A stretch of 58,768 nt of DNA, from positions 1 through 58,768 of the forward strand of contig SUVY01000010.1 in NCBI GenBank assembly GCA_015061775.1. The letters run 5' to 3'. The stretch is from Lentisphaerota bacterium. GTDB taxonomy: Bacteria; Verrucomicrobiota; Lentisphaeria; Victivallales; Victivallaceae. Below, piece by piece: positions 1-58,768 of this stretch; within the stretch, counting starts at the first letter, position 1; each line of letters starts with the position of its first letter. Both the position numbers and the translations under genes were made by a program. A model generated the notes under the pieces. That model ran no database searches. It saw only the letters and a program-made list of their open reading frames with translations, and had not been told where the DNA came from.

Positions 1-1
1 T

Positions 2-403
2 ATGCTTCAGGCGATGAATACCGGTCACGACGGAAGTCTTACCACCATCCATGCCAACAGCCCCCGCGACGCGCTTTCACGTCTTGAGACGCTGGTTCTC
101 ATGTCCGGCTTTGACCTCCCGCTGCGCGCCATCCGCGAACAGATAGCGTCTGCGATAAATATCGTCGTGCAGATATCGCGCGAGCGTGACGGAAGCCGCA
201 AAGTGGTGAACATAAGCGAGATAATCAAAATGGAAGGCGATATCATCACCATGCAGGATATCTTCAACTTCCGCCAGACCGGCTGGAGTGACGACGGAAA
301 GATATGCGGAGTATTTGAGCCGACAGGCAGTATCCCGAGCTTTATGGAAGATATCCGCCGCGCAAAACTCGACTGCGATGTTTCGCTGTTCTCCCAAAAA
401 TGA
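2..403 (+). CDS. CpaF/TadA-type secretion ATPase, C-terminal fragment
   Basis: This is the C-terminal part of a type II/IV secretion ATPase of the CpaF/TadA (Tad pilus) family, a cytoplasmic hexameric motor that powers pilus assembly. The gene is cut by the window edge, so the ATG at position 2 is an internal methionine. The visible part opens with the family signature [20 protein letters not shown], which contains the His box, and continues with the RLETLVLM and [14 protein letters not shown] segments that follow the Walker motifs. The ATP-binding loop lies off-window. An imperfectly spaced palindrome follows the stop (413-421 with 433-441), but it lacks a T run, so I do not call it a terminator. 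No other pilus genes are in view. Confidence 0.9.
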
Positions 404-468
404 CCATCTTGGTTTTTCCGCTTGCTCAGAGCGCGGAAAAATAACCGGCTGATAATCGCTTCTGTGCC

Positions 469-497
469 TTGAAAAAAAGGCAATTTTGTGGTATATT
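469..497 (+). promoter_or_regulatory. Predicted sigma-70-type promoter for serA
   Basis: TTGAAA (469-474), a 17-base spacer ending in GTGG, and TATATT (492-497). The start site would fall near 504, giving a leader of about 70 bases before serA. It is one of a consistent set of such promoters in this window. Confidence 0.7.
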
Positions 498-575
498 ATA
501 ATACAGAAATTTTAAATTCTTCACGCGCGCATACGCAAGGCGCATGAGGGGAGAAATATAAAAGGAGAGATTATC

Positions 576-2141
576 ATGCGTAAAGTTTTGATTCCGACCA
601 AGTTGGATAAGTTTGCGGCTGCCATGCTCGAGGAAAAGGGCTACAACGTCGTTCTCGATACCACCAGCAGCTTTGAGGATGCGATCAAAGCCAACAGCGA
701 TGCCGAGGCACTTATCGTCCGCAGCGAGAAGGTCACTGCTGAGATCATCGATCAGCTTCCCCAGCTCAAACTCATCGTCCGCGCCGGAGCCGGATACAAC
801 ACTATCGACATCAAATATGCCCGCAGCCGCGACATCGATGTGATGAACACCCCCGGAGCCAACTCAAACGGAGTTGCCGAGGAGGTGGTCGCCATGATGC
901 TTGCCGGCAGCCGCTTCCTGGTCGAAGCTGATATCTCCACCCGCGCCGGAAACTGGGAAAAGAGCAAGTTCCTCGGCAAAGAGGTCACCGGCAAGACCGT
1001 CGGTATCCTCGGTCTCGGCCACATCGGTCAGCTCGTGGTGAAGCGTCTTTCCGGATTCGAGGTCAAAGTCCTCGGATATGATCCCTTCCTCTCTCCTGTG
1101 CTCGCTGAGAAGCTCGGAGTCGAGCTTGCCAGCGTCGAAAAAATCTTCTCTGAGTGCGATTACATCACTCTTCATATTCCCGAGAACGATGAGACCCGCG
1201 GCATGATCAACGCCAAGCTCTTCAGCCTGATGAAGCCCGGCGCCATGCTGGTCAACTGCGCCCGGGCCGGAGTCGTCAACGAAGACGATCTGCGCGCCGC
1301 CAAAGCCGAGAAGAAGATCCTCTTCTGCAACGACGTCTATCCGAAAGATGCCGAGGGTCCGAAGAGCGTTGCCGATATCGCTGATATCATGCTTCCGCAC
1401 CTCGGAGCCAACACCAAAGAGGCGAACCTCTGCGCTGCCCGCAAAGCTGCCGAGCAGACCATCGCCTACTTCGAGCAGGGAGTCACCAGTTGCGTGGTCA
1501 ATAAAGCTCTTCCGGACGGACTTGATGCCAAGTTCCAGAAGCTCGCTTATGTTCTGACTGCTCTTGACAGTGCGTATCTCGGATGCGACAACCCCTCACG
1601 TGTCGAGACCAGCTTCTACGGCGATCTCACTCAGTTCGCGGCATGGATGACTCCGGCTATCGCCGCCGGAATCTCCTCCGATTTTGCCGTGACCCAGAGC
1701 CCCAAAGATGCCGAGAAATTCTTCTCCGAGGCAGGAGTTGAGCTGATCAACCGCGAAGCCGATAACGCCAAGGGCTACGGCAACGCCATGACCATCGACC
1801 TCTTCACCGGAAGCAATCCGATCAACAAGGCAGGCGCCCGCGGAACCATCACCGAAAACAAACTCATGGTCACCCGTCTGGGCGACTTCGATGAGCTTTA
1901 TCTTGATCCCGCCGGAAACCACCTGTTCGTTGAATATACCGACGCTCCCGGAGTCATCGGTATCATCGCCGGCATCCTCGGTGTCAACAATATCAACATC
2001 CTCGATATCCGCGCTCCCCAGAGCTCAGACGGAAAACGTGCTCTCTCTGTTCTCAAGACCAGCGTGAACGTTCCTGCGGACATCATCTGTCAGATATCCG
2101 AAGCGGTCAAAGCAGTCCGCGCCTTCTCTTTCGTTTACTGA
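576..2141 (+). CDS. serA: D-3-phosphoglycerate dehydrogenase
   Basis: Oxidises 3-phosphoglycerate to 3-phosphohydroxypyruvate with NAD+, the first step of serine synthesis, in the cytoplasm. The protein has 521 residues, the long form of the family. It has an N-terminal substrate domain, a Rossmann fold with the NAD loop GLGHIGQLVV near residue 147, the catalytic region with NCARAGVVNEDDL and a HLGANTKEA segment, an intervening (ASB-like) domain, and a C-terminal ACT domain beginning near residue 450 (VEYTDAPGVIGIIAGILG), where serine feedback usually acts. The start is set by AAAGGAGAG eight bases upstream. The gene has its own promoter and is followed after 23 bases by an orphan gene. Confidence 0.97.
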   Translation: MRKVLIPTKLDKFAAAMLEEKGYNVVLDTTSSFEDAIKANSDAEALIVRSEKVTAEIIDQLPQLKLIVRAGAGYNTIDIKYARSRDIDVMNTPGANSNGVAEEVVAMMLAGSRFLVEADISTRAGNWEKSKFLGKEVTGKTVGILGLGHIGQLVVKRLSGFEVKVLGYDPFLSPVLAEKLGVELASVEKIFSECDYITLHIPENDETRGMINAKLFSLMKPGAMLVNCARAGVVNEDDLRAAKAEKKILFCNDVYPKDAEGPKSVADIADIMLPHLGANTKEANLCAARKAAEQTIAYFEQGVTSCVVNKALPDGLDAKFQKLAYVLTALDSAYLGCDNPSRVETSFYGDLTQFAAWMTPAIAAGISSDFAVTQSPKDAEKFFSEAGVELINREADNAKGYGNAMTIDLFTGSNPINKAGARGTITENKLMVTRLGDFDELYLDPAGNHLFVEYTDAPGVIGIIAGILGVNNINILDIRAPQSSDGKRALSVLKTSVNVPADIICQISEAVKAVRAFSFVY

Positions 2142-2164
2142 TAACGGAGCAATAAAAGCGCACA

Positions 2165-2809
2165 ATGGCAGGAAACATCTTCGGCAAATTGTTCAGGGGC
2201 TTCGGCTTCTGGCACAAAAACAGCAGCACTCCGGAAACGGTCAATCTCCGGAGTGATGCTCTGTGCAAACTCAATTTGTCTCCGTTGATGGGCAGACGCG
2301 ATGCTGCCTTTGACAGCGTCGGAGTCATCGGTTCTTCCGAGATGCTCAAGTGTTCCGACGAAGTGCGCCTTTCAATTTACAAACAGGCGATGGCGCAGCT
2401 TGACTCCGCCATCGCCGACTGCACCCGCATCGCGGGAGCAATGACCAGCACCGACTCTCTGCGCCGTGAGCGCAGTTTTGCCAGTTACCTCGAGACTATG
2501 CGCTGCCATCTCAACGTGATGGTTGACCTGGTCGAGCTCGGAAACCAGGTGGTCAACGGTGTGGTCGTTTCAGGAGGTCTTATCGAAGCCGCCTCCGCCT
2601 CGGATATAGCCGAATCCGGAATGGTCTGTCACGATGCCGAGGTCAATTTTTCCGGACGTTTCCGCAGTATGGTCGAGCGGGTCAAGCCCCGCGTGCTGCG
2701 TTACCGTGAGTATGCCAAGCGCAGTTTCAGTCCTGAAAACGCCCAGCGTTACAAGACGGCATACGACTATTATATAGAAGTTTACAGACTGCCGGTCAAC
2801 GGCAGATGA
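2165..2809 (+). CDS. Hypothetical protein, 214 residues
   Basis: I do not recognise this protein. It has no clear signal peptide or membrane segment and looks mostly alpha-helical. A basic, glycine- and phenylalanine-rich N-terminus (FGKLFRGFGFW) precedes a helical core around residues 65-140 containing SIYKQAMAQLDSAIADCTRI and a later VDLVELGNQVVNGVVV stretch. Codon use matches the neighbours. It sits 23 bases after serA and 39 bases before purL on the same strand, so co-transcription with amino-acid and purine genes is likely, but this does not define a function. The ribosome-binding site is weak (GGAG lies about 15 bases upstream). A later start is possible, though no better one is evident. 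Confidence 0.7.
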   Translation: MAGNIFGKLFRGFGFWHKNSSTPETVNLRSDALCKLNLSPLMGRRDAAFDSVGVIGSSEMLKCSDEVRLSIYKQAMAQLDSAIADCTRIAGAMTSTDSLRRERSFASYLETMRCHLNVMVDLVELGNQVVNGVVVSGGLIEAASASDIAESGMVCHDAEVNFSGRFRSMVERVKPRVLRYREYAKRSFSPENAQRYKTAYDYYIEVYRLPVNGR

Positions 2810-2848
2810 TTTGAGAATTTTTACCAAATAATTTGAGGAATATAAAAA

Positions 2849-5824
2849 ATGGCAACTTACCGGATCGAGATTTCCAGTCTGCCCCAGTGGCAGGATGCCC
2901 GCGGCAACGGTGTCGCACAGCAGATCACCAGACAGTTCGGCTGCGAACTTGACAGTGTTCGCGTCCGCGACGTCTATACCTTCGACGCTGATATCACTCA
3001 GCAGGAGGCGGAAAAAATCGCAGAGCTGCTCTACAACCCCGTGCTCCAGTGCTGGAAAGTCGGTGAAGCAGTCTCGTCCAACTACGTCGAAGCAGGCGCA
3101 TTTGATTACGTCATCGCCGTCGGATTCCGTCCCGGAGTGACCGACAACGTGGCGCGCACTTTGCGCGATGCCTGCTCCGATATCCTCGGACGCAAACTTG
3201 CTGCCGAGGACTTCGTTGCCGGTTCTGCTGAGTATATGCTTTCAGGCAAATCCATCGACCGCAAGACTGCCGAGAGTATCGGTTTCAAGCTGCTCGCCAA
3301 CGAGCTTATCCAGACTGTGCTGGTCTGCTCCAAGGAGGAAGCTGCAGCCGGAATTCCGCTCAACCTGCCCAAAGTTACCGGCTCGACCGCCGTCGAAGTA
3401 AGAGAGTACGACCTCGAAGTCGATGACGACAAACTTATGGAAATCAGCCGCAACGGAATTCTCGCTCTCTCTCTCGAAGAGATGAAGTCTATCCAGAATT
3501 ATTTCCGCAACGCTCAGGGCCGTGAGGCATACGGACTCAAAAACTCTCCGACCGACGTCGAGCTCGAAGTGCTCGCGCAGACCTGGAGTGAGCACTGCAA
3601 ACACAAGATCTTCAGCGCGAAGATCGACTACGAGAACAGCGAAGACGGAAGCAAAAAAGAGATCGTCTCCTGCTACAAGACCTTCATCCAGAAGAGCACC
3701 AAAGAGATCGCCGGCGAAGTCGATTGGCTGGTTTCCGTGTTCAAGGACAACGCCGGAGTCATAAAATTCAACGATGACTGCGATATCGTTTATAAAGTTG
3801 AGACTCACAACAGTCCTTCCGCGCTCGACCCCTACGGCGGCGCGATGACCGGTATCGTCGGTGTGAACCGCGACCCCATGGGAACCGGACAGGGAGCTGA
3901 ACTGCTCATCAACGTCTGGGGTTACTGCTTCGGCTCTCCCTTTACCTCAGATGAGAATGTTCCCGAGGGACTTCTGCATCCCCGCCGTCTGCGCGACGGA
4001 GTTCACAAAGGAGTCATCGACGGAGGAAACCAGAGCGGTATTCCCTACGGAAACGGCTGGGAGTTTTTCGATGACCGCTACATCGGCAAACCGCTGGTTT
4101 ACTGCGGAACTGTCGGACGTCTTCCCAAGAGCGTCAACGGAATTCCGGGAGCCTCCAAGAGCATCGAGCCCGGCGACCTTATCGTCATGGGCGGAGGTCG
4201 CATCGGTAAGGACGGTATCCACGGAGCTACCTTCTCCAGCGAAGAGCTGCACAAGGACAGTCCGGTGCAGGCGGTTCAGATCGGAGACCCCATCACCCAG
4301 AAAAAGATGAGCGACTTCATGATCGAAGCGCGCAACCGTTCACTCTACCGCTTCATCACCGACAACGGTGCAGGCGGACTCTCTTCCAGCGTCGGTGAGA
4401 TGGCTGAACTCTGCAACGGATGCCGTCTCGACCTCGCCAAAGCTCCGCTCAAATACGCCGGACTTCAGCCCTGGGAGATCCTGGTTTCCGAGGCTCAGGA
4501 GCGCATGAGTTTTGCCGTTCCTCCGGAAAAGATCGACGAGTTCAAACGCCTTGCCGCCGAGCGCGATGTCGAAGTCACCGTTCTCGGAGAGTTCACCGAT
4601 GACGGCAAGTTCCACATGCTTTACAACGATAAGACCGTCGCTCTTATCGACATTGATTTCATGCACTCCGGACTTCCCCAGATGTCGCTCAAAGCGCGCT
4701 GGGAGCGCAAAAAGTTCGATGAGCCCGAGATGGCCGGACGCGACCTTGAAAAAGATATCGTCTCCATGATGGGACGCCTCAATATCGCCTCAGATGAGTT
4801 CAAAGCCCGCCAGTACGACCACGAGGTCAAGGGCTTGAGCGTGGTCAAACCCTTCGTCGGAGTCGGACGCGATGTTGCCGGAGACGCCACCGTCACCATG
4901 ATCGAGCCGCTGAGCACCGAGGGAATCATCCTCGCTTCAGCGATCCTTCCGCACCACGGAGATATCGATACCTACTGGATGACCGCATCCAGCATCGACC
5001 TTGCGGTGAGAAGAGTTCTCTCCGTCGGAGGAAGCATGGACAGGATCGCCGGACTCGACAACTTCTGCTGGCCCGACCCCGTCCAGAGCGAAAAGACTCC
5101 GGATGGAGAGTACAAGCTCGCCCAGCTCGTCCGTGCCAACGAGGCGCTCTATGAGTACACCAAGAAATACGTCGTTCCCTGTATTTCCGGCAAAGACTCA
5201 ATGAAGAACGACAGCACCCGCGGCGGACGCAAAATATCCATTCCGCCGAGCCTGCTCTTCAGCGTCATATCCAAGATGGACGACATCCGTCTCTCGATCA
5301 CTCCCGACGCCAAGAGCGCAGGAGACATCGTTTACGTCATCGGAGAGACCAAAGCCGAGCTCGGAGGTTCTGAGTATTACAGCATGCTCGGAGCTACCGG
5401 AAACCGCGTTCCCGAAGTTGACGCAGAGAAGTTCATCTCTCTCTATGGTCAGGTGGTGAAAGCGACCAAAGCGCGTCTCTTTAACTCACTTATCACTCCG
5501 GGACTCGGAGGCCTTGCCGTGGCATTTGCCAAGACCGCGATGGCTGGACGTCTCGGTCTTGATATCGATCTCGATGCAGTTCCTGCGAGCGAGAAATGCT
5601 CCGCTGCCGAGCTGCTCTTCTCTGAGTCCAACGGACGCTTCGTCGCAACGGTCGCGGCATCCAAGGCTCAGGAGTTCGAAACTCTCTTTGCCGGATATCC
5701 GGTTGCCAAAGTCGGAGTCGTTACTTCCGACGGCAGCGTGGTGTTTGCCAAAGACGGCAAAAAGAGCGTTGTTTCAGTTGAAGCCATGCTCAACAGCTAC
5801 AAAGGTACACTTGACAATATCTGA
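2849..5824 (+). CDS. purL: Phosphoribosylformylglycinamidine synthase, PurS-PurL fusion
   Basis: Converts FGAR to FGAM using ATP and ammonia from glutamine in purine synthesis. The 991-residue protein is longer than stand-alone PurL (about 740) and shorter than the proteobacterial single-chain enzyme (about 1290). The C-terminal glutaminase (PurQ) domain is absent and must be supplied by another gene. The first roughly 170 residues look like two PurS-like modules (one at 1-85, one starting at FDYVIAVGFRPGVTDNVAR). The synthetase core follows with TWSEHCKHK (near 245), VETHNSPSALDPYGGA (near 317), GGNQSGIPYGNG (near 391), GGGRIGKDGIHG (near 448), DNGAGGLSSSVGEMAE (near 504) and SGKDSMKND (near 779). 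The start ATG has only a weak AG-rich ribosome site. Confidence 0.95.
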   Translation: MATYRIEISSLPQWQDARGNGVAQQITRQFGCELDSVRVRDVYTFDADITQQEAEKIAELLYNPVLQCWKVGEAVSSNYVEAGAFDYVIAVGFRPGVTDNVARTLRDACSDILGRKLAAEDFVAGSAEYMLSGKSIDRKTAESIGFKLLANELIQTVLVCSKEEAAAGIPLNLPKVTGSTAVEVREYDLEVDDDKLMEISRNGILALSLEEMKSIQNYFRNAQGREAYGLKNSPTDVELEVLAQTWSEHCKHKIFSAKIDYENSEDGSKKEIVSCYKTFIQKSTKEIAGEVDWLVSVFKDNAGVIKFNDDCDIVYKVETHNSPSALDPYGGAMTGIVGVNRDPMGTGQGAELLINVWGYCFGSPFTSDENVPEGLLHPRRLRDGVHKGVIDGGNQSGIPYGNGWEFFDDRYIGKPLVYCGTVGRLPKSVNGIPGASKSIEPGDLIVMGGGRIGKDGIHGATFSSEELHKDSPVQAVQIGDPITQKKMSDFMIEARNRSLYRFITDNGAGGLSSSVGEMAELCNGCRLDLAKAPLKYAGLQPWEILVSEAQERMSFAVPPEKIDEFKRLAAERDVEVTVLGEFTDDGKFHMLYNDKTVALIDIDFMHSGLPQMSLKARWERKKFDEPEMAGRDLEKDIVSMMGRLNIASDEFKARQYDHEVKGLSVVKPFVGVGRDVAGDATVTMIEPLSTEGIILASAILPHHGDIDTYWMTASSIDLAVRRVLSVGGSMDRIAGLDNFCWPDPVQSEKTPDGEYKLAQLVRANEALYEYTKKYVVPCISGKDSMKNDSTRGGRKISIPPSLLFSVISKMDDIRLSITPDAKSAGDIVYVIGETKAELGGSEYYSMLGATGNRVPEVDAEKFISLYGQVVKATKARLFNSLITPGLGGLAVAFAKTAMAGRLGLDIDLDAVPASEKCSAAELLFSESNGRFVATVAASKAQEFETLFAGYPVAKVGVVTSDGSVVFAKDGKKSVVSVEAMLNSYKGTLDNI

Positions 5825-6001
5825 CCGGAACAGCTCAATATTTGCAGCGCATTGCCAGCGGACGTCGGGGGGAACGACCTCCCGCCGGCTGCTGCGGATG
5901 TTTGTTTGCACCGAAGCATTCCGGGGGAAGCACCGAGGGATCTCTGCAACGAGGCAGATGATCCAGCGGCGGTGTGCTTGACCCCGGTCCACAACCACAA
6001 T
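5825..6001 (+). ncRNA. Structured leader or small RNA candidate upstream of the sigma factor
   Basis: This 177-base gap has no open frame but holds two strong stem-loops. The first (5856-5891) has an inner CGGGGGG/CCTCCCG stem (66-72 with 78-84, one G-U) capped by AACGA, extended by CAGC/GCTG. The second is a 67-base rod (5921-5987): CCGGGG pairs with CCCCGG, AAGCAC with GTGCTT, GGATC with GATCC and TCTGC with GCAGA, closing on the loop AACGAG. A perfect TTGACA lies at 5811-5816 inside the end of purL, but the -10 box is poor. There is no T run before the AAAGGAG of the sigma gene, so this is more likely its 5' leader than a terminator. The CCTCCC in stem 1 could mask that ribosome site. No known riboswitch class is recognised. 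Confidence 0.45.
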
Positions 6002-6015
6002 AAAGGAGAAGGTTG

Positions 6016-6756
6016 ATGGAAAACAAAAAAAGTGCAGAGCAAAACAGCTGCGAAAACGACGTCCTGATAGAACAGAATCTCAGGCTTGTTCTCAAGATCG
6101 CCAATGATTTTCTCGGACGCGGTCTTCCGTGGGACGATCTGGTGTCTGAGGGCAACCGCGGTCTGATGTCTGCGGCGCGCAAATTCGATCCGAAACGCGG
6201 AACGAAATTCAGCACATACAGCGCGTGGTGGATCAAACAGGCGATACGTCAGGCGATCGCTGAGCAGACGCAGGCGGTGAGGGTTCCGATAGGAACTCAG
6301 CTCAACTCGCGCCGCATACGCAGAGGAGTCAAGCTCTATTTTGAAGAGTTCGGCAGAGAGCCGGATGACGAAGAGCTTGCCGCATATACCAATCTTCCGC
6401 TTGCGACCATCAAGCGTCTGCGCAATACCCGCCAGGCAGATATGCAGTCTCTCAACGCCAATGTCCTCAGCGATGATGAGGATGGTTCCGAGTTTCAGGA
6501 GTTTCTGTCCGACAACGACACAGCCGCTCCGGATGAAAATCTGCTGCGGATAGAGGATATAGACCAGCTTCTGAAGCTGCTTGACCGCCTTCCGGAGCGT
6601 GAACGCATGGTTCTGAGACTGCGTTTCGGACTTGACGGAAGTCCTGTGCTGACCCTCGAAGAGGTCGGCAAACAGCTGAACTGTACCAACGAACGTATCC
6701 GCCAAATACAAATACTGGCATTGAAAAAACTGCATGCCATGATGACAGAGGAGTAG
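6016..6756 (+). CDS. RNA polymerase sigma-70 family factor, short form
   Basis: Directs RNA polymerase to promoters. The 246-residue protein begins almost directly in region 2 (LRLVLKIANDFLGRGLPWDD near residue 22). It has the -10-recognition and melting helix TKFSTYSAWWIKQAIRQAI near residue 63, a region 3 (RRIRRGVKLYFEEFGREPDD near 99) and a region 4 with LPERERMVLRLRFGL near 192 and the -35 helix-turn-helix LEEVGKQLNCTNERIRQIQ. Region 1.1 is absent and region 1.2 is short or missing, so it resembles a group 2/3 alternative factor and not the housekeeping RpoD. ATG 6016 fits AAAGGAG (6002-6008) better than the TTG three bases upstream. Dus follows after five bases. The long structured leader suggests post-transcriptional control. 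Confidence 0.93.
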   Translation: MENKKSAEQNSCENDVLIEQNLRLVLKIANDFLGRGLPWDDLVSEGNRGLMSAARKFDPKRGTKFSTYSAWWIKQAIRQAIAEQTQAVRVPIGTQLNSRRIRRGVKLYFEEFGREPDDEELAAYTNLPLATIKRLRNTRQADMQSLNANVLSDDEDGSEFQEFLSDNDTAAPDENLLRIEDIDQLLKLLDRLPERERMVLRLRFGLDGSPVLTLEEVGKQLNCTNERIRQIQILALKKLHAMMTEE

Positions 6757-6761
6757 ATCCA

Positions 6762-7766
6762 ATGCAAAACGGGGGGATAATCTATCCTGAAAACGCCCTG
6801 ATACTGGCTCCGTTGTCGGGATTCACCGACATCGCCTACCGCCGCGCCGCAAGACGCGGAGGCTGCCGCTATGCGTTTACCGAGATGATAGATGCGGCAA
6901 GCATTGCATACGCGAGCGAACGCACCAAACCTATGCTTTTCCGGGGTGAGGAAGAGGATTTTCTCGGAGTTCAGCTCGTCGGAGCTGACCCCGCATTGAT
7001 CGAAAAGGCGGTCATCTATCTCAATGAACTTGATTTTTCACTTCTTGACTTCAACCTGGGCTGTCCGGTTCCCAAAGTTGCGGGCAAGGGGGCTGGAGCG
7101 GCGCTCGGATGCAATTACGACCATGCCATGCGCTGCTTTGAAGTGATATCGCGTCTCAGCCGTTTTCCTGTGACGGCGAAAATGCGTATTCTTGATGAGG
7201 AGGATGCTGCTCCGTCAGTAAAACTTGCTTCCGGGCTTGCTTCGCTCGGAGCGCGTGCCATCACCGTACACGGCAGAACGCGCAAGTCGTTCTATACGGG
7301 AACGGTGCATTTTGATATCATTTCAGCTATCCGTACTGCTCTTCCTGAAGTCGAAGTCATCGCCAACGGAGGCGTACACACAGTTGACCAGTGCCGCGAG
7401 ATACGCGAAAAATCCGGCTGCTCACGGGTCATGCTGGCGCAGGGAGCTATGGGAAATCCCTGGCTGTTCCGCGAGATAGAGACCGGATGCGAAGCTCCTG
7501 ATATCGAAGAGTGGCGGGATATGGTCATGACCCACGTCTCAGATATGGTTGCGCTTTACGGAGAGTTTTCCGGAATGCGTCAGGCGCGCAAAATAGTCCA
7601 CGATTACCTCAAGGGCAGGGGATTCGGAGGAGCCGCAAAATCCAAGGCAAGTCTGCTGTCAAACCTCGATGAGCTGCGGGAACTGGTTTATAATGCCGCT
7701 CCTGTCGCGGTATCTCCGCAACGGAAGATCAGGTATTCTCCATTGCTGTCTGAAAACACCAACTGA
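6762..7766 (+). CDS. tRNA-dihydrouridine synthase
   Basis: FMN enzyme that reduces specific uridines to dihydrouridine in tRNA D-loops. The 334-residue TIM barrel starts with ALILAPLSGFTDIAYR. It has the catalytic cysteine motif DFNLGCPVPK (Cys101), the RNA/FMN-contacting VHGRTRKSFYTG segment, and the phosphate-binding IANGGVH and AQGAMGNPWLF motifs. Its length matches DusB-like members, but the subtype cannot be fixed by eye. GAGGAG lies seven bases before the ATG, and the gene is probably co-transcribed with the sigma factor five bases upstream. Its last 79 bases overlap the convergent glycosyltransferase gene. Confidence 0.94.
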   Translation: MQNGGIIYPENALILAPLSGFTDIAYRRAARRGGCRYAFTEMIDAASIAYASERTKPMLFRGEEEDFLGVQLVGADPALIEKAVIYLNELDFSLLDFNLGCPVPKVAGKGAGAALGCNYDHAMRCFEVISRLSRFPVTAKMRILDEEDAAPSVKLASGLASLGARAITVHGRTRKSFYTGTVHFDIISAIRTALPEVEVIANGGVHTVDQCREIREKSGCSRVMLAQGAMGNPWLFREIETGCEAPDIEEWRDMVMTHVSDMVALYGEFSGMRQARKIVHDYLKGRGFGGAAKSKASLLSNLDELRELVYNAAPVAVSPQRKIRYSPLLSENTN

Positions 7767-9520
7767 AAGCGGTTTTCTTCGCGCAGTTGAGTAAAGAGTT
7801 CTGCCAGACGCACTATCTCTTCGGCTGTTGACTGCTGGGCATCAGGATCGTGGGCGCAGGTCGATATCACGATGTAATCAAAGCTTTTGATGTTGTCCAG
7901 AAGTTGATGTTTGTTTTCCGGAACCGGAGTGTTGAGTTTCTGAAAATACGGCTCGCCGATCACGGCTTTCCGCGGCAGGTACAGAGTGCGCCGCTCATTT
8001 ATCATCAGCAGTATTTTACTGTCCTTGGGAACTGTTTTAAAGAACTCCGCCATTTCAAAATATCCTTTGTCGCGGGTCGCTGCGGCGAGAAAACGGACGG
8101 GGTCTTTGGATATTTCAGGAGCTATCTTCCACGCTGTTACAAAGTGTTTCACATGGTTTGCCGGGAAGGGAATGAGCGCGGACAGCATGACCGTCCATGC
8201 GATAAAAACTCCTGCTTTGCGCGGAAGCCCTTTGAGTACAAAGCTGCACAGTACTGCGTTGAGCATCAGCAGCGGAAGCATGAAGCGGCTCTGCTGAGAA
8301 GTTGCCGCCCAGAATATATACAGTGCGAAACTGCACAACAGCATGACGAGGGATATTTTTCTGCGTTCAGATGCGGTTTTGAAGAGATATACTGTCGCCG
8401 CAGCAGAGGTGATGAACATGAGCGGAAATTGCCATCCGCACGAGATTCCGTCATACAGGGCAGGGGAGATGACGGTGAACAGCCAGCCGTAACATATTCC
8501 GGAAAGGAAACCGGTTCCATACCTGAAACTTCCGAGCTGATGGTGGTGATGTGAGACCAGGTTTGCAGCCTGATCCGCGGAAAATATCCAGTTGCAGAAG
8601 GGGTAGAAAGGATTGCCCGAAGCAAGATACGGGCGGATGAAAAACGGAAGCGCAAACACAACGAACACCGCCGCTCCGCAGAGGCAGGCGATATGAAATT
8701 TTTTCTTGCGGCAGAGGAATAAAAAGAGTATTCCGAGCGCGATGACAGCTCCTGCGCCGGTGAGTTTTACCGAGAACGCGGCGGCGGAAAACACTCCTGT
8801 TGCGATGGCGCACAATATTGGAGTCTTGCGGGTCTCGGCTACCCACAACGCTCCTGCGGCGGCAAAGAGCAGGATGTACTGCTCGGCGTAATTAGCCCTG
8901 GCGAGCACCAGCACCGCAGGAGAGAGGATGGCGGCGGCGGAAAAGAGCAGCGCAGTTTTCTTTCCGAACCTTGCCGAGGTCGAGACGACCGCGGCGAGCG
9001 CGATCGCCATGACTGCTCCAGAGAGCAGGCGCGGCAGACGTATTCCTCCTCCGGCAAGCTCGATACCGAGCCGCATAACGCTGTGCGGAAGCGACGGAAA
9101 ATAGCTGAAAGGATTATCCGGAATCACCGCATTGCTTTGGTTTTGAACATAGTGTTTGAGCAGCGCAGTCTGGTAAACACACTCATCCCAGCCGTAGGGA
9201 TAGAGGACGCATGAGCCGAAAAACGCAAGAAAGAGCAGAGCTGCCGCCGCAAAAAAGAGTTTGTTTTTGCGGATATCTTTTGCGACGGAAAAAACTCCCC
9301 ATACGGCGGAGAGTTTGAGCAGTATTGAACAGACCCAGTATGCCGCTCCGTCAATGGAGCTGAAACACCATCCGACAAAGCCGAGCATGGCAATTCCGAA
9401 GGAAAATTTTACCGCGGGGTTGCGGGAAAGGGTAATAAATCCGATTCCGTATGCCGCAAAGAGGAGCGTTGCCAGCGCGAAACATTCTTCGGACAGTGAT
9501 GTGGAAAAGAGTTCCATCAT
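7688..9520 (-). CDS. Putative GT-C membrane glycosyltransferase (ArnT/PMT-like)
   Basis: A 610-residue polytopic protein with about 11-13 hydrophobic segments and a soluble C-terminal tail of about 130 residues. It probably transfers a sugar from a lipid-phosphate donor on the outer face of the membrane. The acidic motif after the first segments, YGWDECVYQTALLKHY (Trp-Asp-Glu at 111-113), resembles the DE/DD motif of the GT-C loop 1. Later YFPSLPHSVMRLG fits the family's second loop. It is the last gene of the minus-strand tig-clp run, and its start overlaps the stop of the O-antigen ligase-like gene in an ATGA. The pairing with that ligase suggests surface polysaccharide or glycoprotein assembly; the substrate is unknown. 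Confidence 0.7.
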   Translation of the reverse strand: MMELFSTSLSEECFALATLLFAAYGIGFITLSRNPAVKFSFGIAMLGFVGWCFSSIDGAAYWVCSILLKLSAVWGVFSVAKDIRKNKLFFAAAALLFLAFFGSCVLYPYGWDECVYQTALLKHYVQNQSNAVIPDNPFSYFPSLPHSVMRLGIELAGGGIRLPRLLSGAVMAIALAAVVSTSARFGKKTALLFSAAAILSPAVLVLARANYAEQYILLFAAAGALWVAETRKTPILCAIATGVFSAAAFSVKLTGAGAVIALGILFLFLCRKKKFHIACLCGAAVFVVFALPFFIRPYLASGNPFYPFCNWIFSADQAANLVSHHHHQLGSFRYGTGFLSGICYGWLFTVISPALYDGISCGWQFPLMFITSAAATVYLFKTASERRKISLVMLLCSFALYIFWAATSQQSRFMLPLLMLNAVLCSFVLKGLPRKAGVFIAWTVMLSALIPFPANHVKHFVTAWKIAPEISKDPVRFLAAATRDKGYFEMAEFFKTVPKDSKILLMINERRTLYLPRKAVIGEPYFQKLNTPVPENKHQLLDNIKSFDYIVISTCAHDPDAQQSTAEEIVRLAELFTQLREENRFQLVFSDSNGEYLIFRCGDTATGAAL

Positions 9521-11286
9521 TTAAGTTTGCTCCAATTCAGCGGGCGGTCGTCGAAATCGTGATCGAGCTGTCCGAGATTTTCCGATTGCAGAGAGAGACC
9601 GCGCAGGGCGAGGTTGCGCTCAAGTCTTGCGCGCGACATGGCTATGTCGTAATGGGAGTCTCTTGCCAGATTGAGCATGGCGTGTTCAAATCCGGCGTAA
9701 AGTGCGCTGTAAGGGTAGGCTTTGAGTTCGAGTTCAAAATACTCTTTTGCCTCGGGAAATCTTCCGAGCGCGGTGAGACTTCTTGCTGTGAGACCGTAAC
9801 TGTGCAGATAGCCTCCGCAGAATTCTCTCTCAAGTTTCACCAGCTCCTGGACGGCGATCTGCGGCATCTTCAAATTGAACAAAGCCGTGCTCGCTGTGAT
9901 GTATCTTGATTCCTGATTGGGATAACGTTTGGTCGATTTGGTCAATTTGTCGAGAGCCTCAAGGGTGCGCTGTTCAAGAATGAGCAGTTTTCCTTCGCGC
10001 AGATAATATCCGGAAAGAAACAGATTTACCGCAATAAATACCGCTGCGGCTGCCGACGCGGCGGAAAACACTTTGCGCAGCAGAGATTTTTTTACCTCAG
10101 ACTGCCCTGTTCCCCGGGCGGCGAGAGCTCCTCCTGCGAGCAGGAACCAGCATCCTGCAAGCGGAGTTGACAGCAAAACATCTACTTGACCGTGCAGGAT
10201 AAGCAGTATGAAGAGCCAAGCGAGCCAGCGCGAGGAACGGTCGCGGCGGTGGCTGGCATTTTTCAGAGCACTTGCACAGAAGAGAATGATTATAGCGGCT
10301 CCTGCGATTCCGAATTCCGAGGTGTAGAGCAGCAGCTCATTGTGGGGATGCGGATGGCGTGTCGCGGCAAACTGAGTGAAAAAGTACTCTTTAGTCATGT
10401 GGGTGCGAATGGCACTTTCAAAGCGTCCGGAGCCGCAGCCGGTAAAAAGATTGTTTTTTGCGAGGTTCACAGAGCTTTTCCAGAGCTGGAAACGGCTGTC
10501 GTTGACCTGTTTTGAAATGGGAGAATTCACCGTCGAAAAGAAGAGAAAACCTACTGCCAGCATCACGCCGATAAGCGCGGTGAAGCGGCGTTCGCGGTTG
10601 ATTTTGCGTATCGCAGGAGCAATAAGGGTCGCAAGAATGACTGCGGCTATCGTTCCCTTTGGAGTTATTTCAGGAAGAAATATTGTCACACAACCAAGTA
10701 TGACCGTAACGATCACAGCTGATATGAAGAAGGGGTGTTTGCGCGGAGCCAGCCATGCCGCCGCAGCGGGAATGGTGGCGCAGATCATGGTAAGGTTCCA
10801 GTTCCAGTTGCCGGTAAAACCTGTGAGATACCGGTCTCCGGCGGCGGTAAATATCAGCAGGATAAAGCAGGTGACCGCTCCGCAGGGCAGGGCGGCGCGG
10901 CGCAGCTCAGGAGAGAGAGCCGCTCCGGCAAGCGGAAGCAGCAGGATCTGCAGAGCTCCGAGCAGGAGATATACCGTTCCCGGAAACAGCAGATGGTTTA
11001 TCACGGCAAGTATTCCGGAAGCGGCAAGAGATATCATCCAGTAGCGCGACGGAGATTTTTTCATCAGCTTTTTCACCCGCTCAGGGTAGAGCAGGATCAC
11101 CGCCAGCGCGAGAAAACCTGTGACGCATCCGTTGATAAGCGGAGCGTCTCCCCAGAACGGAACTTTTCCCAGCACAGGACGCATCCAGACAAGCGGATAG
11201 GCGAACAAGGGAAGCAAAAGCAGAAAATAAGCAATCATCTGCCTCAGCGTTAAATGTTTTTTATCGATTCGCGGGCAGATATCCAT
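9517..11286 (-). CDS. O-antigen ligase/polymerase-like membrane protein with TPR-like tail
   Basis: A 589-residue protein with about 11 membrane segments in its first 420 residues. It resembles the Wzy/WaaL (O-antigen ligase and polymerase) superfamily, which joins polysaccharide units or attaches them to lipid A or protein. The key periplasmic loop has GCGSGRFESAIR followed by HPHPHNELLLYTSEFG near residue 315; the His in H-x-x-N-E/D is characteristic. After the last segment (near 430) comes a helical region with TPR-like repeats (EGKLLILEQRTLEALDKL, ALGRFPEAKEYFELELKAYP). It lies one base after the kinase gene and overlaps the downstream glycosyltransferase, so all three are likely one transcript. 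Confidence 0.8.
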   Translation of the reverse strand: MDICPRIDKKHLTLRQMIAYFLLLLPLFAYPLVWMRPVLGKVPFWGDAPLINGCVTGFLALAVILLYPERVKKLMKKSPSRYWMISLAASGILAVINHLLFPGTVYLLLGALQILLLPLAGAALSPELRRAALPCGAVTCFILLIFTAAGDRYLTGFTGNWNWNLTMICATIPAAAAWLAPRKHPFFISAVIVTVILGCVTIFLPEITPKGTIAAVILATLIAPAIRKINRERRFTALIGVMLAVGFLFFSTVNSPISKQVNDSRFQLWKSSVNLAKNNLFTGCGSGRFESAIRTHMTKEYFFTQFAATRHPHPHNELLLYTSEFGIAGAAIIILFCASALKNASHRRDRSSRWLAWLFILLILHGQVDVLLSTPLAGCWFLLAGGALAARGTGQSEVKKSLLRKVFSAASAAAAVFIAVNLFLSGYYLREGKLLILEQRTLEALDKLTKSTKRYPNQESRYITASTALFNLKMPQIAVQELVKLEREFCGGYLHSYGLTARSLTALGRFPEAKEYFELELKAYPYSALYAGFEHAMLNLARDSHYDIAMSRARLERNLALRGLSLQSENLGQLDHDFDDRPLNWSKLK

Positions 11287-11287
11287 A

Positions 11288-12394
11288 TCAGTTCATCCAG
11301 AGCAGTATCAATGTTATCGCAAGAGCGATCCCGAGCATGGCTGCCAGTATTATGATCGCATTGCGGGTAATGAAAAGCATGAGGCGTTTTACCGGAGAAG
11401 CGTGTTCAGCCGTCGTCGCAAACCCGGAAGTGTAGGCGAGGATATCCGTCCTCAGCGCCTTGACTGAGTTGTACCGATTTTCCGGATCAGGAGCCATCGC
11501 GTGCAGCACCACAGCTTCGAGCGAAGCGGGTATCTCGACATCGCTGGGAGCAACTGCGCTCGGCACCGGGATCTCACCTGTGAGAGTGCGCCGGAAAATT
11601 TCCTCTTTCGGAGTATCAGCTCCGGGACTTTTGAGGGTCAGAATAGTATAGAGCAGAGCTCCGAGCGCGTAGATATCCGATTTGACTCCGAGCGAACCCG
11701 CCTCCGGAGTTATCTGCTCAGGAGCCATATACCCGGGAGTTCCTGCAGCTGCGATCGCACACGGTTCGGCGATCACGTATCCGGTAGAGTCAACGGCGCG
11801 GGCGAGCCCCCAGTCGAGGACATAGGTGTCTCCGAATTCGCCGACATTGATGTTTCCCGGCTTGAGGTCGAGGTGACAATAGCCGTTGGCATGGGCGAAT
11901 TCGACCGCCTGGCAGATTCGGACAAAGAGCCGCAGCAGCCGCGCCGGAGGATACTCCGCGATAGTCTGCGGGTCCTGTTGGCTCAGGCGGCTGATAAGCG
12001 TTGACAGCGGCAGCCCGCGCAGATATTTCATGGTGAAATATGGAGAGCCTGACTTGTCAGTTCCGATATCGTGCACAGGAACGATATAGGGGTGTTCAAG
12101 ACTTGCTGTGAGTTTGGCTTCGCGTACAAAACGCTGCAAATCACTTTCAGGACGGTCTCTGAAGTCAGGCATGAGAGCCATAGCCACTTCTCTATTGGTG
12201 TCCGAGTCGTGGACAAGAAGCACACTTTTCATGCCTCCGAAGCCGATACTGCGGATAAAGCGGTACCGGCTCTGGGATTTTTCTGGAGGCGGATCATATA
12301 CACATTTTCCGGAACTGCAGTTTGAAGCCTGTTTTTCCGTCAGCACCACCGTTGCTTCCGCGAGCTGTTGGGTGGTGTCCCGGGTATCATCCAC
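11288..12394 (-). CDS. Membrane-anchored Ser/Thr protein kinase, WNK-like lysine arrangement
   Basis: A Hanks-type kinase of 368 residues: short N-tail, kinase domain 44-320 and one C-terminal membrane segment (339-365), so the kinase faces the cytoplasm. The usual VAIK lysine is missing: the segment reads EVAMALM, with Ala73 in its place. However, the glycine loop GFGGMKSV carries Lys56 where WNK kinases place their substitute lysine. The helix-C Glu92 is present. The catalytic loop reads HLDLKPGN (Asp176 kept, HRD Arg changed to Leu) and the metal motif is DWG (194-196), as in many Planctomycete kinases. [10 protein letters not shown] is intact. Activity is therefore plausible but not certain. 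It overlaps clpX by eight bases, linking it to protease genes. Confidence 0.88.
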
Positions 12395-13655
12395 GTTTGA
12401 TCTCCGGAGTGATATTCTTGTTCACCGCCTTTTCGTCGATGGTGCAGACTCCGCGGACTCCGTTGTCGGCGGGAGCGTTGAACATCACATCGAGCATGAT
12501 CTCTTCAAGAATAGCGCGCAGACCGCGTGCACCCGTGTTGCGGGCGATGGCTTTGTCGGCGATGGCTTCAAGAGCTTTCGGAGTGAATTTAAGGGTGATA
12601 TTTTCCAGCTTGAGCAGCTTCTCGTACTGTTTGACCAGAGCATTCTTGGGCTCAGTGAGAATACGGACGAGATCTTCCCGCTTAAGCGGCTTCAATGTAG
12701 TCAGCATGGGAAGACGTCCGATGAGCTCCGGAATAAGTCCGAAGTGGACAAGATCATCCGGTTCGCAGAACTCCAGCGGATTTTTCTGCATCTCTTCTGC
12801 TTCCGCGATGCTTTTCTGCTCTTCTTCATCGACCAGCTGCTTGAATCCGAGCACCTGTTTGCCGAGACGGCGTTTGATGACTTTGTCGAGTCCGACGAAA
12901 GCACCTCCGCAGATAAAGAGGATGTTGCGGGTGTCGATATGGAGAAACTCCTGGTTCGGATGTTTGCGTCCTCCCTGCGGAGGCACATTGGCAACCGTTC
13001 CTTCGAGGATCTTCAGGAGAGCCTGCTGTACACCTTCGCCCGACACGTCGCGGGTGATGGATACATTTTCGCTTTTGCGGGATATCTTGTCGATCTCATC
13101 GATGTAAATAATTCCGATCTGGGTGCGCTCGATGCTGTTTCCTGACGCCTGATAGAGGCGCAGCAGGATATTTTCAACATCTTCACCCACGTAGCCTGCT
13201 TCAGTGAGCGTGGTCGCGTCGGCGATGGCGAACGGAACGTCGAGCATTTTTGCCAGCGTCTGGGCGAGCAGAGTTTTTCCGCAGCCGGTAGGACCGAGCA
13301 GAAGGACGTTGCTTTTTTCGATTTCCACTCCGTCGCTGTTGTCGGCTCCGGAAGTCAGACGCTTGTAGTGGTTGTGGACTGCGACAGAGAGGACTTTTTT
13401 CGCGTGCTCCTGTCCGATGACGTGACGGTCGAGCTCCTCTTTGATGGAGCGCGGGTCGGGAACAACGAGTTCAAGTTTCTGCTTCTTATCTGCCTGTTTT
13501 TCGTTCCTGTCTGAGCAGAGTGCAGCAGCACGCTCAAGGCATGAGGAACAGAGTCCGAGACCCTCATACATGCTCGGAATGAAAAACTTGTCACGCTCCT
13601 TGCCGGGAGTTGATCCGCAAAAAGCGCAGACCAGCTGATTTTTTTTACCTGCCAT
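12387..13655 (-). CDS. clpX: ATP-dependent Clp protease ATP-binding subunit ClpX
   Basis: AAA+ unfoldase that recognises tagged proteins and feeds them to ClpP. The 422 residues match the family length. The N-terminal zinc domain has Cys10, Cys13, Cys36 and Cys39. Walker A is GPTGCGKT (121-128), followed by the [22 protein letters not shown] pore region and the Walker [20 protein letters not shown] segment corresponds to the IGF loop that docks on ClpP, here LGF. The gene starts five bases after clpP ends, and its 3' end overlaps the kinase gene. It is part of the tig-clpP-clpX order that is conserved in many bacteria. Confidence 0.97.
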
Positions 13656-13660
13656 AAAAC

Positions 13661-14260
13661 TTACTTGCCTCCGGGAGTGACTACTTTATCGACGATGCAG
13701 TACTTGACCGCCTCTTCTGCGCCCATAAAGAAGTCTCTTTCGGTGTCTTTTTCGATTTTTTTGACCGACTGTTTGCAATGTTTGGCAAGGATACCGTTGA
13801 GCATGGTTTTGAGACGCAGGATCTCCTGAGCCTGGATATTGATATCAGACGCAGTTCCCTGTGCTCCGCCCCACGGCTGGTGGATCATGATGCGGCTGCT
13901 GGGCAGCGCGAAACGCTTGCCGGGAGCACCTGCGCTGAGCAGGACGGCTCCCATGGAAGCGCACTGTCCGATGCAGTAGGTCTTGACATCGCATGAGATA
14001 GCCTGCATGGTATCATAGATGGCAAGGCCGGCGGTGACCGATCCGCCCGGGCTGTTGATGTAGAGGTCGATATCCTTCTTGGGATCTTCTGCCTGCAGGA
14101 ACAACAGCTGGGCGACGATCAAATTGGCAACTGTGTCGTCGATTTCGGTTCCGAGCAGGATGATACGGTCTTTGAGCAGACGGCTGAAGATGTCGAACGA
14201 ACGTTCTCCCTGACCGGTCTGTTCGATGACCATAGGTACCAGAAACGAATTTGCTTTCAT
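13661..14260 (-). CDS. clpP: ATP-dependent Clp protease proteolytic subunit ClpP
   Basis: Serine protease that forms two stacked heptameric rings and degrades substrates delivered by ClpX or ClpA/C. The 199 residues are typical. The catalytic serine is Ser102 in GQCASMGA and the histidine is His127 in [10 protein letters not shown]. The catalytic aspartate lies in the KDTERD segment (171-176). The N-terminal loop is short ([22 protein letters not shown]). It is the second gene of the tig operon, 54 bases after tig, with a modest AAGG site upstream of the ATG. Confidence 0.97.
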
Positions 14261-14314
14261 TTTATTTACCTTGATAAAAGTTGCTTTGACAATACAGCTG
14301 CCGGAAACGGTTTA

Positions 14315-15628
14315 TCAGTCGAGAGCGGTCTCAACCAGCTTCTCGAGAACTTTGGCGTTGGCGATGTTGAGCTGGAACTCATCCATCGCTCCGTTTTTCT
14401 CCATCATGGAGCGCAGCTCTTTGGGATTGTAGCCGTACTGACGGCTCATTCCGGCGATCTGCATATCGATCTCGGCCTCATCGACGGTGATGTTCTCGGC
14501 CTTGGCGATCTCGCGGAGGATCAGGTTGCGGCGAAGCTCTTTCTTGGCAGCCTCGGCAGCTTTCTCTTTGTGGGTGTCGAGCTCAGCTTTGAACTTCTCG
14601 CCGTCCTCTTCGGTCTTCACGGTCTCTCTGGCGATCTTCTGGAGCTCTTTCTGGATCTCGTTCTCAAGCAGAGCGGGCGGGAAGGGGAACTCGGCAACGG
14701 TCTCGTCGAGCTTCTTGCAGACAGCCTCGGCAGCGTCGTTGCGGCGCTTCATCTGGTTGTCCTGCTCGATGGATTTGCGGATGAGCTCGCGCATCTTCTC
14801 GATGCTCTCGCCCTGGAATTTCTCGACCAGCTCGGCGTCGGTAAGTTTGGTGCGGCGCTGGATGGCGGAAACTTTGACGGTGTAGTTGACAGTCTTGCCG
14901 GCAAGAGCCTCTTCGCGGTAGTCAGCGGCATAGGTTGCGGCGAAGGTGTACTCCTTGCCCTTCTCTGCGCCGGTGAGGGCGGCGATGAGTCCGGGGATGG
15001 TCTCGGGCTCGCTCAGCCAGAGGAAGGTGTCCTCGGCGGCGGCCTGACGTTTCACTCCGGCAGAGGCATCCTCGGCGGGAGTGAAATCGCTGGTGTAGCT
15101 CGCCTTGAGCATATCATCGGCGACGGCGGGACCATCGACTTCGGCGAATGAGCCGTACATTGAACGGTAGAGGTCGAGACGCTCATCGACAGCGCTCTCC
15201 TCGACAGCATCGAGCGGAACTTCGACTTTGATAGCCTTGTAGTCGCCGACATTGATCTGCGGCATGATGTTCGCCTCGAAGGTGAAAGCGATATCCTCGG
15301 AGCCGTCGAGCTTGAAGTCGGGGGCTGATTTGAAGTTGAGGGTCAGTATCTCGATGTCCTTCTCGCCCTCGATCTTGGAAACTGCACCTGAAACGATGCG
15401 GTTGCGGAGCTCCTCCTCGATGGAGTCGGCATATTTGCTCTTGACCATGCCGACCGGAGCTTTGCCGGCGCGGAATCCGGGGATCTGCACCATTGAGCTG
15501 ATGTAGCTGAGGACTTTTGAAGACTCTGATTTGACTGCATCGGCGGCGATAGTGAAATTGAATTCCTTCACACAGTCTGCCGGAGCAGTGATTTCCATTT
15601 TGATTGCGTCGTTGATGGACTTAGCCAT
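14315..15628 (-). CDS. tig: Trigger factor, ribosome-bound chaperone
   Basis: Ribosome-associated chaperone and peptidyl-prolyl isomerase that shields nascent chains at the exit tunnel. The 437-residue protein has an N-terminal ribosome-binding domain with the signature region VQIPGFRAGKAPVGMVKSKY (near 50-70). A diverged FKBP-like domain follows around 155-235, with the insertion EDTFLWLSEPETIPGLIAAL. The long helical C-terminal domain is rich in Glu, Lys and Ala. It is the first gene of the minus-strand operon, preceded by a TTGTAA-N16-TATATT promoter and an AAAGG site. The FKBP part is less conserved than the rest. Confidence 0.95.
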   Translation of the reverse strand: MAKSINDAIKMEITAPADCVKEFNFTIAADAVKSESSKVLSYISSMVQIPGFRAGKAPVGMVKSKYADSIEEELRNRIVSGAVSKIEGEKDIEILTLNFKSAPDFKLDGSEDIAFTFEANIMPQINVGDYKAIKVEVPLDAVEESAVDERLDLYRSMYGSFAEVDGPAVADDMLKASYTSDFTPAEDASAGVKRQAAAEDTFLWLSEPETIPGLIAALTGAEKGKEYTFAATYAADYREEALAGKTVNYTVKVSAIQRRTKLTDAELVEKFQGESIEKMRELIRKSIEQDNQMKRRNDAAEAVCKKLDETVAEFPFPPALLENEIQKELQKIARETVKTEEDGEKFKAELDTHKEKAAEAAKKELRRNLILREIAKAENITVDEAEIDMQIAGMSRQYGYNPKELRSMMEKNGAMDEFQLNIANAKVLEKLVETALD

Positions 15629-15697
15629 TTGAACAAGACCTTTCTTTTACAATATAAATACGGTTATTCGGTTGTCTAAAAAAACATACGTGAGGAT

Positions 15698-15725
15698 AAT
15701 ATACATCAAAAAAATGTTTTTACAA
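15698..15725 (-). promoter_or_regulatory. Predicted promoter of the tig-clp operon
   Basis: Read on the minus strand: TTGTAA, a 16-base spacer, then TATATT. It lies about 70 bases before the tig start codon. The divergent rhaA promoter is about 100 bases away, and the AT-rich 255-base gap holds nothing else I can name. Confidence 0.6.
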
Positions 15726-15802
15726 GTGTAACATGCCCGCTCTTTATCCTGTTTTATGCACTAAATGGTAAATTTTATCTTTCAAATGGTGATGTGGAGC
15801 AC

Positions 15803-15831
15803 TTGTATCTATATAAAGTTAATGGTATATT
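15803..15831 (+). promoter_or_regulatory. Predicted promoter of rhaA
   Basis: TTGTAT (15803-15808), a 17-base spacer ending AATGG, and TATATT (15826-15831). The start would fall near 15838, about 45 bases before the rhaA ATG, which has AAAAGGAG upstream. Confidence 0.7.
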
Positions 15832-15883
15832 ATCTCTGTTGAAAAGCCTGTTTTAATCAAATCGGAATGCGAAAAGGAGTGTT

Positions 15884-17122
15884 ATGAGCAGTTTTGATTA
15901 TGCAAAAAGCGTTTATTCGTCGATAGGTGTGGATGTTGAAAAGGCGATGAGCCGCCTGAAGGAGATCCCGGTTAGTCTGCATTGCTGGCAGGGAGACGAT
16001 GTTTCCGGGTTTGAAAACAGCTCAGAGCTGTCCGGAGGCATCGCCGTTACCGGAAACTATCCCGGACGGGCACGTACTCCGCAGGAGCTGCGTTCAGACC
16101 TTGATTTCGCCCTTTCGCTCATTCCCGGAACCAAACGTGTCAACATCCACGCTCTTTACGCCGAGTGCGGAAACAAAAAGCTTGACCGCAACGAGCTTAC
16201 CGTTGACTGTTTTACCAACTGGATCGACTGGGCTGCGCAGAAAGATATCGCGCTCGACTTCAACCCGTCGAGTTTTTCTCATCCGCTTGCCGATAACGGA
16301 ACTCTTTCGAGCGCAGATCCCGCTGTAAGAAAATTCTGGATCGAACACGCCATCGCCTGCCGCAAGATCGCAGGTGAGTTCGGTAAACGTCTGGGTAAAA
16401 CCTGTGTCACCAACCATTGGATCCCCGACGGCTCAAAAGATACTCCGTTTGACAGACTTGCTCCGCGCGAGCGGCTCATGGAGTCTCTCGACGAGATATT
16501 CTCCGTTGAGATCGACAAAAAATACAACCTCGATGCCGTCGAGTGCAAGCTCTTCGGAATCGGTGCTGAGAGTTACACCGCAGGTTCCCACGAGTTCTAT
16601 ATGGGCTACGCTATGAAAAAAGGTCTGCTGCTCTGTCTTGATGCCGGACACTTCCATCCGACCGAAGTCATCAGCGACAAGATATCCAGCGCGCTGCTCT
16701 TCCTCGACGAGATACTGCTGCACGTCAGCCGCGGAGTCCGCTGGGACAGCGATCACGTTGTGACCCTCAGCGATGAGCTTCAGGCGATCGCCGATGAGAT
16801 CATCCGTCACAACTACGACAAGCGTGTCCATATCGGACTTGACTACTTCGACGGCTCCATCAACCGCATCGCGGCATGGGTCATCGGAGCCCGCAATATG
16901 CAGAAGGCTCTTCTGAGAGCTCTGCTTGAACCGGCTGAGATGATTGCCGAAGCCGAGAAGAGCGGTAACTATGCCCGCCGTCTCGCCATCATGGAAGAGT
17001 GCCGTTCACTTCCCTTCCATGAGATCTGGAACGCCTACTGTGAACGCTGCAATGTCCCCGGTTTTGAGTGGATATCTGCCGTTGACAAATACGAGAAAGA
17101 TGTTCTTTCTTTACGCAAGTAA
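15884..17122 (+). CDS. rhaA: L-rhamnose isomerase
   Basis: Interconverts L-rhamnose and L-rhamnulose, a metal-dependent first step in rhamnose catabolism in the cytoplasm. The 412 residues align in length with the E. coli enzyme (419). The opening [32 protein letters not shown] is characteristic, as are the metal-binding segments [10 protein letters not shown] (near 252), WDSDHVV (near 288) and [10 protein letters not shown] (near 319). No rhaB, rhaD or rhaS-type regulator is nearby, so the rest of the pathway lies elsewhere. The next gene, an SGNH esterase 26 bases downstream, could remove acyl groups from rhamnose-containing glycans; this is inference from position. Confidence 0.95.
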
Positions 17123-17148
17123 TTTTTAATAAGGGAGTATATAAAATC

Positions 17149-17781
17149 ATGAACAAAGTTATCCTTTTTCAGGGAGATTCCATTACCGATTGCGGAAGAG
17201 TCCGCGAGAATCCCGCCCATGAGTCACAGGCTCTCGGCCCGGGATATCCCGCTCTTATCGCGGCAAAAGTCATGAGCAGCGACTGGGGAACCCGCCGCAC
17301 CTTCGTCAACAAGGGTATTTCCGGAGACCGTGTGGTCGATCTCTACGCCCGCTGGAAGCGCGATGCGATCAACATCCGTCCTGATGTTCTGAGCATCCTT
17401 ATCGGAGTCAACGACACCTGGCACGAAATGAGTTACAGCAACGGCGTCGAGCCCGCGCGTTACGACAAATTCTACCGTATGCTGCTCGATTGGAGTCTCG
17501 AGAGCAAGGCAGATACAAAATTCGTCCTGCTCGAGCCCTTCATTCTCAAATTCATCACTTCAGCTTGGGTCGATGAGATATCAGAGCGTCAGCAGATCGT
17601 GAAAAAGATCGCCGCTGATTACAATGCGGTCTTTGTTCCGCTCCAGAAGAAGATCGAAGAGGCGGCAGACGCGGCTCGCAATCCTGCGCTCGTGCTGCGC
17701 GACGGAGTGCATCCCACGCTCTATGGTCACCAGCTTATCGCCGATGAGTGTCTCAAATATGCAGGAGAGCTCTATAAATGA
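17149..17781 (+). CDS. SGNH/GDSL-family hydrolase (putative carbohydrate esterase)
   Basis: A 210-residue SGNH hydrolase. Block I is FQGDSITD with nucleophile Ser11 near the N-terminus, block III is the oxyanion motif GVNDTWHE (near 86), and block V is [10 protein letters not shown] (Asp-x-x-His near 184-188). There is no signal peptide, so it acts in the cytoplasm. Such short intracellular members often deacetylate sugars or oligosaccharides; the substrate here is unknown. It follows rhaA by 26 bases with AAGGGAG as ribosome site, and its stop overlaps the folE start in an ATGA. The block II glycine sits in [13 protein letters not shown]. Confidence 0.88.
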
Positions 17782-18320
17782 ATCCGGATCTTGTCCGTCA
17801 GATGTTGATAGAGCTCGGAGAAGATCCGACCCGCGAAGGTCTGGTCAAGACTCCGGAGCGTGTCGCCCGCAGCTATGAATTTCTCACCCGCGGCTACCAC
17901 CAGGATTTGGAAAAGGTGGTCAACGGAGCTCTTTTTGAAGCCGAATCCGACGACATGGTGATCGTGCGCGACATAGAGTTTTTCAGTCTGTGTGAGCACC
18001 ACATGCTGCCGTTTTTCGGTAAGTGCCATGTGGGATATATTCCGAAAAAGAAGATCATCGGAGTCAGCAAGATCGCCCGCATCGTCGATGTGTTTGCCCG
18101 CCGTCTCCAGGTTCAGGAGCGCATGACCAACCAGATATCACAGGCTTTGATGAACATCCTCGATGCCGAGGGAGTCGGAGTCGTGGTCGAGGGTCAGCAC
18201 CTTTGTATGCAGATGCGCGGAGTTGAAAAACAGCACTCCGTGATGACTTCGAGCTCCATGCGCGGAGTATTCCGCCGCGAGCTTGCCACCCGCAACGAGT
18301 TCACAAGGCTCATCCGATGA
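17778..18320 (+). CDS. folE: GTP cyclohydrolase I
   Basis: Converts GTP to 7,8-dihydroneopterin triphosphate, the first step of tetrahydrofolate (and queuosine or pterin) synthesis. The 180-residue protein has [23 protein letters not shown] at the start and the zinc motif [19 protein letters not shown]. The [22 protein letters not shown] segment follows, and the second zinc cysteine is in [12 protein letters not shown]. It overlaps the upstream esterase by four bases and the downstream dtd by four bases. The queH gene elsewhere in the window also depends on this pathway. Confidence 0.97.
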
Positions 18321-18754
18321 GGGTGGTCGTTCAGCGGGCGGCTCACGGAAGCTGCACCGTCGATGGAAAAGTCACCGGCAGTATCGCTCAGGGGCTGGTC
18401 ATCCTGCTCGGAGTCATGCAGGGAGACACTCTCGCGCAGGCCAAGAAGCTCGCAGCAAGGTGCGTCAAACTGCGCTGTTTCTCTGATGAAAACGACAAAA
18501 TGAATCTGTCGGTCAAGGATATCGGAGGCAGTTTTCTGGTCATATCCCAGTTTACGCTCTGCGCCGATACCGCGTCGGGAAACCGTCCATCATTCACTCC
18601 TGCGGCGAAACCGGATATAGCTAATGAGCTTTACGAGGCATTTGTTTCCGAGTGCCGCGCTCTCGGAGTTGTGACTGAGACGGGAGTTTTTGCCGCCGAC
18701 ATGCAGATAGAGCTGTGCAACTCCGGTCCGGTCACCTTTATTCTTGAGGAGTAG
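18317..18754 (+). CDS. dtd: D-aminoacyl-tRNA deacylase
   Basis: Homodimeric proofreading enzyme that hydrolyses D-aminoacyl-tRNA (and glycyl-tRNA-Ala), recycling tRNA. The 145 residues are typical. The opening [18 protein letters not shown], the SQFTLCADT segment (near 76-84) and the C-terminal [10 protein letters not shown] motif, which together form the D-amino-acid pocket, are all present. The usual Gly-cisPro motif corresponds to NSGPVT here. It overlaps folE by four bases (ATGA) and is followed by a DUF362 ferredoxin. Confidence 0.96.
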
Positions 18755-18759
18755 GAAAA

Positions 18760-19800
18760 TTGTCCAAAGTATATTTTATTCCGGCGGACTGTATAGCTTC
18801 GGCTTCAGCCGCCGCCCGCAAGCTGCTGGAGCACATCGTGGAGGCGGAAAATATTGAACTTGCCGCTCATATTCCGCTAAAGCTTCACTTTGGAGAGAAG
18901 GGCAACCGCACTTATCTTCCGGTGGATACCTACTCCGGAGTGAATGATTTTCTCGATGAAAAGGGAATCGATGCCGCCTATTATGAGACGAGCGTCCTCT
19001 ACGGAGGCGAGCGTTTCAAGGCTGAAAAACACCTTGCCCTTGCCGCCAAACACGGCTTTGACAACCGCCCTGTGGTCATCGCGGACGGAAAATCCGGTGA
19101 GGATGCCGTGCAGGTCGAGGTAAAACTCAAACATTTTGAAAGCTGTGCCGTCGCCCGCAAACTTGCCGAAGCTGAGCAGGTGCTGGTGCTCTCCCACTTC
19201 AAGGGCCACATGCTCGCCGGATTCGGAGGCGCGATAAAGCAGCTCGGTATGGGATTTGCCGCCAAAGGCGGTAAGATGGCAATGCACCTCGGAGTCAAGC
19301 CCCGGATAATCTCTCTGCTCTGCCGCGGCTGCGGAGCCTGTGTCCGCCGCTGCAATGAGAACGCCATCCAGATGAACGGAAAAAAGTTCCGCATAGATCA
19401 CGAAAAGTGCATCGGCTGCGGAGCGTGTTTTTCCATCTGTCCCCATCATGCGGTATCCGTGTGGAGCATTTCCGGACTGGCGAATGCGCTCTTCAAGGGT
19501 AAATTTTTCCGCGAAAAGCTTGTGGAATACGCTTATGCCGGGCACAAAGACAAGCGCAACATCTACATCAACTTTGCTTTGAATATCACCCGCGGCTGCG
19601 ATTGTGAGCCCCATCCCATGCGCCGTATCACCGGTGATCTCGGAGTATTCTGTTCCACCGATCCCGTTGCAGTTGACTCTGCCTGTATAGATATGCTCAA
19701 GGCGAAAAAGGTCAAGTTCAAGGGGACCGATCAGCTCCAGTATGCCGAAAGTATCGGTATGGGCAGCACGCAGTACGAATTGATAAATATAGCTGAATAA
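18760..19800 (+). CDS. DUF362-domain protein with two 4Fe-4S clusters
   Basis: A 346-residue cytoplasmic protein of the DUF362 family, often annotated as a [4Fe-4S] ferredoxin-like protein of unknown role in anaerobes. The N-terminal DUF362 part has SHFKGHMLAGFGGAIKQLGM (near 146-165). It is followed by two ferredoxin motifs, CRGCGACVRRC (near 188) and CIGCGACFSIC (near 218), each with the CxxCxxCxxxC pattern, and then a C-terminal DUF362 portion with FSTDPVAVDSA-like wording (CSTDPVAVDSACIDML). The start is TTG with GAGGAG nine bases upstream; the frame has no better ATG. It lies five bases after dtd. Confidence 0.9.
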   Translation: MSKVYFIPADCIASASAAARKLLEHIVEAENIELAAHIPLKLHFGEKGNRTYLPVDTYSGVNDFLDEKGIDAAYYETSVLYGGERFKAEKHLALAAKHGFDNRPVVIADGKSGEDAVQVEVKLKHFESCAVARKLAEAEQVLVLSHFKGHMLAGFGGAIKQLGMGFAAKGGKMAMHLGVKPRIISLLCRGCGACVRRCNENAIQMNGKKFRIDHEKCIGCGACFSICPHHAVSVWSISGLANALFKGKFFREKLVEYAYAGHKDKRNIYINFALNITRGCDCEPHPMRRITGDLGVFCSTDPVAVDSACIDMLKAKKVKFKGTDQLQYAESIGMGSTQYELINIAE

Positions 19801-19812
19801 GGAGTTTTTATT

Positions 19813-20439
19813 GTGAGTGAACCTATATCCTATTTCAACGAAGTCCGGCGCAAGCTCGTTCACCTGAGTTCGCTCTGGATGCCGACGGTCATGCTGGTAT
19901 TTGCCAAATACCGCTGGTATCTTGCGGTGTTTTTCGGACTTCTCCTCGTTGGCAATCTGCTGGTCGAGCACGCTTACGCTTCAGGAAAACATCCGGCAAT
20001 GAACAAGCTCTACGACCGCTTCTTCGGAGGAATGCTCCGCTTTGAAGTCAAGCCCGGAATGTGGGTGATAAGCGGAGGTCCTTATGTTTTTGCTTCTGCC
20101 TGTCTTTCGCTCGTTCTGTTCGTTCCGTGGATAGCCGCAAGCGGCATGACCGCTATGCTTCTCGGAGACACCGCCGCCGCCCTTATCGGCAGGCGTTTCG
20201 GACGCATCAAGACCGTGAACGGCAAGTCGCTCGAAGGAGTCATCGCCTTTATAATCGCTTCCTCGATAGGAATTTTTATCATCAGCTGCATTGTCGGAGT
20301 TCCCGGAGTGAAAATCTGGATGATTGTGCTCGCCGCGCTTGCCGGAAGCCTCGTTGAGCTTTTTGAAAAGCAGCTCCACGTCGATGATAACTTTTCTATT
20401 CCGGTCGCAGTCGGAGCGTTTTTACTGTTTTTAGTCTGA
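19813..20439 (+). CDS. Diacylglycerol/polyprenol kinase family membrane protein
   Basis: A 208-residue protein with about six membrane segments that matches the dolichol/phytol kinase-CdsA-like family (SEC59/VTE5 type), predicted to phosphorylate a lipid alcohol using CTP or ATP. The signature MLLGDTAAALIGRRFGRIK (near 115-135) and NGKSLEGVIAF (near 136) are typical, as is the N-terminal RRKLVHLSSLW. The GTG start has AAGGAG eight to nine bases upstream, 12 bases after the DUF362 gene. The natural substrate cannot be read from sequence. Confidence 0.82.
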   Translation: MSEPISYFNEVRRKLVHLSSLWMPTVMLVFAKYRWYLAVFFGLLLVGNLLVEHAYASGKHPAMNKLYDRFFGGMLRFEVKPGMWVISGGPYVFASACLSLVLFVPWIAASGMTAMLLGDTAAALIGRRFGRIKTVNGKSLEGVIAFIIASSIGIFIISCIVGVPGVKIWMIVLAALAGSLVELFEKQLHVDDNFSIPVAVGAFLLFLV

Positions 20440-20457
20440 AAAAACACTTCGGTGCGC

Positions 20458-20486
20458 TTGACAATTTGTTGATATTGATATATAGT
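20458..20486 (+). promoter_or_regulatory. Predicted promoter TTGACA-N17-TATAGT
   Basis: A near-consensus pair (20458-20463 and 20481-20486) with a 17-base spacer just after the lipid kinase gene. It would give a 320-base leader to the secreted-protein gene at 20812 unless the internal hairpin at 20678-20700 stops transcription, in which case it could make a short RNA. Confidence 0.6.
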
Positions 20487-20608
20487 ATCTCTGTGCAGAG
20501 AAAATCAGCACAGGAAAAAGTGGAAGTTTTTGTTTCAGTATCACATTTTTGTGTTAAGCAAAGGCTCTGTTCCCGACACGGGTAGGTAAAGGTAAATAAA
20601 AAAGTTTC

Positions 20609-20755
20609 CCCGCTTTTCTTGAAAGGGAGAGATCCGCCGTCGCCAAGGCTATGGCGGGACAAGGGGAAAAGAATAACGAAGCCGACGTTCGGCTTCTTTT
20701 CTCGTGAAAAGAAGTTTTCACGCTTTCTTTCGCATCATCTCCCCATATCAGGAAC
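20609..20755 (-). repeat. Dispersed palindromic element, copy A (diverged, with insert)
   Basis: Reverse orientation. It starts with the CCGCTTTTCTTGAAAGGG end and finishes with GCATCATCTCCCCATATCAG. The core CTTCTTTTC (20693-20701) and GAAAAGAAG (20706-20714) is retained, but the left arm is replaced by a module around CCGCC/GGCGG (20634-20657) and by a GAAGCCGA/TCGGCTTC hairpin. Confidence 0.75.
20678..20700 (+). terminator. Hairpin with short T run inside repeat copy A
   Basis: GAAGCCGA (20678-20685), loop CGT, TCGGCTTC (20689-20696), then TTTT. It is an eight-base-pair stem with a short T run, so it may be a weak intrinsic terminator acting in the long leader of the next gene. Confidence 0.4.
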
Positions 20756-20811
20756 AAAGCTTAAGCAAAAAAGAGGTTTTGAAAAAATTCTGAAATAAAT
20801 AGCGCAAAATC

Positions 20812-21198
20812 ATGAAAAAGTTCTTCGCCTTTACAACATTGCTTTTACTGCTTCTTGCAGGAGCTTCGTGGGCAGGTCACGAGATCGGTGCCGCCGCGAA
20901 GTATGCTGTTGCGGGCGAAAACAGCAGCGGTATTCCGGAAAACATTGCGGATACCCTGCCATATACACCGAGTGCGGCGTTCAGATTTTCTGTCCGCCAG
21001 TTGCGCACGCTTGCATCTCCCGGGTCACGGAGCCGTATCTGGACTCCCTCCGGATTTGAGCACAGCGTGGAGTTTGTGCGCAACTCATATCCGGTATCCC
21101 TGTCTTTCGGACTTCCGGACGGCGTCAAGCCGGAGTGCACAGCCAATGTGTTGATAACATCACCTGTCAGGGCAGGGCCTGGATATATTCTTTCCTGA
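20812..21198 (+). CDS. Small secreted protein of unknown function
   Basis: A 128-residue protein with a clear signal peptide: MKK, a leucine-rich hydrophobic core and a likely signal peptidase I site after GASWA (near residue 21), so it is exported. The mature part (about 107 residues) has no cysteine pair motif or domain I recognise; the central region has FRFSVRQLRTLASPGSRSR. There is no good Shine-Dalgarno site before the ATG, and the gene is isolated by a repeat on one side and a hairpin (21196-21203 with 21237-21244) on the other. It could be a lineage-specific gene or a decaying remnant. Confidence 0.55.
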   Translation: MKKFFAFTTLLLLLLAGASWAGHEIGAAAKYAVAGENSSGIPENIADTLPYTPSAAFRFSVRQLRTLASPGSRSRIWTPSGFEHSVEFVRNSYPVSLSFGLPDGVKPECTANVLITSPVRAGPGYILS

Positions 21199-21289
21199 CG
21201 GAACAGCACGTCTCCTGAATATGGAGTGCGGAGCTTTTCCGTCACCCCGTAAACAAAAATAAAATAAGAATATATTTCAGGAGATTACT

Positions 21290-21412
21290 ATGTCAAATCA
21301 ATGGATCGCCATCGCGACGCTTGTCGTCGTAGTCGCTTTTACTCTCGGAATCACCCTCTGCGTGCTCTGGGGAACCGGAACTCCGCAAAAAGAGAATAAG
21401 AAAGAAGAGTAA
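21290..21412 (+). CDS. Small single-pass membrane peptide, 40 residues
   Basis: A tiny gene with AGGAG (21279-21283) six bases before the ATG and a strong terminator 32 bases after its stop, which argues for real translation. The peptide has a short MSNQW start, one hydrophobic helix (about residues 6-27, ATLVVVVAFTLGITLCVLW) and a charged tail ending QKENKKEE. The basic and acidic tail suggests an N-out or N-in single-pass topology that cannot be fixed by eye. I do not recognise the family. It differs from the symporter accessory peptide downstream, though the overall design is similar. Confidence 0.65.
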   Translation: MSNQWIAIATLVVVVAFTLGITLCVLWGTGTPQKENKKEE

Positions 21413-21443
21413 AAGCAACAAAAATGTTGTAACAATCCGGGTT

Positions 21444-21476
21444 GCGGAGCGGCAGGTGCCGCTCCGCTTTTTTTTT
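21444..21476 (+). terminator. Strong intrinsic terminator
   Basis: GCGGAGCGGC (21444-21453), loop AGGT, GCCGCTCCGC (21458-21467), then nine T residues. The stem is a perfect ten pairs. It ends the transcript of the small membrane peptide gene. Confidence 0.92.
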
Positions 21477-21489
21477 GTTAATGGGGTGG

Positions 21490-21581
21490 GGAGATGATGC
21501 GGGGGAAGGGCGAAACTTCTTTTCACGGGAAAAGAAGTTTCGCCCTTCCCCCGCGCCCCCATCCCACTTCAAGAAAAGCGG
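21490..21581 (+). repeat. Dispersed palindromic element, copy B (near-perfect)
   Basis: Forward orientation: GGAGATGAT, then a 26-base perfect inverted repeat (21499-21524 with 21529-21554, loop ACGG), whose inner part is the CTTCTTTTC/GAAAAGAAG core, then a one-sided tail ending CTTCAAGAAAAGCGG. Confidence 0.85.
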
Positions 21582-21681
21582 TGTACTTTGGCGGGTGTTT
21601 TTTTTGTGTTTGCTGGAAAAGCGGTGTACTTTTTCGGGGATGCTTTTTGTTTGCGGTATTGCTGATGATGTTGCTGCGAAG

Positions 21682-21710
21682 TTGAAAAAACTCCTGTTGC
21701 GGGGTATATT
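21682..21710 (+). promoter_or_regulatory. Predicted promoter of the C_GCAxxG_C_C gene
   Basis: TTGAAA (21682-21687), a 17-base spacer ending in GGGG, and TATATT (21705-21710). A second TATATA-like box lies 15 bases further. The start codon follows at 21748. Confidence 0.7.
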
Positions 21711-21747
21711 ATAGCAGGGTATATAATACAGAATAGAAAGATGTGTT

Positions 21748-22200
21748 ATGAGTGACGTGATCTCCAGAGCCGATATGGCTGAAAAATATTTCAAAGAGGG
21801 AGCAAATTGTTCGCAGGCAGTTCTCGCAGCTTATGCCGATGAATTGGGGATAAGTGTTGAGTTTGCCATGCGTCTTGCCTCAGGCTTCGGAGGCGGAGTC
21901 GGCAGGATGCGCGAAGTCTGCGGAGCTTTTTCCGGAGTGGTGTTGATCGAAAACCTGAGAAACGGTTTCACCGATCATACCGATAAAGAGGCAAAAGATG
22001 CCTGCTACGCGCGGATACAGGCGTTGGCAAGTGCTTTCAAAGAGCAGTCCGGAGCCAATTCCATCATCTGCCGGGAACTTCTTTCCGGCTCAGGTGCGAC
22101 TTCCGGAGGAGCTTCCGAGCCGCGCGGAAAAGAGTACTATAAAAAGCGTCCTTGCGTGGAATTAGTGCGTCTTGCAGCCGAAATTGCGGAAAAACAGTGA
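21748..22200 (+). CDS. C_GCAxxG_C_C family protein
   Basis: A 150-residue cytoplasmic protein of a family found mainly in anaerobes and named for its cysteine pattern. The pattern is visible: NCSQAVLAAY near residue 20, REVCGAFSG near 56 (the C-GCAxxG core, here C-G-A-F-S-G), then CYAR, ICRELL and RPCVEL cysteines. The family is distantly related to a split-Soret cytochrome domain but usually lacks haem motifs, as here; it may bind a metal or cluster. It appears monocistronic, with its own promoter and a T-rich stretch just after the stop. Confidence 0.88.
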   Translation: MSDVISRADMAEKYFKEGANCSQAVLAAYADELGISVEFAMRLASGFGGGVGRMREVCGAFSGVVLIENLRNGFTDHTDKEAKDACYARIQALASAFKEQSGANSIICRELLSGSGATSGGASEPRGKEYYKKRPCVELVRLAAEIAEKQ

Positions 22201-22229
22201 TTTTTTTGCGATTTTTATTTGAAATACAC

Positions 22230-22257
22230 TTGAAAAAATAAATATTGGAGTTATTTT
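22230..22257 (+). promoter_or_regulatory. Possible promoter of tRNA-Lys
   Basis: TTGAAA (22230-22235), 16 bases, TATTTT (22252-22257). It lies about 55 bases before the mature tRNA. The region is very AT-rich, so the match is less convincing than most of the others. Confidence 0.45.
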
Positions 22258-22313
22258 AAGAAAATGTCGCGGGTGATATTTTTAAAATGTCAAACGCAGA
22301 CAACCCTGACGGC

Positions 22314-22389
22314 GGGTCGATAGCTCAGTCGGTAGAGCATCGCCCTTTTAAGGCGGGTGTCCCGGGTTCGAGTCCCGGTCGACCCACCA
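22314..22389 (+). tRNA. tRNA-Lys (anticodon TTT)
   Basis: A 76-base cloverleaf with encoded CCA. The acceptor GGGTCGA (22314-22320) pairs with TCGACCC (22379-22385), with discriminator A and CCA at 22387-22389. The D arm is GCTC...GAGC. The anticodon stem TCGCC/GGCGG encloses loop CTTTTAA with anticodon TTT. The T arm CCGGG-TTCGAGT-CCCGG is perfect. A run of T residues follows shortly after the CCA. It reads AAA and AAG lysine codons. Confidence 0.98.
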
Positions 22390-22462
22390 CTTTTTTGAAA
22401 CAGGTGGTGCGCCGTTCAGTATGATAAGTGGTAAAATATAATTTACAAATAGTGAGGAAAAA

Positions 22463-22690
22463 ATGAGCAAAATCTGTGCGATGTGCGGCAAGACCAAAGC
22501 CAATGGCGGCCACATCACCCGCAAGGGTCTCTCCAAGAAGAGCGGCGGTATCGGTATGCACGTTGTCAAGAACACCAAGCGTACCTTTGAAGTCAATCTT
22601 CAGACGGTCAAAATTAACGACAACGGTACTGTCAAGACGGTCAAACTTTGCACCTCCTGCATTCGTACCGGTGATTTCCTGAAGGCGTAA
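22463..22690 (+). CDS. rpmB: 50S ribosomal protein bL28 (zinc-binding form)
   Basis: Large-subunit ribosomal protein of 75 residues. It has the bL28 pattern ICAMCGKTKANGGHITRKGL at the start and VKTVKLCTSCIRTGDFLKA at the end. Cys5, Cys8, Cys63 and Cys66 make the C+ zinc-binding version, which in other bacteria is often paired with a cysteine-less zinc-independent paralogue. There is a GAGG site before the ATG. A weak TAAAAT box preceded by GTGG lies near 22430. A strong terminator follows, so the gene is monocistronic or shares a transcript with the tRNA. Confidence 0.96.
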   Translation: MSKICAMCGKTKANGGHITRKGLSKKSGGIGMHVVKNTKRTFEVNLQTVKINDNGTVKTVKLCTSCIRTGDFLKA

Positions 22691-22740
22691 TTCGTCACGG
22701 ATTTCTTGTGTCATGCAGTATTGACTGCGAATTCCAAAGT

Positions 22741-22780
22741 AAGCGGACGGGTTTCGACCTATCCGCTTTTTTGTTTTTTT
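22741..22780 (+). terminator. Intrinsic terminator of rpmB
   Basis: AAGCGGA, mismatch, GGGT, loop TTCG, ACCT, mismatch, TCCGCTT (ending 22768), followed by two T tracts. The UUCG tetraloop makes it especially stable. Confidence 0.9.
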
Positions 22781-22893
22781 GAGTTTTAGTATTTTTTTTG
22801 CGGGATGATATCCTGCTCGCGGAGGTTTTCCTCTGCTTTGTTTTTCGCGCGCGCGTATGATGCACACGCGAGAGAAGGGGAAAGGTAGTTTTT

Positions 22894-23022
22894 ATGTTCG
22901 GGTTGGGTGATGCAGTAATAGCCGCAGCAATCATTCTCTGTATTGCAAGTGCTGTTCTTTGCGTGATTTACGGTGCAATGAACTGGAACAAGTCAGACGA
23001 CGCTGAGGGAGGCAGAAAATGA
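22894..23022 (+). CDS. Symporter small accessory protein
   Basis: A 42-residue peptide with one hydrophobic helix (about residues 6-28) and a short charged tail. The pattern FGLGDAVIAAAIILCIASAV followed by LCVIYGAMNWNK matches the small accessory proteins that sit directly before sodium:solute symporter genes; the C-V-x-Y-G-x-x-N-W-N-K ending is the telling part. Its TGA overlaps the ATG of the symporter (ATGA), implying translational coupling. The gene is too short for standard ORF cut-offs. Its exact role is unsettled; it is presumed to stabilise or regulate the transporter in the inner membrane. Confidence 0.85.
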   Translation: MFGLGDAVIAAAIILCIASAVLCVIYGAMNWNKSDDAEGGRK

Positions 23023-24662
23023 GTGAGTTTATTTTTGCCGCCTCATCGATGCACACTCCGGTACTGGGAGCGTTGATCCTGTTTTATATCGCCGCGATCG
23101 GTTTCCTCGGCTGGAGGGGCTGGAAAAAGACTACCAATCAGCGCGACTATCTGCTCGCCGGACGCGAAGTCCACCCCTTTGTTATGGCGATGAGCTACGG
23201 AGCCGCCTTCATCAGCACTTCCGCGCTCGTCGGCTTCGGAGGCATCGCCGGTCAGTTCGGTCTCGGACTGCTCTGGCTGGTCTTTATGAACATCTTTATC
23301 GGAATATTTGTCGCCTTCGTCTTTTTCGGCTACCGTACACGCCGTATGGGCAAGGTGCTCAATGCCAACACTTTTCCTGAGTTTATCGGCAAACGTTTCC
23401 GCTCCAGCAACTTAAAGATACTTGTGTCGCTCATCATTTTCGGTTTTGTTCCGCTCTACTCCAGCGTGGTGCTTATCGGCGGAGCCCGTTTCCTCGAAGA
23501 GGTGATGATGATCGACTACTCCTGGAGTCTCGCTATTTTCGCCGCCGTTGTCGCGGTGTATGTGATTTTCGGAGGCCTCAAAGGTGTCATGTACGTCGAT
23601 GCCCTCATGGGTAGCGTCATGATCGGAGGTATGCTTCTTCTTCTTGTGATGTGCTTCGTCAAACTCGGAGGAGTCTCTTCCGCGTTTCAGGCACTTACCG
23701 GGATGGCTCCCCTGGTCAAAGAGCGTCTTCCTGACGCTTATGCGCTCGGACACCGCGGCTGGACGGTCATGCCTGAAACCAACTCCGTCTGGTGGTGGAC
23801 GCTCGTTTCAAGTCTGATGCTCGGAGTCGGTATCGGAGCTCTTGCCCAGCCTCAGCTCGCCGTCCGTTTTATGACCGTCAAGAGCTCACGTGAACTCAAC
23901 CGCGCAGTTCTGGTCGGAGGTGTGTTCATTCTCTTTACCGTCGGCAGCGCATATACTGTCGGAGCTCTCTCCAACGTATTCTTTTACCGTACTGATCTCG
24001 GTATCGCCTCCGGATTCAAACAGCTTCTGGCGATCGAGGCTGCGGGCGGAAATCCTGATAAGATAATTCCGATGTTCATCCGCGAAGCTCTGCCTCCGGT
24101 GGTGCTGTATTTGTTTTCTCTCACCATGCTGTCGGCTGCGATGTCAACGATGAGTTCGCTCTTCCACGTCACCGGCTCTTCGCTCGGACACGATTTCTTC
24201 CGCACCGTCACCAACACCCGCAGAGACAGTCTGCTGGTGACCCGCCTCGGAGTCATCTTCGGAATCATGATAAGTCTGGTCGTGGCTATCCTCCTTCCTC
24301 CCGGAGTCGTCGCCCGCGGTACAGCGATCTTTTTCGGAGTGTGTGCCTCGGCATTCCTTCCGACCTACGTCGCTGCGCTCTATTGGAAAAAGGCGACTCC
24401 GGCAGGCGCCTGGGCAAGCATCATCACCGGCGTCGCCGTGAGCCTTGCCGGACTCTGTTTCCTGCACCACAAAGAGGCGGCAGGGCTCGGCATCTGCCAG
24501 CTTATTTTTGGAAAAAGTGTACTTATATCCAGCCATCCGTGGCCGTATGTGGATCCCTTTATCTACTCGCTGCCCGTATCGCTGGCGGTTTTAGTGATCG
24601 TAAGCTGCTTTACTCAGCAGCTTCCGCAACACCATGTGAAAAAGTGTTTCAGAAAAAATTAA
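23019..24662 (+). CDS. Sodium:solute symporter (SSS family)
   Basis: A 547-residue inner-membrane protein with about 13 membrane segments, which couples sodium entry to uptake of an organic solute. SSS features include the N-terminal GWRGWKKTTNQRDYLLAGR, the TM2 region AMSYGAAFISTSALVGFGG (sodium site) and GLGLLWLVFMNIFIGIFVAF. The later MLSAAMSTMSSLFHVTGSSL, in TM8, supplies sodium-coordinating Ser/Thr residues. The Ala-Gln-Pro-Gln segment (GIGALAQPQLAVRFMTVKSS) is typical of the family. The substrate cannot be told from sequence. It overlaps its accessory peptide upstream, and ileS follows after 19 bases. Confidence 0.93.
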   Translation: MSEFIFAASSMHTPVLGALILFYIAAIGFLGWRGWKKTTNQRDYLLAGREVHPFVMAMSYGAAFISTSALVGFGGIAGQFGLGLLWLVFMNIFIGIFVAFVFFGYRTRRMGKVLNANTFPEFIGKRFRSSNLKILVSLIIFGFVPLYSSVVLIGGARFLEEVMMIDYSWSLAIFAAVVAVYVIFGGLKGVMYVDALMGSVMIGGMLLLLVMCFVKLGGVSSAFQALTGMAPLVKERLPDAYALGHRGWTVMPETNSVWWWTLVSSLMLGVGIGALAQPQLAVRFMTVKSSRELNRAVLVGGVFILFTVGSAYTVGALSNVFFYRTDLGIASGFKQLLAIEAAGGNPDKIIPMFIREALPPVVLYLFSLTMLSAAMSTMSSLFHVTGSSLGHDFFRTVTNTRRDSLLVTRLGVIFGIMISLVVAILLPPGVVARGTAIFFGVCASAFLPTYVAALYWKKATPAGAWASIITGVAVSLAGLCFLHHKEAAGLGICQLIFGKSVLISSHPWPYVDPFIYSLPVSLAVLVIVSCFTQQLPQHHVKKCFRKN

Positions 24663-24681
24663 CATAAACGAGGGTTGAAAA

Positions 24682-27600
24682 ATGTTTCCAAATGTATCAA
24701 ATCAGGTGAATTTTCCGGAACTTGAGTGCGAGATGCTCGATTTCTGGACTCAGTACGACATCTTCAGCGCATCGCTGTCACAGCGCAAAGCCGGAAGCAA
24801 AGAGTATGTGTTCTATGACGGGCCTCCGTTTGCGACCGGACTTCCGCACTACGGACACCTGCTTGCCGGAACCATTAAAGACGTCGTTCCCCGCTACCAG
24901 ACCATGTGCGGAAAATATGTCCAGCGCGGTTTCGGCTGGGACTGCCACGGTCTGCCCGTTGAGAACGAGATGGAAAAACAGCTCGCGCTCAACAGCAAAC
25001 GCGAAATCGAAAACTTCGGAATCGACAAATTCAATGAGTCCTGCCGTTCGATCGTTCTGCGTTACACCTCCGAGTGGGAGCGCGTGGTCAACCGTATGGG
25101 CCGCTGGGTCGATTTCAAGAACGGATACCGCACCATGGACAGAGATTATATGGAGTCCATCTGGTGGGTGTTCCGTCAGCTCTGGGACAAAGATCTGATC
25201 TACGAGGGATACAAGATCCTTCCGTACTGCCCGCGTTGTGCGACTCCGTTGTCGAACTTTGAGGCGAACCAGGGATACAAGGACGTCACTGATCCTGCGG
25301 TGACCATCCGTTTCGCGCTCAAGGATGAGGCGAACACCTATATCCTCGCCTGGACGACTACTCCGTGGACACTTCCCTCCAACCTCGCGCTCGCCGCCGG
25401 ACCGGACATCGACTACGTCAAGGTCAAGGATGGAGAAGATTTTTACTACATCGCCAAAGAGCGTCTTGCTTCTTACTACAAAGAGACTCCGGAAATCGTC
25501 TGGAACGGCAAGGGCAAAGATCTTGAAGGCAAGAAATATACTCCGCTCTTCGATTACTTTGCCTCCCTCGAGAGCGAAGGAGCTTTCAAAGTCATCTGCG
25601 CCGACTACGTCAGCACCGGAGACGGAACCGGAATCGTCCATATCGCTCCCGGATTCGGAGAAGATGACGCCGCAGCCTGCAAAGCCGCAGGCATGATGGC
25701 AGAGGTCTGTCCGATCGACGATGAGTGCAAATTCACTTCGGAAGTTCCGGATTATGCCGGACGTCCGGTCAAGAGTGTCGATCCTGATATCATAGCCCGT
25801 CTGAAGAATGAGGGCAAACTGGTGCACCGCGGTCAGATCAAACACAGCTATCCGCACTGCTGGAGAGATGATGTTCCCCTGATCTACCGCGCTGTCTCAA
25901 CCTGGTTCGTCCGGGTTGACCGCATCAAAGAGAAGATGATCAAAAACAACCAGTTCATCAACTGGATGCCTTCCCACCTCAAGGACGGCCGCTTCGGAAA
26001 ATGGCTCGAGAACGCCCGCGACTGGGCGATCAGCCGCAACCGCTACTGGGGAACTCCGCTTCCCATCTGGAGAAACGATGAGGGCGAAGTCATCTGTATC
26101 GGCAGCGTTGCCGAGTTGGAAAAACTCACCGGCAAAAAGGTCGATGATCTGCACAAACACTTTGTCGATGAGCTTGAGATACCCTCTCCGACCGGAAAAT
26201 CTCCGCTCAAACGTATTCCTGAAGTTCTCGACTGCTGGTTTGAGTCAGGCTCCATGCCCTACGCTCAGATGCACTATCCCTTCGAGAACAAAGAGCGTTT
26301 CGAGGAGAACTTCCCCGCCGACTTCATCGCTGAGGGTCTCGACCAGACCCGCGGCTGGTTCTATACCCTCGTGGTGCTGGCAAGCGCGATCTTCGACCGT
26401 CCTCCGTTCAAAAACGTGGTGGTCAACGGACTCGTGCTCGCTGAGAACGGACAGAAGATGTCCAAGCGTCTCAAGAACTACCCCGATCCGATGGACGTCA
26501 TCAACCGTTACGGAGCTGATGCCCTGCGTCTCTTCATGCTGGGCAGCCAGGTGGTGCGTGCCGAGGATCTCAAGTTCTCCGAGGAGGGAGTCAAAGAGAT
26601 CCTGCGCGGAATCATGATCCCGATGTGGAACGCCCTCTCATTCTTCGTCACCTATGCAAACGTTGACGGTTATGCTCCGGAAGGCTATGAGATCAAGGCT
26701 CCCGCCAACCCGCAGAACGTTCTCGACCGCTGGATACTTTCAAGTGCCTCCCAGATGGTCGAGGAGATCCGCGGAGAGCTCGACAACTACAATCTCCAGA
26801 AGGCCGCCAACCGCTTCAGCAAGTTTATCGACGACCTGACCAACTGGTATATCCGCCGCAGCCGCCGCCGTTTCTGGAAGAGCGGTAACGACTCCGACAA
26901 GCTCGAAGCTTACGCGACACTCCACTATGTGCTGCTGGTCTTTGCAAAGACTGCCGCTCCCTTCATTCCGTTCACCACCGAGGCGATCTACCGTGTGCTC
27001 CGCACTCCTGCGATGCCCGAGAGCGTCCACCTCTGCGACTATCCGGTTCCGGATGCCTGCCGCGATGAGTACCTCGAGGAGCAGATGGCTCTCACCATGA
27101 CCGCCGTCTCCCAGGGACGCTATCTGCGCACTCAGCACAATCTGAAAGTGCGTCAGCCGCTCGCCAAGGCGGTGCTCGCCGCCGGAGATGCCAAGATCCG
27201 CAAGATGCTCGAAGGAACTGCCTGGATCATCGCCGAAGAGCTCAATGTCAAAACTGTTGAGTTTACCGAAGATGAAGCCGAGCTGGTCAAACGCTCCTGC
27301 AAAGCCAACTTCAAGGCTCTGGGCTCACGCCTGGGCAAAAACATGAAGACTGCCGCTGGAGTCATCGAGAAGTTCTCTTCAAGCGAGATCGGAGATATCC
27401 TTGCCGGCAAACCCTTTGTTCTTGAGATCGAAGGAGCCAAAGTTGAGATAACTGCTTCCGACCTTGTGATCAAACGCGAAGAGAAACCCGGAATGGTCGC
27501 CGCAAGTGAGAGCGGAGTCACCATCGCTCTCGCCACCGAACTTACTGCTGAACTTGCCGCCGAGGGTCTGGCACGCGAGCTTGTGAGCAAGCTCCAGAAC

Positions 27601-27801
27601 CTGCGCAAAGAGAGCGGCTTTGAAGTCACCGACCGCATTGCCGTGGTCTATGAGTGCGGAGCTGAAACCGCTTCCAGCCTCGAGCAGTTTGCCGACTACA
27701 TCAAAAATGAGGTGCTCGCCGACAGCTTCGTCTGCGGAGAAGCCGACACCGTGCTCGACGTCAACGGCGTCGAAGTCAAAGTGAAGGTCTCACGCGCCTG
27801 A
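24682..27801 (+). CDS. ileS: Isoleucyl-tRNA synthetase
   Basis: Class I aminoacyl-tRNA synthetase that charges tRNA-Ile. The 1039-residue length fits the eukaryote-like type 2 (IleS2), which is typically less sensitive to mupirocin. The HIGH motif is HYGH in PPFATGLPHYGHLLAG (near 56), the KMSKR signature is at about 592, and the editing domain occupies roughly 190-400 (GWDCHGLPVE upstream; CADYVSTGDGTGIVHIAPGFGEDD within). The anticodon-binding domain and a long C-terminal extension follow. There is no C-terminal zinc knuckle of the type 1 enzyme. Confidence 0.97.
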   Translation: MFPNVSNQVNFPELECEMLDFWTQYDIFSASLSQRKAGSKEYVFYDGPPFATGLPHYGHLLAGTIKDVVPRYQTMCGKYVQRGFGWDCHGLPVENEMEKQLALNSKREIENFGIDKFNESCRSIVLRYTSEWERVVNRMGRWVDFKNGYRTMDRDYMESIWWVFRQLWDKDLIYEGYKILPYCPRCATPLSNFEANQGYKDVTDPAVTIRFALKDEANTYILAWTTTPWTLPSNLALAAGPDIDYVKVKDGEDFYYIAKERLASYYKETPEIVWNGKGKDLEGKKYTPLFDYFASLESEGAFKVICADYVSTGDGTGIVHIAPGFGEDDAAACKAAGMMAEVCPIDDECKFTSEVPDYAGRPVKSVDPDIIARLKNEGKLVHRGQIKHSYPHCWRDDVPLIYRAVSTWFVRVDRIKEKMIKNNQFINWMPSHLKDGRFGKWLENARDWAISRNRYWGTPLPIWRNDEGEVICIGSVAELEKLTGKKVDDLHKHFVDELEIPSPTGKSPLKRIPEVLDCWFESGSMPYAQMHYPFENKERFEENFPADFIAEGLDQTRGWFYTLVVLASAIFDRPPFKNVVVNGLVLAENGQKMSKRLKNYPDPMDVINRYGADALRLFMLGSQVVRAEDLKFSEEGVKEILRGIMIPMWNALSFFVTYANVDGYAPEGYEIKAPANPQNVLDRWILSSASQMVEEIRGELDNYNLQKAANRFSKFIDDLTNWYIRRSRRRFWKSGNDSDKLEAYATLHYVLLVFAKTAAPFIPFTTEAIYRVLRTPAMPESVHLCDYPVPDACRDEYLEEQMALTMTAVSQGRYLRTQHNLKVRQPLAKAVLAAGDAKIRKMLEGTAWIIAEELNVKTVEFTEDEAELVKRSCKANFKALGSRLGKNMKTAAGVIEKFSSSEIGDILAGKPFVLEIEGAKVEITASDLVIKREEKPGMVAASESGVTIALATELTAELAAEGLARELVSKLQNLRKESGFEVTDRIAVVYECGAETASSLEQFADYIKNEVLADSFVCGEADTVLDVNGVEVKVKVSRA

Positions 27802-27802
27802 T

Positions 27803-28753
27803 ATGGACAGACGCACCGTCACCGGTCTGCTGTTTGCGCTGCTGCTGCTTTTATTTGCGGCGGCGGCGTTGAACAGTATGCGGAACAGAAACCGCGAGTA
27901 CACTTTTGTGTTTCCTGTGATGGGAACGGTCTGCCGATGTACTTTTGAAATAGATAAAGGAACTCCGGAAGAGGCTTTATCTGCGGTCAATGATGCGTTT
28001 GCCCAAGTGATGCAGCTTGCCAATCTGCGCGACAGACAGAGCGAGCTGAGTATCCTCAACGCATCGGCGGCAAAGGCTCCGTTTGTCTGCTCGGAGGAGA
28101 TGTATCATCTGCTTTGTGCGAGCCGCCGCGCCCACCGTATCTCAGACGGCTGGTTCGATATATCCGTCAAACCCCTGATGGATCTCTGGGGATTTTACCG
28201 CAAGCGCGGAAAAACTCCGTCAGCGCAGGAGATTGCAAAAACCAAAGCTCTCTGCGGTCTTGAAAAGGTGAAATTCAACGATGCGGAACGCGCGGTGTTT
28301 TTTCCGGTCTCCGGAATGGCTTTCGACCTCGGAGGTATCGCCAAAGGGTATGCTCTCGATCTTGCGGTCAAAAATCTGAGCTCCCGCGGCATCGTCATCC
28401 GGCGCGGAACTATCGATCTCGGAGGAAACATCCGTTTGCTTGGAGTTCGTCAGGTTTATCGCATCGGCATAAAGGACCCATCAGCTCCCGACAGGATAAG
28501 AGAGGTCGTCGAGCTGGTTTCTCCGGGAGCGGTCTCAAGTTCAGGAGACTATGAGCGTTACGTTGTTCTCGACGGCAGAAAATTCGGGCACATCATCGAT
28601 CCATTCAGCGGAACTCCTGCTCCGCGTGACCATGCCGCCACGGTATATGCTCCGGACGGGATCACTTCTGATTGGAGCTCAACAGTCATTTACCTTGCGG
28701 GCAAAACTCTTCCTGAGTCTGTCTGCGGAAAGTCATGGATAATAAAGAAATGA
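27803..28753 (+). CDS. apbE: FAD:protein FMN transferase
   Basis: Attaches FMN covalently to threonine of exported flavoproteins such as Rnf or Nqr subunits. The 316-residue protein begins with a membrane anchor or uncleaved signal (residues 5-22, TGLLFALLLLLFAAAAL), so the domain faces the periplasm. Family motifs include AFAQVMQLANLRDRQSELSILN, DLGGIAKGYALDLA (FAD-binding), TIDLGGNIRLLG, SSSGDYERY and GHIIDPFSG. The usual ATSDA segment is GITSDWSS. It starts one base after ileS and overlaps the pseudouridine synthase by 19 bases. No target Rnf/Nqr genes are in the window. Confidence 0.92.
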   Translation: MDRRTVTGLLFALLLLLFAAAALNSMRNRNREYTFVFPVMGTVCRCTFEIDKGTPEEALSAVNDAFAQVMQLANLRDRQSELSILNASAAKAPFVCSEEMYHLLCASRRAHRISDGWFDISVKPLMDLWGFYRKRGKTPSAQEIAKTKALCGLEKVKFNDAERAVFFPVSGMAFDLGGIAKGYALDLAVKNLSSRGIVIRRGTIDLGGNIRLLGVRQVYRIGIKDPSAPDRIREVVELVSPGAVSSSGDYERYVVLDGRKFGHIIDPFSGTPAPRDHAATVYAPDGITSDWSSTVIYLAGKTLPESVCGKSWIIKK

Positions 28754-29709
28754 AGAACTGCGGAAATCTCGATCAGCGGATAATCCGTACCACCTGCGAC
28801 TGGAGCTGCGCCGGTCAGCAGCTGGCAAGCTATCTCGCCAGCCGTTTCACCTACCGCACGCTCGAAGAGTGGTGCTGCCGCATTGATAGCGGAGAGATCA
28901 CTTTGAACGGAAAAATGGTCTCTCCCGACACCGTTCTTCAGCTCCACGACCAGATCGAATATAAACCGCGAGATATCGTGGAGCCCGCCGCCGATTTGAA
29001 CTACTCTATAATATATGAGGATGAGAATTACCTTGTAGTCAACAAGCCCGGAAATCTCTGCGTCCACCCCGCGGGCCCCTTTTTCAAACACACCTTGTGG
29101 CATCTGCTCGCCTCGAAATATGGAGATATCCATCTGGCGAGCCGCCTCGACCGTGAGACAAGCGGACTTCTCCTTGCCGCCAAAAACAAACTTGCCGCGT
29201 CGCGTATGGCAAAGAAAAATGTCATCATCCGAAAAGAGTACCTCTCTGTGGTGCACGGCAGTTTCGGCGAGGATGTGGAGGCAAAAGGATTTCTGGTTTC
29301 CGATCCGGACAGTTCGGTAAGGAAAAAACGCCGTTTCGTCTTCGATATGCCGCAGGAAAAGGGAACATTCGAGTCGGCGCACACCACTCTTTCATGCGTG
29401 AAGCGCGCAAACGGTTTCTCTGTCGTGAGTGCGATCGCCCATACCGGACGGATGCACCAGATACGCTCCACGCTCTTTTCTCTCGGATTTCCGGTTGCAG
29501 GAGACAAACTCTATGGAGTCGATGAGACTATGTTTTTGCGCCAGAGCCGCGATGAACTGACTGCTGAGGATTGGAAAAATCTTCTGATATCGCGCCAGGC
29601 TCTGCACTCCAGTTCTCTTGAAATCATCCACCCCGACAGCAGGGAACAGATGGAGTTCACTTCTCCGCTGCCGGATGAATTATCTGAACTTGTTTCCGGG
29701 GATAAATGA
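28735..29709 (+). CDS. RluA-family pseudouridine synthase
   Basis: Isomerises uridine to pseudouridine in rRNA or tRNA. The 324-residue protein has an S4-like N-terminal part (SYLASRFTYRTLEEWCCRIDSGEITLNG) and a catalytic domain with the RluA motif II ASRLDRETSGLLLAAK (catalytic Asp near residue 138). HTGRMHQIRSTLFSLGFPVAGDKLYG supplies motifs IIa and III. It overlaps apbE by 19 bases, so translation is probably coupled. Which RNA position it modifies (RluA, RluC or RluD type) cannot be decided by eye. Confidence 0.92.
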   Translation: MDNKEMKNCGNLDQRIIRTTCDWSCAGQQLASYLASRFTYRTLEEWCCRIDSGEITLNGKMVSPDTVLQLHDQIEYKPRDIVEPAADLNYSIIYEDENYLVVNKPGNLCVHPAGPFFKHTLWHLLASKYGDIHLASRLDRETSGLLLAAKNKLAASRMAKKNVIIRKEYLSVVHGSFGEDVEAKGFLVSDPDSSVRKKRRFVFDMPQEKGTFESAHTTLSCVKRANGFSVVSAIAHTGRMHQIRSTLFSLGFPVAGDKLYGVDETMFLRQSRDELTAEDWKNLLISRQALHSSSLEIIHPDSREQMEFTSPLPDELSELVSGDK

Positions 29710-29966
29710 ATATGAGCGACCAAGAGCTGCCTCCTGAACTCAAACTCAAACTGCTTGAAATCGAGAACCGGGCGGAAAAAGAGTCTGCCTCCGGTTCCGG
29801 AGTTGTCCGGGCAGTCCTGCTGGGTGCTGTCGGGTTCGCGGTGATCCCGTGGTTCGGCGTTTTCCTGTTCCCTGTGTGGAAGGTCATTATCGCAATGGTG
29901 ATTTTCTCTGCGGCAGGAGGTTTCCTGTTCGGAATCGCCTCATGGTGCCGGAGCAGCAGAAAATGA
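29706..29966 (+). CDS. Small two-helix membrane protein of unknown function
   Basis: An 86-residue protein with a charged N-terminus (PPELKLKLLEIENRAEKESA) followed by two hydrophobic segments (about 32-52 and 58-78) and a basic end. It probably forms a helical hairpin in the inner membrane with both termini inside. Its ATG overlaps the stop of the upstream synthase, and its TGA overlaps the ATG of the helicase downstream, so it lies inside a coupled operon. I do not recognise the family. A start at 29712 is an alternative. Confidence 0.72.
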   Translation: MNMSDQELPPELKLKLLEIENRAEKESASGSGVVRAVLLGAVGFAVIPWFGVFLFPVWKVIIAMVIFSAAGGFLFGIASWCRSSRK

Positions 29967-31354
29967 CCTTGAGTTTCAAATCAGGAACCATTATATTATC
30001 TGACGGAGACGTTCCTGATGATTTGAAAAACACCTTTGTTTTTGACTCCCGCACCGGATGTTATACGGCGCGCGGATGTGATTACGCAAGTACGGTATTG
30101 CGGCTTGTGAGTTCCGGAACAGCGTTTGAAGACGGGGCGCGCCGTTACCGTGTCCTCGATGAACTGGCAATGCGCGAGCCGCTGGTGTTGAGACCCCATC
30201 AGCAGGAGTCACTTTCAGCATGGCTCTCTGCCGGAAGACGCGGAGTCGCGGTTCTTCCTACGGGAAGCGGCAAAACGATTCTCGCCGTCGAAGCGATAAT
30301 GCGGACACGGCGTTCCGCGCTGGTGCTGGTTCCGACCATCGATCTGCTCTCTCAGTGGTGCGGAGTGCTCGAGAGATTTTTCAATATTCCCATAGGAATG
30401 CTCGGAGGCGGAAGCCACGATATTTGCGATATCACCGTATCGACCTACGACTCCGCCGTCTTGAACATGGAGTTCATCGGGGACCGCTTCGGACTTCTTA
30501 TCGCCGATGAGTGCCACCACCTTCCGGCGGGGGAGTACCGCTTGGCTGCCGCGATGAGCATAGCCCCCTACCGCCTCGGACTTACGGCTACTCCGGAGAT
30601 GGCTCAGGAGCGCATGGATATATTGTGTGAACTTATGGGAGACATCGTTTCCCGCAAACACATCGACGAGATGGCGGGCAATGTGCTCTCACCTTACACT
30701 GTCAAGACCATCCGCACAAAGCTCAATCCGGAAGAGCTTGCCCGCTACCGCGAAATGCGGGCTCTCTATACCAATTTTATCCGCAGCCGCGGAATATCAT
30801 TTGACTCGCCGGACGGATGGAAAAACTTTATGATACACGCCTCCCGCAGTGATGAGGGGCGCCAGGCGTTCAAAGCGTTCCTCGAACAGCGCGCCATCGC
30901 CCGGGGAGGAGAGGAAAAAATCAGCCGTTTGAAAGATATTTTTCTGCGTCATCCAGATGAGCGGATCATTATTTTTACCGCCGACAACGCGACCGCCTAC
31001 AATATCGGCAGAAGGTATCTGCTTCCGGTGCTGACCCACCATACGAAAAGTGCCGAGCGCAAAGAGTTTCTGCAGCTCTTCCGCGAGGGAGTTTACCGGG
31101 TGCTGGTGACCAGCCAGGTGCTCAATGAGGGAGTTGACGTTCCGGAAGCCGCAGTCGGAGTTATCCTCTCAGGTTCCGGAAGCGTAAGAGAGCACGTCCA
31201 GCGGCTCGGGCGCATTTTGCGTCCCGCTCCCGGCAAACAGCAGGCAATACTCTATGAGATCATCAGCGGAGATACCGCCGAAGAGCAGGTGAGTATGCGC
31301 CGCCGCGACCACCGGGCTTACCATAGAGGAGTAAAAAAATATGCTGACAAGTGA
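29963..31354 (+). CDS. XPB-like DNA helicase (SF2)
   Basis: A 463-residue superfamily 2 helicase resembling archaeal/bacterial XPB, which unwinds DNA in nucleotide excision repair. An N-terminal damage-recognition-like domain (1-80) precedes motif I LPTGSGKT (near 97-104). Then come motif Ia (LVLVPTIDLLSQW), motif II DECHH (near 182), motif III GLTATPEM, a thumb-like insert and the second RecA domain with VLVTSQVLNEGVDVPEA and motif VI QRLGRILRP (near 413). The ATG at 29963 overlaps the previous stop; an upstream ATG in frame lies inside the preceding gene. The next gene, overlapping by 14 bases, is a Bax1-type nuclease, the known archaeal XPB partner. Confidence 0.88.
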   Translation: MTLSFKSGTIILSDGDVPDDLKNTFVFDSRTGCYTARGCDYASTVLRLVSSGTAFEDGARRYRVLDELAMREPLVLRPHQQESLSAWLSAGRRGVAVLPTGSGKTILAVEAIMRTRRSALVLVPTIDLLSQWCGVLERFFNIPIGMLGGGSHDICDITVSTYDSAVLNMEFIGDRFGLLIADECHHLPAGEYRLAAAMSIAPYRLGLTATPEMAQERMDILCELMGDIVSRKHIDEMAGNVLSPYTVKTIRTKLNPEELARYREMRALYTNFIRSRGISFDSPDGWKNFMIHASRSDEGRQAFKAFLEQRAIARGGEEKISRLKDIFLRHPDERIIIFTADNATAYNIGRRYLLPVLTHHTKSAERKEFLQLFREGVYRVLVTSQVLNEGVDVPEAAVGVILSGSGSVREHVQRLGRILRPAPGKQQAILYEIISGDTAEEQVSMRRRDHRAYHRGVKKYADK

Positions 31355-32540
31355 TCTAGTTTCATACTCCAAAAGCGGTAGATACATAAAACCCTGTTTC
31401 ATATCCTCTTCCGACCCGGAGCTCAACAAAATAGCAGGCGAACTTCTCGATATCTGCCGCCTTGCCGCTCAAAAACGCATCTGCCGCCGGGATTTTCAGG
31501 ATATGGTCATGCCGCTGCGTGAACTTGACAGCAAAAAAAATCCGGTGAACGCACTTTTGAAGCTGCTGGAGGAGCGGATGGTCTCAACTTCCGCGCTTGA
31601 GGAGGTTGATTATCCGGCGATGAGAAGGGAGTTGTTTGCCGAGTCTTCCAAACTGCTGGGGCGGGAGGAACACTTTGGATATGAAGCGTTTTTGTCCGGA
31701 ACGCATCCCGATCCATACGGAGACCTTCCGGAGTTCGACAGGATCACGGGATTTGAAGAGATAAACAGCCGCGGACTGCTCGATCTTTATAATTGCGCTC
31801 TGGTGCAGGCTCTGCTGCTCAAAGCTCAGAGAGTGACCGTGATAACCCCTTCGACCGATCAGCTCCAGCTGCGCAAGCTGCTCAAGTACCTCAAGTTTTT
31901 CCGCCTGCTCTGCGATATAGGAAAAAACTCTTCAGGAGCGTTGAAGCTCGAAATATCAGGACCGTTTTCCATCTTCGGAACCACCCGGAAATACGCTCTC
32001 AATCTCGCTTCGTTTTTCCCTGCCGTGCTGCTGCTCGACCGGTGGGAATTGCGTGCAGAGATCACAGGACGCAATTCGGTGTCGGTGCTGCGGCTCGATG
32101 AGACGTCGCAGCTGGTGTCGCATTACCGTAACTTTTCCGGATTTGTTCCTCCGGAGATCAGGCTTTTTCACCGCAATTTTGCTGAAAAATGTCCGGCGTG
32201 GCAGATATCGGGAGATACTCCGGTATTCAATGCTTCGCGCGGTCAGTATATCGTCCCTGACCTCTCTTTCACCTCTGCCGGGGACGGAGTTGTAATCCAC
32301 CTTGAACTCTTCCACCGCTGGCACAGCGGACAGCTCGAACAGCGGCTCGAACTGCTGGAGAGACGTCAGGATATGCCGCTTGTCATCGGAATAGACCGCG
32401 CATTGTGCGACGGAGAAAAGTTTGAGGAACTCAAAGAAAAGTATCCGGCAGCGGCGGCAAGATGTTTCCTCTTCCGCGATTTTCCCGGAGTTGACACCGT
32501 GGCAAGGACGCTGGACAAATTTCGCAGCACTTTAAAATAA
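31341..32540 (+). CDS. DUF790/Bax1-type nuclease, XPB partner
   Basis: A 399-residue protein of the DUF790 family. In archaea the member Bax1 binds XPB and acts as a structure-specific nuclease. The start LTSDLVSYSKSGRYIKPCFI is typical, followed by RGLLDLYNCALVQALLLKAQRV and, near the C-terminus, a PD-(D/E)xK-like core: GQYIVPDLSF, then VIHLELFHRWHSGQLEQRL. It overlaps the XPB-like gene by 14 bases, strong evidence for a functional pair. Its 3' end overlaps the convergent ribF gene by nine bases. The functional assignment rests on family and context. Confidence 0.85.
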   Translation: MLTSDLVSYSKSGRYIKPCFISSSDPELNKIAGELLDICRLAAQKRICRRDFQDMVMPLRELDSKKNPVNALLKLLEERMVSTSALEEVDYPAMRRELFAESSKLLGREEHFGYEAFLSGTHPDPYGDLPEFDRITGFEEINSRGLLDLYNCALVQALLLKAQRVTVITPSTDQLQLRKLLKYLKFFRLLCDIGKNSSGALKLEISGPFSIFGTTRKYALNLASFFPAVLLLDRWELRAEITGRNSVSVLRLDETSQLVSHYRNFSGFVPPEIRLFHRNFAEKCPAWQISGDTPVFNASRGQYIVPDLSFTSAGDGVVIHLELFHRWHSGQLEQRLELLERRQDMPLVIGIDRALCDGEKFEELKEKYPAAAARCFLFRDFPGVDTVARTLDKFRSTLK

Positions 32541-33482
32541 GTCTGATTTGCCGAGAAGCTCTCTTATGGTTGCGATATCGGAAAAAATCTGTTTTTTCAG
32601 AGCGTTTCCATCGGCAAAAGTCCGCTCTTTTCTTATGAATCCGACAAGCTCGACGGCGAGATTTTTTCCGTAAAGGTCGCCCTTCCAGTCGAGCAGATGT
32701 ATCTCGACGCGCCGCCGGTTGACGTTGTAGGTCGGAGCGACTCCGATATTGATCGCGGCAGGATGTTTTTTTCCGTCGAGCACCACGATACCCGCATACA
32801 CTCCGTCAGGAGGCAAGATGCCGTATTCAGGAATAAGATTTGCGGTCGGGGTCTCAAGCTCTTTGCCTGCGACTCCGAAGCCTTTTTCCACGCGCCCTTC
32901 GAGTGAGGGATATCTGCCGAGCATTCGGGCTGCTCCTGAGATGTTTCCGTCAGAAATCATCTTGCGGATGACGCTTGAACTTATGACAACACCATCCTCT
33001 TCAAGCTCGGGAACGGCGGAAAATTCAAATCCGTACTGTTTGGCAAAGTCAGCGATGAGTTTGCCGCCGCCTTTGCCTCTGTTTCCGAAACGCCAGTGCT
33101 CACCCACGGATATTCCGGCGAGCTCAAAGCGGGGGTCGTTGATGAGCTTCAGGAGAAAGTCCTCGGGCTCGATGGATGCGGTTTGGCGGTCGAAAACGAT
33201 GGTTCCGGTGATATCGGCTCCGGCATCGAGCAGAAGTCTGCGCCGCTCTTCAGGAGAGGTGAGCAGCTCCGGAGGTGCTCCCACAATGCTTTTGGGGTGG
33301 GGCTCAAAGGTAAGCGCGCAGGCGACAGCACTCCGCGCCTCTGCCATGCGGCAGACGGTGCGGATTATTTCCCTGTGTCCGGAGTGTACTCCGTCAAAAA
33401 CGCCTATTGCCAGGGCGATTTTTGTTCCCGGAGATACTTCTCCTGCCTGATCGAAGCCGAAAAGCGGCTGAAAAAATTGCAT
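32532..33482 (-). CDS. ribF: Bifunctional riboflavin kinase / FAD synthetase
   Basis: Phosphorylates riboflavin to FMN and adenylates FMN to FAD. The 316 residues are typical. The N-terminal adenylyltransferase domain has AIGVFDGVHSGHREII (near 26-41) and the ISVGEHWRFGNRGKGG segment. The C-terminal riboflavin kinase domain has GFGVAGKELETPTANL and GVYAGIVVLDGKKHPAAINIG. It is transcribed divergently from coaD, with about 70 bases between start codons, so their promoters overlap. It converges on the Bax1-like gene. Confidence 0.96.
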   Translation of the reverse strand: MQFFQPLFGFDQAGEVSPGTKIALAIGVFDGVHSGHREIIRTVCRMAEARSAVACALTFEPHPKSIVGAPPELLTSPEERRRLLLDAGADITGTIVFDRQTASIEPEDFLLKLINDPRFELAGISVGEHWRFGNRGKGGGKLIADFAKQYGFEFSAVPELEEDGVVISSSVIRKMISDGNISGAARMLGRYPSLEGRVEKGFGVAGKELETPTANLIPEYGILPPDGVYAGIVVLDGKKHPAAINIGVAPTYNVNRRRVEIHLLDWKGDLYGKNLAVELVGFIRKERTFADGNALKKQIFSDIATIRELLGKSDLF

Positions 33483-33505
33483 TTTTCTCTCTATTGCCGT
33501 ATATT
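33477..33505 (+). promoter_or_regulatory. Predicted promoter of coaD
   Basis: TTGCAT (33477-33482), 17 bases, TATATT (33500-33505). The -35 box overlaps the ribF start codon region. On the opposite strand a TATAAT at 33502-33507 could serve ribF. Confidence 0.62.
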
Positions 33506-33555
33506 ATATAACAAATACTCTCTATAATGTACATCCAGTAAGGCAGGAAATCAAA

Positions 33556-34029
33556 ATGAAAACGGTAATTTATCCGGGATCTTTCGATCCGTTCACCAAT
33601 GGCCACCTCGATCTGGTCACCCGCGCGGAAAAACTTTTCGACCGTGTCATCGTTGGTGTCGCGATCAACTCAGGCAAGAGTCCGATGTTTTCGCTCGAGG
33701 AGCGCAAAGAGCTTATCGAGAAAAGCTGCGCCCACCTCGATCATGTCGAAGTAGTCACCATCAAGGGACTTCTGGTCGATGCCGTGGAAGAGTATCAGGC
33801 AAATGCTCTTCTCCGCGGACTCAGGGCGTTCTCTGATTTTGAATATGAGTTGCAGATGGCGTTGATGAACCGTAATCTCCGCCGGGGATGTGAGACGATA
33901 TTCATGACTCCGACGCTCAAAAACTCATTTGTTTCCAGCAGTCTCGTCAAAGAGATAGCCAAGTACGGCGGAGACCTTGAGAATTACGTTCCGGCTCCGG
34001 TGCTTGAGGCGATAAGAAACCGCAAATGA
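33556..34029 (+). CDS. coaD: Phosphopantetheine adenylyltransferase
   Basis: Adenylates 4'-phosphopantetheine to dephospho-CoA, the penultimate step of coenzyme A synthesis. The 157 residues are typical. The nucleotidyltransferase motif is YPGSFDPFTNGHLDLVTRA (T/HxGH as NGH), and ALLRGLRAFSDFEYELQMALMNR plus SSSLVKEIAKYGGD follow. GGCAGG lies upstream of the ATG. Its stop overlaps the start of the TMTC-like gene in an ATGA. Confidence 0.97.
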   Translation: MKTVIYPGSFDPFTNGHLDLVTRAEKLFDRVIVGVAINSGKSPMFSLEERKELIEKSCAHLDHVEVVTIKGLLVDAVEEYQANALLRGLRAFSDFEYELQMALMNRNLRRGCETIFMTPTLKNSFVSSSLVKEIAKYGGDLENYVPAPVLEAIRNRK

Positions 34030-35792
34030 TATTCCGAAACAAAAAACAGCTCCTTGCCGGAGCGGTGATCGCCGCTGCGGTATTTCTTGTTTTCATGCCC
34101 GCGTTGGGAAGCTCTCCCATGCTGGTGAGCGACGATATGCTCTATGTCGGAACGTGGGCGCGGCTCGAGCTGAGTGTTGAAAATATAATCTACTATTTCA
34201 AGACTCCGATACTGTTTCTCCACAGCCCGCTTGTGATGATGACTTTTATGATCGACAAGCTCATCTGGGGAGAAAATCTCGCATGGGGTGCTGGATGCGT
34301 CAATGCGCTTTTGCATTCGGTCTCGGCAGTGCTTTTCTTTACTCTGCTCAATATGCTGCACTTCTACCGCCGCGGAAAGAGGTCGTTGCGTATTCCGCTT
34401 GAGCTCTCGGCACTCACAGCTTTTCTGTGGGCAGTTCATCCGCAGCGGGCGGAGAGCGTAGCGTGGATATGTGAGCGAAAGGACTGCCTTGTTGCTCTGC
34501 TGTTTCTCGGAGCAGCGGTCTCCTTTGTGCGCAGTTACCGCAAAAACAAATATGATATCGCAGGAACAGTAATGCTTGCGGCAAGTTTTCTCTGCAAGCC
34601 CATGCTGATAACCTTTCCTGCGGCCGCCGCGGTGTTCATCTTCTGCGAGACGCGGGGCAGGGGGATAGTTAAAAAACTCAAATACCTCATTCCGTCTGCT
34701 GCCGTGTCGCTCGTATATTTCACGGTGAATATCACCCAGGTCGGAAAGAGTGCATCTAACAACCGGCTGCTCGATGCTGAAAAACTGTTGGAGGTTTTTG
34801 CCAATGTCGGTCGTTACTGCGGAAAGAGTTTTTTCCCCGCAGAGCTCTGCACCTACTATCCGGAGAAACTTCCCCTGAGCGATATGTGGTATTGGCTTAT
34901 ACTGCTGCTGCCGCTGCTGTTTTTGTTTTTTGAAAAGAGCCGGAAATATGCACTCTATGTGCTGGCTCCCTGCGTGGTGCTGTTTCTGATAATCGTTGCC
35001 CCTGTATCCGGAATAATTCCGATCGGAGGCAGCGATTTTGCCGACCGTTACAGCTATATTCCGTCGTTGTTCCTCTTCTGCGCGGCGGCGTTTGCGGCGT
35101 CTCTATTGGTTCAGAGATACGAAAGAGCCCGCCTGTGGGTCTGCGCGGCATTGGCTCTGCTCGCCATACTCTCTATAGCCGAAGTCAGGGTGGTGTCACA
35201 GAATTACCGCGACGAAAAGCTGTTTCAGGAAAGCGCAATAGCAGTAGAAAATCCCCATTGGAGAAATCTCTTTTCCTACGGGCACCGGCTGCTGCAGGAG
35301 AAACGCTATGCCGAGGCGTATAACATGGCGGAAAACTTTCATATACCGTCAGATGCTTCAAGAGAGCGCAAGGTCGCGTTTCAAACCTTCAAGACTTCGG
35401 TCAAGGCTCTTTCGATGATCTATCTCGGAAACGTCGAACAGGGGCTTCCCATGCTGGACAGCGTGCTCTTTTCAAAGAACTGCGTCTATGTGCGCGACGT
35501 ATCGCTCGGCTTTGCCCGCGACACGATGAATATTGCCGCCAAACTGCATCTCCAGCGCGGAAATGTGAAAAAAGCCGCCCATATCTTCGGAATGCTCTCA
35601 GATCTTTACGGAGAGCTCGTTCCCGAAGAGCGCGACTTCTGTCTCGGAGTCCGCGCCATGATACTGCGCAACTACCCTGAGGCGGTCATGTATTTTGAGC
35701 GGCTTGCGGCAAAATACTCCAATGAGCGGATAATTTCCAATCTGAACGAAGCCCGCCGCCGTGCGGCATTGGCACAGCAGCGGGGAGAGTAG
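34026..35792 (+). CDS. TMTC-like GT-C membrane protein with TPR-like C-terminus
   Basis: A 588-residue protein with about 10-11 membrane segments in the first 400 residues and a soluble helical tail of about 180 residues with TPR-like repeats (LLQEKRYAEAYNMAENF, LHLQRGNVKKAAHIFGML). It resembles the TMTC/DUF1736 branch of GT-C proteins: the loop WAVHPQRAESVAWICERKDC (near 137-156) is the recognisable signature, and SDDMLYV near residue 38 supplies the acidic pair of loop 1. Eukaryotic relatives mannosylate proteins; the bacterial role is not established. It overlaps coaD by four bases, probably because of compaction and not shared function. Confidence 0.78.
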   Translation: MIFRNKKQLLAGAVIAAAVFLVFMPALGSSPMLVSDDMLYVGTWARLELSVENIIYYFKTPILFLHSPLVMMTFMIDKLIWGENLAWGAGCVNALLHSVSAVLFFTLLNMLHFYRRGKRSLRIPLELSALTAFLWAVHPQRAESVAWICERKDCLVALLFLGAAVSFVRSYRKNKYDIAGTVMLAASFLCKPMLITFPAAAAVFIFCETRGRGIVKKLKYLIPSAAVSLVYFTVNITQVGKSASNNRLLDAEKLLEVFANVGRYCGKSFFPAELCTYYPEKLPLSDMWYWLILLLPLLFLFFEKSRKYALYVLAPCVVLFLIIVAPVSGIIPIGGSDFADRYSYIPSLFLFCAAAFAASLLVQRYERARLWVCAALALLAILSIAEVRVVSQNYRDEKLFQESAIAVENPHWRNLFSYGHRLLQEKRYAEAYNMAENFHIPSDASRERKVAFQTFKTSVKALSMIYLGNVEQGLPMLDSVLFSKNCVYVRDVSLGFARDTMNIAAKLHLQRGNVKKAAHIFGMLSDLYGELVPEERDFCLGVRAMILRNYPEAVMYFERLAAKYSNERIISNLNEARRRAALAQQRGE

Positions 35793-35799
35793 TCAGTTG

Positions 35800-35820
35800 T
35801 CCTGAAGGGGGATTTCAGGA
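35800..35820. terminator. Convergent-gene hairpin between the TMTC-like gene and clpB
   Basis: TCCTGAA (35800-35806) pairs with TTCAGGA (35814-35820) around a G-rich loop; it spans the clpB stop codon. There is no T run on either side, so termination is uncertain. Confidence 0.35.
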
Positions 35821-38397
35821 GAATATGAGCTGTCCATCTTTTTCTCCGATGACCAGCGTCGAATTTTCGGGATATTTGCTCTGCAGTATCAGTCTTGATA
35901 CCGGAGTCTCGATCAATCTGATGATCGCCCGTTTGAGCGGACGCGCTCCGAATGCGGGATCGTAACCGGCATCTGCGATCAGCTCCTTAGCCTGATCTGT
36001 CACCTCGAGCGAGATGTTCTGAGCGGCGAGCTGTTTTCTGAAGAGTTCGAGTTGGATATCGACGATGCTCCTGATGTTTTCCTTTGAAAGGCGGTGGAAC
36101 GTCAGTATCTCATCGACCCGGTTGAGGAACTCCGGACGGAAAAACTTATGCATTTCAGACATAAGTTTATCCCGCACCTGATCGAGATCGTCTCCGGCAT
36201 TGAGTATCATCTCGCTGCCGATGTTGCTGGTCATGATGATGATGGTGTTTTTGAAGTTGACGTGTCTGCCCTGGGAATCGGTGACAACACCGTCATCGAG
36301 CACCTGGAGCAGGATATTGAACACATCAGGATGAGCTTTCTCTATCTCATCGAAGAGGATGACGCTGTAAGGTTTGCGCCGGACAGCTTCGGTGAGCTGA
36401 CCTCCTTCCTCATATCCGACATATCCCGGAGGCGCACCGATGAGACGCGAGACGCTGAATTTTTCCATATATTCAGACATATCTATACGCACCATGGCTC
36501 TCTCATCGTCGAAGAGGTCGTCGGCGAGGGCGCGGGCGAGTTCAGTTTTTCCGACTCCGGTGGGGCCGAGAAAGATGAAGCTTGCGATGGGGCGCTTGGC
36601 ATCTTTGAGTCCGGCTCTCGCTCTCAGAACGGCATCGGCTACTGCGGAAACGGCTTCATCCTGTCCGATGACCCTGCTGTGCAGGCGGCTGTCGAGATTG
36701 AGCAGTTTTTCCCGCTCGCTCTGAACGAGCTTGCTTACAGGAATATGTGTCCAGCGGCTGATGATATTGGCGATATCCTCCTCATCGACCTCCTCTTTGA
36801 GCAGGCGGTTCCCGGCATTTTCGCGTATGGCTTTCTCGGCGGATTCGATCTGCTGTTCGATGCCCGGAATTATTCCGTGGCGCAGTTCGGCAGCCTTTTC
36901 GAGATTGTAGTCGCGTTCCGCTTTTGCGAGCTGCATTTTTGCGAGATCGAGACTTTCGCGGCTCTCCCTCAGAGAAGTGATCGCCTTCTTCTCGTTTTCG
37001 TATCTCTGGCGCAGAGCCTTGCCGGTTTCCCTGAGTTCAGCCGCCTCAGCTTCAAGAGCGTTTCTGCGCTTGGCGGAGTTCTCATCTTTTTCGTTTTTCA
37101 AACTGGTGAGTTCGATTTCGATCTGCATGACCCTGCGCTCATTTTCATCCAGCTCTTCCGGGCTGCTGTCGATCTCGGTACGCAGACTTGCCGCAGCCTC
37201 ATCGATAAGGTCGATCGCCTTGTCCGGAAGAAAACGGTCTGATATATATTTGTCAGAGAGCACCGCCGCTGCGACCAGCGCGCTGTCGCGGAGTTTGACT
37301 CCGTGGTGCAGTTCATACCGCTCTTTGAGGCCGCGCAGGATGGATATGGTGTCCTCAACCGACGGAGCATCGACCATGACCGACTGGAAACGTCTTTCGA
37401 GCGCGGCATCCTTTTCGATATACTTGCGGTATTCATCGAGCGTGGTGGCTCCGATGCAATGGAGTTCTCCGCGGGCGAGCATGGGTTTGAGCAGATTGCC
37501 TGCATCCATAGCTCCCTCGGAAGCACCTGCTCCGACGACGGTGTGCAGTTCATCGATGAAGAGGATGACTTTTCCTTCGGAGGAAGTGACCTCTTTGAGG
37601 ACAGCTTTGAGCCGCTCTTCAAACTCTCCGCGGTATTTTGCTCCGGCGATGAGCGAGCCCATATCCAGCGCGACGAGCTGGCGGTCTTTGAGGTTTTCCG
37701 GAACGTCTCCGCGCACGATACGTCTGGCGAGCCCCTCGACGATGGCGGTCTTGCCGACTCCGGGAGAACCGATGATGACGGGATTGTTTTTGGTACGGCG
37801 TGAGAGGATCTGGATGACCCTGCGTATTTCGTCATCTCTTCCGATAACCGGGTCGAGTTTATCCTGCATGGCGAGCAGAGTAAGGTCTCTTGAGTATTTT
37901 TTGAGTGCCTCAAAGGTGTTTTCGGGATCGGGACCTGTGACCCGCTGATTTCCCCTCAACGCCTGGAGCGCCTCAAGAACTCTGCTGTTTTCTATTCCGC
38001 AGCTTGCGAGCAGTTTGCAGGCTCCTGAATTCGGAGCTTTGAACATGGCAAGCAGCAGGTGTTCGACGCTGACATACTCATCGTGCATCTCTCCTGCGAT
38101 GGAGAACGAGTCGTTTATCAGGGTGCTGAACTCCCTTGACTGTGAAAGCTGGTGAGAGACGTCTCCTGAGAGTCTCGGAAGGTTGTTCAAAGCCTCTCCG
38201 AGCCGGGACTCAAATATGCTGCGGTTGACTCCGAGCTTCTCGATGATGGAGGGAACAAGTCCGTCCTGCTGGTGGAACAAAGCATCGAGCAAATGGAGTG
38301 CAGCTATCTCGGTATTGTGGTGTTCTATTGCGGACTGCTGGGCAGCCATGAGAGCTTCGCGTGATTTGTTGGTGAGCTTTTCAAAATTGATATTCAT
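35815..38397 (-). CDS. clpB: ClpB disaggregase (Hsp100)
   Basis: Hexameric AAA+ chaperone that rescues aggregated proteins with DnaK. From ATG 38397 the protein has 860 residues, the usual length; an upstream frame extension has no support. TCAGGAGGAAAT precedes the start. The N-domain ([20 protein letters not shown]) is followed by nucleotide domain 1 with GSPGVGKT (near 208) and [16 protein letters not shown]. The coiled-coil middle domain (about 405-520) comes next, then domain 2 with [15 protein letters not shown] (near 608), the pore loop [13 protein letters not shown] and sensor [14 protein letters not shown] sigma-32-like promoter lies about 65 bases upstream, consistent with heat induction. 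Confidence 0.97.
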
Positions 38398-38459
38398 AGT
38401 ACATTTCCTCCTGATTTGGGTTTTCCGCTTCAAATAGGAGCAAATTCCGTGCCGGAAGC

Positions 38460-38488
38460 TTGAAATAAGGGGTGTGAACGTGTATATT
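38460..38488 (+). promoter_or_regulatory. Predicted promoter of the SpoU methyltransferase gene
   Basis: TTGAAA (38460-38465), 17 bases, TATATT (38483-38488). The start near 38495 excludes the ATG at 38474 as translation start and favours ATG 38528 or 38540. Confidence 0.65.
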
Positions 38489-38492
38489 TCAA
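38463..38492 (-). promoter_or_regulatory. Putative heat-shock (sigma-32-type) promoter of clpB
   Basis: On the minus strand: TTGAAA, 14 bases, CCCCTTATTT. This is close to the RpoH pattern CTTGAAA-N12/16-CCCCATNT. It ends about 65 bases before the clpB ATG and overlaps the divergent promoter base for base. Confidence 0.5.
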
Positions 38493-38527
38493 TGCGTAAT
38501 AATAAATCTGTGACAAAGTGTCGCACA

Positions 38528-39367
38528 ATGGATGACAAAATGGAATTTATCAAAATCACGAGCGCGCAAAATGACGCAGTCAAACATCTGGTAAAACTCC
38601 GCGACCGCCGCAAGCGGGAGAAGGAGCAGCTGACCATCCTCGAGGGCTACCGCGAGCTCACCCGTGCCGTGGAGTACGGTATGAAACTTGTGGAGTGCTA
38701 CTTTTCACCGTCCCATTTTCTGGGAGAAAACGAGTATCCTCTGCTGGAAAAACTCGCCAATATGGGAATTCCTGTGCGCGAGCTTGCTCCGCAGCTTCTG
38801 GAAAAAGTGACCTACCGCGACCGTCCCGAGGGACTGCTTGCCGTGGCAGAGATGCGCCGCCACACCCTCGATGATCTGCCAATCGATCCCCAAGGGCTCT
38901 ATCTCGTAGCGGAAACAGTGGAAAAACCGGGCAACCTCGGCTCCATGCTCCGCAGCGCGGACGCCGTCAACGCTACCGGAGTCATCATCTGTGAGCGCGG
39001 AACCGATATCTACAACCCCAATGTGATACGTGCCAGTACCGGAGCGATCTTTTCTGTTCCGCTCGCCGAGTGCGACAATGAGTCTGCCAAAGCGTGGCTG
39101 AAAAAACATAATATCCTGACGCTTGCGGCGACTCCGCACACCGACTATTGCTATACCGACGTCGATCTCACTCAGGGAGTTGCTATCGTCGTCGGAGCCG
39201 AGCAGACCGGACTTACCGACTTCTGGATGAAGGGAGCCGACCTGCCTGTGGTGATCCCCATGCTGGGAAAAATCGACTCTCTCAATGTTGCAACGGCGAC
39301 GACCATACTGCTCTACGAGGCAGTCCGGCAGCGTAATTTCCCGGGATTTGTCAAAAAGGTAAATTAA
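38528..39367 (+). CDS. TrmH/SpoU-family RNA 2'-O-methyltransferase
   Basis: SPOUT-fold enzyme that uses S-adenosylmethionine to methylate a ribose in rRNA or tRNA. From ATG 38528 the protein has 279 residues; ATG 38540 is an equally possible start. The N-terminal substrate-binding domain ([26 protein letters not shown]) leads to the SPOUT motifs: [20 protein letters not shown] (motif 1), [13 protein letters not shown] (motif 2) and [22 protein letters not shown] (motif 3, knot). The exact RNA target is unknown. A glycoside hydrolase gene follows after 19 bases. Confidence 0.92.
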
Positions 39368-39386
39368 AACAGGAGACAGTCTGACG

Positions 39387-40817
39387 ATGACCGATCGTGC
39401 TTTTTCTTTTGATAAAGTTCCGGAGCCGGTGTACGATGCCCGTCCGGACTTCCTGAAGCTCTACCGCAGGGCTTGGGAGCTTGCATCTGAGCATATCGAT
39501 GAGAGCATAAAGGGGCTTCCTGTTGAGCGGCACATGGATGAGGGGTGTATGCCCGACCGCCTCTGGATCTGGGACACCTGCTTTATGGCGCATTTCTGCA
39601 AGTACTCTCCTGAAGTTTTTCCCGGAATAGAGAGTCTCGACAACTTCTATCTGCCGTTGTATGATAACGTGGAGTCTCCCTGTCTTATCCACCACCCGGA
39701 TAATCCTCCGCTCTTTGCCTGGGCGGAGTATGAATATTACCGCTTTACCGGAGACAAGTCGCGCATCTTCCGCAATCTGGTGGAAAAAAAGTATCTCCAG
39801 AAGCACTATGATTTTCTTGAAAACCGGTGCAAAGTCGGCGGGCGTGTTCCCGGCTGCGCCATGCACACCGTCTGGCAGAAGTTTGAAAACGGTTACATGT
39901 GGGGAGGCACTCCGTCGGGAATGGACAACACTCCGCGCGGAAATGACAAACACTACCTCATTTATTGGATAGACGCCATCTCTCAGCAGGCTCTCTCAGC
40001 ACTTTATATATCCCGTCTCGCTGATGAGATAGGAGAAGAGGGTATAAGCAGAGAGTACAAGGCAAAATACGAAGAGAAAAAAGATATCATCAACCGGTAT
40101 TACTTCGATGAGACAAAGGGGTATTATCTTGACGTTGAGATATACGATATGAAGCCGTGCGATGTGCTTACTCCTGCGAGTTTCTGGGTTATGATGGCGG
40201 AGGCCGCTCCTGCCGGACGGGCAGCGCGTCAGGTGAAAACGCTGACCAACCCCGACCAGCTCGGAGGAGTAGTTCCCGCTCCCGGCGTGGCGCGCAACAA
40301 CCCGCTCTTCGTTCCGGACGGACAATACTGGAGAGGCGGAGTCTGGCTTCCAATCAGCTATATGACCGCAAAATCGCTTGAAAAGTACGGTTTTTTTGAT
40401 CTTGCGGCGAGCTTTGCCGAGCTGACGGTCAACCACATGTCAAAGACTTATCAGGAGTTCTTCCCTCCGACCATCTGGGAGTGCTATTCTCCGACCGGAT
40501 ATGCTCCGGCGAAGCGGAGTGCAGACAAGTACGCCCGTCCGGATTTCTGCGGCTGGAGCGCGCTCGGACCGATATCCATGCTGCTTGAGAACATCCTCGG
40601 TTTCCACCGTGCCGATGCAGCGGAAAAAGTGCTCGAGTACCACTACCGCCCCGATATCGGCAGGCACGGAGTCCGCAACTATGTATTTGGAGATATCAGA
40701 TGCGATATAATCATCGACAACGGCGTCGCTGAAGTTACTTCAGACCGCGCGTTCACTTTTTCGGTTGACGGAGTGAAGCACAAGTGTCTTCCCGGAACCG
40801 GCAGGATATCTCTTTAA
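39387..40817 (+). CDS. GH63/GH37-like (alpha/alpha)6 glycoside hydrolase
   Basis: A 476-residue cytoplasmic protein resembling the trehalase / mannosylglycerate hydrolase / GH63 clan, which inverts alpha-glycosidic bonds. Visible signatures are LWIWDTCFMAH (near 54), SGMDNTPRGN (catalytic Asp near 175), GQYWRGGVWLPISYM (near 312), TIWECYSPTG (probable catalytic Glu near 363) and FCGWSALGPISM. No signal peptide is present, so it probably processes imported di- or oligosaccharides. It lies 19 bases after the methyltransferase and ends just before the nadD promoter. Confidence 0.82.
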   Translation: MTDRAFSFDKVPEPVYDARPDFLKLYRRAWELASEHIDESIKGLPVERHMDEGCMPDRLWIWDTCFMAHFCKYSPEVFPGIESLDNFYLPLYDNVESPCLIHHPDNPPLFAWAEYEYYRFTGDKSRIFRNLVEKKYLQKHYDFLENRCKVGGRVPGCAMHTVWQKFENGYMWGGTPSGMDNTPRGNDKHYLIYWIDAISQQALSALYISRLADEIGEEGISREYKAKYEEKKDIINRYYFDETKGYYLDVEIYDMKPCDVLTPASFWVMMAEAAPAGRAARQVKTLTNPDQLGGVVPAPGVARNNPLFVPDGQYWRGGVWLPISYMTAKSLEKYGFFDLAASFAELTVNHMSKTYQEFFPPTIWECYSPTGYAPAKRSADKYARPDFCGWSALGPISMLLENILGFHRADAAEKVLEYHYRPDIGRHGVRNYVFGDIRCDIIIDNGVAEVTSDRAFTFSVDGVKHKCLPGTGRISL

Positions 40818-40826
40818 AAACGGCAG

Positions 40827-40854
40827 TTGTTTTTTTGCAGAAACATATTATATT
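40827..40854 (+). promoter_or_regulatory. Predicted promoter of nadD
   Basis: TTGTTT (40827-40832), 16 bases, TATATT (40849-40854). It implies a start near 40861, so nadD translation must begin at 40874 or 40877 and not at the upstream in-frame ATG. Confidence 0.55.
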
Positions 40855-40873
40855 GAGACACAGCAGCAGGTAT

Positions 40874-41482
40874 ATGATGAGCGAAAATCAGGTGACAGCG
40901 TTTTTCGGAGGCAGTTTTGATCCTCCGCATCCCGGGCATCTCGGAGTCGCGCAGGGCGCATTGAACTCCGGACGGTGTGACCGGGTACTGTGGGTACCCG
41001 CGTACCTGCCTCCGCACAAGGTCGGGAAAGAGCGCGCTCCCTTTGAGGTTCGCTGTTCCATGGTGCGCGATCTTATTTCAGGAGCGGCAGGCATGGAGCT
41101 CTCGGATATCGAACAGCAGCTCGCTCTCGAACCATCTTACACCATCTCTGTCATGGAGGAACTTGCCAAACGCGTTCCCGGCAGGCTCGCACTGCTTATC
41201 GGAAGCGACTCTCTCGCCCAGCTGCATACCTGGCACCGGGCGCATGAGCTTGTTGCGCGCTATGAGATACTCTCCTATCCGCGCAAAGAAGCGTGTGTGA
41301 CCGAAGAGTATCTCGCGCAGTTCTGGAGCAAAGAAGAGTGTCTCAAACTGCTTTCCGGTGTGCTCGATGGAAAATTTTTTGAAATATCTTCAACAGATAT
41401 CCGGAAAAAGATGGAAAAAAACGCAAAGTGGAGCGATATTAAAAAGTTGACAAATATTTTGATGAAAAATGGAGAATATTGA
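40874..41482 (+). CDS. nadD: Nicotinate-nucleotide adenylyltransferase
   Basis: Adenylates nicotinate mononucleotide in NAD+ synthesis. From ATG 40874 the protein has 202 residues, typical for NadD. Motifs are FFGGSFDPPHPGHLGVAQGA (nucleotidyltransferase HxGH as HPGH) and RLALLIGSDSLAQLHTWHRA. The ISSTDIRKKM motif near the end contacts ATP. Two tandem ATGs (40874, 40877) leave the exact start open. The gene overlaps or abuts rsfS, the same order as in many bacteria. Confidence 0.95.
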   Translation: MMSENQVTAFFGGSFDPPHPGHLGVAQGALNSGRCDRVLWVPAYLPPHKVGKERAPFEVRCSMVRDLISGAAGMELSDIEQQLALEPSYTISVMEELAKRVPGRLALLIGSDSLAQLHTWHRAHELVARYEILSYPRKEACVTEEYLAQFWSKEECLKLLSGVLDGKFFEISSTDIRKKMEKNAKWSDIKKLTNILMKNGEY

Positions 41483-41483
41483 T

Positions 41484-41858
41484 ATGGTCGAAAAAACCGA
41501 TTATCAGGCACTTCTTGATTTCTGTATCAAGTGCGCCGAAGACAAACTTGCAGAAAATATAGTCACCCTCAATATCGGCAAAGTTTCAAGTGTAGCCGAT
41601 TATATGATGGTGGCAACTGCTTCCAGCGAGCCGCAGCTGCGCGCCCTGTCAAGCTTCATCGAGCGTCAGGTGAGAGATGAATTCAAACTGCGTACTCTCA
41701 ATCAGCCCGACGACAGCTCAAGCGGCTGGGTGCTGCTCGATTTCGGCAATCTTATCATCCACCTGATGACTCCCGAGAGCCGCGAACGCTACAACCTCGA
41801 AGGCCTCTGGGGAGAAAACCCCAGCCACGCCACCGCCGAGAAACTCGCGCGCCGCTGA
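41484..41858 (+). CDS. rsfS: Ribosomal silencing factor RsfS
   Basis: Binds uL14 on the large subunit and blocks subunit joining under nutrient limitation. The protein has 124 residues from ATG 41484, which GGAG (41471-41474) fits; ATG 41469, inside the nadD end, is the alternative. Family motifs are ADYMMVATASSEPQLRALSSFI and SGWVLLDFGNLIIHLMTPESRERYNLEGLW. The nadD-rsfS order is conserved across bacteria and supports the call. A partial repeat box and repeat copy C follow. Confidence 0.95.
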   Translation: MVEKTDYQALLDFCIKCAEDKLAENIVTLNIGKVSSVADYMMVATASSEPQLRALSSFIERQVRDEFKLRTLNQPDDSSSGWVLLDFGNLIIHLMTPESRERYNLEGLWGENPSHATAEKLARR

Positions 41859-41923
41859 AAAAACTTTGTTCCCTATATGGGGGAGATAATCAAGTCACTT
41901 TATAAATAACAGATATAAGAATT

Positions 41924-42031
41924 CCGCTTTTCTTGAAAGGGTGAGAGGGGCGCGGGGAGAGAGGGAAAACTTCTTTTCGCGCGAAAAGAAGTTTTCCCTC
42001 TTTCCCCGCATCATCTCCCCATATCAGGAAC
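41924..42031 (-). repeat. Dispersed palindromic element, copy C
   Basis: Reverse orientation, from CCGCTTTTCTTGAAAGGG to CATCTCCCCATATCAGGAAC. The core arms are 29 bases each (41952-41980 and 41981-42009) with one mismatch and no loop, meeting at TTTTCGC/GCGAAAA. An inverted partial copy of its right-end box (CCCTATATGGGGGAGATAAT) lies upstream at about 41870-41890. Confidence 0.85.
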
Positions 42032-42054
42032 AGCGTTGAAAACAGGACAGGGTA

Positions 42055-42660
42055 ATGAATAACGAAGACTGGCACGCAAACAGAAGCGAAGAAGAGTGGG
42101 AGCTTGAGATCCGCCGCGATGAGAAGCGGATCAACCGCTATTTCCACGAATTGCCTGTCTGTATAGACCTTCCTGAAGAGGAGGAGTTTATTTTTTCAGA
42201 TATCTCCTCCATTCCTGAACTTATTCCCCAGAATTCATCTGCCGATGAGCTGCGGAGGATCTGCCGTCCCGATGATGACTCCGACGATGATATGCACGAC
42301 GGAGCTCATGGAGATGATGAAAACGTCTGCTCCGTCAACGATATGGCGGTCGATTGGGCGATGCTCTGCGTCGAAAAACTTTGCGGCGAACTCTGGAACG
42401 CCGGAGTCGGAATAAGCTGCGATTTCGGCAAACTCATCGCCCGTATCGAGGAGTTCAATACTTCCGCTGAGAACTCCGATAAGAACCTTAGCAAAAGCGT
42501 CGGCAAACGTATGCTGCGCGACCTCGGAACTCTTATTTTGCACCTCAGCGACCTCAGCCGCTATCAGTGCGGCATCAAAGAGGATTGCGATGGATTTATC
42601 GAAAAACTCAACAATCTGAGATTTGTCCTCAAAAAACGCATTGAGGAAGTCGTCGGCTGA
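42055..42660 (+). CDS. Hypothetical acidic protein, 201 residues
   Basis: I do not recognise this protein. It is soluble and strongly acidic in the first half (ELEIRRDEKRINRYFHELP, then LPEEEEFIFSD and CRPDDDSDDDMHDGAHGDDE). A helical second half contains DWAMLCVEKLCGELWNAGVG, GKRMLRDLGTLILHLSDLS and FIEKLNNLRFVLKKRIEEVV. No signal or membrane segment is seen. GGACAGGGTA precedes the ATG, a usable though weak site. It starts 24 bases after repeat C and ends three bases before the convergent M50-like gene. Confidence 0.65.
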   Translation: MNNEDWHANRSEEEWELEIRRDEKRINRYFHELPVCIDLPEEEEFIFSDISSIPELIPQNSSADELRRICRPDDDSDDDMHDGAHGDDENVCSVNDMAVDWAMLCVEKLCGELWNAGVGISCDFGKLIARIEEFNTSAENSDKNLSKSVGKRMLRDLGTLILHLSDLSRYQCGIKEDCDGFIEKLNNLRFVLKKRIEEVVG

Positions 42661-42663
42661 TTA

Positions 42664-43428
42664 TCATTTGCGCGGAACAAGCAGCAGTATGAGCGCGAAA
42701 GCTCCGGAAATAATGACGATGATGCCGACTGTTCCAGATGCCGCAAAGATCAGTTCCTGAAGTTTTGGAATAACTGAGGTGTTTTCCCATTCTCCGAGCC
42801 AGCCGAAGCAGAAGCAGGCGGCGAGAACCAGATTTATTATGGCGATGATACCGTCTGCGGCTCCCAGCAGATCAGGAGCTGACAGAGTGATGTGCGAAGT
42901 GATCGCAAAACTGAGATAGAGCCAGAGCCAGCTCTGCCAGCGCGCCCAGAAGCCGAAAGAGAAAAACTCCGAAGAGAAGCTCGAGAGAAAGCCGGATATG
43001 CTGTCGTAAGAGCAGGTCATTTCCTGCGGAAGCAGCCATGCTGAAGTAAACCACAGCGCGGTAAGTCCGAGCCAGACGGGACCTGTTCCGATAAAGAAGT
43101 TTCCGATCCTCTGGTAGATGCTTTTGGTATTATAGGTGTGGCTGACATAGCCGAGTGTTCCGTCTTCTTCCGGAGAAAAGAGTTTCATATCCTCGATTTT
43201 GTGTCTGAAAATGATGCAAAAGAGCGCGTGTCCGAGTTCGTGAACAGCCACTCCGGGAGCGGTAAGCAGGATATAGAGTGAGACTCCGAAAATATTGGCG
43301 AGACTGCGGCGCAGGGAGCCGGATATGAACTGCATGACCAGCGCAAGAAGCAACCACGGAACAACTCCGTAGAGCAAAATCAGCGCGGAGTATTTGAGTG
43401 CATCGAGCAGATAACAGGTTATCGGCAT
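42664..43428 (-). CDS. M50-like membrane metalloprotease
   Basis: A 254-residue protein with about six membrane segments and the zinc motif HELGH (near residues 62-66, in APGVAVHELGHALFCIIFRH). It is therefore probably an intramembrane or membrane-embedded peptidase of the M50 (site-2 protease) clan. The LGYVSHTYNTKSIYQRIGNFFIGTGP segment follows, and a second-ligand Asp may be in SAPDLLGAADGI (near 185-196). There is no PDZ domain. It begins at the base next to the stop of the GH36 gene and so is likely in one operon with it and the TPR gene. Its substrate is unknown. Confidence 0.78.
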   Translation of the reverse strand: MPITCYLLDALKYSALILLYGVVPWLLLALVMQFISGSLRRSLANIFGVSLYILLTAPGVAVHELGHALFCIIFRHKIEDMKLFSPEEDGTLGYVSHTYNTKSIYQRIGNFFIGTGPVWLGLTALWFTSAWLLPQEMTCSYDSISGFLSSFSSEFFSFGFWARWQSWLWLYLSFAITSHITLSAPDLLGAADGIIAIINLVLAACFCFGWLGEWENTSVIPKLQELIFAASGTVGIIVIISGAFALILLLVPRK

Positions 43429-45366
43429 TTAAACTCCGCGTGTGAACATGGCGCAGTCGTGAGGTTTGACCGATATTTCCGAGCTTCCGTTCTCTGCGTT
43501 GCTGAACCCCGGCATATCGCAAATCCACACTTCATCTGTGCGGTTGAAGAGACAGAGGATAGCTCTTCCGTCTTCGGCTTGGCGGATGAATCCGTCTTTT
43601 TCATCGGAGTCGCATACCGTGACAAACGTGGTGAGAGCACCCTTATCGACAACCTTTTTGAAGGCGGCACAGCACTTTTTTATGCGCTCTTTGACGGTGT
43701 CGTCAAGCTGGAGCAAATCTCCCGCCACGAGCGGCGCACCCGTGAGACTGGTGAGGAAATACTCAAGAGCACGCTCTCCCTTTATCGAAAGAAGTCCGTT
43801 CAAAACCCTTTCCGGAGGCATTACTTTGAGCCAGTTATAGAAGGCGTTGCGTATCTTGTCTATCTGCTGACAGTCGGTTTTGTTCGCCGACAGGTTGGAT
43901 ACGTGGTGTATCTCGGAGTACTCCAACGCGGCGATATTGGGACGGGCAGTTCCGAAGTTTTCAAAAGAGAAGTCAACGAGCAGGTCGGGGAAACGCTTTT
44001 TGAGTTCGTTTCTCAGATACATCATTCCCTCATACATCGCAGTCATCGAGTCGTTGTAGTTTTTATGGAACTTGTGCTCAGTTGAGTGGCAGCCCCACTC
44101 CTGAGTGCAGTAGGGACTGCAGATGGTTGAGAAGTCGAGTTTGAAGTAATCAACCTTGTATTTTTCTGCAAGAGAGATGAGCTGTTCTGTGATAAAAAAT
44201 CTCCACTCAGTACCGAAACACATAACTTTTCTGTCGGTGTCGCCGAAGGGTTTCATCGAGCCGTCAGAGCACCTTGCGGCGTATGCAGGATTGACCTCTT
44301 TCATTCCGTAATCGGTGCCGATATTGAACCAGAGACCGAACTTCAAGCCCGAGTTGTGGACTTTGTCGGCAACTTTGGAGAGCCCCTCAGGAAACTTGTT
44401 TTCATCGACCTGCCAATCGCTCTTCACTTTGAACCAGCCGTCATCGACGACAAGGTAGTCGAAGCCCATCTCTCTGGCGTTGTCTGCGAGGGTGCAGACA
44501 AGCTCATCTGAGATGTTGAGCAGAAAAGGAATCCATGTGCAGTACATCACTCCCTCGGTGGGAATGGCAGGAAGGTTTTTGCGGATGAGTTTACGGTAGC
44601 CGTCCGCGCACGCCTGATCCTCAAAGTTTCCGCAATAGAGCGTTATCAGAGCATCGTGGGTGACAAAAGTCTCCTGCGGAGAGAGGGTCTTGCGGAAAAA
44701 CGCTCCGCCCATATTGTAGCTGAAACCGCACTTTCCCCATTGCGGATAGAAAAGCAGATTCCGCAGGGGACCGGGAGTGTTGGTTCCGTAAAAGAGACCC
44801 TCATTGAGTTTGGGGCTGTGGATGCGCATGGTGTCTTCGTATGTGTCGATTGCAAAGTTGGGAGGCATCCTGCGGTCAAAGTCAAGATAGAGATTGCAGT
44901 CTCCGGGATTTTCCGGAGCAAAAAGCATATTGTCGAAGTGCACCTTCTGGAGCACCGCATCGCTGTCTGAAATATTGGTTATTTCCAGATGTTTTCTTAT
45001 TCCAGCCACATCGGGATATATGCGGTAAACGGCATCGAGAGCCATAACTGAGGCGCGCTCAAAGTGCAGAACAAGCTCCTTGCTCAAGTCGGAGTTCTCT
45101 TTGATATCGTAACCTTTGAACTCAAATTTAAAACTGTTGATTTCGGTTGCTCCATCAAGATCGCGCGTCGTGGTGGCACAGAAGCTGGGGTAGTTTTCGT
45201 TGTTGAAAGAGAAGACAAACTCGCTGCCCGTGGCAAAGACGTAATCGGTTCCGCTCTTGAGGTTGACGAACGCTGAGGTGTGCAGACCGTTGCCGTTCAC
45301 GCAAAGGGTTCTTGAGATAAGACCGTTGTTGAGGACAAAAGTGTCCGCTTCCGGATGAGAAATCAT
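43429..45366 (-). CDS. GH36-type glycoside hydrolase (alpha-galactosidase-like)
   Basis: A 645-residue cytoplasmic enzyme (no signal peptide) resembling clan GH-D alpha-galactosidases. The N-terminal beta-sandwich (1-260) leads into a TIM barrel with GVMYCTWIPFLLNISDEL, MGFDYLVVDDGWFKV (near 310-325), the nucleophile motif KVDYFKLDFSTICSP (Asp near 400) and the ENFGTARPN segment. The usual SD acid/base region of GH36 is not obvious: the corresponding part reads ALEYSEIHHVSNLSANK. Substrate specificity is therefore uncertain. It lies 13 bases after the TPR gene and abuts the protease gene. Confidence 0.82.
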   Translation of the reverse strand: MISHPEADTFVLNNGLISRTLCVNGNGLHTSAFVNLKSGTDYVFATGSEFVFSFNNENYPSFCATTTRDLDGATEINSFKFEFKGYDIKENSDLSKELVLHFERASVMALDAVYRIYPDVAGIRKHLEITNISDSDAVLQKVHFDNMLFAPENPGDCNLYLDFDRRMPPNFAIDTYEDTMRIHSPKLNEGLFYGTNTPGPLRNLLFYPQWGKCGFSYNMGGAFFRKTLSPQETFVTHDALITLYCGNFEDQACADGYRKLIRKNLPAIPTEGVMYCTWIPFLLNISDELVCTLADNAREMGFDYLVVDDGWFKVKSDWQVDENKFPEGLSKVADKVHNSGLKFGLWFNIGTDYGMKEVNPAYAARCSDGSMKPFGDTDRKVMCFGTEWRFFITEQLISLAEKYKVDYFKLDFSTICSPYCTQEWGCHSTEHKFHKNYNDSMTAMYEGMMYLRNELKKRFPDLLVDFSFENFGTARPNIAALEYSEIHHVSNLSANKTDCQQIDKIRNAFYNWLKVMPPERVLNGLLSIKGERALEYFLTSLTGAPLVAGDLLQLDDTVKERIKKCCAAFKKVVDKGALTTFVTVCDSDEKDGFIRQAEDGRAILCLFNRTDEVWICDMPGFSNAENGSSEISVKPHDCAMFTRGV

Positions 45367-45379
45367 AAGAGACCGCTCC

Positions 45380-46321
45380 TCACTTTTTCTTTCTGGGAGC
45401 GGGTTTCTTCTTTGCCGGACGCGGTTTTGCTGTAAGTTTCTTTATTTCGCTGTTGGCAGTATTGCGGACGCGGCCGTCCTTGTGCTTGGCAAGACTCTGG
45501 TAAACCTCGAGAGCCTTTTCTTTGTTTTTCAGCTGCATATAGCACTTGGCGATGCTGAGGTCGGCGTTTCCTGAAGACCTGGGATCAACGTTCTGGAGTT
45601 TTTTGATTGCCGAATATTGGGCGATAGCCTTTTTGTAGTTTTTCCTGGCTTCGAAGTATTTTCCGAAACCGTTGTAGATATAGACGCGGTTCTGGAGAGT
45701 AAGACGCGGCTGTTTTCCGTAAAGCCTCAGGAGTCTGAGCGCGTCATCGTAGCGTTTGGCAGTGAAGTAGTAGTCGGACGCCGCCGCGTAGAAAGATCCG
45801 TCGGCATAGTACGGAGAGTTCTCGAAGTTCTCGATGATCTGCCCGGCAAGTTCATTGTTTTTCTGAAGCATCGCCGCTCTGATCGCCATTGCGGCATGTT
45901 TTGAGGCGTGGTTTCCGGCAAGGGTCATAGCGTTTTTTGCCGATTCGATCGCCTCATCGTACTGCTTCATGAGATAGTAGGCTTCAGTCTTGTAGTAGAG
46001 GACATACGCCTGCTGATCTTTTGTGAGTTTTTTCTGGGAGGCGATAAGTTTATCCGCCGCAGAGATGATGGAGGAGTATTTTTTGCCTTTCTTGTGCGTT
46101 GCTGCGGTTTTCATAAATGCCCGATAAGCGGCGGTGGCAGCTTTGTCCTGAACCTCTTTTTTTGCGGTGATGGCGTGGATATTTTTGATGGTATTGGTTT
46201 TCTTGACTGTGCTCTGGCGGTAGTTGCCGGTCGGAGCCTGTGCCTTGGGTTTCTTTTTTTCGTTTCCGTGAGAAACCGCAGCCACGAGTACAGCGAGCAT
46301 AAGAATAAAGATGTTTTTCAT
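45380..46321 (-). CDS. Secreted TPR-repeat protein
   Basis: A 313-residue protein from ATG 46321 with a signal peptide (MKNIFILMLAVLVAAVSHG, cleavage near 19-20), so it is probably periplasmic. Helical TPR-like repeats run from about residue 85 to 290; examples are YLMKQYDEAIESAKNAMTLA, YFTAKRYDDALRLLRLYG and YFEARKNYKKAIAQYSAI. It ends in a very basic tail (PRPAKKKPAPRKKK). The longer in-frame start at 46399 is rejected because it lies upstream of the predicted promoter's -10 box. It is the first gene of the minus-strand set with GH36 and M50-like genes. Confidence 0.8.
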   Translation of the reverse strand: MKNIFILMLAVLVAAVSHGNEKKKPKAQAPTGNYRQSTVKKTNTIKNIHAITAKKEVQDKAATAAYRAFMKTAATHKKGKKYSSIISAADKLIASQKKLTKDQQAYVLYYKTEAYYLMKQYDEAIESAKNAMTLAGNHASKHAAMAIRAAMLQKNNELAGQIIENFENSPYYADGSFYAAASDYYFTAKRYDDALRLLRLYGKQPRLTLQNRVYIYNGFGKYFEARKNYKKAIAQYSAIKKLQNVDPRSSGNADLSIAKCYMQLKNKEKALEVYQSLAKHKDGRVRNTANSEIKKLTAKPRPAKKKPAPRKKK

Positions 46322-46378
46322 TGCAGATGATTCCCTTTTTGTTGTCTGGTTGCTTTGCAAAAAAATATACACCGCTTT

Positions 46379-46407
46379 AAAATACCACGCCAACGGCACT
46401 TTGTCAA
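46379..46407 (-). promoter_or_regulatory. Predicted promoter of the TPR-GH36-M50 set
   Basis: On the minus strand: TTGACA, a 17-base spacer ending in GTGG, then TATTTT. It lies about 60 bases before the TPR start codon and immediately after the stop of the upstream orphan. Confidence 0.7.
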
Positions 46408-46409
46408 CT

Positions 46410-46874
46410 TTAGGCGTATATGCAGACGGATGTTTCTCCGGATAAAGCAGGAACCTTCACGCCGCCGAAATTGACGGAAGAGTATTTCCAGACATTATCA
46501 AAAACGATGGCACCGACGGTGACCGGAGTGGAAATGCACTCCGAAGATATCTGCAGAAACAGCGGAGTTCCTGCGCTGGCAAAGAAGTTTTTGACTTTGT
46601 CGAAGATGTTTGATGAGATGCTTCCGGCTCTGGAAGTGACAGAGAGCCCGAAAACGCGCATCCCGGGAGCAGGGGAGGGCTGTTCTCCAGTAATCCTGCA
46701 GCATACTGCGTCGCAGACATACAAAGGCAGGGTATGCTTGACCAGCTGTTTGTCGATCTCAAGCCCCGTCAGGTGTGCGATGAGGAAGAAGAGGGCGTTT
46801 TCGATATCAGAGACGCTTCCTGAGTAACAGGTGTCCTGAGAGACCTCATCGACTTTGGTAATGGTGTACTGCAT
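46410..46874 (-). CDS. Hypothetical protein, 154 residues (second of an orphan pair)
   Basis: I do not recognise this protein. From ATG 46874 (with AAAGG upstream; the ORF extends 15 bases further) it is a soluble alpha/beta-looking protein with five or six cysteines. Parts include VDEVSQDTCYSGSVSDIENA, LPLYVCDAVCCRITGEQPSP and a C-terminal FGGVKVPALSGETSVCIYA. It starts 11 bases after the upstream orphan ends and is on the same transcript. The size, and the way a beta-rich domain follows a short helical start, resemble small structural proteins of phage, but I have no motif to support that. Confidence 0.6.
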   Translation of the reverse strand: MQYTITKVDEVSQDTCYSGSVSDIENALFFLIAHLTGLEIDKQLVKHTLPLYVCDAVCCRITGEQPSPAPGMRVFGLSVTSRAGSISSNIFDKVKNFFASAGTPLFLQISSECISTPVTVGAIVFDNVWKYSSVNFGGVKVPALSGETSVCIYA

Positions 46875-46885
46875 GGTTTGACCTT

Positions 46886-47254
46886 TCAATTTGCTGAAGT
46901 AGTGATTTTGATATCAAAGGAGCTCTGCCAGACCCATGAAGAGAGGTTTTTTACTCCTTCGACAGCGATATCCTGCCGGGGAATTTCGATGATGACGCCA
47001 TCGGCGGCGGACAGGACGATATTTGTTCTGATAAGGTCGGAGACGGCGAGCAGGGAGTCGCGTTTTTCCGATTTGACGGTAATGGTGAGAGTGCACTCGT
47101 CTGAGTGCTGATTTCCGGACGAGAGGTTTTTCAAAGTTATTCCGATGCCGTTTTTCCGGACGAGCGGAATGATCCCGCAACAGACGGGATATTGATCTTT
47201 TGCGATGCTGCGGATGCTTTCCATGATGACTAGTTCAGTCTCTTTTACAGTCAT
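46886..47254 (-). CDS. Hypothetical protein, 122 residues (first of an orphan pair)
   Basis: I do not recognise this protein. From ATG 47254, preceded by AAGGAG at a nine-base distance, it has a helical start (TVKETELVIMESIRSIAKDQ) and then beta-rich sequence with CCGIIPLVRKNGIGITLKNL, TLTITVKSEKRDSLLAVSDL and VIIEIPRQDIAVEG. No signal peptide is seen. A TTGACA promoter lies 45 bases upstream, back to back with the promoter of the RsuA-type gene. The longer frame start at 47332 lies before this promoter and is rejected. Confidence 0.62.
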   Translation of the reverse strand: MTVKETELVIMESIRSIAKDQYPVCCGIIPLVRKNGIGITLKNLSSGNQHSDECTLTITVKSEKRDSLLAVSDLIRTNIVLSAADGVIIEIPRQDIAVEGVKNLSSWVWQSSFDIKITTSAN

Positions 47255-47299
47255 TTTTTTTCTCCTTGTTTTGGGTGGTTGCCTGTTCGGTAGAGCAAG

Positions 47300-47329
47300 A
47301 GTATCTCTGACAAAGGGCAAATTTGTCAA
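47300..47329 (-). promoter_or_regulatory. Predicted promoter of the orphan pair
   Basis: On the minus strand: TTGACA (47324-47329), an 18-base spacer and GATACT. The -35 is perfect but the -10 weak. It is ten bases from the divergent TTGACA at 47339. Confidence 0.5.
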
Positions 47330-47338
47330 CATTTGAAC

Positions 47339-47367
47339 TTGACAAGGGGGGAAATAACGTGTATTTT
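47339..47367 (+). promoter_or_regulatory. Predicted promoter of the RsuA-type gene
   Basis: TTGACA (47339-47344), 17 bases, TATTTT (47362-47367). The predicted start near 47374 is only about four bases before the ATG at 47378, implying a nearly leaderless message. Confidence 0.7.
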
Positions 47368-47377
47368 ATCAACCGTT

Positions 47378-48088
47378 ATGAGTGATATCACCTTGATTAA
47401 ATTTCTGGCGAAATACGCCGGCATATCCCGCCGCGGAGCAGATGCCGCCATCAGGGACGCGCGCGTCCTGATCGACGGGGCAGTTGTCCTGCGCCCTGAA
47501 ACGCGGGTCGGAGCCTCTTCGAGAGTCGAACTTGACGGAAAAGTGATCACGGCGAATGAAGGAGCTCAGGTCTATATCATGCTCAATAAGCCTGTGAATT
47601 ACACCTGTTCCGCCGGAGACGAACACGCCGAACACCTTGCCGTGGAGCTTATCGACGTTCCGCAGCGGATATTTTCTGCCGGACGCCTTGACCGCGACAG
47701 CGAAGGTCTGGTCATCTTTTCCGACGACGGTGACTTCATCAACCGTCTGGCGCATCCGCGATACGGAGTGGAAAAACTCTATCATGTTTCCACCAACCGT
47801 CCGCTTGAAGCCGAACACCTCGAAGCGATGTGCCGCGGCTTGCGCGACAGAGACGGAGATATCCGCGCGCTCGAAGTGAAGTGTATCGGAACAAAATTAT
47901 ACAGTTTTCTGCTCAACGAAGGCAAAAAACGCGAGATACGCCGTCTGGTCAAAGCGTGCGGAAGAGATGTCGTCCGGCTGATTCGTGTGCGTCAGGGCAA
48001 ACTTGAACTCGGCACTCTTCCTCCGGGGAAATGGCGTTACCTTACTCCCGAAGAGGTGGTTCTCGCCCAGGAGAATGTGGAAAAATGA
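47378..48088 (+). CDS. RsuA/RluB-family pseudouridine synthase
   Basis: Makes a pseudouridine in 16S or 23S rRNA. The 236-residue protein has an N-terminal S4 domain (IKFLAKYAGISRRGADAAIR) and a catalytic domain with FSAGRLDRDSEGLVIFSDDG (catalytic Asp near 108) and EGKKREIRRLVKACGRDVVRLIRVRQGKL. No Shine-Dalgarno sequence precedes the ATG, which fits the leaderless promoter geometry. An in-frame ATG at 47333 would lie upstream of the -35 box and is rejected. Its stop overlaps the queH start. Whether it is RsuA, RluB, RluE or RluF cannot be told. Confidence 0.93.
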   Translation: MSDITLIKFLAKYAGISRRGADAAIRDARVLIDGAVVLRPETRVGASSRVELDGKVITANEGAQVYIMLNKPVNYTCSAGDEHAEHLAVELIDVPQRIFSAGRLDRDSEGLVIFSDDGDFINRLAHPRYGVEKLYHVSTNRPLEAEHLEAMCRGLRDRDGDIRALEVKCIGTKLYSFLLNEGKKREIRRLVKACGRDVVRLIRVRQGKLELGTLPPGKWRYLTPEEVVLAQENVEK

Positions 48089-48609
48089 GCTGCGACATCA
48101 TCCTGCATACCTGTTGCGCTCCCTGTGCCGGAGGCTGTGTCGAGAGACTGCTCGGCGAGGGAAAAAGGATAATCCTCTATTACTCCAACGACAACCTCTG
48201 CGACAGGATGGAGTATGACCTGCGCCTCAAATCTGTGGAACTGCTCGCTCAGCATTACTCCATCGAGCTTGAGACCGACCCCTACGACAACGCGTCGTGG
48301 ATGTGTGATATCTGCGGACTTGAAGATGAGCCTGAGCGCGGAAGACGCTGTTCAAAGTGTTTTCTGCACAGCCTTTCCAAAACGGCGAAGTTTGCAGAAA
48401 AATATCATGTTCCCTATACCACCAGTCTCACCGTGAGTCCTTACAAGTCGAGCGAAACGATATTTTCCATCGGCAGGGAGCTGGGGAACTTTGCCGAATA
48501 CAACTTCAAGAAACAGAACGGCTATCTCAACAGCACCCGCATTGCCCGCGAGCTCGGATTTTACCGTCAGTCATTCTGCGGATGCAGTATGTCGAAACGC
48601 AAGGATTGA
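48085..48609 (+). CDS. queH: Epoxyqueuosine reductase QueH
   Basis: Reduces epoxyqueuosine to queuosine in tRNA, as a non-homologous replacement of QueG. The 174-residue protein starts HTCCAPCAGGC (CCxPC near residue 9). A CDICGLEDEPERGRRCSKCF segment and the C-terminal SFCGCSMSKR follow, giving the cysteines of the 4Fe-4S cluster and extra iron site. The ATG at 48085 overlaps the preceding TGA; an upstream in-frame ATG at 48031 lies within the previous gene. The two-component kinases-like block follows after three bases. GTP cyclohydrolase I, an upstream queuosine step, is also in the window. Confidence 0.93.
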   Translation: MSCDIILHTCCAPCAGGCVERLLGEGKRIILYYSNDNLCDRMEYDLRLKSVELLAQHYSIELETDPYDNASWMCDICGLEDEPERGRRCSKCFLHSLSKTAKFAEKYHVPYTTSLTVSPYKSSETIFSIGRELGNFAEYNFKKQNGYLNSTRIARELGFYRQSFCGCSMSKRKD

Positions 48610-48612
48610 ACG

Positions 48613-50526
48613 ATGCGCTGCAAATTTTGCGGATATACAAGAGATGATGACAGCGCGGCTCCGGAAAAGTGTCCGGGCTGCGGAGCTGTGATTTCAAGAT
48701 TGAGTGCTCTGCGTTCTCCCGGAGACATGATCGGCAATTTCCGCATCCTCCGCCGCATTGGCAGAGGCGGCTCCGGTGACGTCTATCTCTGCGACAACCC
48801 CGTACTCATGGAGCGTTGTGCCGTCAAAGTCCTCAACGACAGCGTAACGGCACACGATAAAGTCTTTGTCGAGCGTCTGCTGCGCGAGGCAAGGATCGCG
48901 GCGGCATTGCAGCGTCCGGACGTGGTTGCGGTGCTGGATGCCGGAGTCGATGAAAAAACAGGTGAGCCCTACATCGTCATGGAGTACGTCGATGGAGAGA
49001 GTCTCGAGGACGTTCTCCGCGAGGGTCCTCTTCCGGAAAACGCGGTCATCGGAGTTGCGCTGCGCGTGGCTTCTGTGCTCCTTGCCGCAGAAGAGCTCGG
49101 GATAGTCCACCGCGACATCAAACCCGGAAACATCCTCTTCACCCGCAGCGGAGATATCAAGCTCGCCGACCTCGGCATAGCCAAGTCCGGAACCGTTACC
49201 GGAGACACTATTTCCGGCTCAGGAATTATTCTCGGAACCCCCAATTACTCCGCTCCCGAGCAGCTGCGCAACGCTGGCTCAGTCGATATCCGCGCCGACA
49301 TATACAGCCTCGGAGCCACGATGTACCACATGCTCACGGGAGTCCGTCCGTTTGAAGCCGATACCATATTCAATACCATCGCCAAAGTTTTCGAGACCCG
49401 GATGCCCCCTGTTTCCGACTGCCGCAAGGATATCAGTTTGCGCACCAGCCGTCTGATCGAACAGATGATGGCGAAAAATCCGGAAAACCGCATACAGAAC
49501 ATCGCATCTCTCATCCGTGCTCTCAACAAGTGCATGGCGCACGAGAAGAGTTCACGCGGTAACTGGCTGCGCCGTCTGCGTTTTCTGCGCCGCGACCGCT
49601 TACAGCTGCCGCAGAGACGCCGGGTGAAAAGCCGGATGATAACTCCCGGAATGGTGGTGCGCGATCTGTTTTTCTGTTTTGCGGTATTGGTCTGTCTCGT
49701 GTTTTCCTGGTTCAATTTCGGAAGGAGCTACTCAGAGCGTCTGCGTTCACAGCACTCATCCAATCTGGAAGCCGAGCGCAAGCGCGAAGTCAAACGGCTG
49801 CTTGACAGTAAAAACTCCGGAGAGTTGGCGGCATTTGTCGGCAGACCCGAGACGAGTGACCGGTCAAAACTTGATATATTTACCGCACTTTTGAGAAACA
49901 GAGATGCCCACGACCTGCTGCTTGAACTCATCAGCGAAGGACACTTTTCGGGCAGAAACGACGGAGGTTATCTCGGAGTCGCCTGTTCAGTTCCCAACTG
50001 CCGGGAAGAGATCATCGAGGAGCTCATCCGTTCCGGATCTTTCATCGACCGCCGCGACAGCCGCGGCCGCACTCCGCTGATGCGGGCTCTGCTGGCTGGA
50101 AATTTTGCCGCGGTGGACATTCTGCTCAACTACGGGGCAGACCCCCACTATATCGATAACAGCGGCCGCAACATCTACTTCTATCTGCCGTCGAAGTTTT
50201 CCCGGGATCTGCTTGAGACATTGAAGGTCAATGAGGTAGTGCTCAACAGTGTTGACAGCGGCGGCCGCACTCCGCTTATGGTGTACGTTGACCGCTTTGA
50301 TTCTCCTGAGATGGTGAAGCTTATGGTGGAGCACAAATTCAACATAAACCGCCGGGCGCGCAACGGAGAGACGGCATTTGCGATTTCCGTGCGGCGCAGA
50401 CATATCCGCTCTGCGGAGGTGCTCTTCAACGCGGGAGCGCGATTTGACAGCAATGAGCTCGAACAGGTCTCTCCGGAGTACCGGCTGCGTTCGTGGATGG
50501 AAAAGAAAATAATGAGGAAAAGATAA
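48613..50526 (+). CDS. Zinc-ribbon Ser/Thr protein kinase with membrane segment and ankyrin repeats
   Basis: A 637-residue signalling protein. A CxxC-x13-CxxC zinc ribbon (Cys3, 6, 20, 23) precedes a complete Hanks kinase (about 43-305). The glycine loop is GRGGSGDVY, Lys72 is in CAVKVL, HRDIKPGN lies near 166, DLGIAKSG replaces DFG and GTPNYSAPEQ is intact. One membrane helix (about 347-367) separates it from a likely periplasmic part of about 270 residues with four or more ankyrin repeats (RGRTPLMRALLAGNFAAVDI, LLNYGADPHYIDNSGRN, GGRTPLMVYVDRFDSPEMVK). The ankyrins may sense an external ligand; this is inference. It lies three bases after queH and abuts a second kinase gene. Confidence 0.93.
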   Translation: MRCKFCGYTRDDDSAAPEKCPGCGAVISRLSALRSPGDMIGNFRILRRIGRGGSGDVYLCDNPVLMERCAVKVLNDSVTAHDKVFVERLLREARIAAALQRPDVVAVLDAGVDEKTGEPYIVMEYVDGESLEDVLREGPLPENAVIGVALRVASVLLAAEELGIVHRDIKPGNILFTRSGDIKLADLGIAKSGTVTGDTISGSGIILGTPNYSAPEQLRNAGSVDIRADIYSLGATMYHMLTGVRPFEADTIFNTIAKVFETRMPPVSDCRKDISLRTSRLIEQMMAKNPENRIQNIASLIRALNKCMAHEKSSRGNWLRRLRFLRRDRLQLPQRRRVKSRMITPGMVVRDLFFCFAVLVCLVFSWFNFGRSYSERLRSQHSSNLEAERKREVKRLLDSKNSGELAAFVGRPETSDRSKLDIFTALLRNRDAHDLLLELISEGHFSGRNDGGYLGVACSVPNCREEIIEELIRSGSFIDRRDSRGRTPLMRALLAGNFAAVDILLNYGADPHYIDNSGRNIYFYLPSKFSRDLLETLKVNEVVLNSVDSGGRTPLMVYVDRFDSPEMVKLMVEHKFNINRRARNGETAFAISVRRRHIRSAEVLFNAGARFDSNELEQVSPEYRLRSWMEKKIMRKR

Positions 50527-51531
50527 ATGTCAGATACATTCGACGATTACACCATATATCTCTCAGAAGAGGCTCAGGAGAGTCTTGCCGCCTACATCTG
50601 CAGCGCGTGCGGCGGCGAGATGGCTCCGGCGGAAGACGGCTCTGATACCCTGGTGTGCAGCGTTTGCGGAAAAGTGAAAACAGTAAGTTTCTGCGACCTC
50701 GGCCCCGGAGATGAACTCTGCGGCGGAGTCATCCGCAGAGTCCTCGGAGGAGGTTCCTGCGGAGAGCTCTTTATGGTCGAATACCCCGACTACTCCCGTT
50801 CCGTCGTAAAAGTGCTGAAAAACAGCGATCTGGAAGATGACGCCTCAAGGATACGCCGCTTTGAAATGGAAGCTGATATCATGGCAAAGCTTCCGCACCC
50901 CAACATAGTGCAGCTCAAGGAGTTTGTCCGGAAAGAGAACGCACTTTATCTTGTGATGGAGTACGTTGAGGGATACAATTTGCTCCAGATGGTCTCCCAG
51001 GAGTTCTATTTTTCTCCGGAAACGGTTCTTGAGATAGCATACTGTCTTGCCGACGCTCTGCGTTATGCGTGGGAAAACTGTGCACTTCTGCACCGCGACA
51101 TCAAGCCGTCCAACATCATGATAAGCAGCGACGGAGAGGTCAAGATCCTCGACTTCGGATTGTCCAAAGACTGCGGCACCGACACCGGTCTCACCGCAGT
51201 CGGACAGGCGCTGGGAAGTCCGGGATTCATGAGCCCGGAGCAGTTCCGCGACAGCCGCATAAAAGACTGCCGCTCAGACATATTTTCGCTCGGAGTGACC
51301 ATGTACTTCGTCTTGAGCGGAGGCAAAATGCCTTACAGCGGAAAATCCGCACTTGCGGCATTCCAGAGTATCATAAGCACTTCCCCTGAGCCCATCAGAA
51401 AATATAACAGCGAAGTGCCTGAAGAGATATCCGGTCTTGTGATGAGTATGATTTCCGCAGACATCGAAAAACGCCCCGAAAACTGGAGCGTGCTCATGTC
51501 GATGATGGAAGATATCGCAAAAACCTTGTAA
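50527..51531 (+). CDS. Cytoplasmic zinc-ribbon Ser/Thr protein kinase
   Basis: A 334-residue kinase without a membrane segment. The N-terminal zinc ribbon uses Cys25, 28, 44 and 47 (ICSACGG...LVCSVCGK). The kinase domain (about 62-330) has GGGSCGELF, Lys96 in VVKVLKNS, HRDIKPSNIM (near 189), DFGLSKDCG (near 209) and GSPGFMSPEQ. All catalytic residues are present. It begins at the base next to the stop of the ankyrin kinase, so the two are surely co-translated. The shared zinc-ribbon layout suggests duplication. They may form a relay or share a substrate; no phosphatase or FHA protein is nearby. Confidence 0.94.
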   Translation: MSDTFDDYTIYLSEEAQESLAAYICSACGGEMAPAEDGSDTLVCSVCGKVKTVSFCDLGPGDELCGGVIRRVLGGGSCGELFMVEYPDYSRSVVKVLKNSDLEDDASRIRRFEMEADIMAKLPHPNIVQLKEFVRKENALYLVMEYVEGYNLLQMVSQEFYFSPETVLEIAYCLADALRYAWENCALLHRDIKPSNIMISSDGEVKILDFGLSKDCGTDTGLTAVGQALGSPGFMSPEQFRDSRIKDCRSDIFSLGVTMYFVLSGGKMPYSGKSALAAFQSIISTSPEPIRKYNSEVPEEISGLVMSMISADIEKRPENWSVLMSMMEDIAKTL

Positions 51532-51554
51532 AATAGCACTTTATGTGGTACATT
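51526..51554 (+). promoter_or_regulatory. Predicted promoter of the GHMP kinase operon
   Basis: TTGTAA (51526-51531, the last codons of the kinase gene), 17 bases ending GTGG, TACATT (51549-51554). The start is near 51561, about 50 bases before the ATG, with AGGAG at 51597. Confidence 0.6.
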
Positions 51555-51609
51555 ATATACATGACAATGTAAAATATCCTATTGAGGAACAGTTTCAGGA
51601 GTTGTAAAT

Positions 51610-52638
51610 ATGATAATCCGTACCGTGGCATATCCCCGTGCCGCTCTGGTCGGCAATCCGTCAGACGGATATCACGGGAAAACCATAGCCTTTGTCTTTG
51701 ATAATTACCGCGCAGAGGTGCAGTTGTATGAAACTCCTGAGCTTGAGATACTTGCGAGCCGACGGGATTACACTCACTTCGGCAGTCTCGAAGATATGCA
51801 CCGCGATATCGAGCTGTTTGGATACTACGGCGGAATACGCCTTTTGAAGGCTGCCGGAAAAAAGTTTTTTGAGTATTGCCGCAGCAACGGATTCGATCCC
51901 GGCAGAAAAAACTTCACCATCCGTTATGCCAGTGATATTCCCAACCGCCTCGGACTTGCCGGAAGCTCTGCGATAATAACCGCCGCGATGAAGGCGATGT
52001 TCAAGTTTTACGGTTTGACCATAGAGCCGGCTCATCTGGCTAATCTGGTGCTTTCGACTGAGCGTGACGAGCTGGGTATTCCAGCCGGACTTCAGGACAG
52101 AGTGGCGCAGGCGTACAATGTTCCGGTATTCATGGATTTTGACCGCGATTACATGGAGCAGCATAAGATCGGCAAATACCGTGAGATAGAGATTCCCGAA
52201 GAGCTCAAATTGTATGTGGCATACCGCACCGACCTTGCCGAGGGCTCCGAGATACTGCACAGCCGCCTGCGCGACGATTACGAGGCGGGAGTTCCCGCTG
52301 TGCTCGCCGCCATGCAGGAGTGGGCAAGCCTTACCGAGCAGGTGGCTGAAGCCATAGAGAAACGAGATTTTTCCGCCGTTCCTGCATTGCTTGACCGCAA
52401 CTTTGATTTGCGCTGCGAGGTGTGTGCGGGCTCAGTCAGTCCCAAGAACCGCCGCATGGTGGAGATCGCAAGAACCTGCGGAGCGAGCGCGAAGTTCACC
52501 GGTTCCGGAGGCGCGATCATCGGAACGTTTGAAGACGATGCCATGTATGAAAAAATGGCGGAAGAATTCAGCAAGAGCGGAGTTGCGCTCATCAAGCCGC
52601 GTATCGTAAAATCAGGAGACACCAATGTCAATCCGTAA
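51610..52638 (+). CDS. GHMP-family sugar kinase (glucuronokinase-like)
   Basis: A 342-residue GHMP kinase. It has the start ARAALVGNPSDGYHGKTIAF-like segment (here PRAALVGNPSDGYHGKTI), the ATP-binding glycine motif PNRLGLAGSSAIITAAMKAM (near 113-132) and the C-terminal motif AKFTGSGGAIIG (near 298). The closest recognisable relatives phosphorylate glucuronate or related sugars at C1. It overlaps galU by 14 bases, so kinase plus uridylyltransferase could turn a free sugar or uronic acid into a UDP-sugar, the plant-type salvage route. This substrate assignment is inference. The upstream promoter and AGGAG site support the start. Confidence 0.85.
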   Translation: MIIRTVAYPRAALVGNPSDGYHGKTIAFVFDNYRAEVQLYETPELEILASRRDYTHFGSLEDMHRDIELFGYYGGIRLLKAAGKKFFEYCRSNGFDPGRKNFTIRYASDIPNRLGLAGSSAIITAAMKAMFKFYGLTIEPAHLANLVLSTERDELGIPAGLQDRVAQAYNVPVFMDFDRDYMEQHKIGKYREIEIPEELKLYVAYRTDLAEGSEILHSRLRDDYEAGVPAVLAAMQEWASLTEQVAEAIEKRDFSAVPALLDRNFDLRCEVCAGSVSPKNRRMVEIARTCGASAKFTGSGGAIIGTFEDDAMYEKMAEEFSKSGVALIKPRIVKSGDTNVNP

Positions 52639-53518
52639 AGCAGTCATTCCGGCGGCGGGTTTCGGAACCCGTTTTCTGCCGTTTTCCAAATCCGTGCCCA
52701 AGGAACTTATCCCGCTGGTTGACCGTCCGGTGATCCAGTACGTTCTCGAGGAGGCGGTTGAGGCTGGCATTGAGGACATCCTCATTGTCCTCAGCAGCGA
52801 GAAAGAGGCGGTGATCCGCCACTTCAACCCGGTTCCCGAGCTTGAGAAACGCCTTGCCGAGCGCGGAAAAACTGACGTGCTCAACGAGATCCTCGCCCTC
52901 AACCGTCTGGGCAGGATACACTATGTCTATCAGCAGCAGCTCAACGGACTTGGCGACGCCGTGCTCCAGGCGGATGCGTTCTGCGGGGACGAGCCCTTCG
53001 CCGTGCTGCTCGGAGATACCGTGATGGACAGTTTTGAAGAGCGCTGTGTCACCCGTCAGCTTGCCGATGTGTTCAATAAATACGGTTCGAGCGTGGTGGC
53101 ACTTGAGGAGGTCGCTCCTGAAAAAGTCTCAAGTTACGGCATTGCCGCCGGGGAGTTCTGCGAAAAAGATGTGCTTGCCATCTCAGGAATGGTCGAAAAG
53201 CCGTCTCCGGAAAATGCTCCGTCCCGCCTTGCATTTGCGGCGCGTTACATATTCACTCCGCAAATATTTGATGAGCTGCGCCGCACTCCGCGCGGAAAAG
53301 ACAATGAGCTTCAGCTCACCGACGCCATGTGCCGCCTGCTTGACGGAGCAGGTATGTATGGCTGCCGCATTGCCGGAAAACGGTACGATCTGGGCAGCAA
53401 GATGGGGTTCCTCAAGGGAACCGTAGAGTTTGGTCTCCGCAGAAGTGAATTCAAAGATGCATTTGCTGATTTTCTGCGGGAGACGGTGAAAAAATTGGAT
53501 GAAGAAAAAAGTGTTTGA
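52625..53518 (+). CDS. galU: UTP-glucose-1-phosphate uridylyltransferase
   Basis: Makes UDP-glucose from glucose-1-phosphate and UTP for polysaccharide and glycan synthesis. The 297 residues are typical of GalU. The nucleotide loop KAVIPAAGFGTRFLPFSKSV and KELIPLVDRPVIQYVLEEA are present near the N-terminus, followed by QQLNGLGDAVLQADAFCGDE and AVLLGDTVMD (metal Asp). The later SGMVEKPSPENAPSRLAFAA and KRYDLGSKMGFLKGTVEF also fit. It overlaps the GHMP kinase by 14 bases and the helicase by 20 bases, suggesting a tight three-gene operon. The true sugar could be another hexose-1-phosphate or uronate. Confidence 0.93.
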   Translation: MSIRKAVIPAAGFGTRFLPFSKSVPKELIPLVDRPVIQYVLEEAVEAGIEDILIVLSSEKEAVIRHFNPVPELEKRLAERGKTDVLNEILALNRLGRIHYVYQQQLNGLGDAVLQADAFCGDEPFAVLLGDTVMDSFEERCVTRQLADVFNKYGSSVVALEEVAPEKVSSYGIAAGEFCEKDVLAISGMVEKPSPENAPSRLAFAARYIFTPQIFDELRRTPRGKDNELQLTDAMCRLLDGAGMYGCRIAGKRYDLGSKMGFLKGTVEFGLRRSEFKDAFADFLRETVKKLDEEKSV

Positions 53519-55046
53519 TTTTCTGAAAAAGAGTGTGCTCCGGATATTCGGAGCGAAGACGGAGCCGGAAAAATCCGGCTCAAAATGCAGTAAAAGCGGC
53601 GATGCTAAAGGTAAAAACGGAAGAAAAAAGCCGCAAAATGAGGTAAAAAAATCCGCAAAAGGCGAGAAACGCACCACCGCGAAGCGGACAGCGGCGCAGG
53701 ATAAAGCGCGCAAGGCGGAAAAGTCCGTTGAGCCGCAGAAGCGTAAGACTCCTCCGCGTCCTGAGAGTTTGAAAGAGGTTCCTGTTGTCGAGGGAAAAAT
53801 GCGTTTCCTCGATCTCGCGCTGCATGAGAGCGTGCAGTACAGCGTGCAGTATGCGGGGTTTGAGTATTGTACTCCGATCCAGAGGCTTGCGCTTCCGGCA
53901 TTGCTCGAGGGCAGGGATCTTGCGGCACGCGCCCAGACCGGAACCGGAAAGACGGCAGCGTTCCTGCTTGCATCATTCACCAAACTGCTGAATAATCCGC
54001 TTGCAGAACGCAAAAAAGCTGCTCCGCGCATACTGGTATTGGCTCCGACCCGCGAGCTTGCGGCGCAGATACACTCCGACGCCGAGAAGCTCGGAGTCTA
54101 TACCGGACTCAACAGCGTGGTGGTTTTCGGAGGCATGGACTACGACAAACAGCGCCGCAGTCTCGATACCGAGCTTGATCTTGTCATCGGAACTCCGGGC
54201 AGGGTGATCGATTACTCAAGAAGCGGATTTCTCGATTTGAGCAAGGTGGAGATACTGGTGATCGACGAAGCCGACCGTATGCTCGATATGGGCTTTATTC
54301 CTGATGTGAAGCGCATCGTGTCGATGATTCCGCGCAAGGGGGAGCGTCAGACGCTGATGTTCAGCGCGACGCTTGACGACAGTATCCTGCGTCTTTCCTC
54401 AGGCTGGCTTGCCGATCCCTACGTGGTCGAGAGCGAGCCCGACCAGCTGGTGAGCGGAAACATTGAGCAGAAGTTCTATTCCGTTTCGCGCGACGAGAAG
54501 CTTGCCGTGACGCTGCATATCCTCAACAATACGCAGTTTGAGCGGCTCATCATCTTTGGAAACCGCAAAGACGTCAACTTGCGTCTGCAATATGATCTTG
54601 CCCGCTACGGCCATCTCGTGCCGGTGCTGTCAGGAGATATTCCGCAGGAAAAACGCATAAAGATACTTGAAAAATTCCGTTCCGGAGAGGAAAAAGTCAT
54701 CATAGCAACTGACGTTGCCGCCCGCGGAATCCATGTGGATAACGTAAGTCTGGTCATCAATTATGACCTTCCCGAGCGTTCCGAGGATTATATCCACCGT
54801 ATCGGAAGGACGGGACGCGCCGGAAACACCGGTTGTGCGATAAGCTTTCTATGCGAATACGGAGCATATTATCTGCCCGCCATCGAAGAGCTGCTCAAAA
54901 CGACATTTCCGAGCGAGCTGCCTCCCGAGGAGATGCTGGTGCTTCCGCCAGAGGACCCCAAAGCGAAACTTCCCAGCAAGAACGGATCGACTTCCGGACG
55001 CGGCCGCGGAAACAAAAAGCCGGGCAATTTCCGCCGCAGGCGTTAA
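53499..55046 (+). CDS. DEAD-box RNA helicase
   Basis: ATP-dependent RNA helicase of 515 residues, probably for ribosome assembly or RNA decay. A lysine-rich N-terminal extension (1-95) begins with an amphipathic MKKKVFDFLKKSVLRIFG. Then come the Q motif YCTPIQRLALP, Walker A AQTGTGKT (near 146-153), PTRELAAQ, VIDEADRMLDMG (near 254), the SAT motif, and HRIGRTGRAGNTG (near 434). A short basic tail (GRGRGNKKPGNFRRRR) ends the protein. The start lies inside galU; internal ATG alternatives would remove the extension. Repeat copy D begins four bases after the stop, and a terminator follows at 55235. Confidence 0.94.
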   Translation: MKKKVFDFLKKSVLRIFGAKTEPEKSGSKCSKSGDAKGKNGRKKPQNEVKKSAKGEKRTTAKRTAAQDKARKAEKSVEPQKRKTPPRPESLKEVPVVEGKMRFLDLALHESVQYSVQYAGFEYCTPIQRLALPALLEGRDLAARAQTGTGKTAAFLLASFTKLLNNPLAERKKAAPRILVLAPTRELAAQIHSDAEKLGVYTGLNSVVVFGGMDYDKQRRSLDTELDLVIGTPGRVIDYSRSGFLDLSKVEILVIDEADRMLDMGFIPDVKRIVSMIPRKGERQTLMFSATLDDSILRLSSGWLADPYVVESEPDQLVSGNIEQKFYSVSRDEKLAVTLHILNNTQFERLIIFGNRKDVNLRLQYDLARYGHLVPVLSGDIPQEKRIKILEKFRSGEEKVIIATDVAARGIHVDNVSLVINYDLPERSEDYIHRIGRTGRAGNTGCAISFLCEYGAYYLPAIEELLKTTFPSELPPEEMLVLPPEDPKAKLPSKNGSTSGRGRGNKKPGNFRRRR

Positions 55047-55050
55047 TAGT

Positions 55051-55144
55051 GATGATGCGGGGGATGGGCGAAACTTCTTTTCACGCGCCCCTATCCCCCT
55101 GTCCACCGTAGCCTTGCGCGAAGGTGGAACTTCAAGAAAAGCGG
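55051..55144 (+). repeat. Dispersed palindromic element, copy D (half core deleted)
   Basis: Forward orientation, starting four bases after the helicase stop. The left arm with AACTTCTTTTCACG is present, but the complementary arm is missing. The tail contains the same extra hairpin type as copy A (TCCACC/GGTGGA, 55102-55127) before the CTTCAAGAAAAGCGG end. A reverse partial box (TTATCTCCCCGGATGGGAAC) lies at 55181-55200. Confidence 0.75.
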
Positions 55145-55234
55145 AGTTCTTACAAAATTATCATTTATAACGTGGTTTTATTATCTCCCCGGATGGGAAC
55201 AATACTCGGTAATAAAACCCCGCCGCAAATTACC

Positions 55235-55277
55235 ACTCCGCGTTCCCGCAGTTGCAGGATGCGGAGTTTTCTTTTTT
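55235..55277 (+). terminator. Intrinsic terminator downstream of the helicase operon
   Basis: ACTCCGC (55235-55241) pairs with GCGGAGT (55261-55267), with an inner TCC/GGA and GCA/TGC extension, followed by a T-rich tract to 55277. It is about 190 bases after the helicase stop. Confidence 0.75.
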
Positions 55278-55383
55278 CAAGGGAAGGGGAGTGCCCGCCC
55301 TTTTGGCATGGGGCACACTCCTGACCGACTCTCTTCTTTTTTTTCTTCTTCTTTTATATATATTCTTTATGGGGGGCGTGCAG

Positions 55384-55440
55384 AACCGGGGTTTTGATAC
55401 TCCGAAAACCGGGGTTTTGATACGCAGAGAGACGGGGTTT
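55384..55440 (+). repeat. Short direct repeats (iteron-like), 2.5 units
   Basis: AACCGGGGTTTTGATAC occurs at 55384-55400 and 55407-55423 (period 23). A third, shorter CGGGGTTTTTG unit starts at 55433. The spacing is close to two helical turns, so the units could be protein-binding sites; a CRISPR is ruled out by unit number and spacing. Confidence 0.6.
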
Positions 55441-55677
55441 TTGTGAACAGGGCTGCCGCATACCCTGTTTTGTCGAGCAGGGGTATTGGGATGTTAGTTT
55501 TTCAAAACATCGTGAAGAAATCCTATCGTCGTCGGATGTCAAACTTCAAGTCATGACAGAAAAAAGACTTATTTTACCAATCCTCAAGGCTATTTGTTCC
55601 TTATTTCAGACATTTCGTTAGAGGAAGATTAAAACAACGCTTATGCGATGAATAGCCGACAGTAGGACGCAGTAGGA

Positions 55678-56059
55678 GTGAGCCAATATAAAAATTGGCT
55701 CACGACGGGTGCATCCGTCTTCGTTACACTACGCCGTGACAAGGGGAGGAAGCCAGCCCAACGAGGCTGGCTGAGTATCCCGCAGCCCGTCGTACGGGCC
55801 GCATCGCACGCAAGAATGTGCCTGAGCAGCCAGAAAAGGCTGCTCAGGGGCGGCTACTATGCCGCCCGGAGCCGAACGCAGGGAAGAGGCGGATGAAGCC
55901 GGGAGCAGTACGTGGCAATACAAAGCTTCGCAGTCAAAATACCCCAAACCCCAAAAAACAAGGCGGCTATTGATTTTGAGACAAAATCAATAGCCACAGG
56001 TGCAGGGGACTCTCCCCTGCCGGGAGATTTTTAAGAGGCGAGGAGCCTCTTAAACTCCC
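55678..56059. ncRNA. Array of about ten consecutive hairpins, candidate structured RNA
   Basis: Hairpins in order: 55678-55703 (10 bp, loop ATAAAA), 55704-55719 (5-6 bp), 55751-55772 (8 bp, loop CAACGA), 55785-55799 (6 bp), 55806-55821 (4-5 bp), 55821-55848 (11 bp, loop AGAAAA), 55849-55866 (6 bp, loop TACTAT), 55965-55995 (14 bp, loop AGA), 56002-56020 (8 bp) and 56022-56059 (outer 5 bp, inner 9 bp). A CCCGG/CCGGG pair (55865-55869 with 55899-55903) may close a longer domain. Most listed stems are mismatch-free and lie side by side. There is no open frame, no clear promoter and no recognised RNA family. Direction of transcription is unknown. Confidence 0.6.
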
Positions 56060-56144
56060 TTAACATACGATGCAGAAACAAAGCGTTTTTGCAACAGACA
56101 CATTGTGCATACCTGCGACTGGCGCAGGGGGATTTTCTAAGGAC

Positions 56145-56594
56145 TTACGCCTGTTCTTCGACGTCAGCAGCGGCGGCGAGGCGGGCGTTGATCTCGCGTT
56201 TTCCGACGGAGCGGAGATCGCAGATCTTCTGCTTCATCGCAGCGCGGGGAGCTGATTTGCCGAGTTCCCAGATGGAAACGGTGTGGGTGGCGACTCCGAG
56301 GAGTTTGGCAAGCTCAGACTGGGTGAGTTTGTGTTTTTTGCGGATACGGATGATCCCGGCAGCGTTGAGACGGATCTTGGTATCTTCGTTTTCGGCGGCC
56401 TCTTCGATCTCGGCGATTTTTTCCGGATTGGCTTTGCGCATCAGTTTTTCCAGATCGACGATCTGCTTTTTGAGATCAGAGATAGTCTTTTTCTGGTTGG
56501 CGATCTGGGCTGTCAGGGGCTCGAGAGCGATACGGATCTCTTTGCGGGCAAGGCGGCGGATCTCATCGTTGAGCAGGTTTTTCAAGTCCGGCAT
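56145..56594 (-). CDS. XRE-type DNA-binding regulator with coiled-coil N-terminus
   Basis: A 149-residue predicted transcription regulator. The first 70 residues form a charged helical or coiled-coil segment (LTAQIANQKKTISDLKKQIV). Then comes an XRE/Cro-like helix-turn-helix at about 78-125 (RIRKKHKLTQSELAKLLGVA, HTVSIWELGKSAPR), and a basic C-terminus. The layout, with the helix-turn-helix downstream of a coiled coil, is unlike classical phage repressors. AAGGAG precedes the ATG, and TTGACA-N16-TATATT lies about 80 bases upstream. The gene is isolated: the hairpin array lies after its stop and the M28 gene diverges on the other side. Confidence 0.87.
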   Translation of the reverse strand: MPDLKNLLNDEIRRLARKEIRIALEPLTAQIANQKKTISDLKKQIVDLEKLMRKANPEKIAEIEEAAENEDTKIRLNAAGIIRIRKKHKLTQSELAKLLGVATHTVSIWELGKSAPRAAMKQKICDLRSVGKREINARLAAAADVEEQA

Positions 56595-56672
56595 TTGGGA
56601 TTCTCCTTTTTTAGTAATATTATTCTGTGTATTTATCTATATTTAATGAAAAACTTGATTCACAATAACATT

Positions 56673-56700
56673 AATATACATCATACTCCGGATATGTCAA
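56673..56700 (-). promoter_or_regulatory. Predicted promoter of the XRE regulator gene
   Basis: On the minus strand: TTGACA, 16 bases, TATATT. Both boxes match the window consensus closely. Confidence 0.7.
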
Positions 56701-56903
56701 GCGACAAGACAGCTGTTATTCCGGCAAAAAGTAAGTTTTTTCTGTTTTAATAATGTGTTAATTTATTGATATCAAGTTTGTTGTGATGTAAATTGGACTT
56801 TGACGGCAAAAATCGGACTTTTGGCAATTAGATATTTTTTTATTTATTGGTATAAAATGCCGGAAGATTATACAAAATGGCAAAAAATTGGTTGTTTTGC
56901 TAT

Positions 56904-56931
56904 TTGAAATGAGAGTGAAATGTGGTATTTT
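56904..56931 (+). promoter_or_regulatory. Predicted promoter of the M28 peptidase gene
   Basis: TTGAAA (56904-56909), 16 bases ending TGTGG, TATTTT (56926-56931). The start near 56938 gives a leader of about 32 bases with AAAGG before ATG 56970. Confidence 0.68.
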
Positions 56932-56969
56932 ATTGTCAATACACAGTAAAAAATGAAAGGTTTGAGCAG

Positions 56970-58136
56970 ATGGAAAAGATAAAAGAGAATCTCAAACGTC
57001 ACATGGAAGAGCTCTGTTTGCGTATAGGAACACGTCACACCGGCTCCGCGGGTGAAAAACTTGCGGCAGACTACCTCGAAAAAGTATTCAAAGAGTACGG
57101 TTACGAGACCCGGCGCGAGGAATATCCCACGACAGGCTGGGAGTTTGAAAGTTTTGAGTTGGTCAACGTGACACAGCAACGGGCAGTTCCGGCGGCAGCG
57201 CCCTGTTTCTTCTCCAATGCGGCAGATATCGAGGGAAAGCTTTTGTGGCTGACGACTGCAGATGTCAAGCATCTTGAGGACTTTCCGGTGCAGGGAAGAC
57301 TCTGCATGGTCGAGTGCTGGAGCGCGATGAACAACGTAATGGGACGCAATAAGATCGCCGAGGTGCTCGACTCAATGGGGGCGGCAGGTGCGATCTTTAT
57401 AAGCAATATCCATACGAGTTTTGCTCCCAGCACCAAGATCCAGCGTTCACCGTTTCTCAAGACGCTGGCGGCGTGCGTCGTCGCTCAGGAGGGAGCTTAC
57501 GATATCGCCCGCCACCGCGATGACACATACCGTCTGGTCATCAAGGCGCGCTGTTTTGAAAATATCTCCTGCAACGTGATCGCCAGCCGTCCGGGAAAGA
57601 CGGGCGCGACCGGAGTCTTCGGTGCACACTACGACACAGCTCCGCTCACTCAGGGCGCGGGAGACAACGCCTCCGGAACGGCGATAGTGCTCGAGCTTGC
57701 CCGTCTGCTGAAAGATGAACCGACAGAGATGAAGATCGAGTTCGCTCAGTTTTCTGCCGAGGAGTATATTCCGGAGTTTCTGCCTCTGGGAAGCGAAGAT
57801 TACGTAAAGCGTCACGGCAATGAGGATATCAAGTGGCTGATTAACTTCGATGATTTCGGAATCCTTATCGGCGAGCCGTACATAAAAGTAAATCTCATGG
57901 AAAAACTTCCTCCGTTTACCTCAAAACGTTTTGAAGTCCGCAAAGCGGTAAGTCAGGATGGCGACGACAAAAGCTTTTACCATGCAGGAATTCCTACGAT
58001 CTGGTACTTTGACAGCAATCCGTTCTATACGCTTCATACCGAGAAGGATTCACTTGATACGATAGATTACGATAAGATGACCGCCGCAGTCATCGACTCG
58101 GTGGATGTGTTCCGCCAGATCGGAGGAGCAAAGTGA
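56970..58136 (+). CDS. M28-family zinc aminopeptidase-like protein
   Basis: A 388-residue peptidase with no signal peptide. An N-terminal region (LGTRHTGSAGEKLAADYLE-like: RIGTRHTGSAGEKLAADY) is followed by a PA-like insert (about 80-200) and the M28 catalytic core. That core has GAHYDTAPLTQGAGDNASGT (zinc His and bridging Asp), FSAEEYIPEFLPLGSEDYVK (catalytic Glu-Glu), NFDDFGI and the last His in YTLHTEKDSLDTIDY. All metal ligands appear present. The ATG 56970 follows the predicted start site; the in-frame ATG at 56922 lies before it. The GNAT gene overlaps its stop through GTGA. Confidence 0.9.
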   Translation: MEKIKENLKRHMEELCLRIGTRHTGSAGEKLAADYLEKVFKEYGYETRREEYPTTGWEFESFELVNVTQQRAVPAAAPCFFSNAADIEGKLLWLTTADVKHLEDFPVQGRLCMVECWSAMNNVMGRNKIAEVLDSMGAAGAIFISNIHTSFAPSTKIQRSPFLKTLAACVVAQEGAYDIARHRDDTYRLVIKARCFENISCNVIASRPGKTGATGVFGAHYDTAPLTQGAGDNASGTAIVLELARLLKDEPTEMKIEFAQFSAEEYIPEFLPLGSEDYVKRHGNEDIKWLINFDDFGILIGEPYIKVNLMEKLPPFTSKRFEVRKAVSQDGDDKSFYHAGIPTIWYFDSNPFYTLHTEKDSLDTIDYDKMTAAVIDSVDVFRQIGGAK

Positions 58137-58624
58137 GCATAAGAGCGTTCCAGAGCGAAGATCTTCCTGTTATCGCCGACATAGCCAACCGGGCATGGAA
58201 GGAGATCCGCCAGATGTCCCGCGACGCCCTCGGAGATACCATAGCCGACTATCTCAATCCGGATGGAGACAACGTAAGCAAAGGCAAACAAATCGAGCTT
58301 GAAGCGGCAAAGGCTCCGGAAAACTTTTTTATCTGCGAGCGCAACGGCAAGACGGTCGGATTTATCTCCTTTGTGCTGAGTGAAAATCCCGCAACTCCGG
58401 TGGGAACGATCGGAAACAATGCCGTTGACCCCGATTGCGGAGAAAAGGGAGTCGGTCAGGAGATGTATCAGGCAGTATTCGAGCACATGAAATCCCGCGG
58501 AATGAAGGCCGTTACCGTCACGACCGGACTCGATTACGCCCACGCTCCCGCCCGCAAAGCCTACCTGAGAGCAGGATTCGACCGCGAGCTGCGCAGCGTA
58601 ACCTACTTCAAGGAGCTGAACTGA
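58133..58624 (+). CDS. GNAT-family N-acetyltransferase
   Basis: A 163-residue acetyl-CoA-dependent N-acetyltransferase. The start is GTG 58133, overlapping the M28 stop, with GGAGGAG just upstream. Motif A is partly altered: DPDCGEKGVGQEMYQAVFEH (near 101-120) holds a Gly-Lys-Gly-Val-Gly acetyl-CoA pattern. The C-terminal YLRAGFDRELRSVTYFKEL is the usual motif B end. The substrate is unknown. Pairing with a peptidase suggests amino-acid or peptide acetylation, but that rests only on adjacency. Confidence 0.88.
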   Translation: MSIRAFQSEDLPVIADIANRAWKEIRQMSRDALGDTIADYLNPDGDNVSKGKQIELEAAKAPENFFICERNGKTVGFISFVLSENPATPVGTIGNNAVDPDCGEKGVGQEMYQAVFEHMKSRGMKAVTVTTGLDYAHAPARKAYLRAGFDRELRSVTYFKELN

Positions 58625-58627
58625 GTT

Positions 58628-58711
58628 GGGTGATGCGGGGAGAGAGGGAAAACTTCTTTTCCCGAGAAAAGAAGTTTTCCCTCTCTCCCCGCGCCCCTCT
58701 CTCCCTTTCAA
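58628..58711 (+). repeat. Dispersed palindromic element, copy E
   Basis: Forward orientation, starting four bases after the GNAT stop. A 27-base perfect inverted repeat (58635-58661 with 58666-58692, loop CCGA) contains the CTTCTTTTC/GAAAAGAAG core. The right tail GCGCCCCTCTCTCCCTTTCA matches copies B and C, then diverges. Confidence 0.85.
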
Positions 58712-58717
58712 GATATT

Positions 58718-58747
58718 ATGAGAGACACAAGAGGTCTCTCATTTTTT
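58718..58747 (+). terminator. Intrinsic terminator after the M28-GNAT operon
   Basis: ATGAGAGAC (58718-58726), loop ACAAGAG, GTCTCTCAT (58734-58742), running into six T residues. It is a perfect nine-pair stem just after repeat copy E. Confidence 0.85.
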
Positions 58748-58768
58748 ATGCCTGAAAAACAAAAAGTG

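Follow-up and report, generated by a model that had tools for sequence, protein, structure and literature searches.

The hairpin array

Positions 55678-56059 of the contig analysed here (58,768 nucleotides from a Lentisphaerota bacterium, hereafter the window) hold a row of about ten side-by-side hairpins, which raises the question of what kind of element this is and whether its folding matters as DNA or as RNA. The row includes six perfect stems of 8 bp or more that do not overlap one another (10, 8, 11, 14, 8 and 10 bp, total 61 bp), and shorter or overlapping stems (55785-55799, 55806-55821, 55848-55867 and others) raise the count to about ten, in agreement with a sequence-only reading of the locus. 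The hexaloops ATAAAA, CAACGA, AGAAAA and TACTAT that this reading listed are all present in the array.

In 1000 dinucleotide shuffles of the array the number of stems of at least 7 bp averaged 0.135 with a maximum of 2, and other 382-base stretches of the window outside the array locus never contained more than two such stems. RNA folding gave z scores of −9.8 for the + strand and −10.2 for the − strand, with none of 100 shuffles folding as well. The claim that the array exceeds random expectation is thus upheld. The same applies to its non-coding character, since the only open frames at the array are two of 72 codons that we judged to have arisen by chance. The XRE regulator gene had been described as pointing away from the array, which is incorrect: it lies on the − strand (56145-56594), ends 86 bases after the array and faces it. 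Because the helicase gene on the other side (53499-55046, + strand) also points toward the array, the array is located between convergent genes.

Dispersed copies and the carrier insertion sequence

Elsewhere in the draft genome (2.70 Mb) the array DNA had 59 matching segments, mostly at contig ends, as is expected because repeats break assemblies. The repeat thereby explains the fragmentation of such MAGs into many contigs. A covariance model of a 108-base core (R1) gave 34 matches in the own genome and 7 in a close relative, G002. The copy number in this Lentisphaeria genome is about 40 or more, and homologues in genomes were found by the dozen. When the exact core pattern was searched in the GTDB r220 contigs, the sole match was the sheep-colon Lentisphaeria MAG RGIG5525, and by this pattern G002 appears to be that MAG.

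Five complete copies of 613, 802, 755, 707 and 699 bp have a common 19-bp terminal inverted repeat. They start with GGGGCTGTTGCAAAACCTT, have a hairpin and then a T-run next to it, and finish with AAGGTTTTGCAACAGCCCC. In genomes G017, G011 and G022 the 5' end of the repeat runs on into an open frame, MAYFTNSQGYLFLCSDIPFEEKQKL..., and a complete 564-aa ORF flanked by these ends, one at each side, is present in G126 and G133, which belong to other genera of the same family. This ORF matched Pfam models DDE_Tnp_1_6, DDE_Tnp_1 and DUF772 above their cut-offs. Its best NCBIfam model was IS1182 (E 2e-70), with 238 bits against a curated cut-off of 270. The IS6 family, at which the terminal inverted repeat had hinted, was dropped once the transposase proved to be IS1182-like. 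In the window, 55567-55632 matched the transposase N-terminus (68%, one stop, E 4e-4), and a MAFFT alignment of 5' ends showed that 55548-55632 is homologous to the start of the IS including the first transposase codons.

The copies and the intact IS1182-like IS therefore have in common the inverted-repeat ends, the subterminal hairpin and the start of the transposase gene. No transposase relatives were found in the own genome or in G002, and none is intact in the copies. Since the ends and the transposase start are shared with an intact IS while no transposase was found in the genome, the array sits in a non-autonomous derivative of an IS1182-like IS, either a MITE or a mobile insertion cassette. 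No target-site duplication was seen at the complete copies, and old age of the copies or recombination could erase one; for this reason we infer the last step of the transposition argument. Target-site duplications of 4 bp are known for ISPse1 (PMC3281130), and one IS1182 MITE lacks them (PMC3852290).

A clean empty site of the window copy was not found in G002, where an unrelated gene follows the helicase and the XRE gene is at a contig start; the flanks of copy L022 were likewise not syntenic. No relative of the IS was found in viral contigs. Short pattern matches obtained there numbered 36; one of them, with 25.7 bits, was judged to be chance because its surroundings are unlike the element. 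Plasmids gave no transposase match with the 52-aa N-terminus as query. Among the earlier suggestions, the mobile non-coding element is well supported by the dispersed copies, their common inverted-repeat ends and the autonomous IS partner. Nothing beyond module shuffling between copies supports a recombination or packaging site.

Organization of the window copy

The window copy of the dispersed repeat spans about 55487-56101, with its 3' end kept (56082-56101) and its outer 5' end decayed (Table 1). Over 55548-56097 it is 82% identical to copy L009 by BLASTN.

Table 1. Features of the window copy of the repeat
Feature	Position	Strand	Basis
Probable outer 5' end, strongly decayed (position of 5' inverted repeat and terminal hairpin)	55487-55547	+	5' ends of the IS and the repeat aligned with MAFFT; weak similarity, border uncertain
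IS 5' end remnant and first transposase codons	55548-55632	+	5'-end alignment; transposase match 55567-55632
Hairpin H1, GTGAGCCAAT-ATAAAA-ATTGGCTCAC	55678-55703	+	Perfect 10-bp stem; at least 4 stem alleles across copies, nearly all paired
Exchangeable module B, GGTGCATCCGTCTTCGTTACACTACGCCGTGACAAGGGG and hairpins 55751-55772 and 55785-55799	55708-55800	+	Relocated/duplicated or replaced in other copies
30-mer TCCGTCTTCGTTACACTACGCCGTGACAAG, dispersed across the genus	55714-55743	+	Multiple copies in about 20 other genomes of the genus
Hairpin C (GCAC..GTGC)	55806-55821	+	Paired in 18/18 copies
Hairpin D, CCTGAGCAGCC-AGAAAA-GGCTGCTCAGG	55821-55848	+	Corresponds to the related family's apical NNAAAA hairpin; copies in G002 show compensatory pairs
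Hairpin E, GGGCGGC-TACTAT-GCCGCCC	55848-55867	+	One compensatory pair, one G-U
Linker GAGCCGAAC	55869-55877	+	Identical to the linker of family members in G010 and G015
Hairpin G, the most variable one, with a perfect 14-bp stem	55965-55995	+	At least 6 distinct stem sequences, pairing kept
Hairpin H, GGTGCAGGGGACTCTCCCCTGC	55999-56020	+	Corresponds to P4, the related family's last hairpin
Hairpin I, GGGAG..TTTAAGAGGC..GCCTCTTAAA..CTCCC	56023-56059	+	Invariant inner stem (29 copies)
3' terminal inverted repeat, window form GTGTCTGTTGCAAAAACGCT, consensus GGGGCTGTTGCAAAACCTT	56082-56101	−	Shared ends of complete copies

Other repeats were noticed in and around the element. The 30-mer TCCGTCTTCGTTACACTACGCCGTGACAAG also occurs outside these elements in about 20 genomes of the genus (loci L049-L058). 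Just upstream of the element, window positions 55382-55441 consist of three head-to-tail 23-base units, AACCGGGGTTTTGATAC..., and right after the helicase gene (55051-55186) there is a second dispersed repeat matching L031 (72%), L044 (82%) and part of L024.

Module exchange and pairing among copies

Comparison of the copies revealed exchange of whole modules. The 93-base module B takes the place of hairpin H in L012, L013, L035 and L039, and is itself substituted by other hairpins in L015, L017 and L022. Within the hairpins both arms of the stems change with retention of pairing. The outcome that the sequence-only reading had named as refuting, a lack of homologues or of compensating changes in the stems, thus did not occur. 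The alleles of H1 and hairpin G are almost all perfectly paired, and hairpins D, E and H showed double changes with essentially no broken pairs. The poor score of helix 4 in the multi-copy alignment was due only to MAFFT misplacing alleles, and that helix was therefore evaluated hairpin by hairpin. Concerted stem changes can also arise in palindromes by template switching, without selection.

A structured family in related species

The end sequence GGCTGTTGCAAAACC was found in 31 of 34 genomes of the genus when one mismatch was allowed. The interiors between such ends are species-specific and hairpin-rich, with folding z scores of −4 to −9, and these genomes contain many copies of a hairpin whose hexaloop reads NNAAAA. 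The family architecture starts with a hairpin TCCGGGGG..CCCCCGGA and a long hairpin GTGGCGCAA..[apical NNAAAA]..TTGCGCCAC, and continues with the linker ACATGAGYCGAACCACCACC, a short hairpin and a last hairpin GGTGCAGGGG..CCCCTGC that is followed by A-runs. The block of the related species can thus be recognized by its NNAAAA-loop hairpin, GAGYCGAAC linker and GGTGCAGGGG hairpin, with up to 25 copies per genome. With a model built from six species, leaving out the own genome and G002 (R2), 16 of 137 genomes of the order were positive, with up to 25 copies each, and another genus (G111) contributed 20 copies. Tandem copies of the structured block were observed at L247:738-1172 (G001) and L218:498-771 (G028).

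Covariation in an unfitted MAFFT alignment was 0.142, compared to 0.092 after shuffling and at most 0.058 after sliding. When 35 sense copies were fitted to the model, double changes were seen in 21 of 28 pairs and 177 double-change cells were counted (48 shuffled, at most 25 slid); alignments A6 and A7 lean toward the model structure because of this fitting. Antisense partial matches to the model in A6 reflect self-complementarity and were taken out for A7. Non-Watson-Crick pairs on the + strand comprised 27 G-U and 7 A-C pairs (p 8e-4), or 18 and 6 once one nearly always G-U column was removed. This excess of G-U over A-C favours + strand RNA, although strand-biased mutation could contribute to the excess.

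The block is not simply the middle of one IS, since it lies within IS1182-type ends in three species (G012, G021 and G026, the last at L109 with E 2e-8 and 2e-9), and in G033 (L213:344-1020) another inverted repeat, 30 bases long, encloses it (GCAGTCTGC.. TTTGATATTTTGCGGGGTTACGCTTT, 90%). Judged by these ends, cargo and carrier are separable.

How well the window array fits this family was evaluated from the order of its elements and from model scores. The order corresponds, with the NNAAAA hairpin D (55821), the linker GAGCCGAAC (55869) and the GGTGCAGGGG..CCCCTGC hairpin H (55999). H1 has the same hexaloop, and in other copies a second GGTGCAGGG hairpin comes after H1; the sequences suggest that the window-type array consists of two tandem, shortened family units. 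In cmsearch runs, in which E-values are rough and the genome is a draft, only hairpin D of the window copy matched the family models (R2 local match, 17.5 bits, E 0.014), while copies of the own genome gave 7e-4 to 0.16 (L009 0.0095 with R2, H1 region 7e-4 with R3). A G002 copy, L141, gave a full-length R2 match (E 1.5e-4) and a weak R3 match (0.004). The array probably represents a divergent variant, doubled in part, of the structured repeats seen throughout the genus and in a second genus of the same taxonomic family. Of the suggestion that it is a large structured RNA, the conserved and covarying pairing stands for the related family, whereas membership of the window copy in this genus-wide family is likely, not proven.

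Genomic location

Across the copies, 58 of 72 neighbouring genes point toward the element (p 2e-7), a conservative count since the 3' neighbour in the window was scored as a spurious frame whereas the XRE gene faces the element. The element ends are mostly 15-40 bp from stop codons, and the copies are mostly between convergent genes. This placement may be typical of the IS family itself, because IS1182 insertions were over-represented between convergent genes in a published survey (PMC9208149), or it may reflect survival of harmless insertions.

Solo hairpins GGCTGTTGC..GCAACAGCC with a T-run and without cargo were also observed at gene ends, at L067, L068, L072 and L087 in the own genome and at L107 and L131 in relatives. 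They are possibly bare terminators, deletion remnants or empty forms. A long near-perfect hairpin at L017:406-509 with weak Rfam scores to plant miRNA precursors is probably another palindromic repeat or terminator.

Comparison to known RNA classes and repeats

The sequence-only reading could not assign the array to a known RNA class, and this holds: searches of Rfam at gathering and relaxed thresholds gave no family above the gathering threshold, including HEARO, group II introns and Acido-Lenti-1. No report of this repeat was found in the published literature.

Several known systems are similar in part. The IS1182-family MITEs, such as those derived from ISMac2 in Methanosarcina acetivorans, are likewise non-autonomous and multi-copy, with IS1182-type ends and no ORF, but measure 160-169 bp instead of 613-802 bp and lack the large, structured, modular and covarying cargo and the transposase-gene fossil of the present elements (PMC3852290). 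The present elements also resemble in their ends a second type of IS derivative. Mobile insertion cassettes (MICs) consist of transposase-less IS ends around unrelated cargo; here the cargo is non-coding structured DNA or RNA rather than a gene. BIME/REP, ERIC and BOX repeats are many-copy intergenic mosaics of palindromic modules at gene 3' ends. The present element shares this modular build and location, but has its own sequences, IS1182-type ends and a conserved order of multiple hairpins with a constant linker. HEARO and omega RNAs are also structured RNAs carried by transposons, but the element described here has no Rfam match or nuclease gene and its ends are of the DDE type.

Proposed explanation and alternatives

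We consider it probable that a non-autonomous IS1182-derived element carries the array as its cargo; this cargo would be kept folded because it acts as a + strand RNA, most likely within 3'-UTRs. In the copies a row of hairpins stands in place of the middle of the IS, with retention of the ends and the transposase start. Copies would have been moved in trans by an IS1182-like transposase that has since disappeared from this genome, and they may have accumulated at their present sites by insertion near terminators or by selection against other sites. Transcription of the cargo could occur by read-through from a flanking gene or from a retained transposase promoter. A promoter-like TTGTTT-17-TATAAT sequence of the transposase survives upstream of the array in some copies; a standard promoter scan did not score it in L009. 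A role as + strand RNA would keep the cargo folded. Our best guess, by analogy, is a mobile 3'-UTR RNA element, and the likeliest role would be to end or stabilise transcripts, as with BIME or BOX repeats.

The main alternative is that the array is selfish or inert palindromic filler, in which template switching and gene conversion between copies generate the palindromes and keep them perfect without any selection on RNA. Palindrome correction alters both arms together, modules are visibly swapped between copies, hairpins also exist as separate repeats, and many interiors are wholly different between species, all of which suits such filler. It does not account for the same hairpin order with a conserved unpaired linker across species and in a second genus, nor for the 27:7 ratio of G-U to A-C, which palindrome repair does not predict, and we consider it rather unlikely. 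Doubtful as well is the idea that the element serves mainly to terminate transcription in both directions, as an island between convergent genes with the inner hairpins as by-products. The 5' end is indeed itself a hairpin with a T-run behind it (GGGGCTGTTGC..GCAACAGCCTTTTTCT), and hairpins of the 5'-end sequence also stand alone at gene ends (L067, L068 and L087), but the inner hairpins lack T-runs, and elsewhere the family often occurs without these ends and has A-runs after its last hairpin.

If the array belonged to a nuclease or retroelement system as its guide or effector RNA (omega RNA/HEARO, retron, or group II intron remnant), it would likewise be a large structured RNA in a transposon, and the position of the insertions downstream of genes is reminiscent of group IIC introns. 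This origin is very improbable in view of the lack of Rfam matches to HEARO, group II introns and retrons, the absence of such a gene adjacent to the array, and the DDE-transposon type of the ends.

Returning to an IS-borne cargo that acts as RNA, a further-reaching version, which we put forward only tentatively and hold to be less than evenly probable, is that the cargo represents a new structured RNA class carried by unrelated transposon ends. It would have spread in up to dozens of copies to gene 3' ends across the Lentisphaeria as a mobile RNA module with a function of its own, selection maintaining the fold during turnover of sequence and ends; the carriers would be of the IS1182 type in this species, G012, G021 and G026, and of the GCAGTCTGC inverted-repeat type in G033.

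Bacterial MITEs usually carry little, whereas here a large hairpin assembly is the cargo. From species to species the arrangement of its hairpins, its linker and its base pairing are maintained, even though the sequence and the transposon ends differ. Should this assembly act as RNA, it would be an unrecorded RNA family that borrows DNA transposons to travel and settles at the ends of genes.
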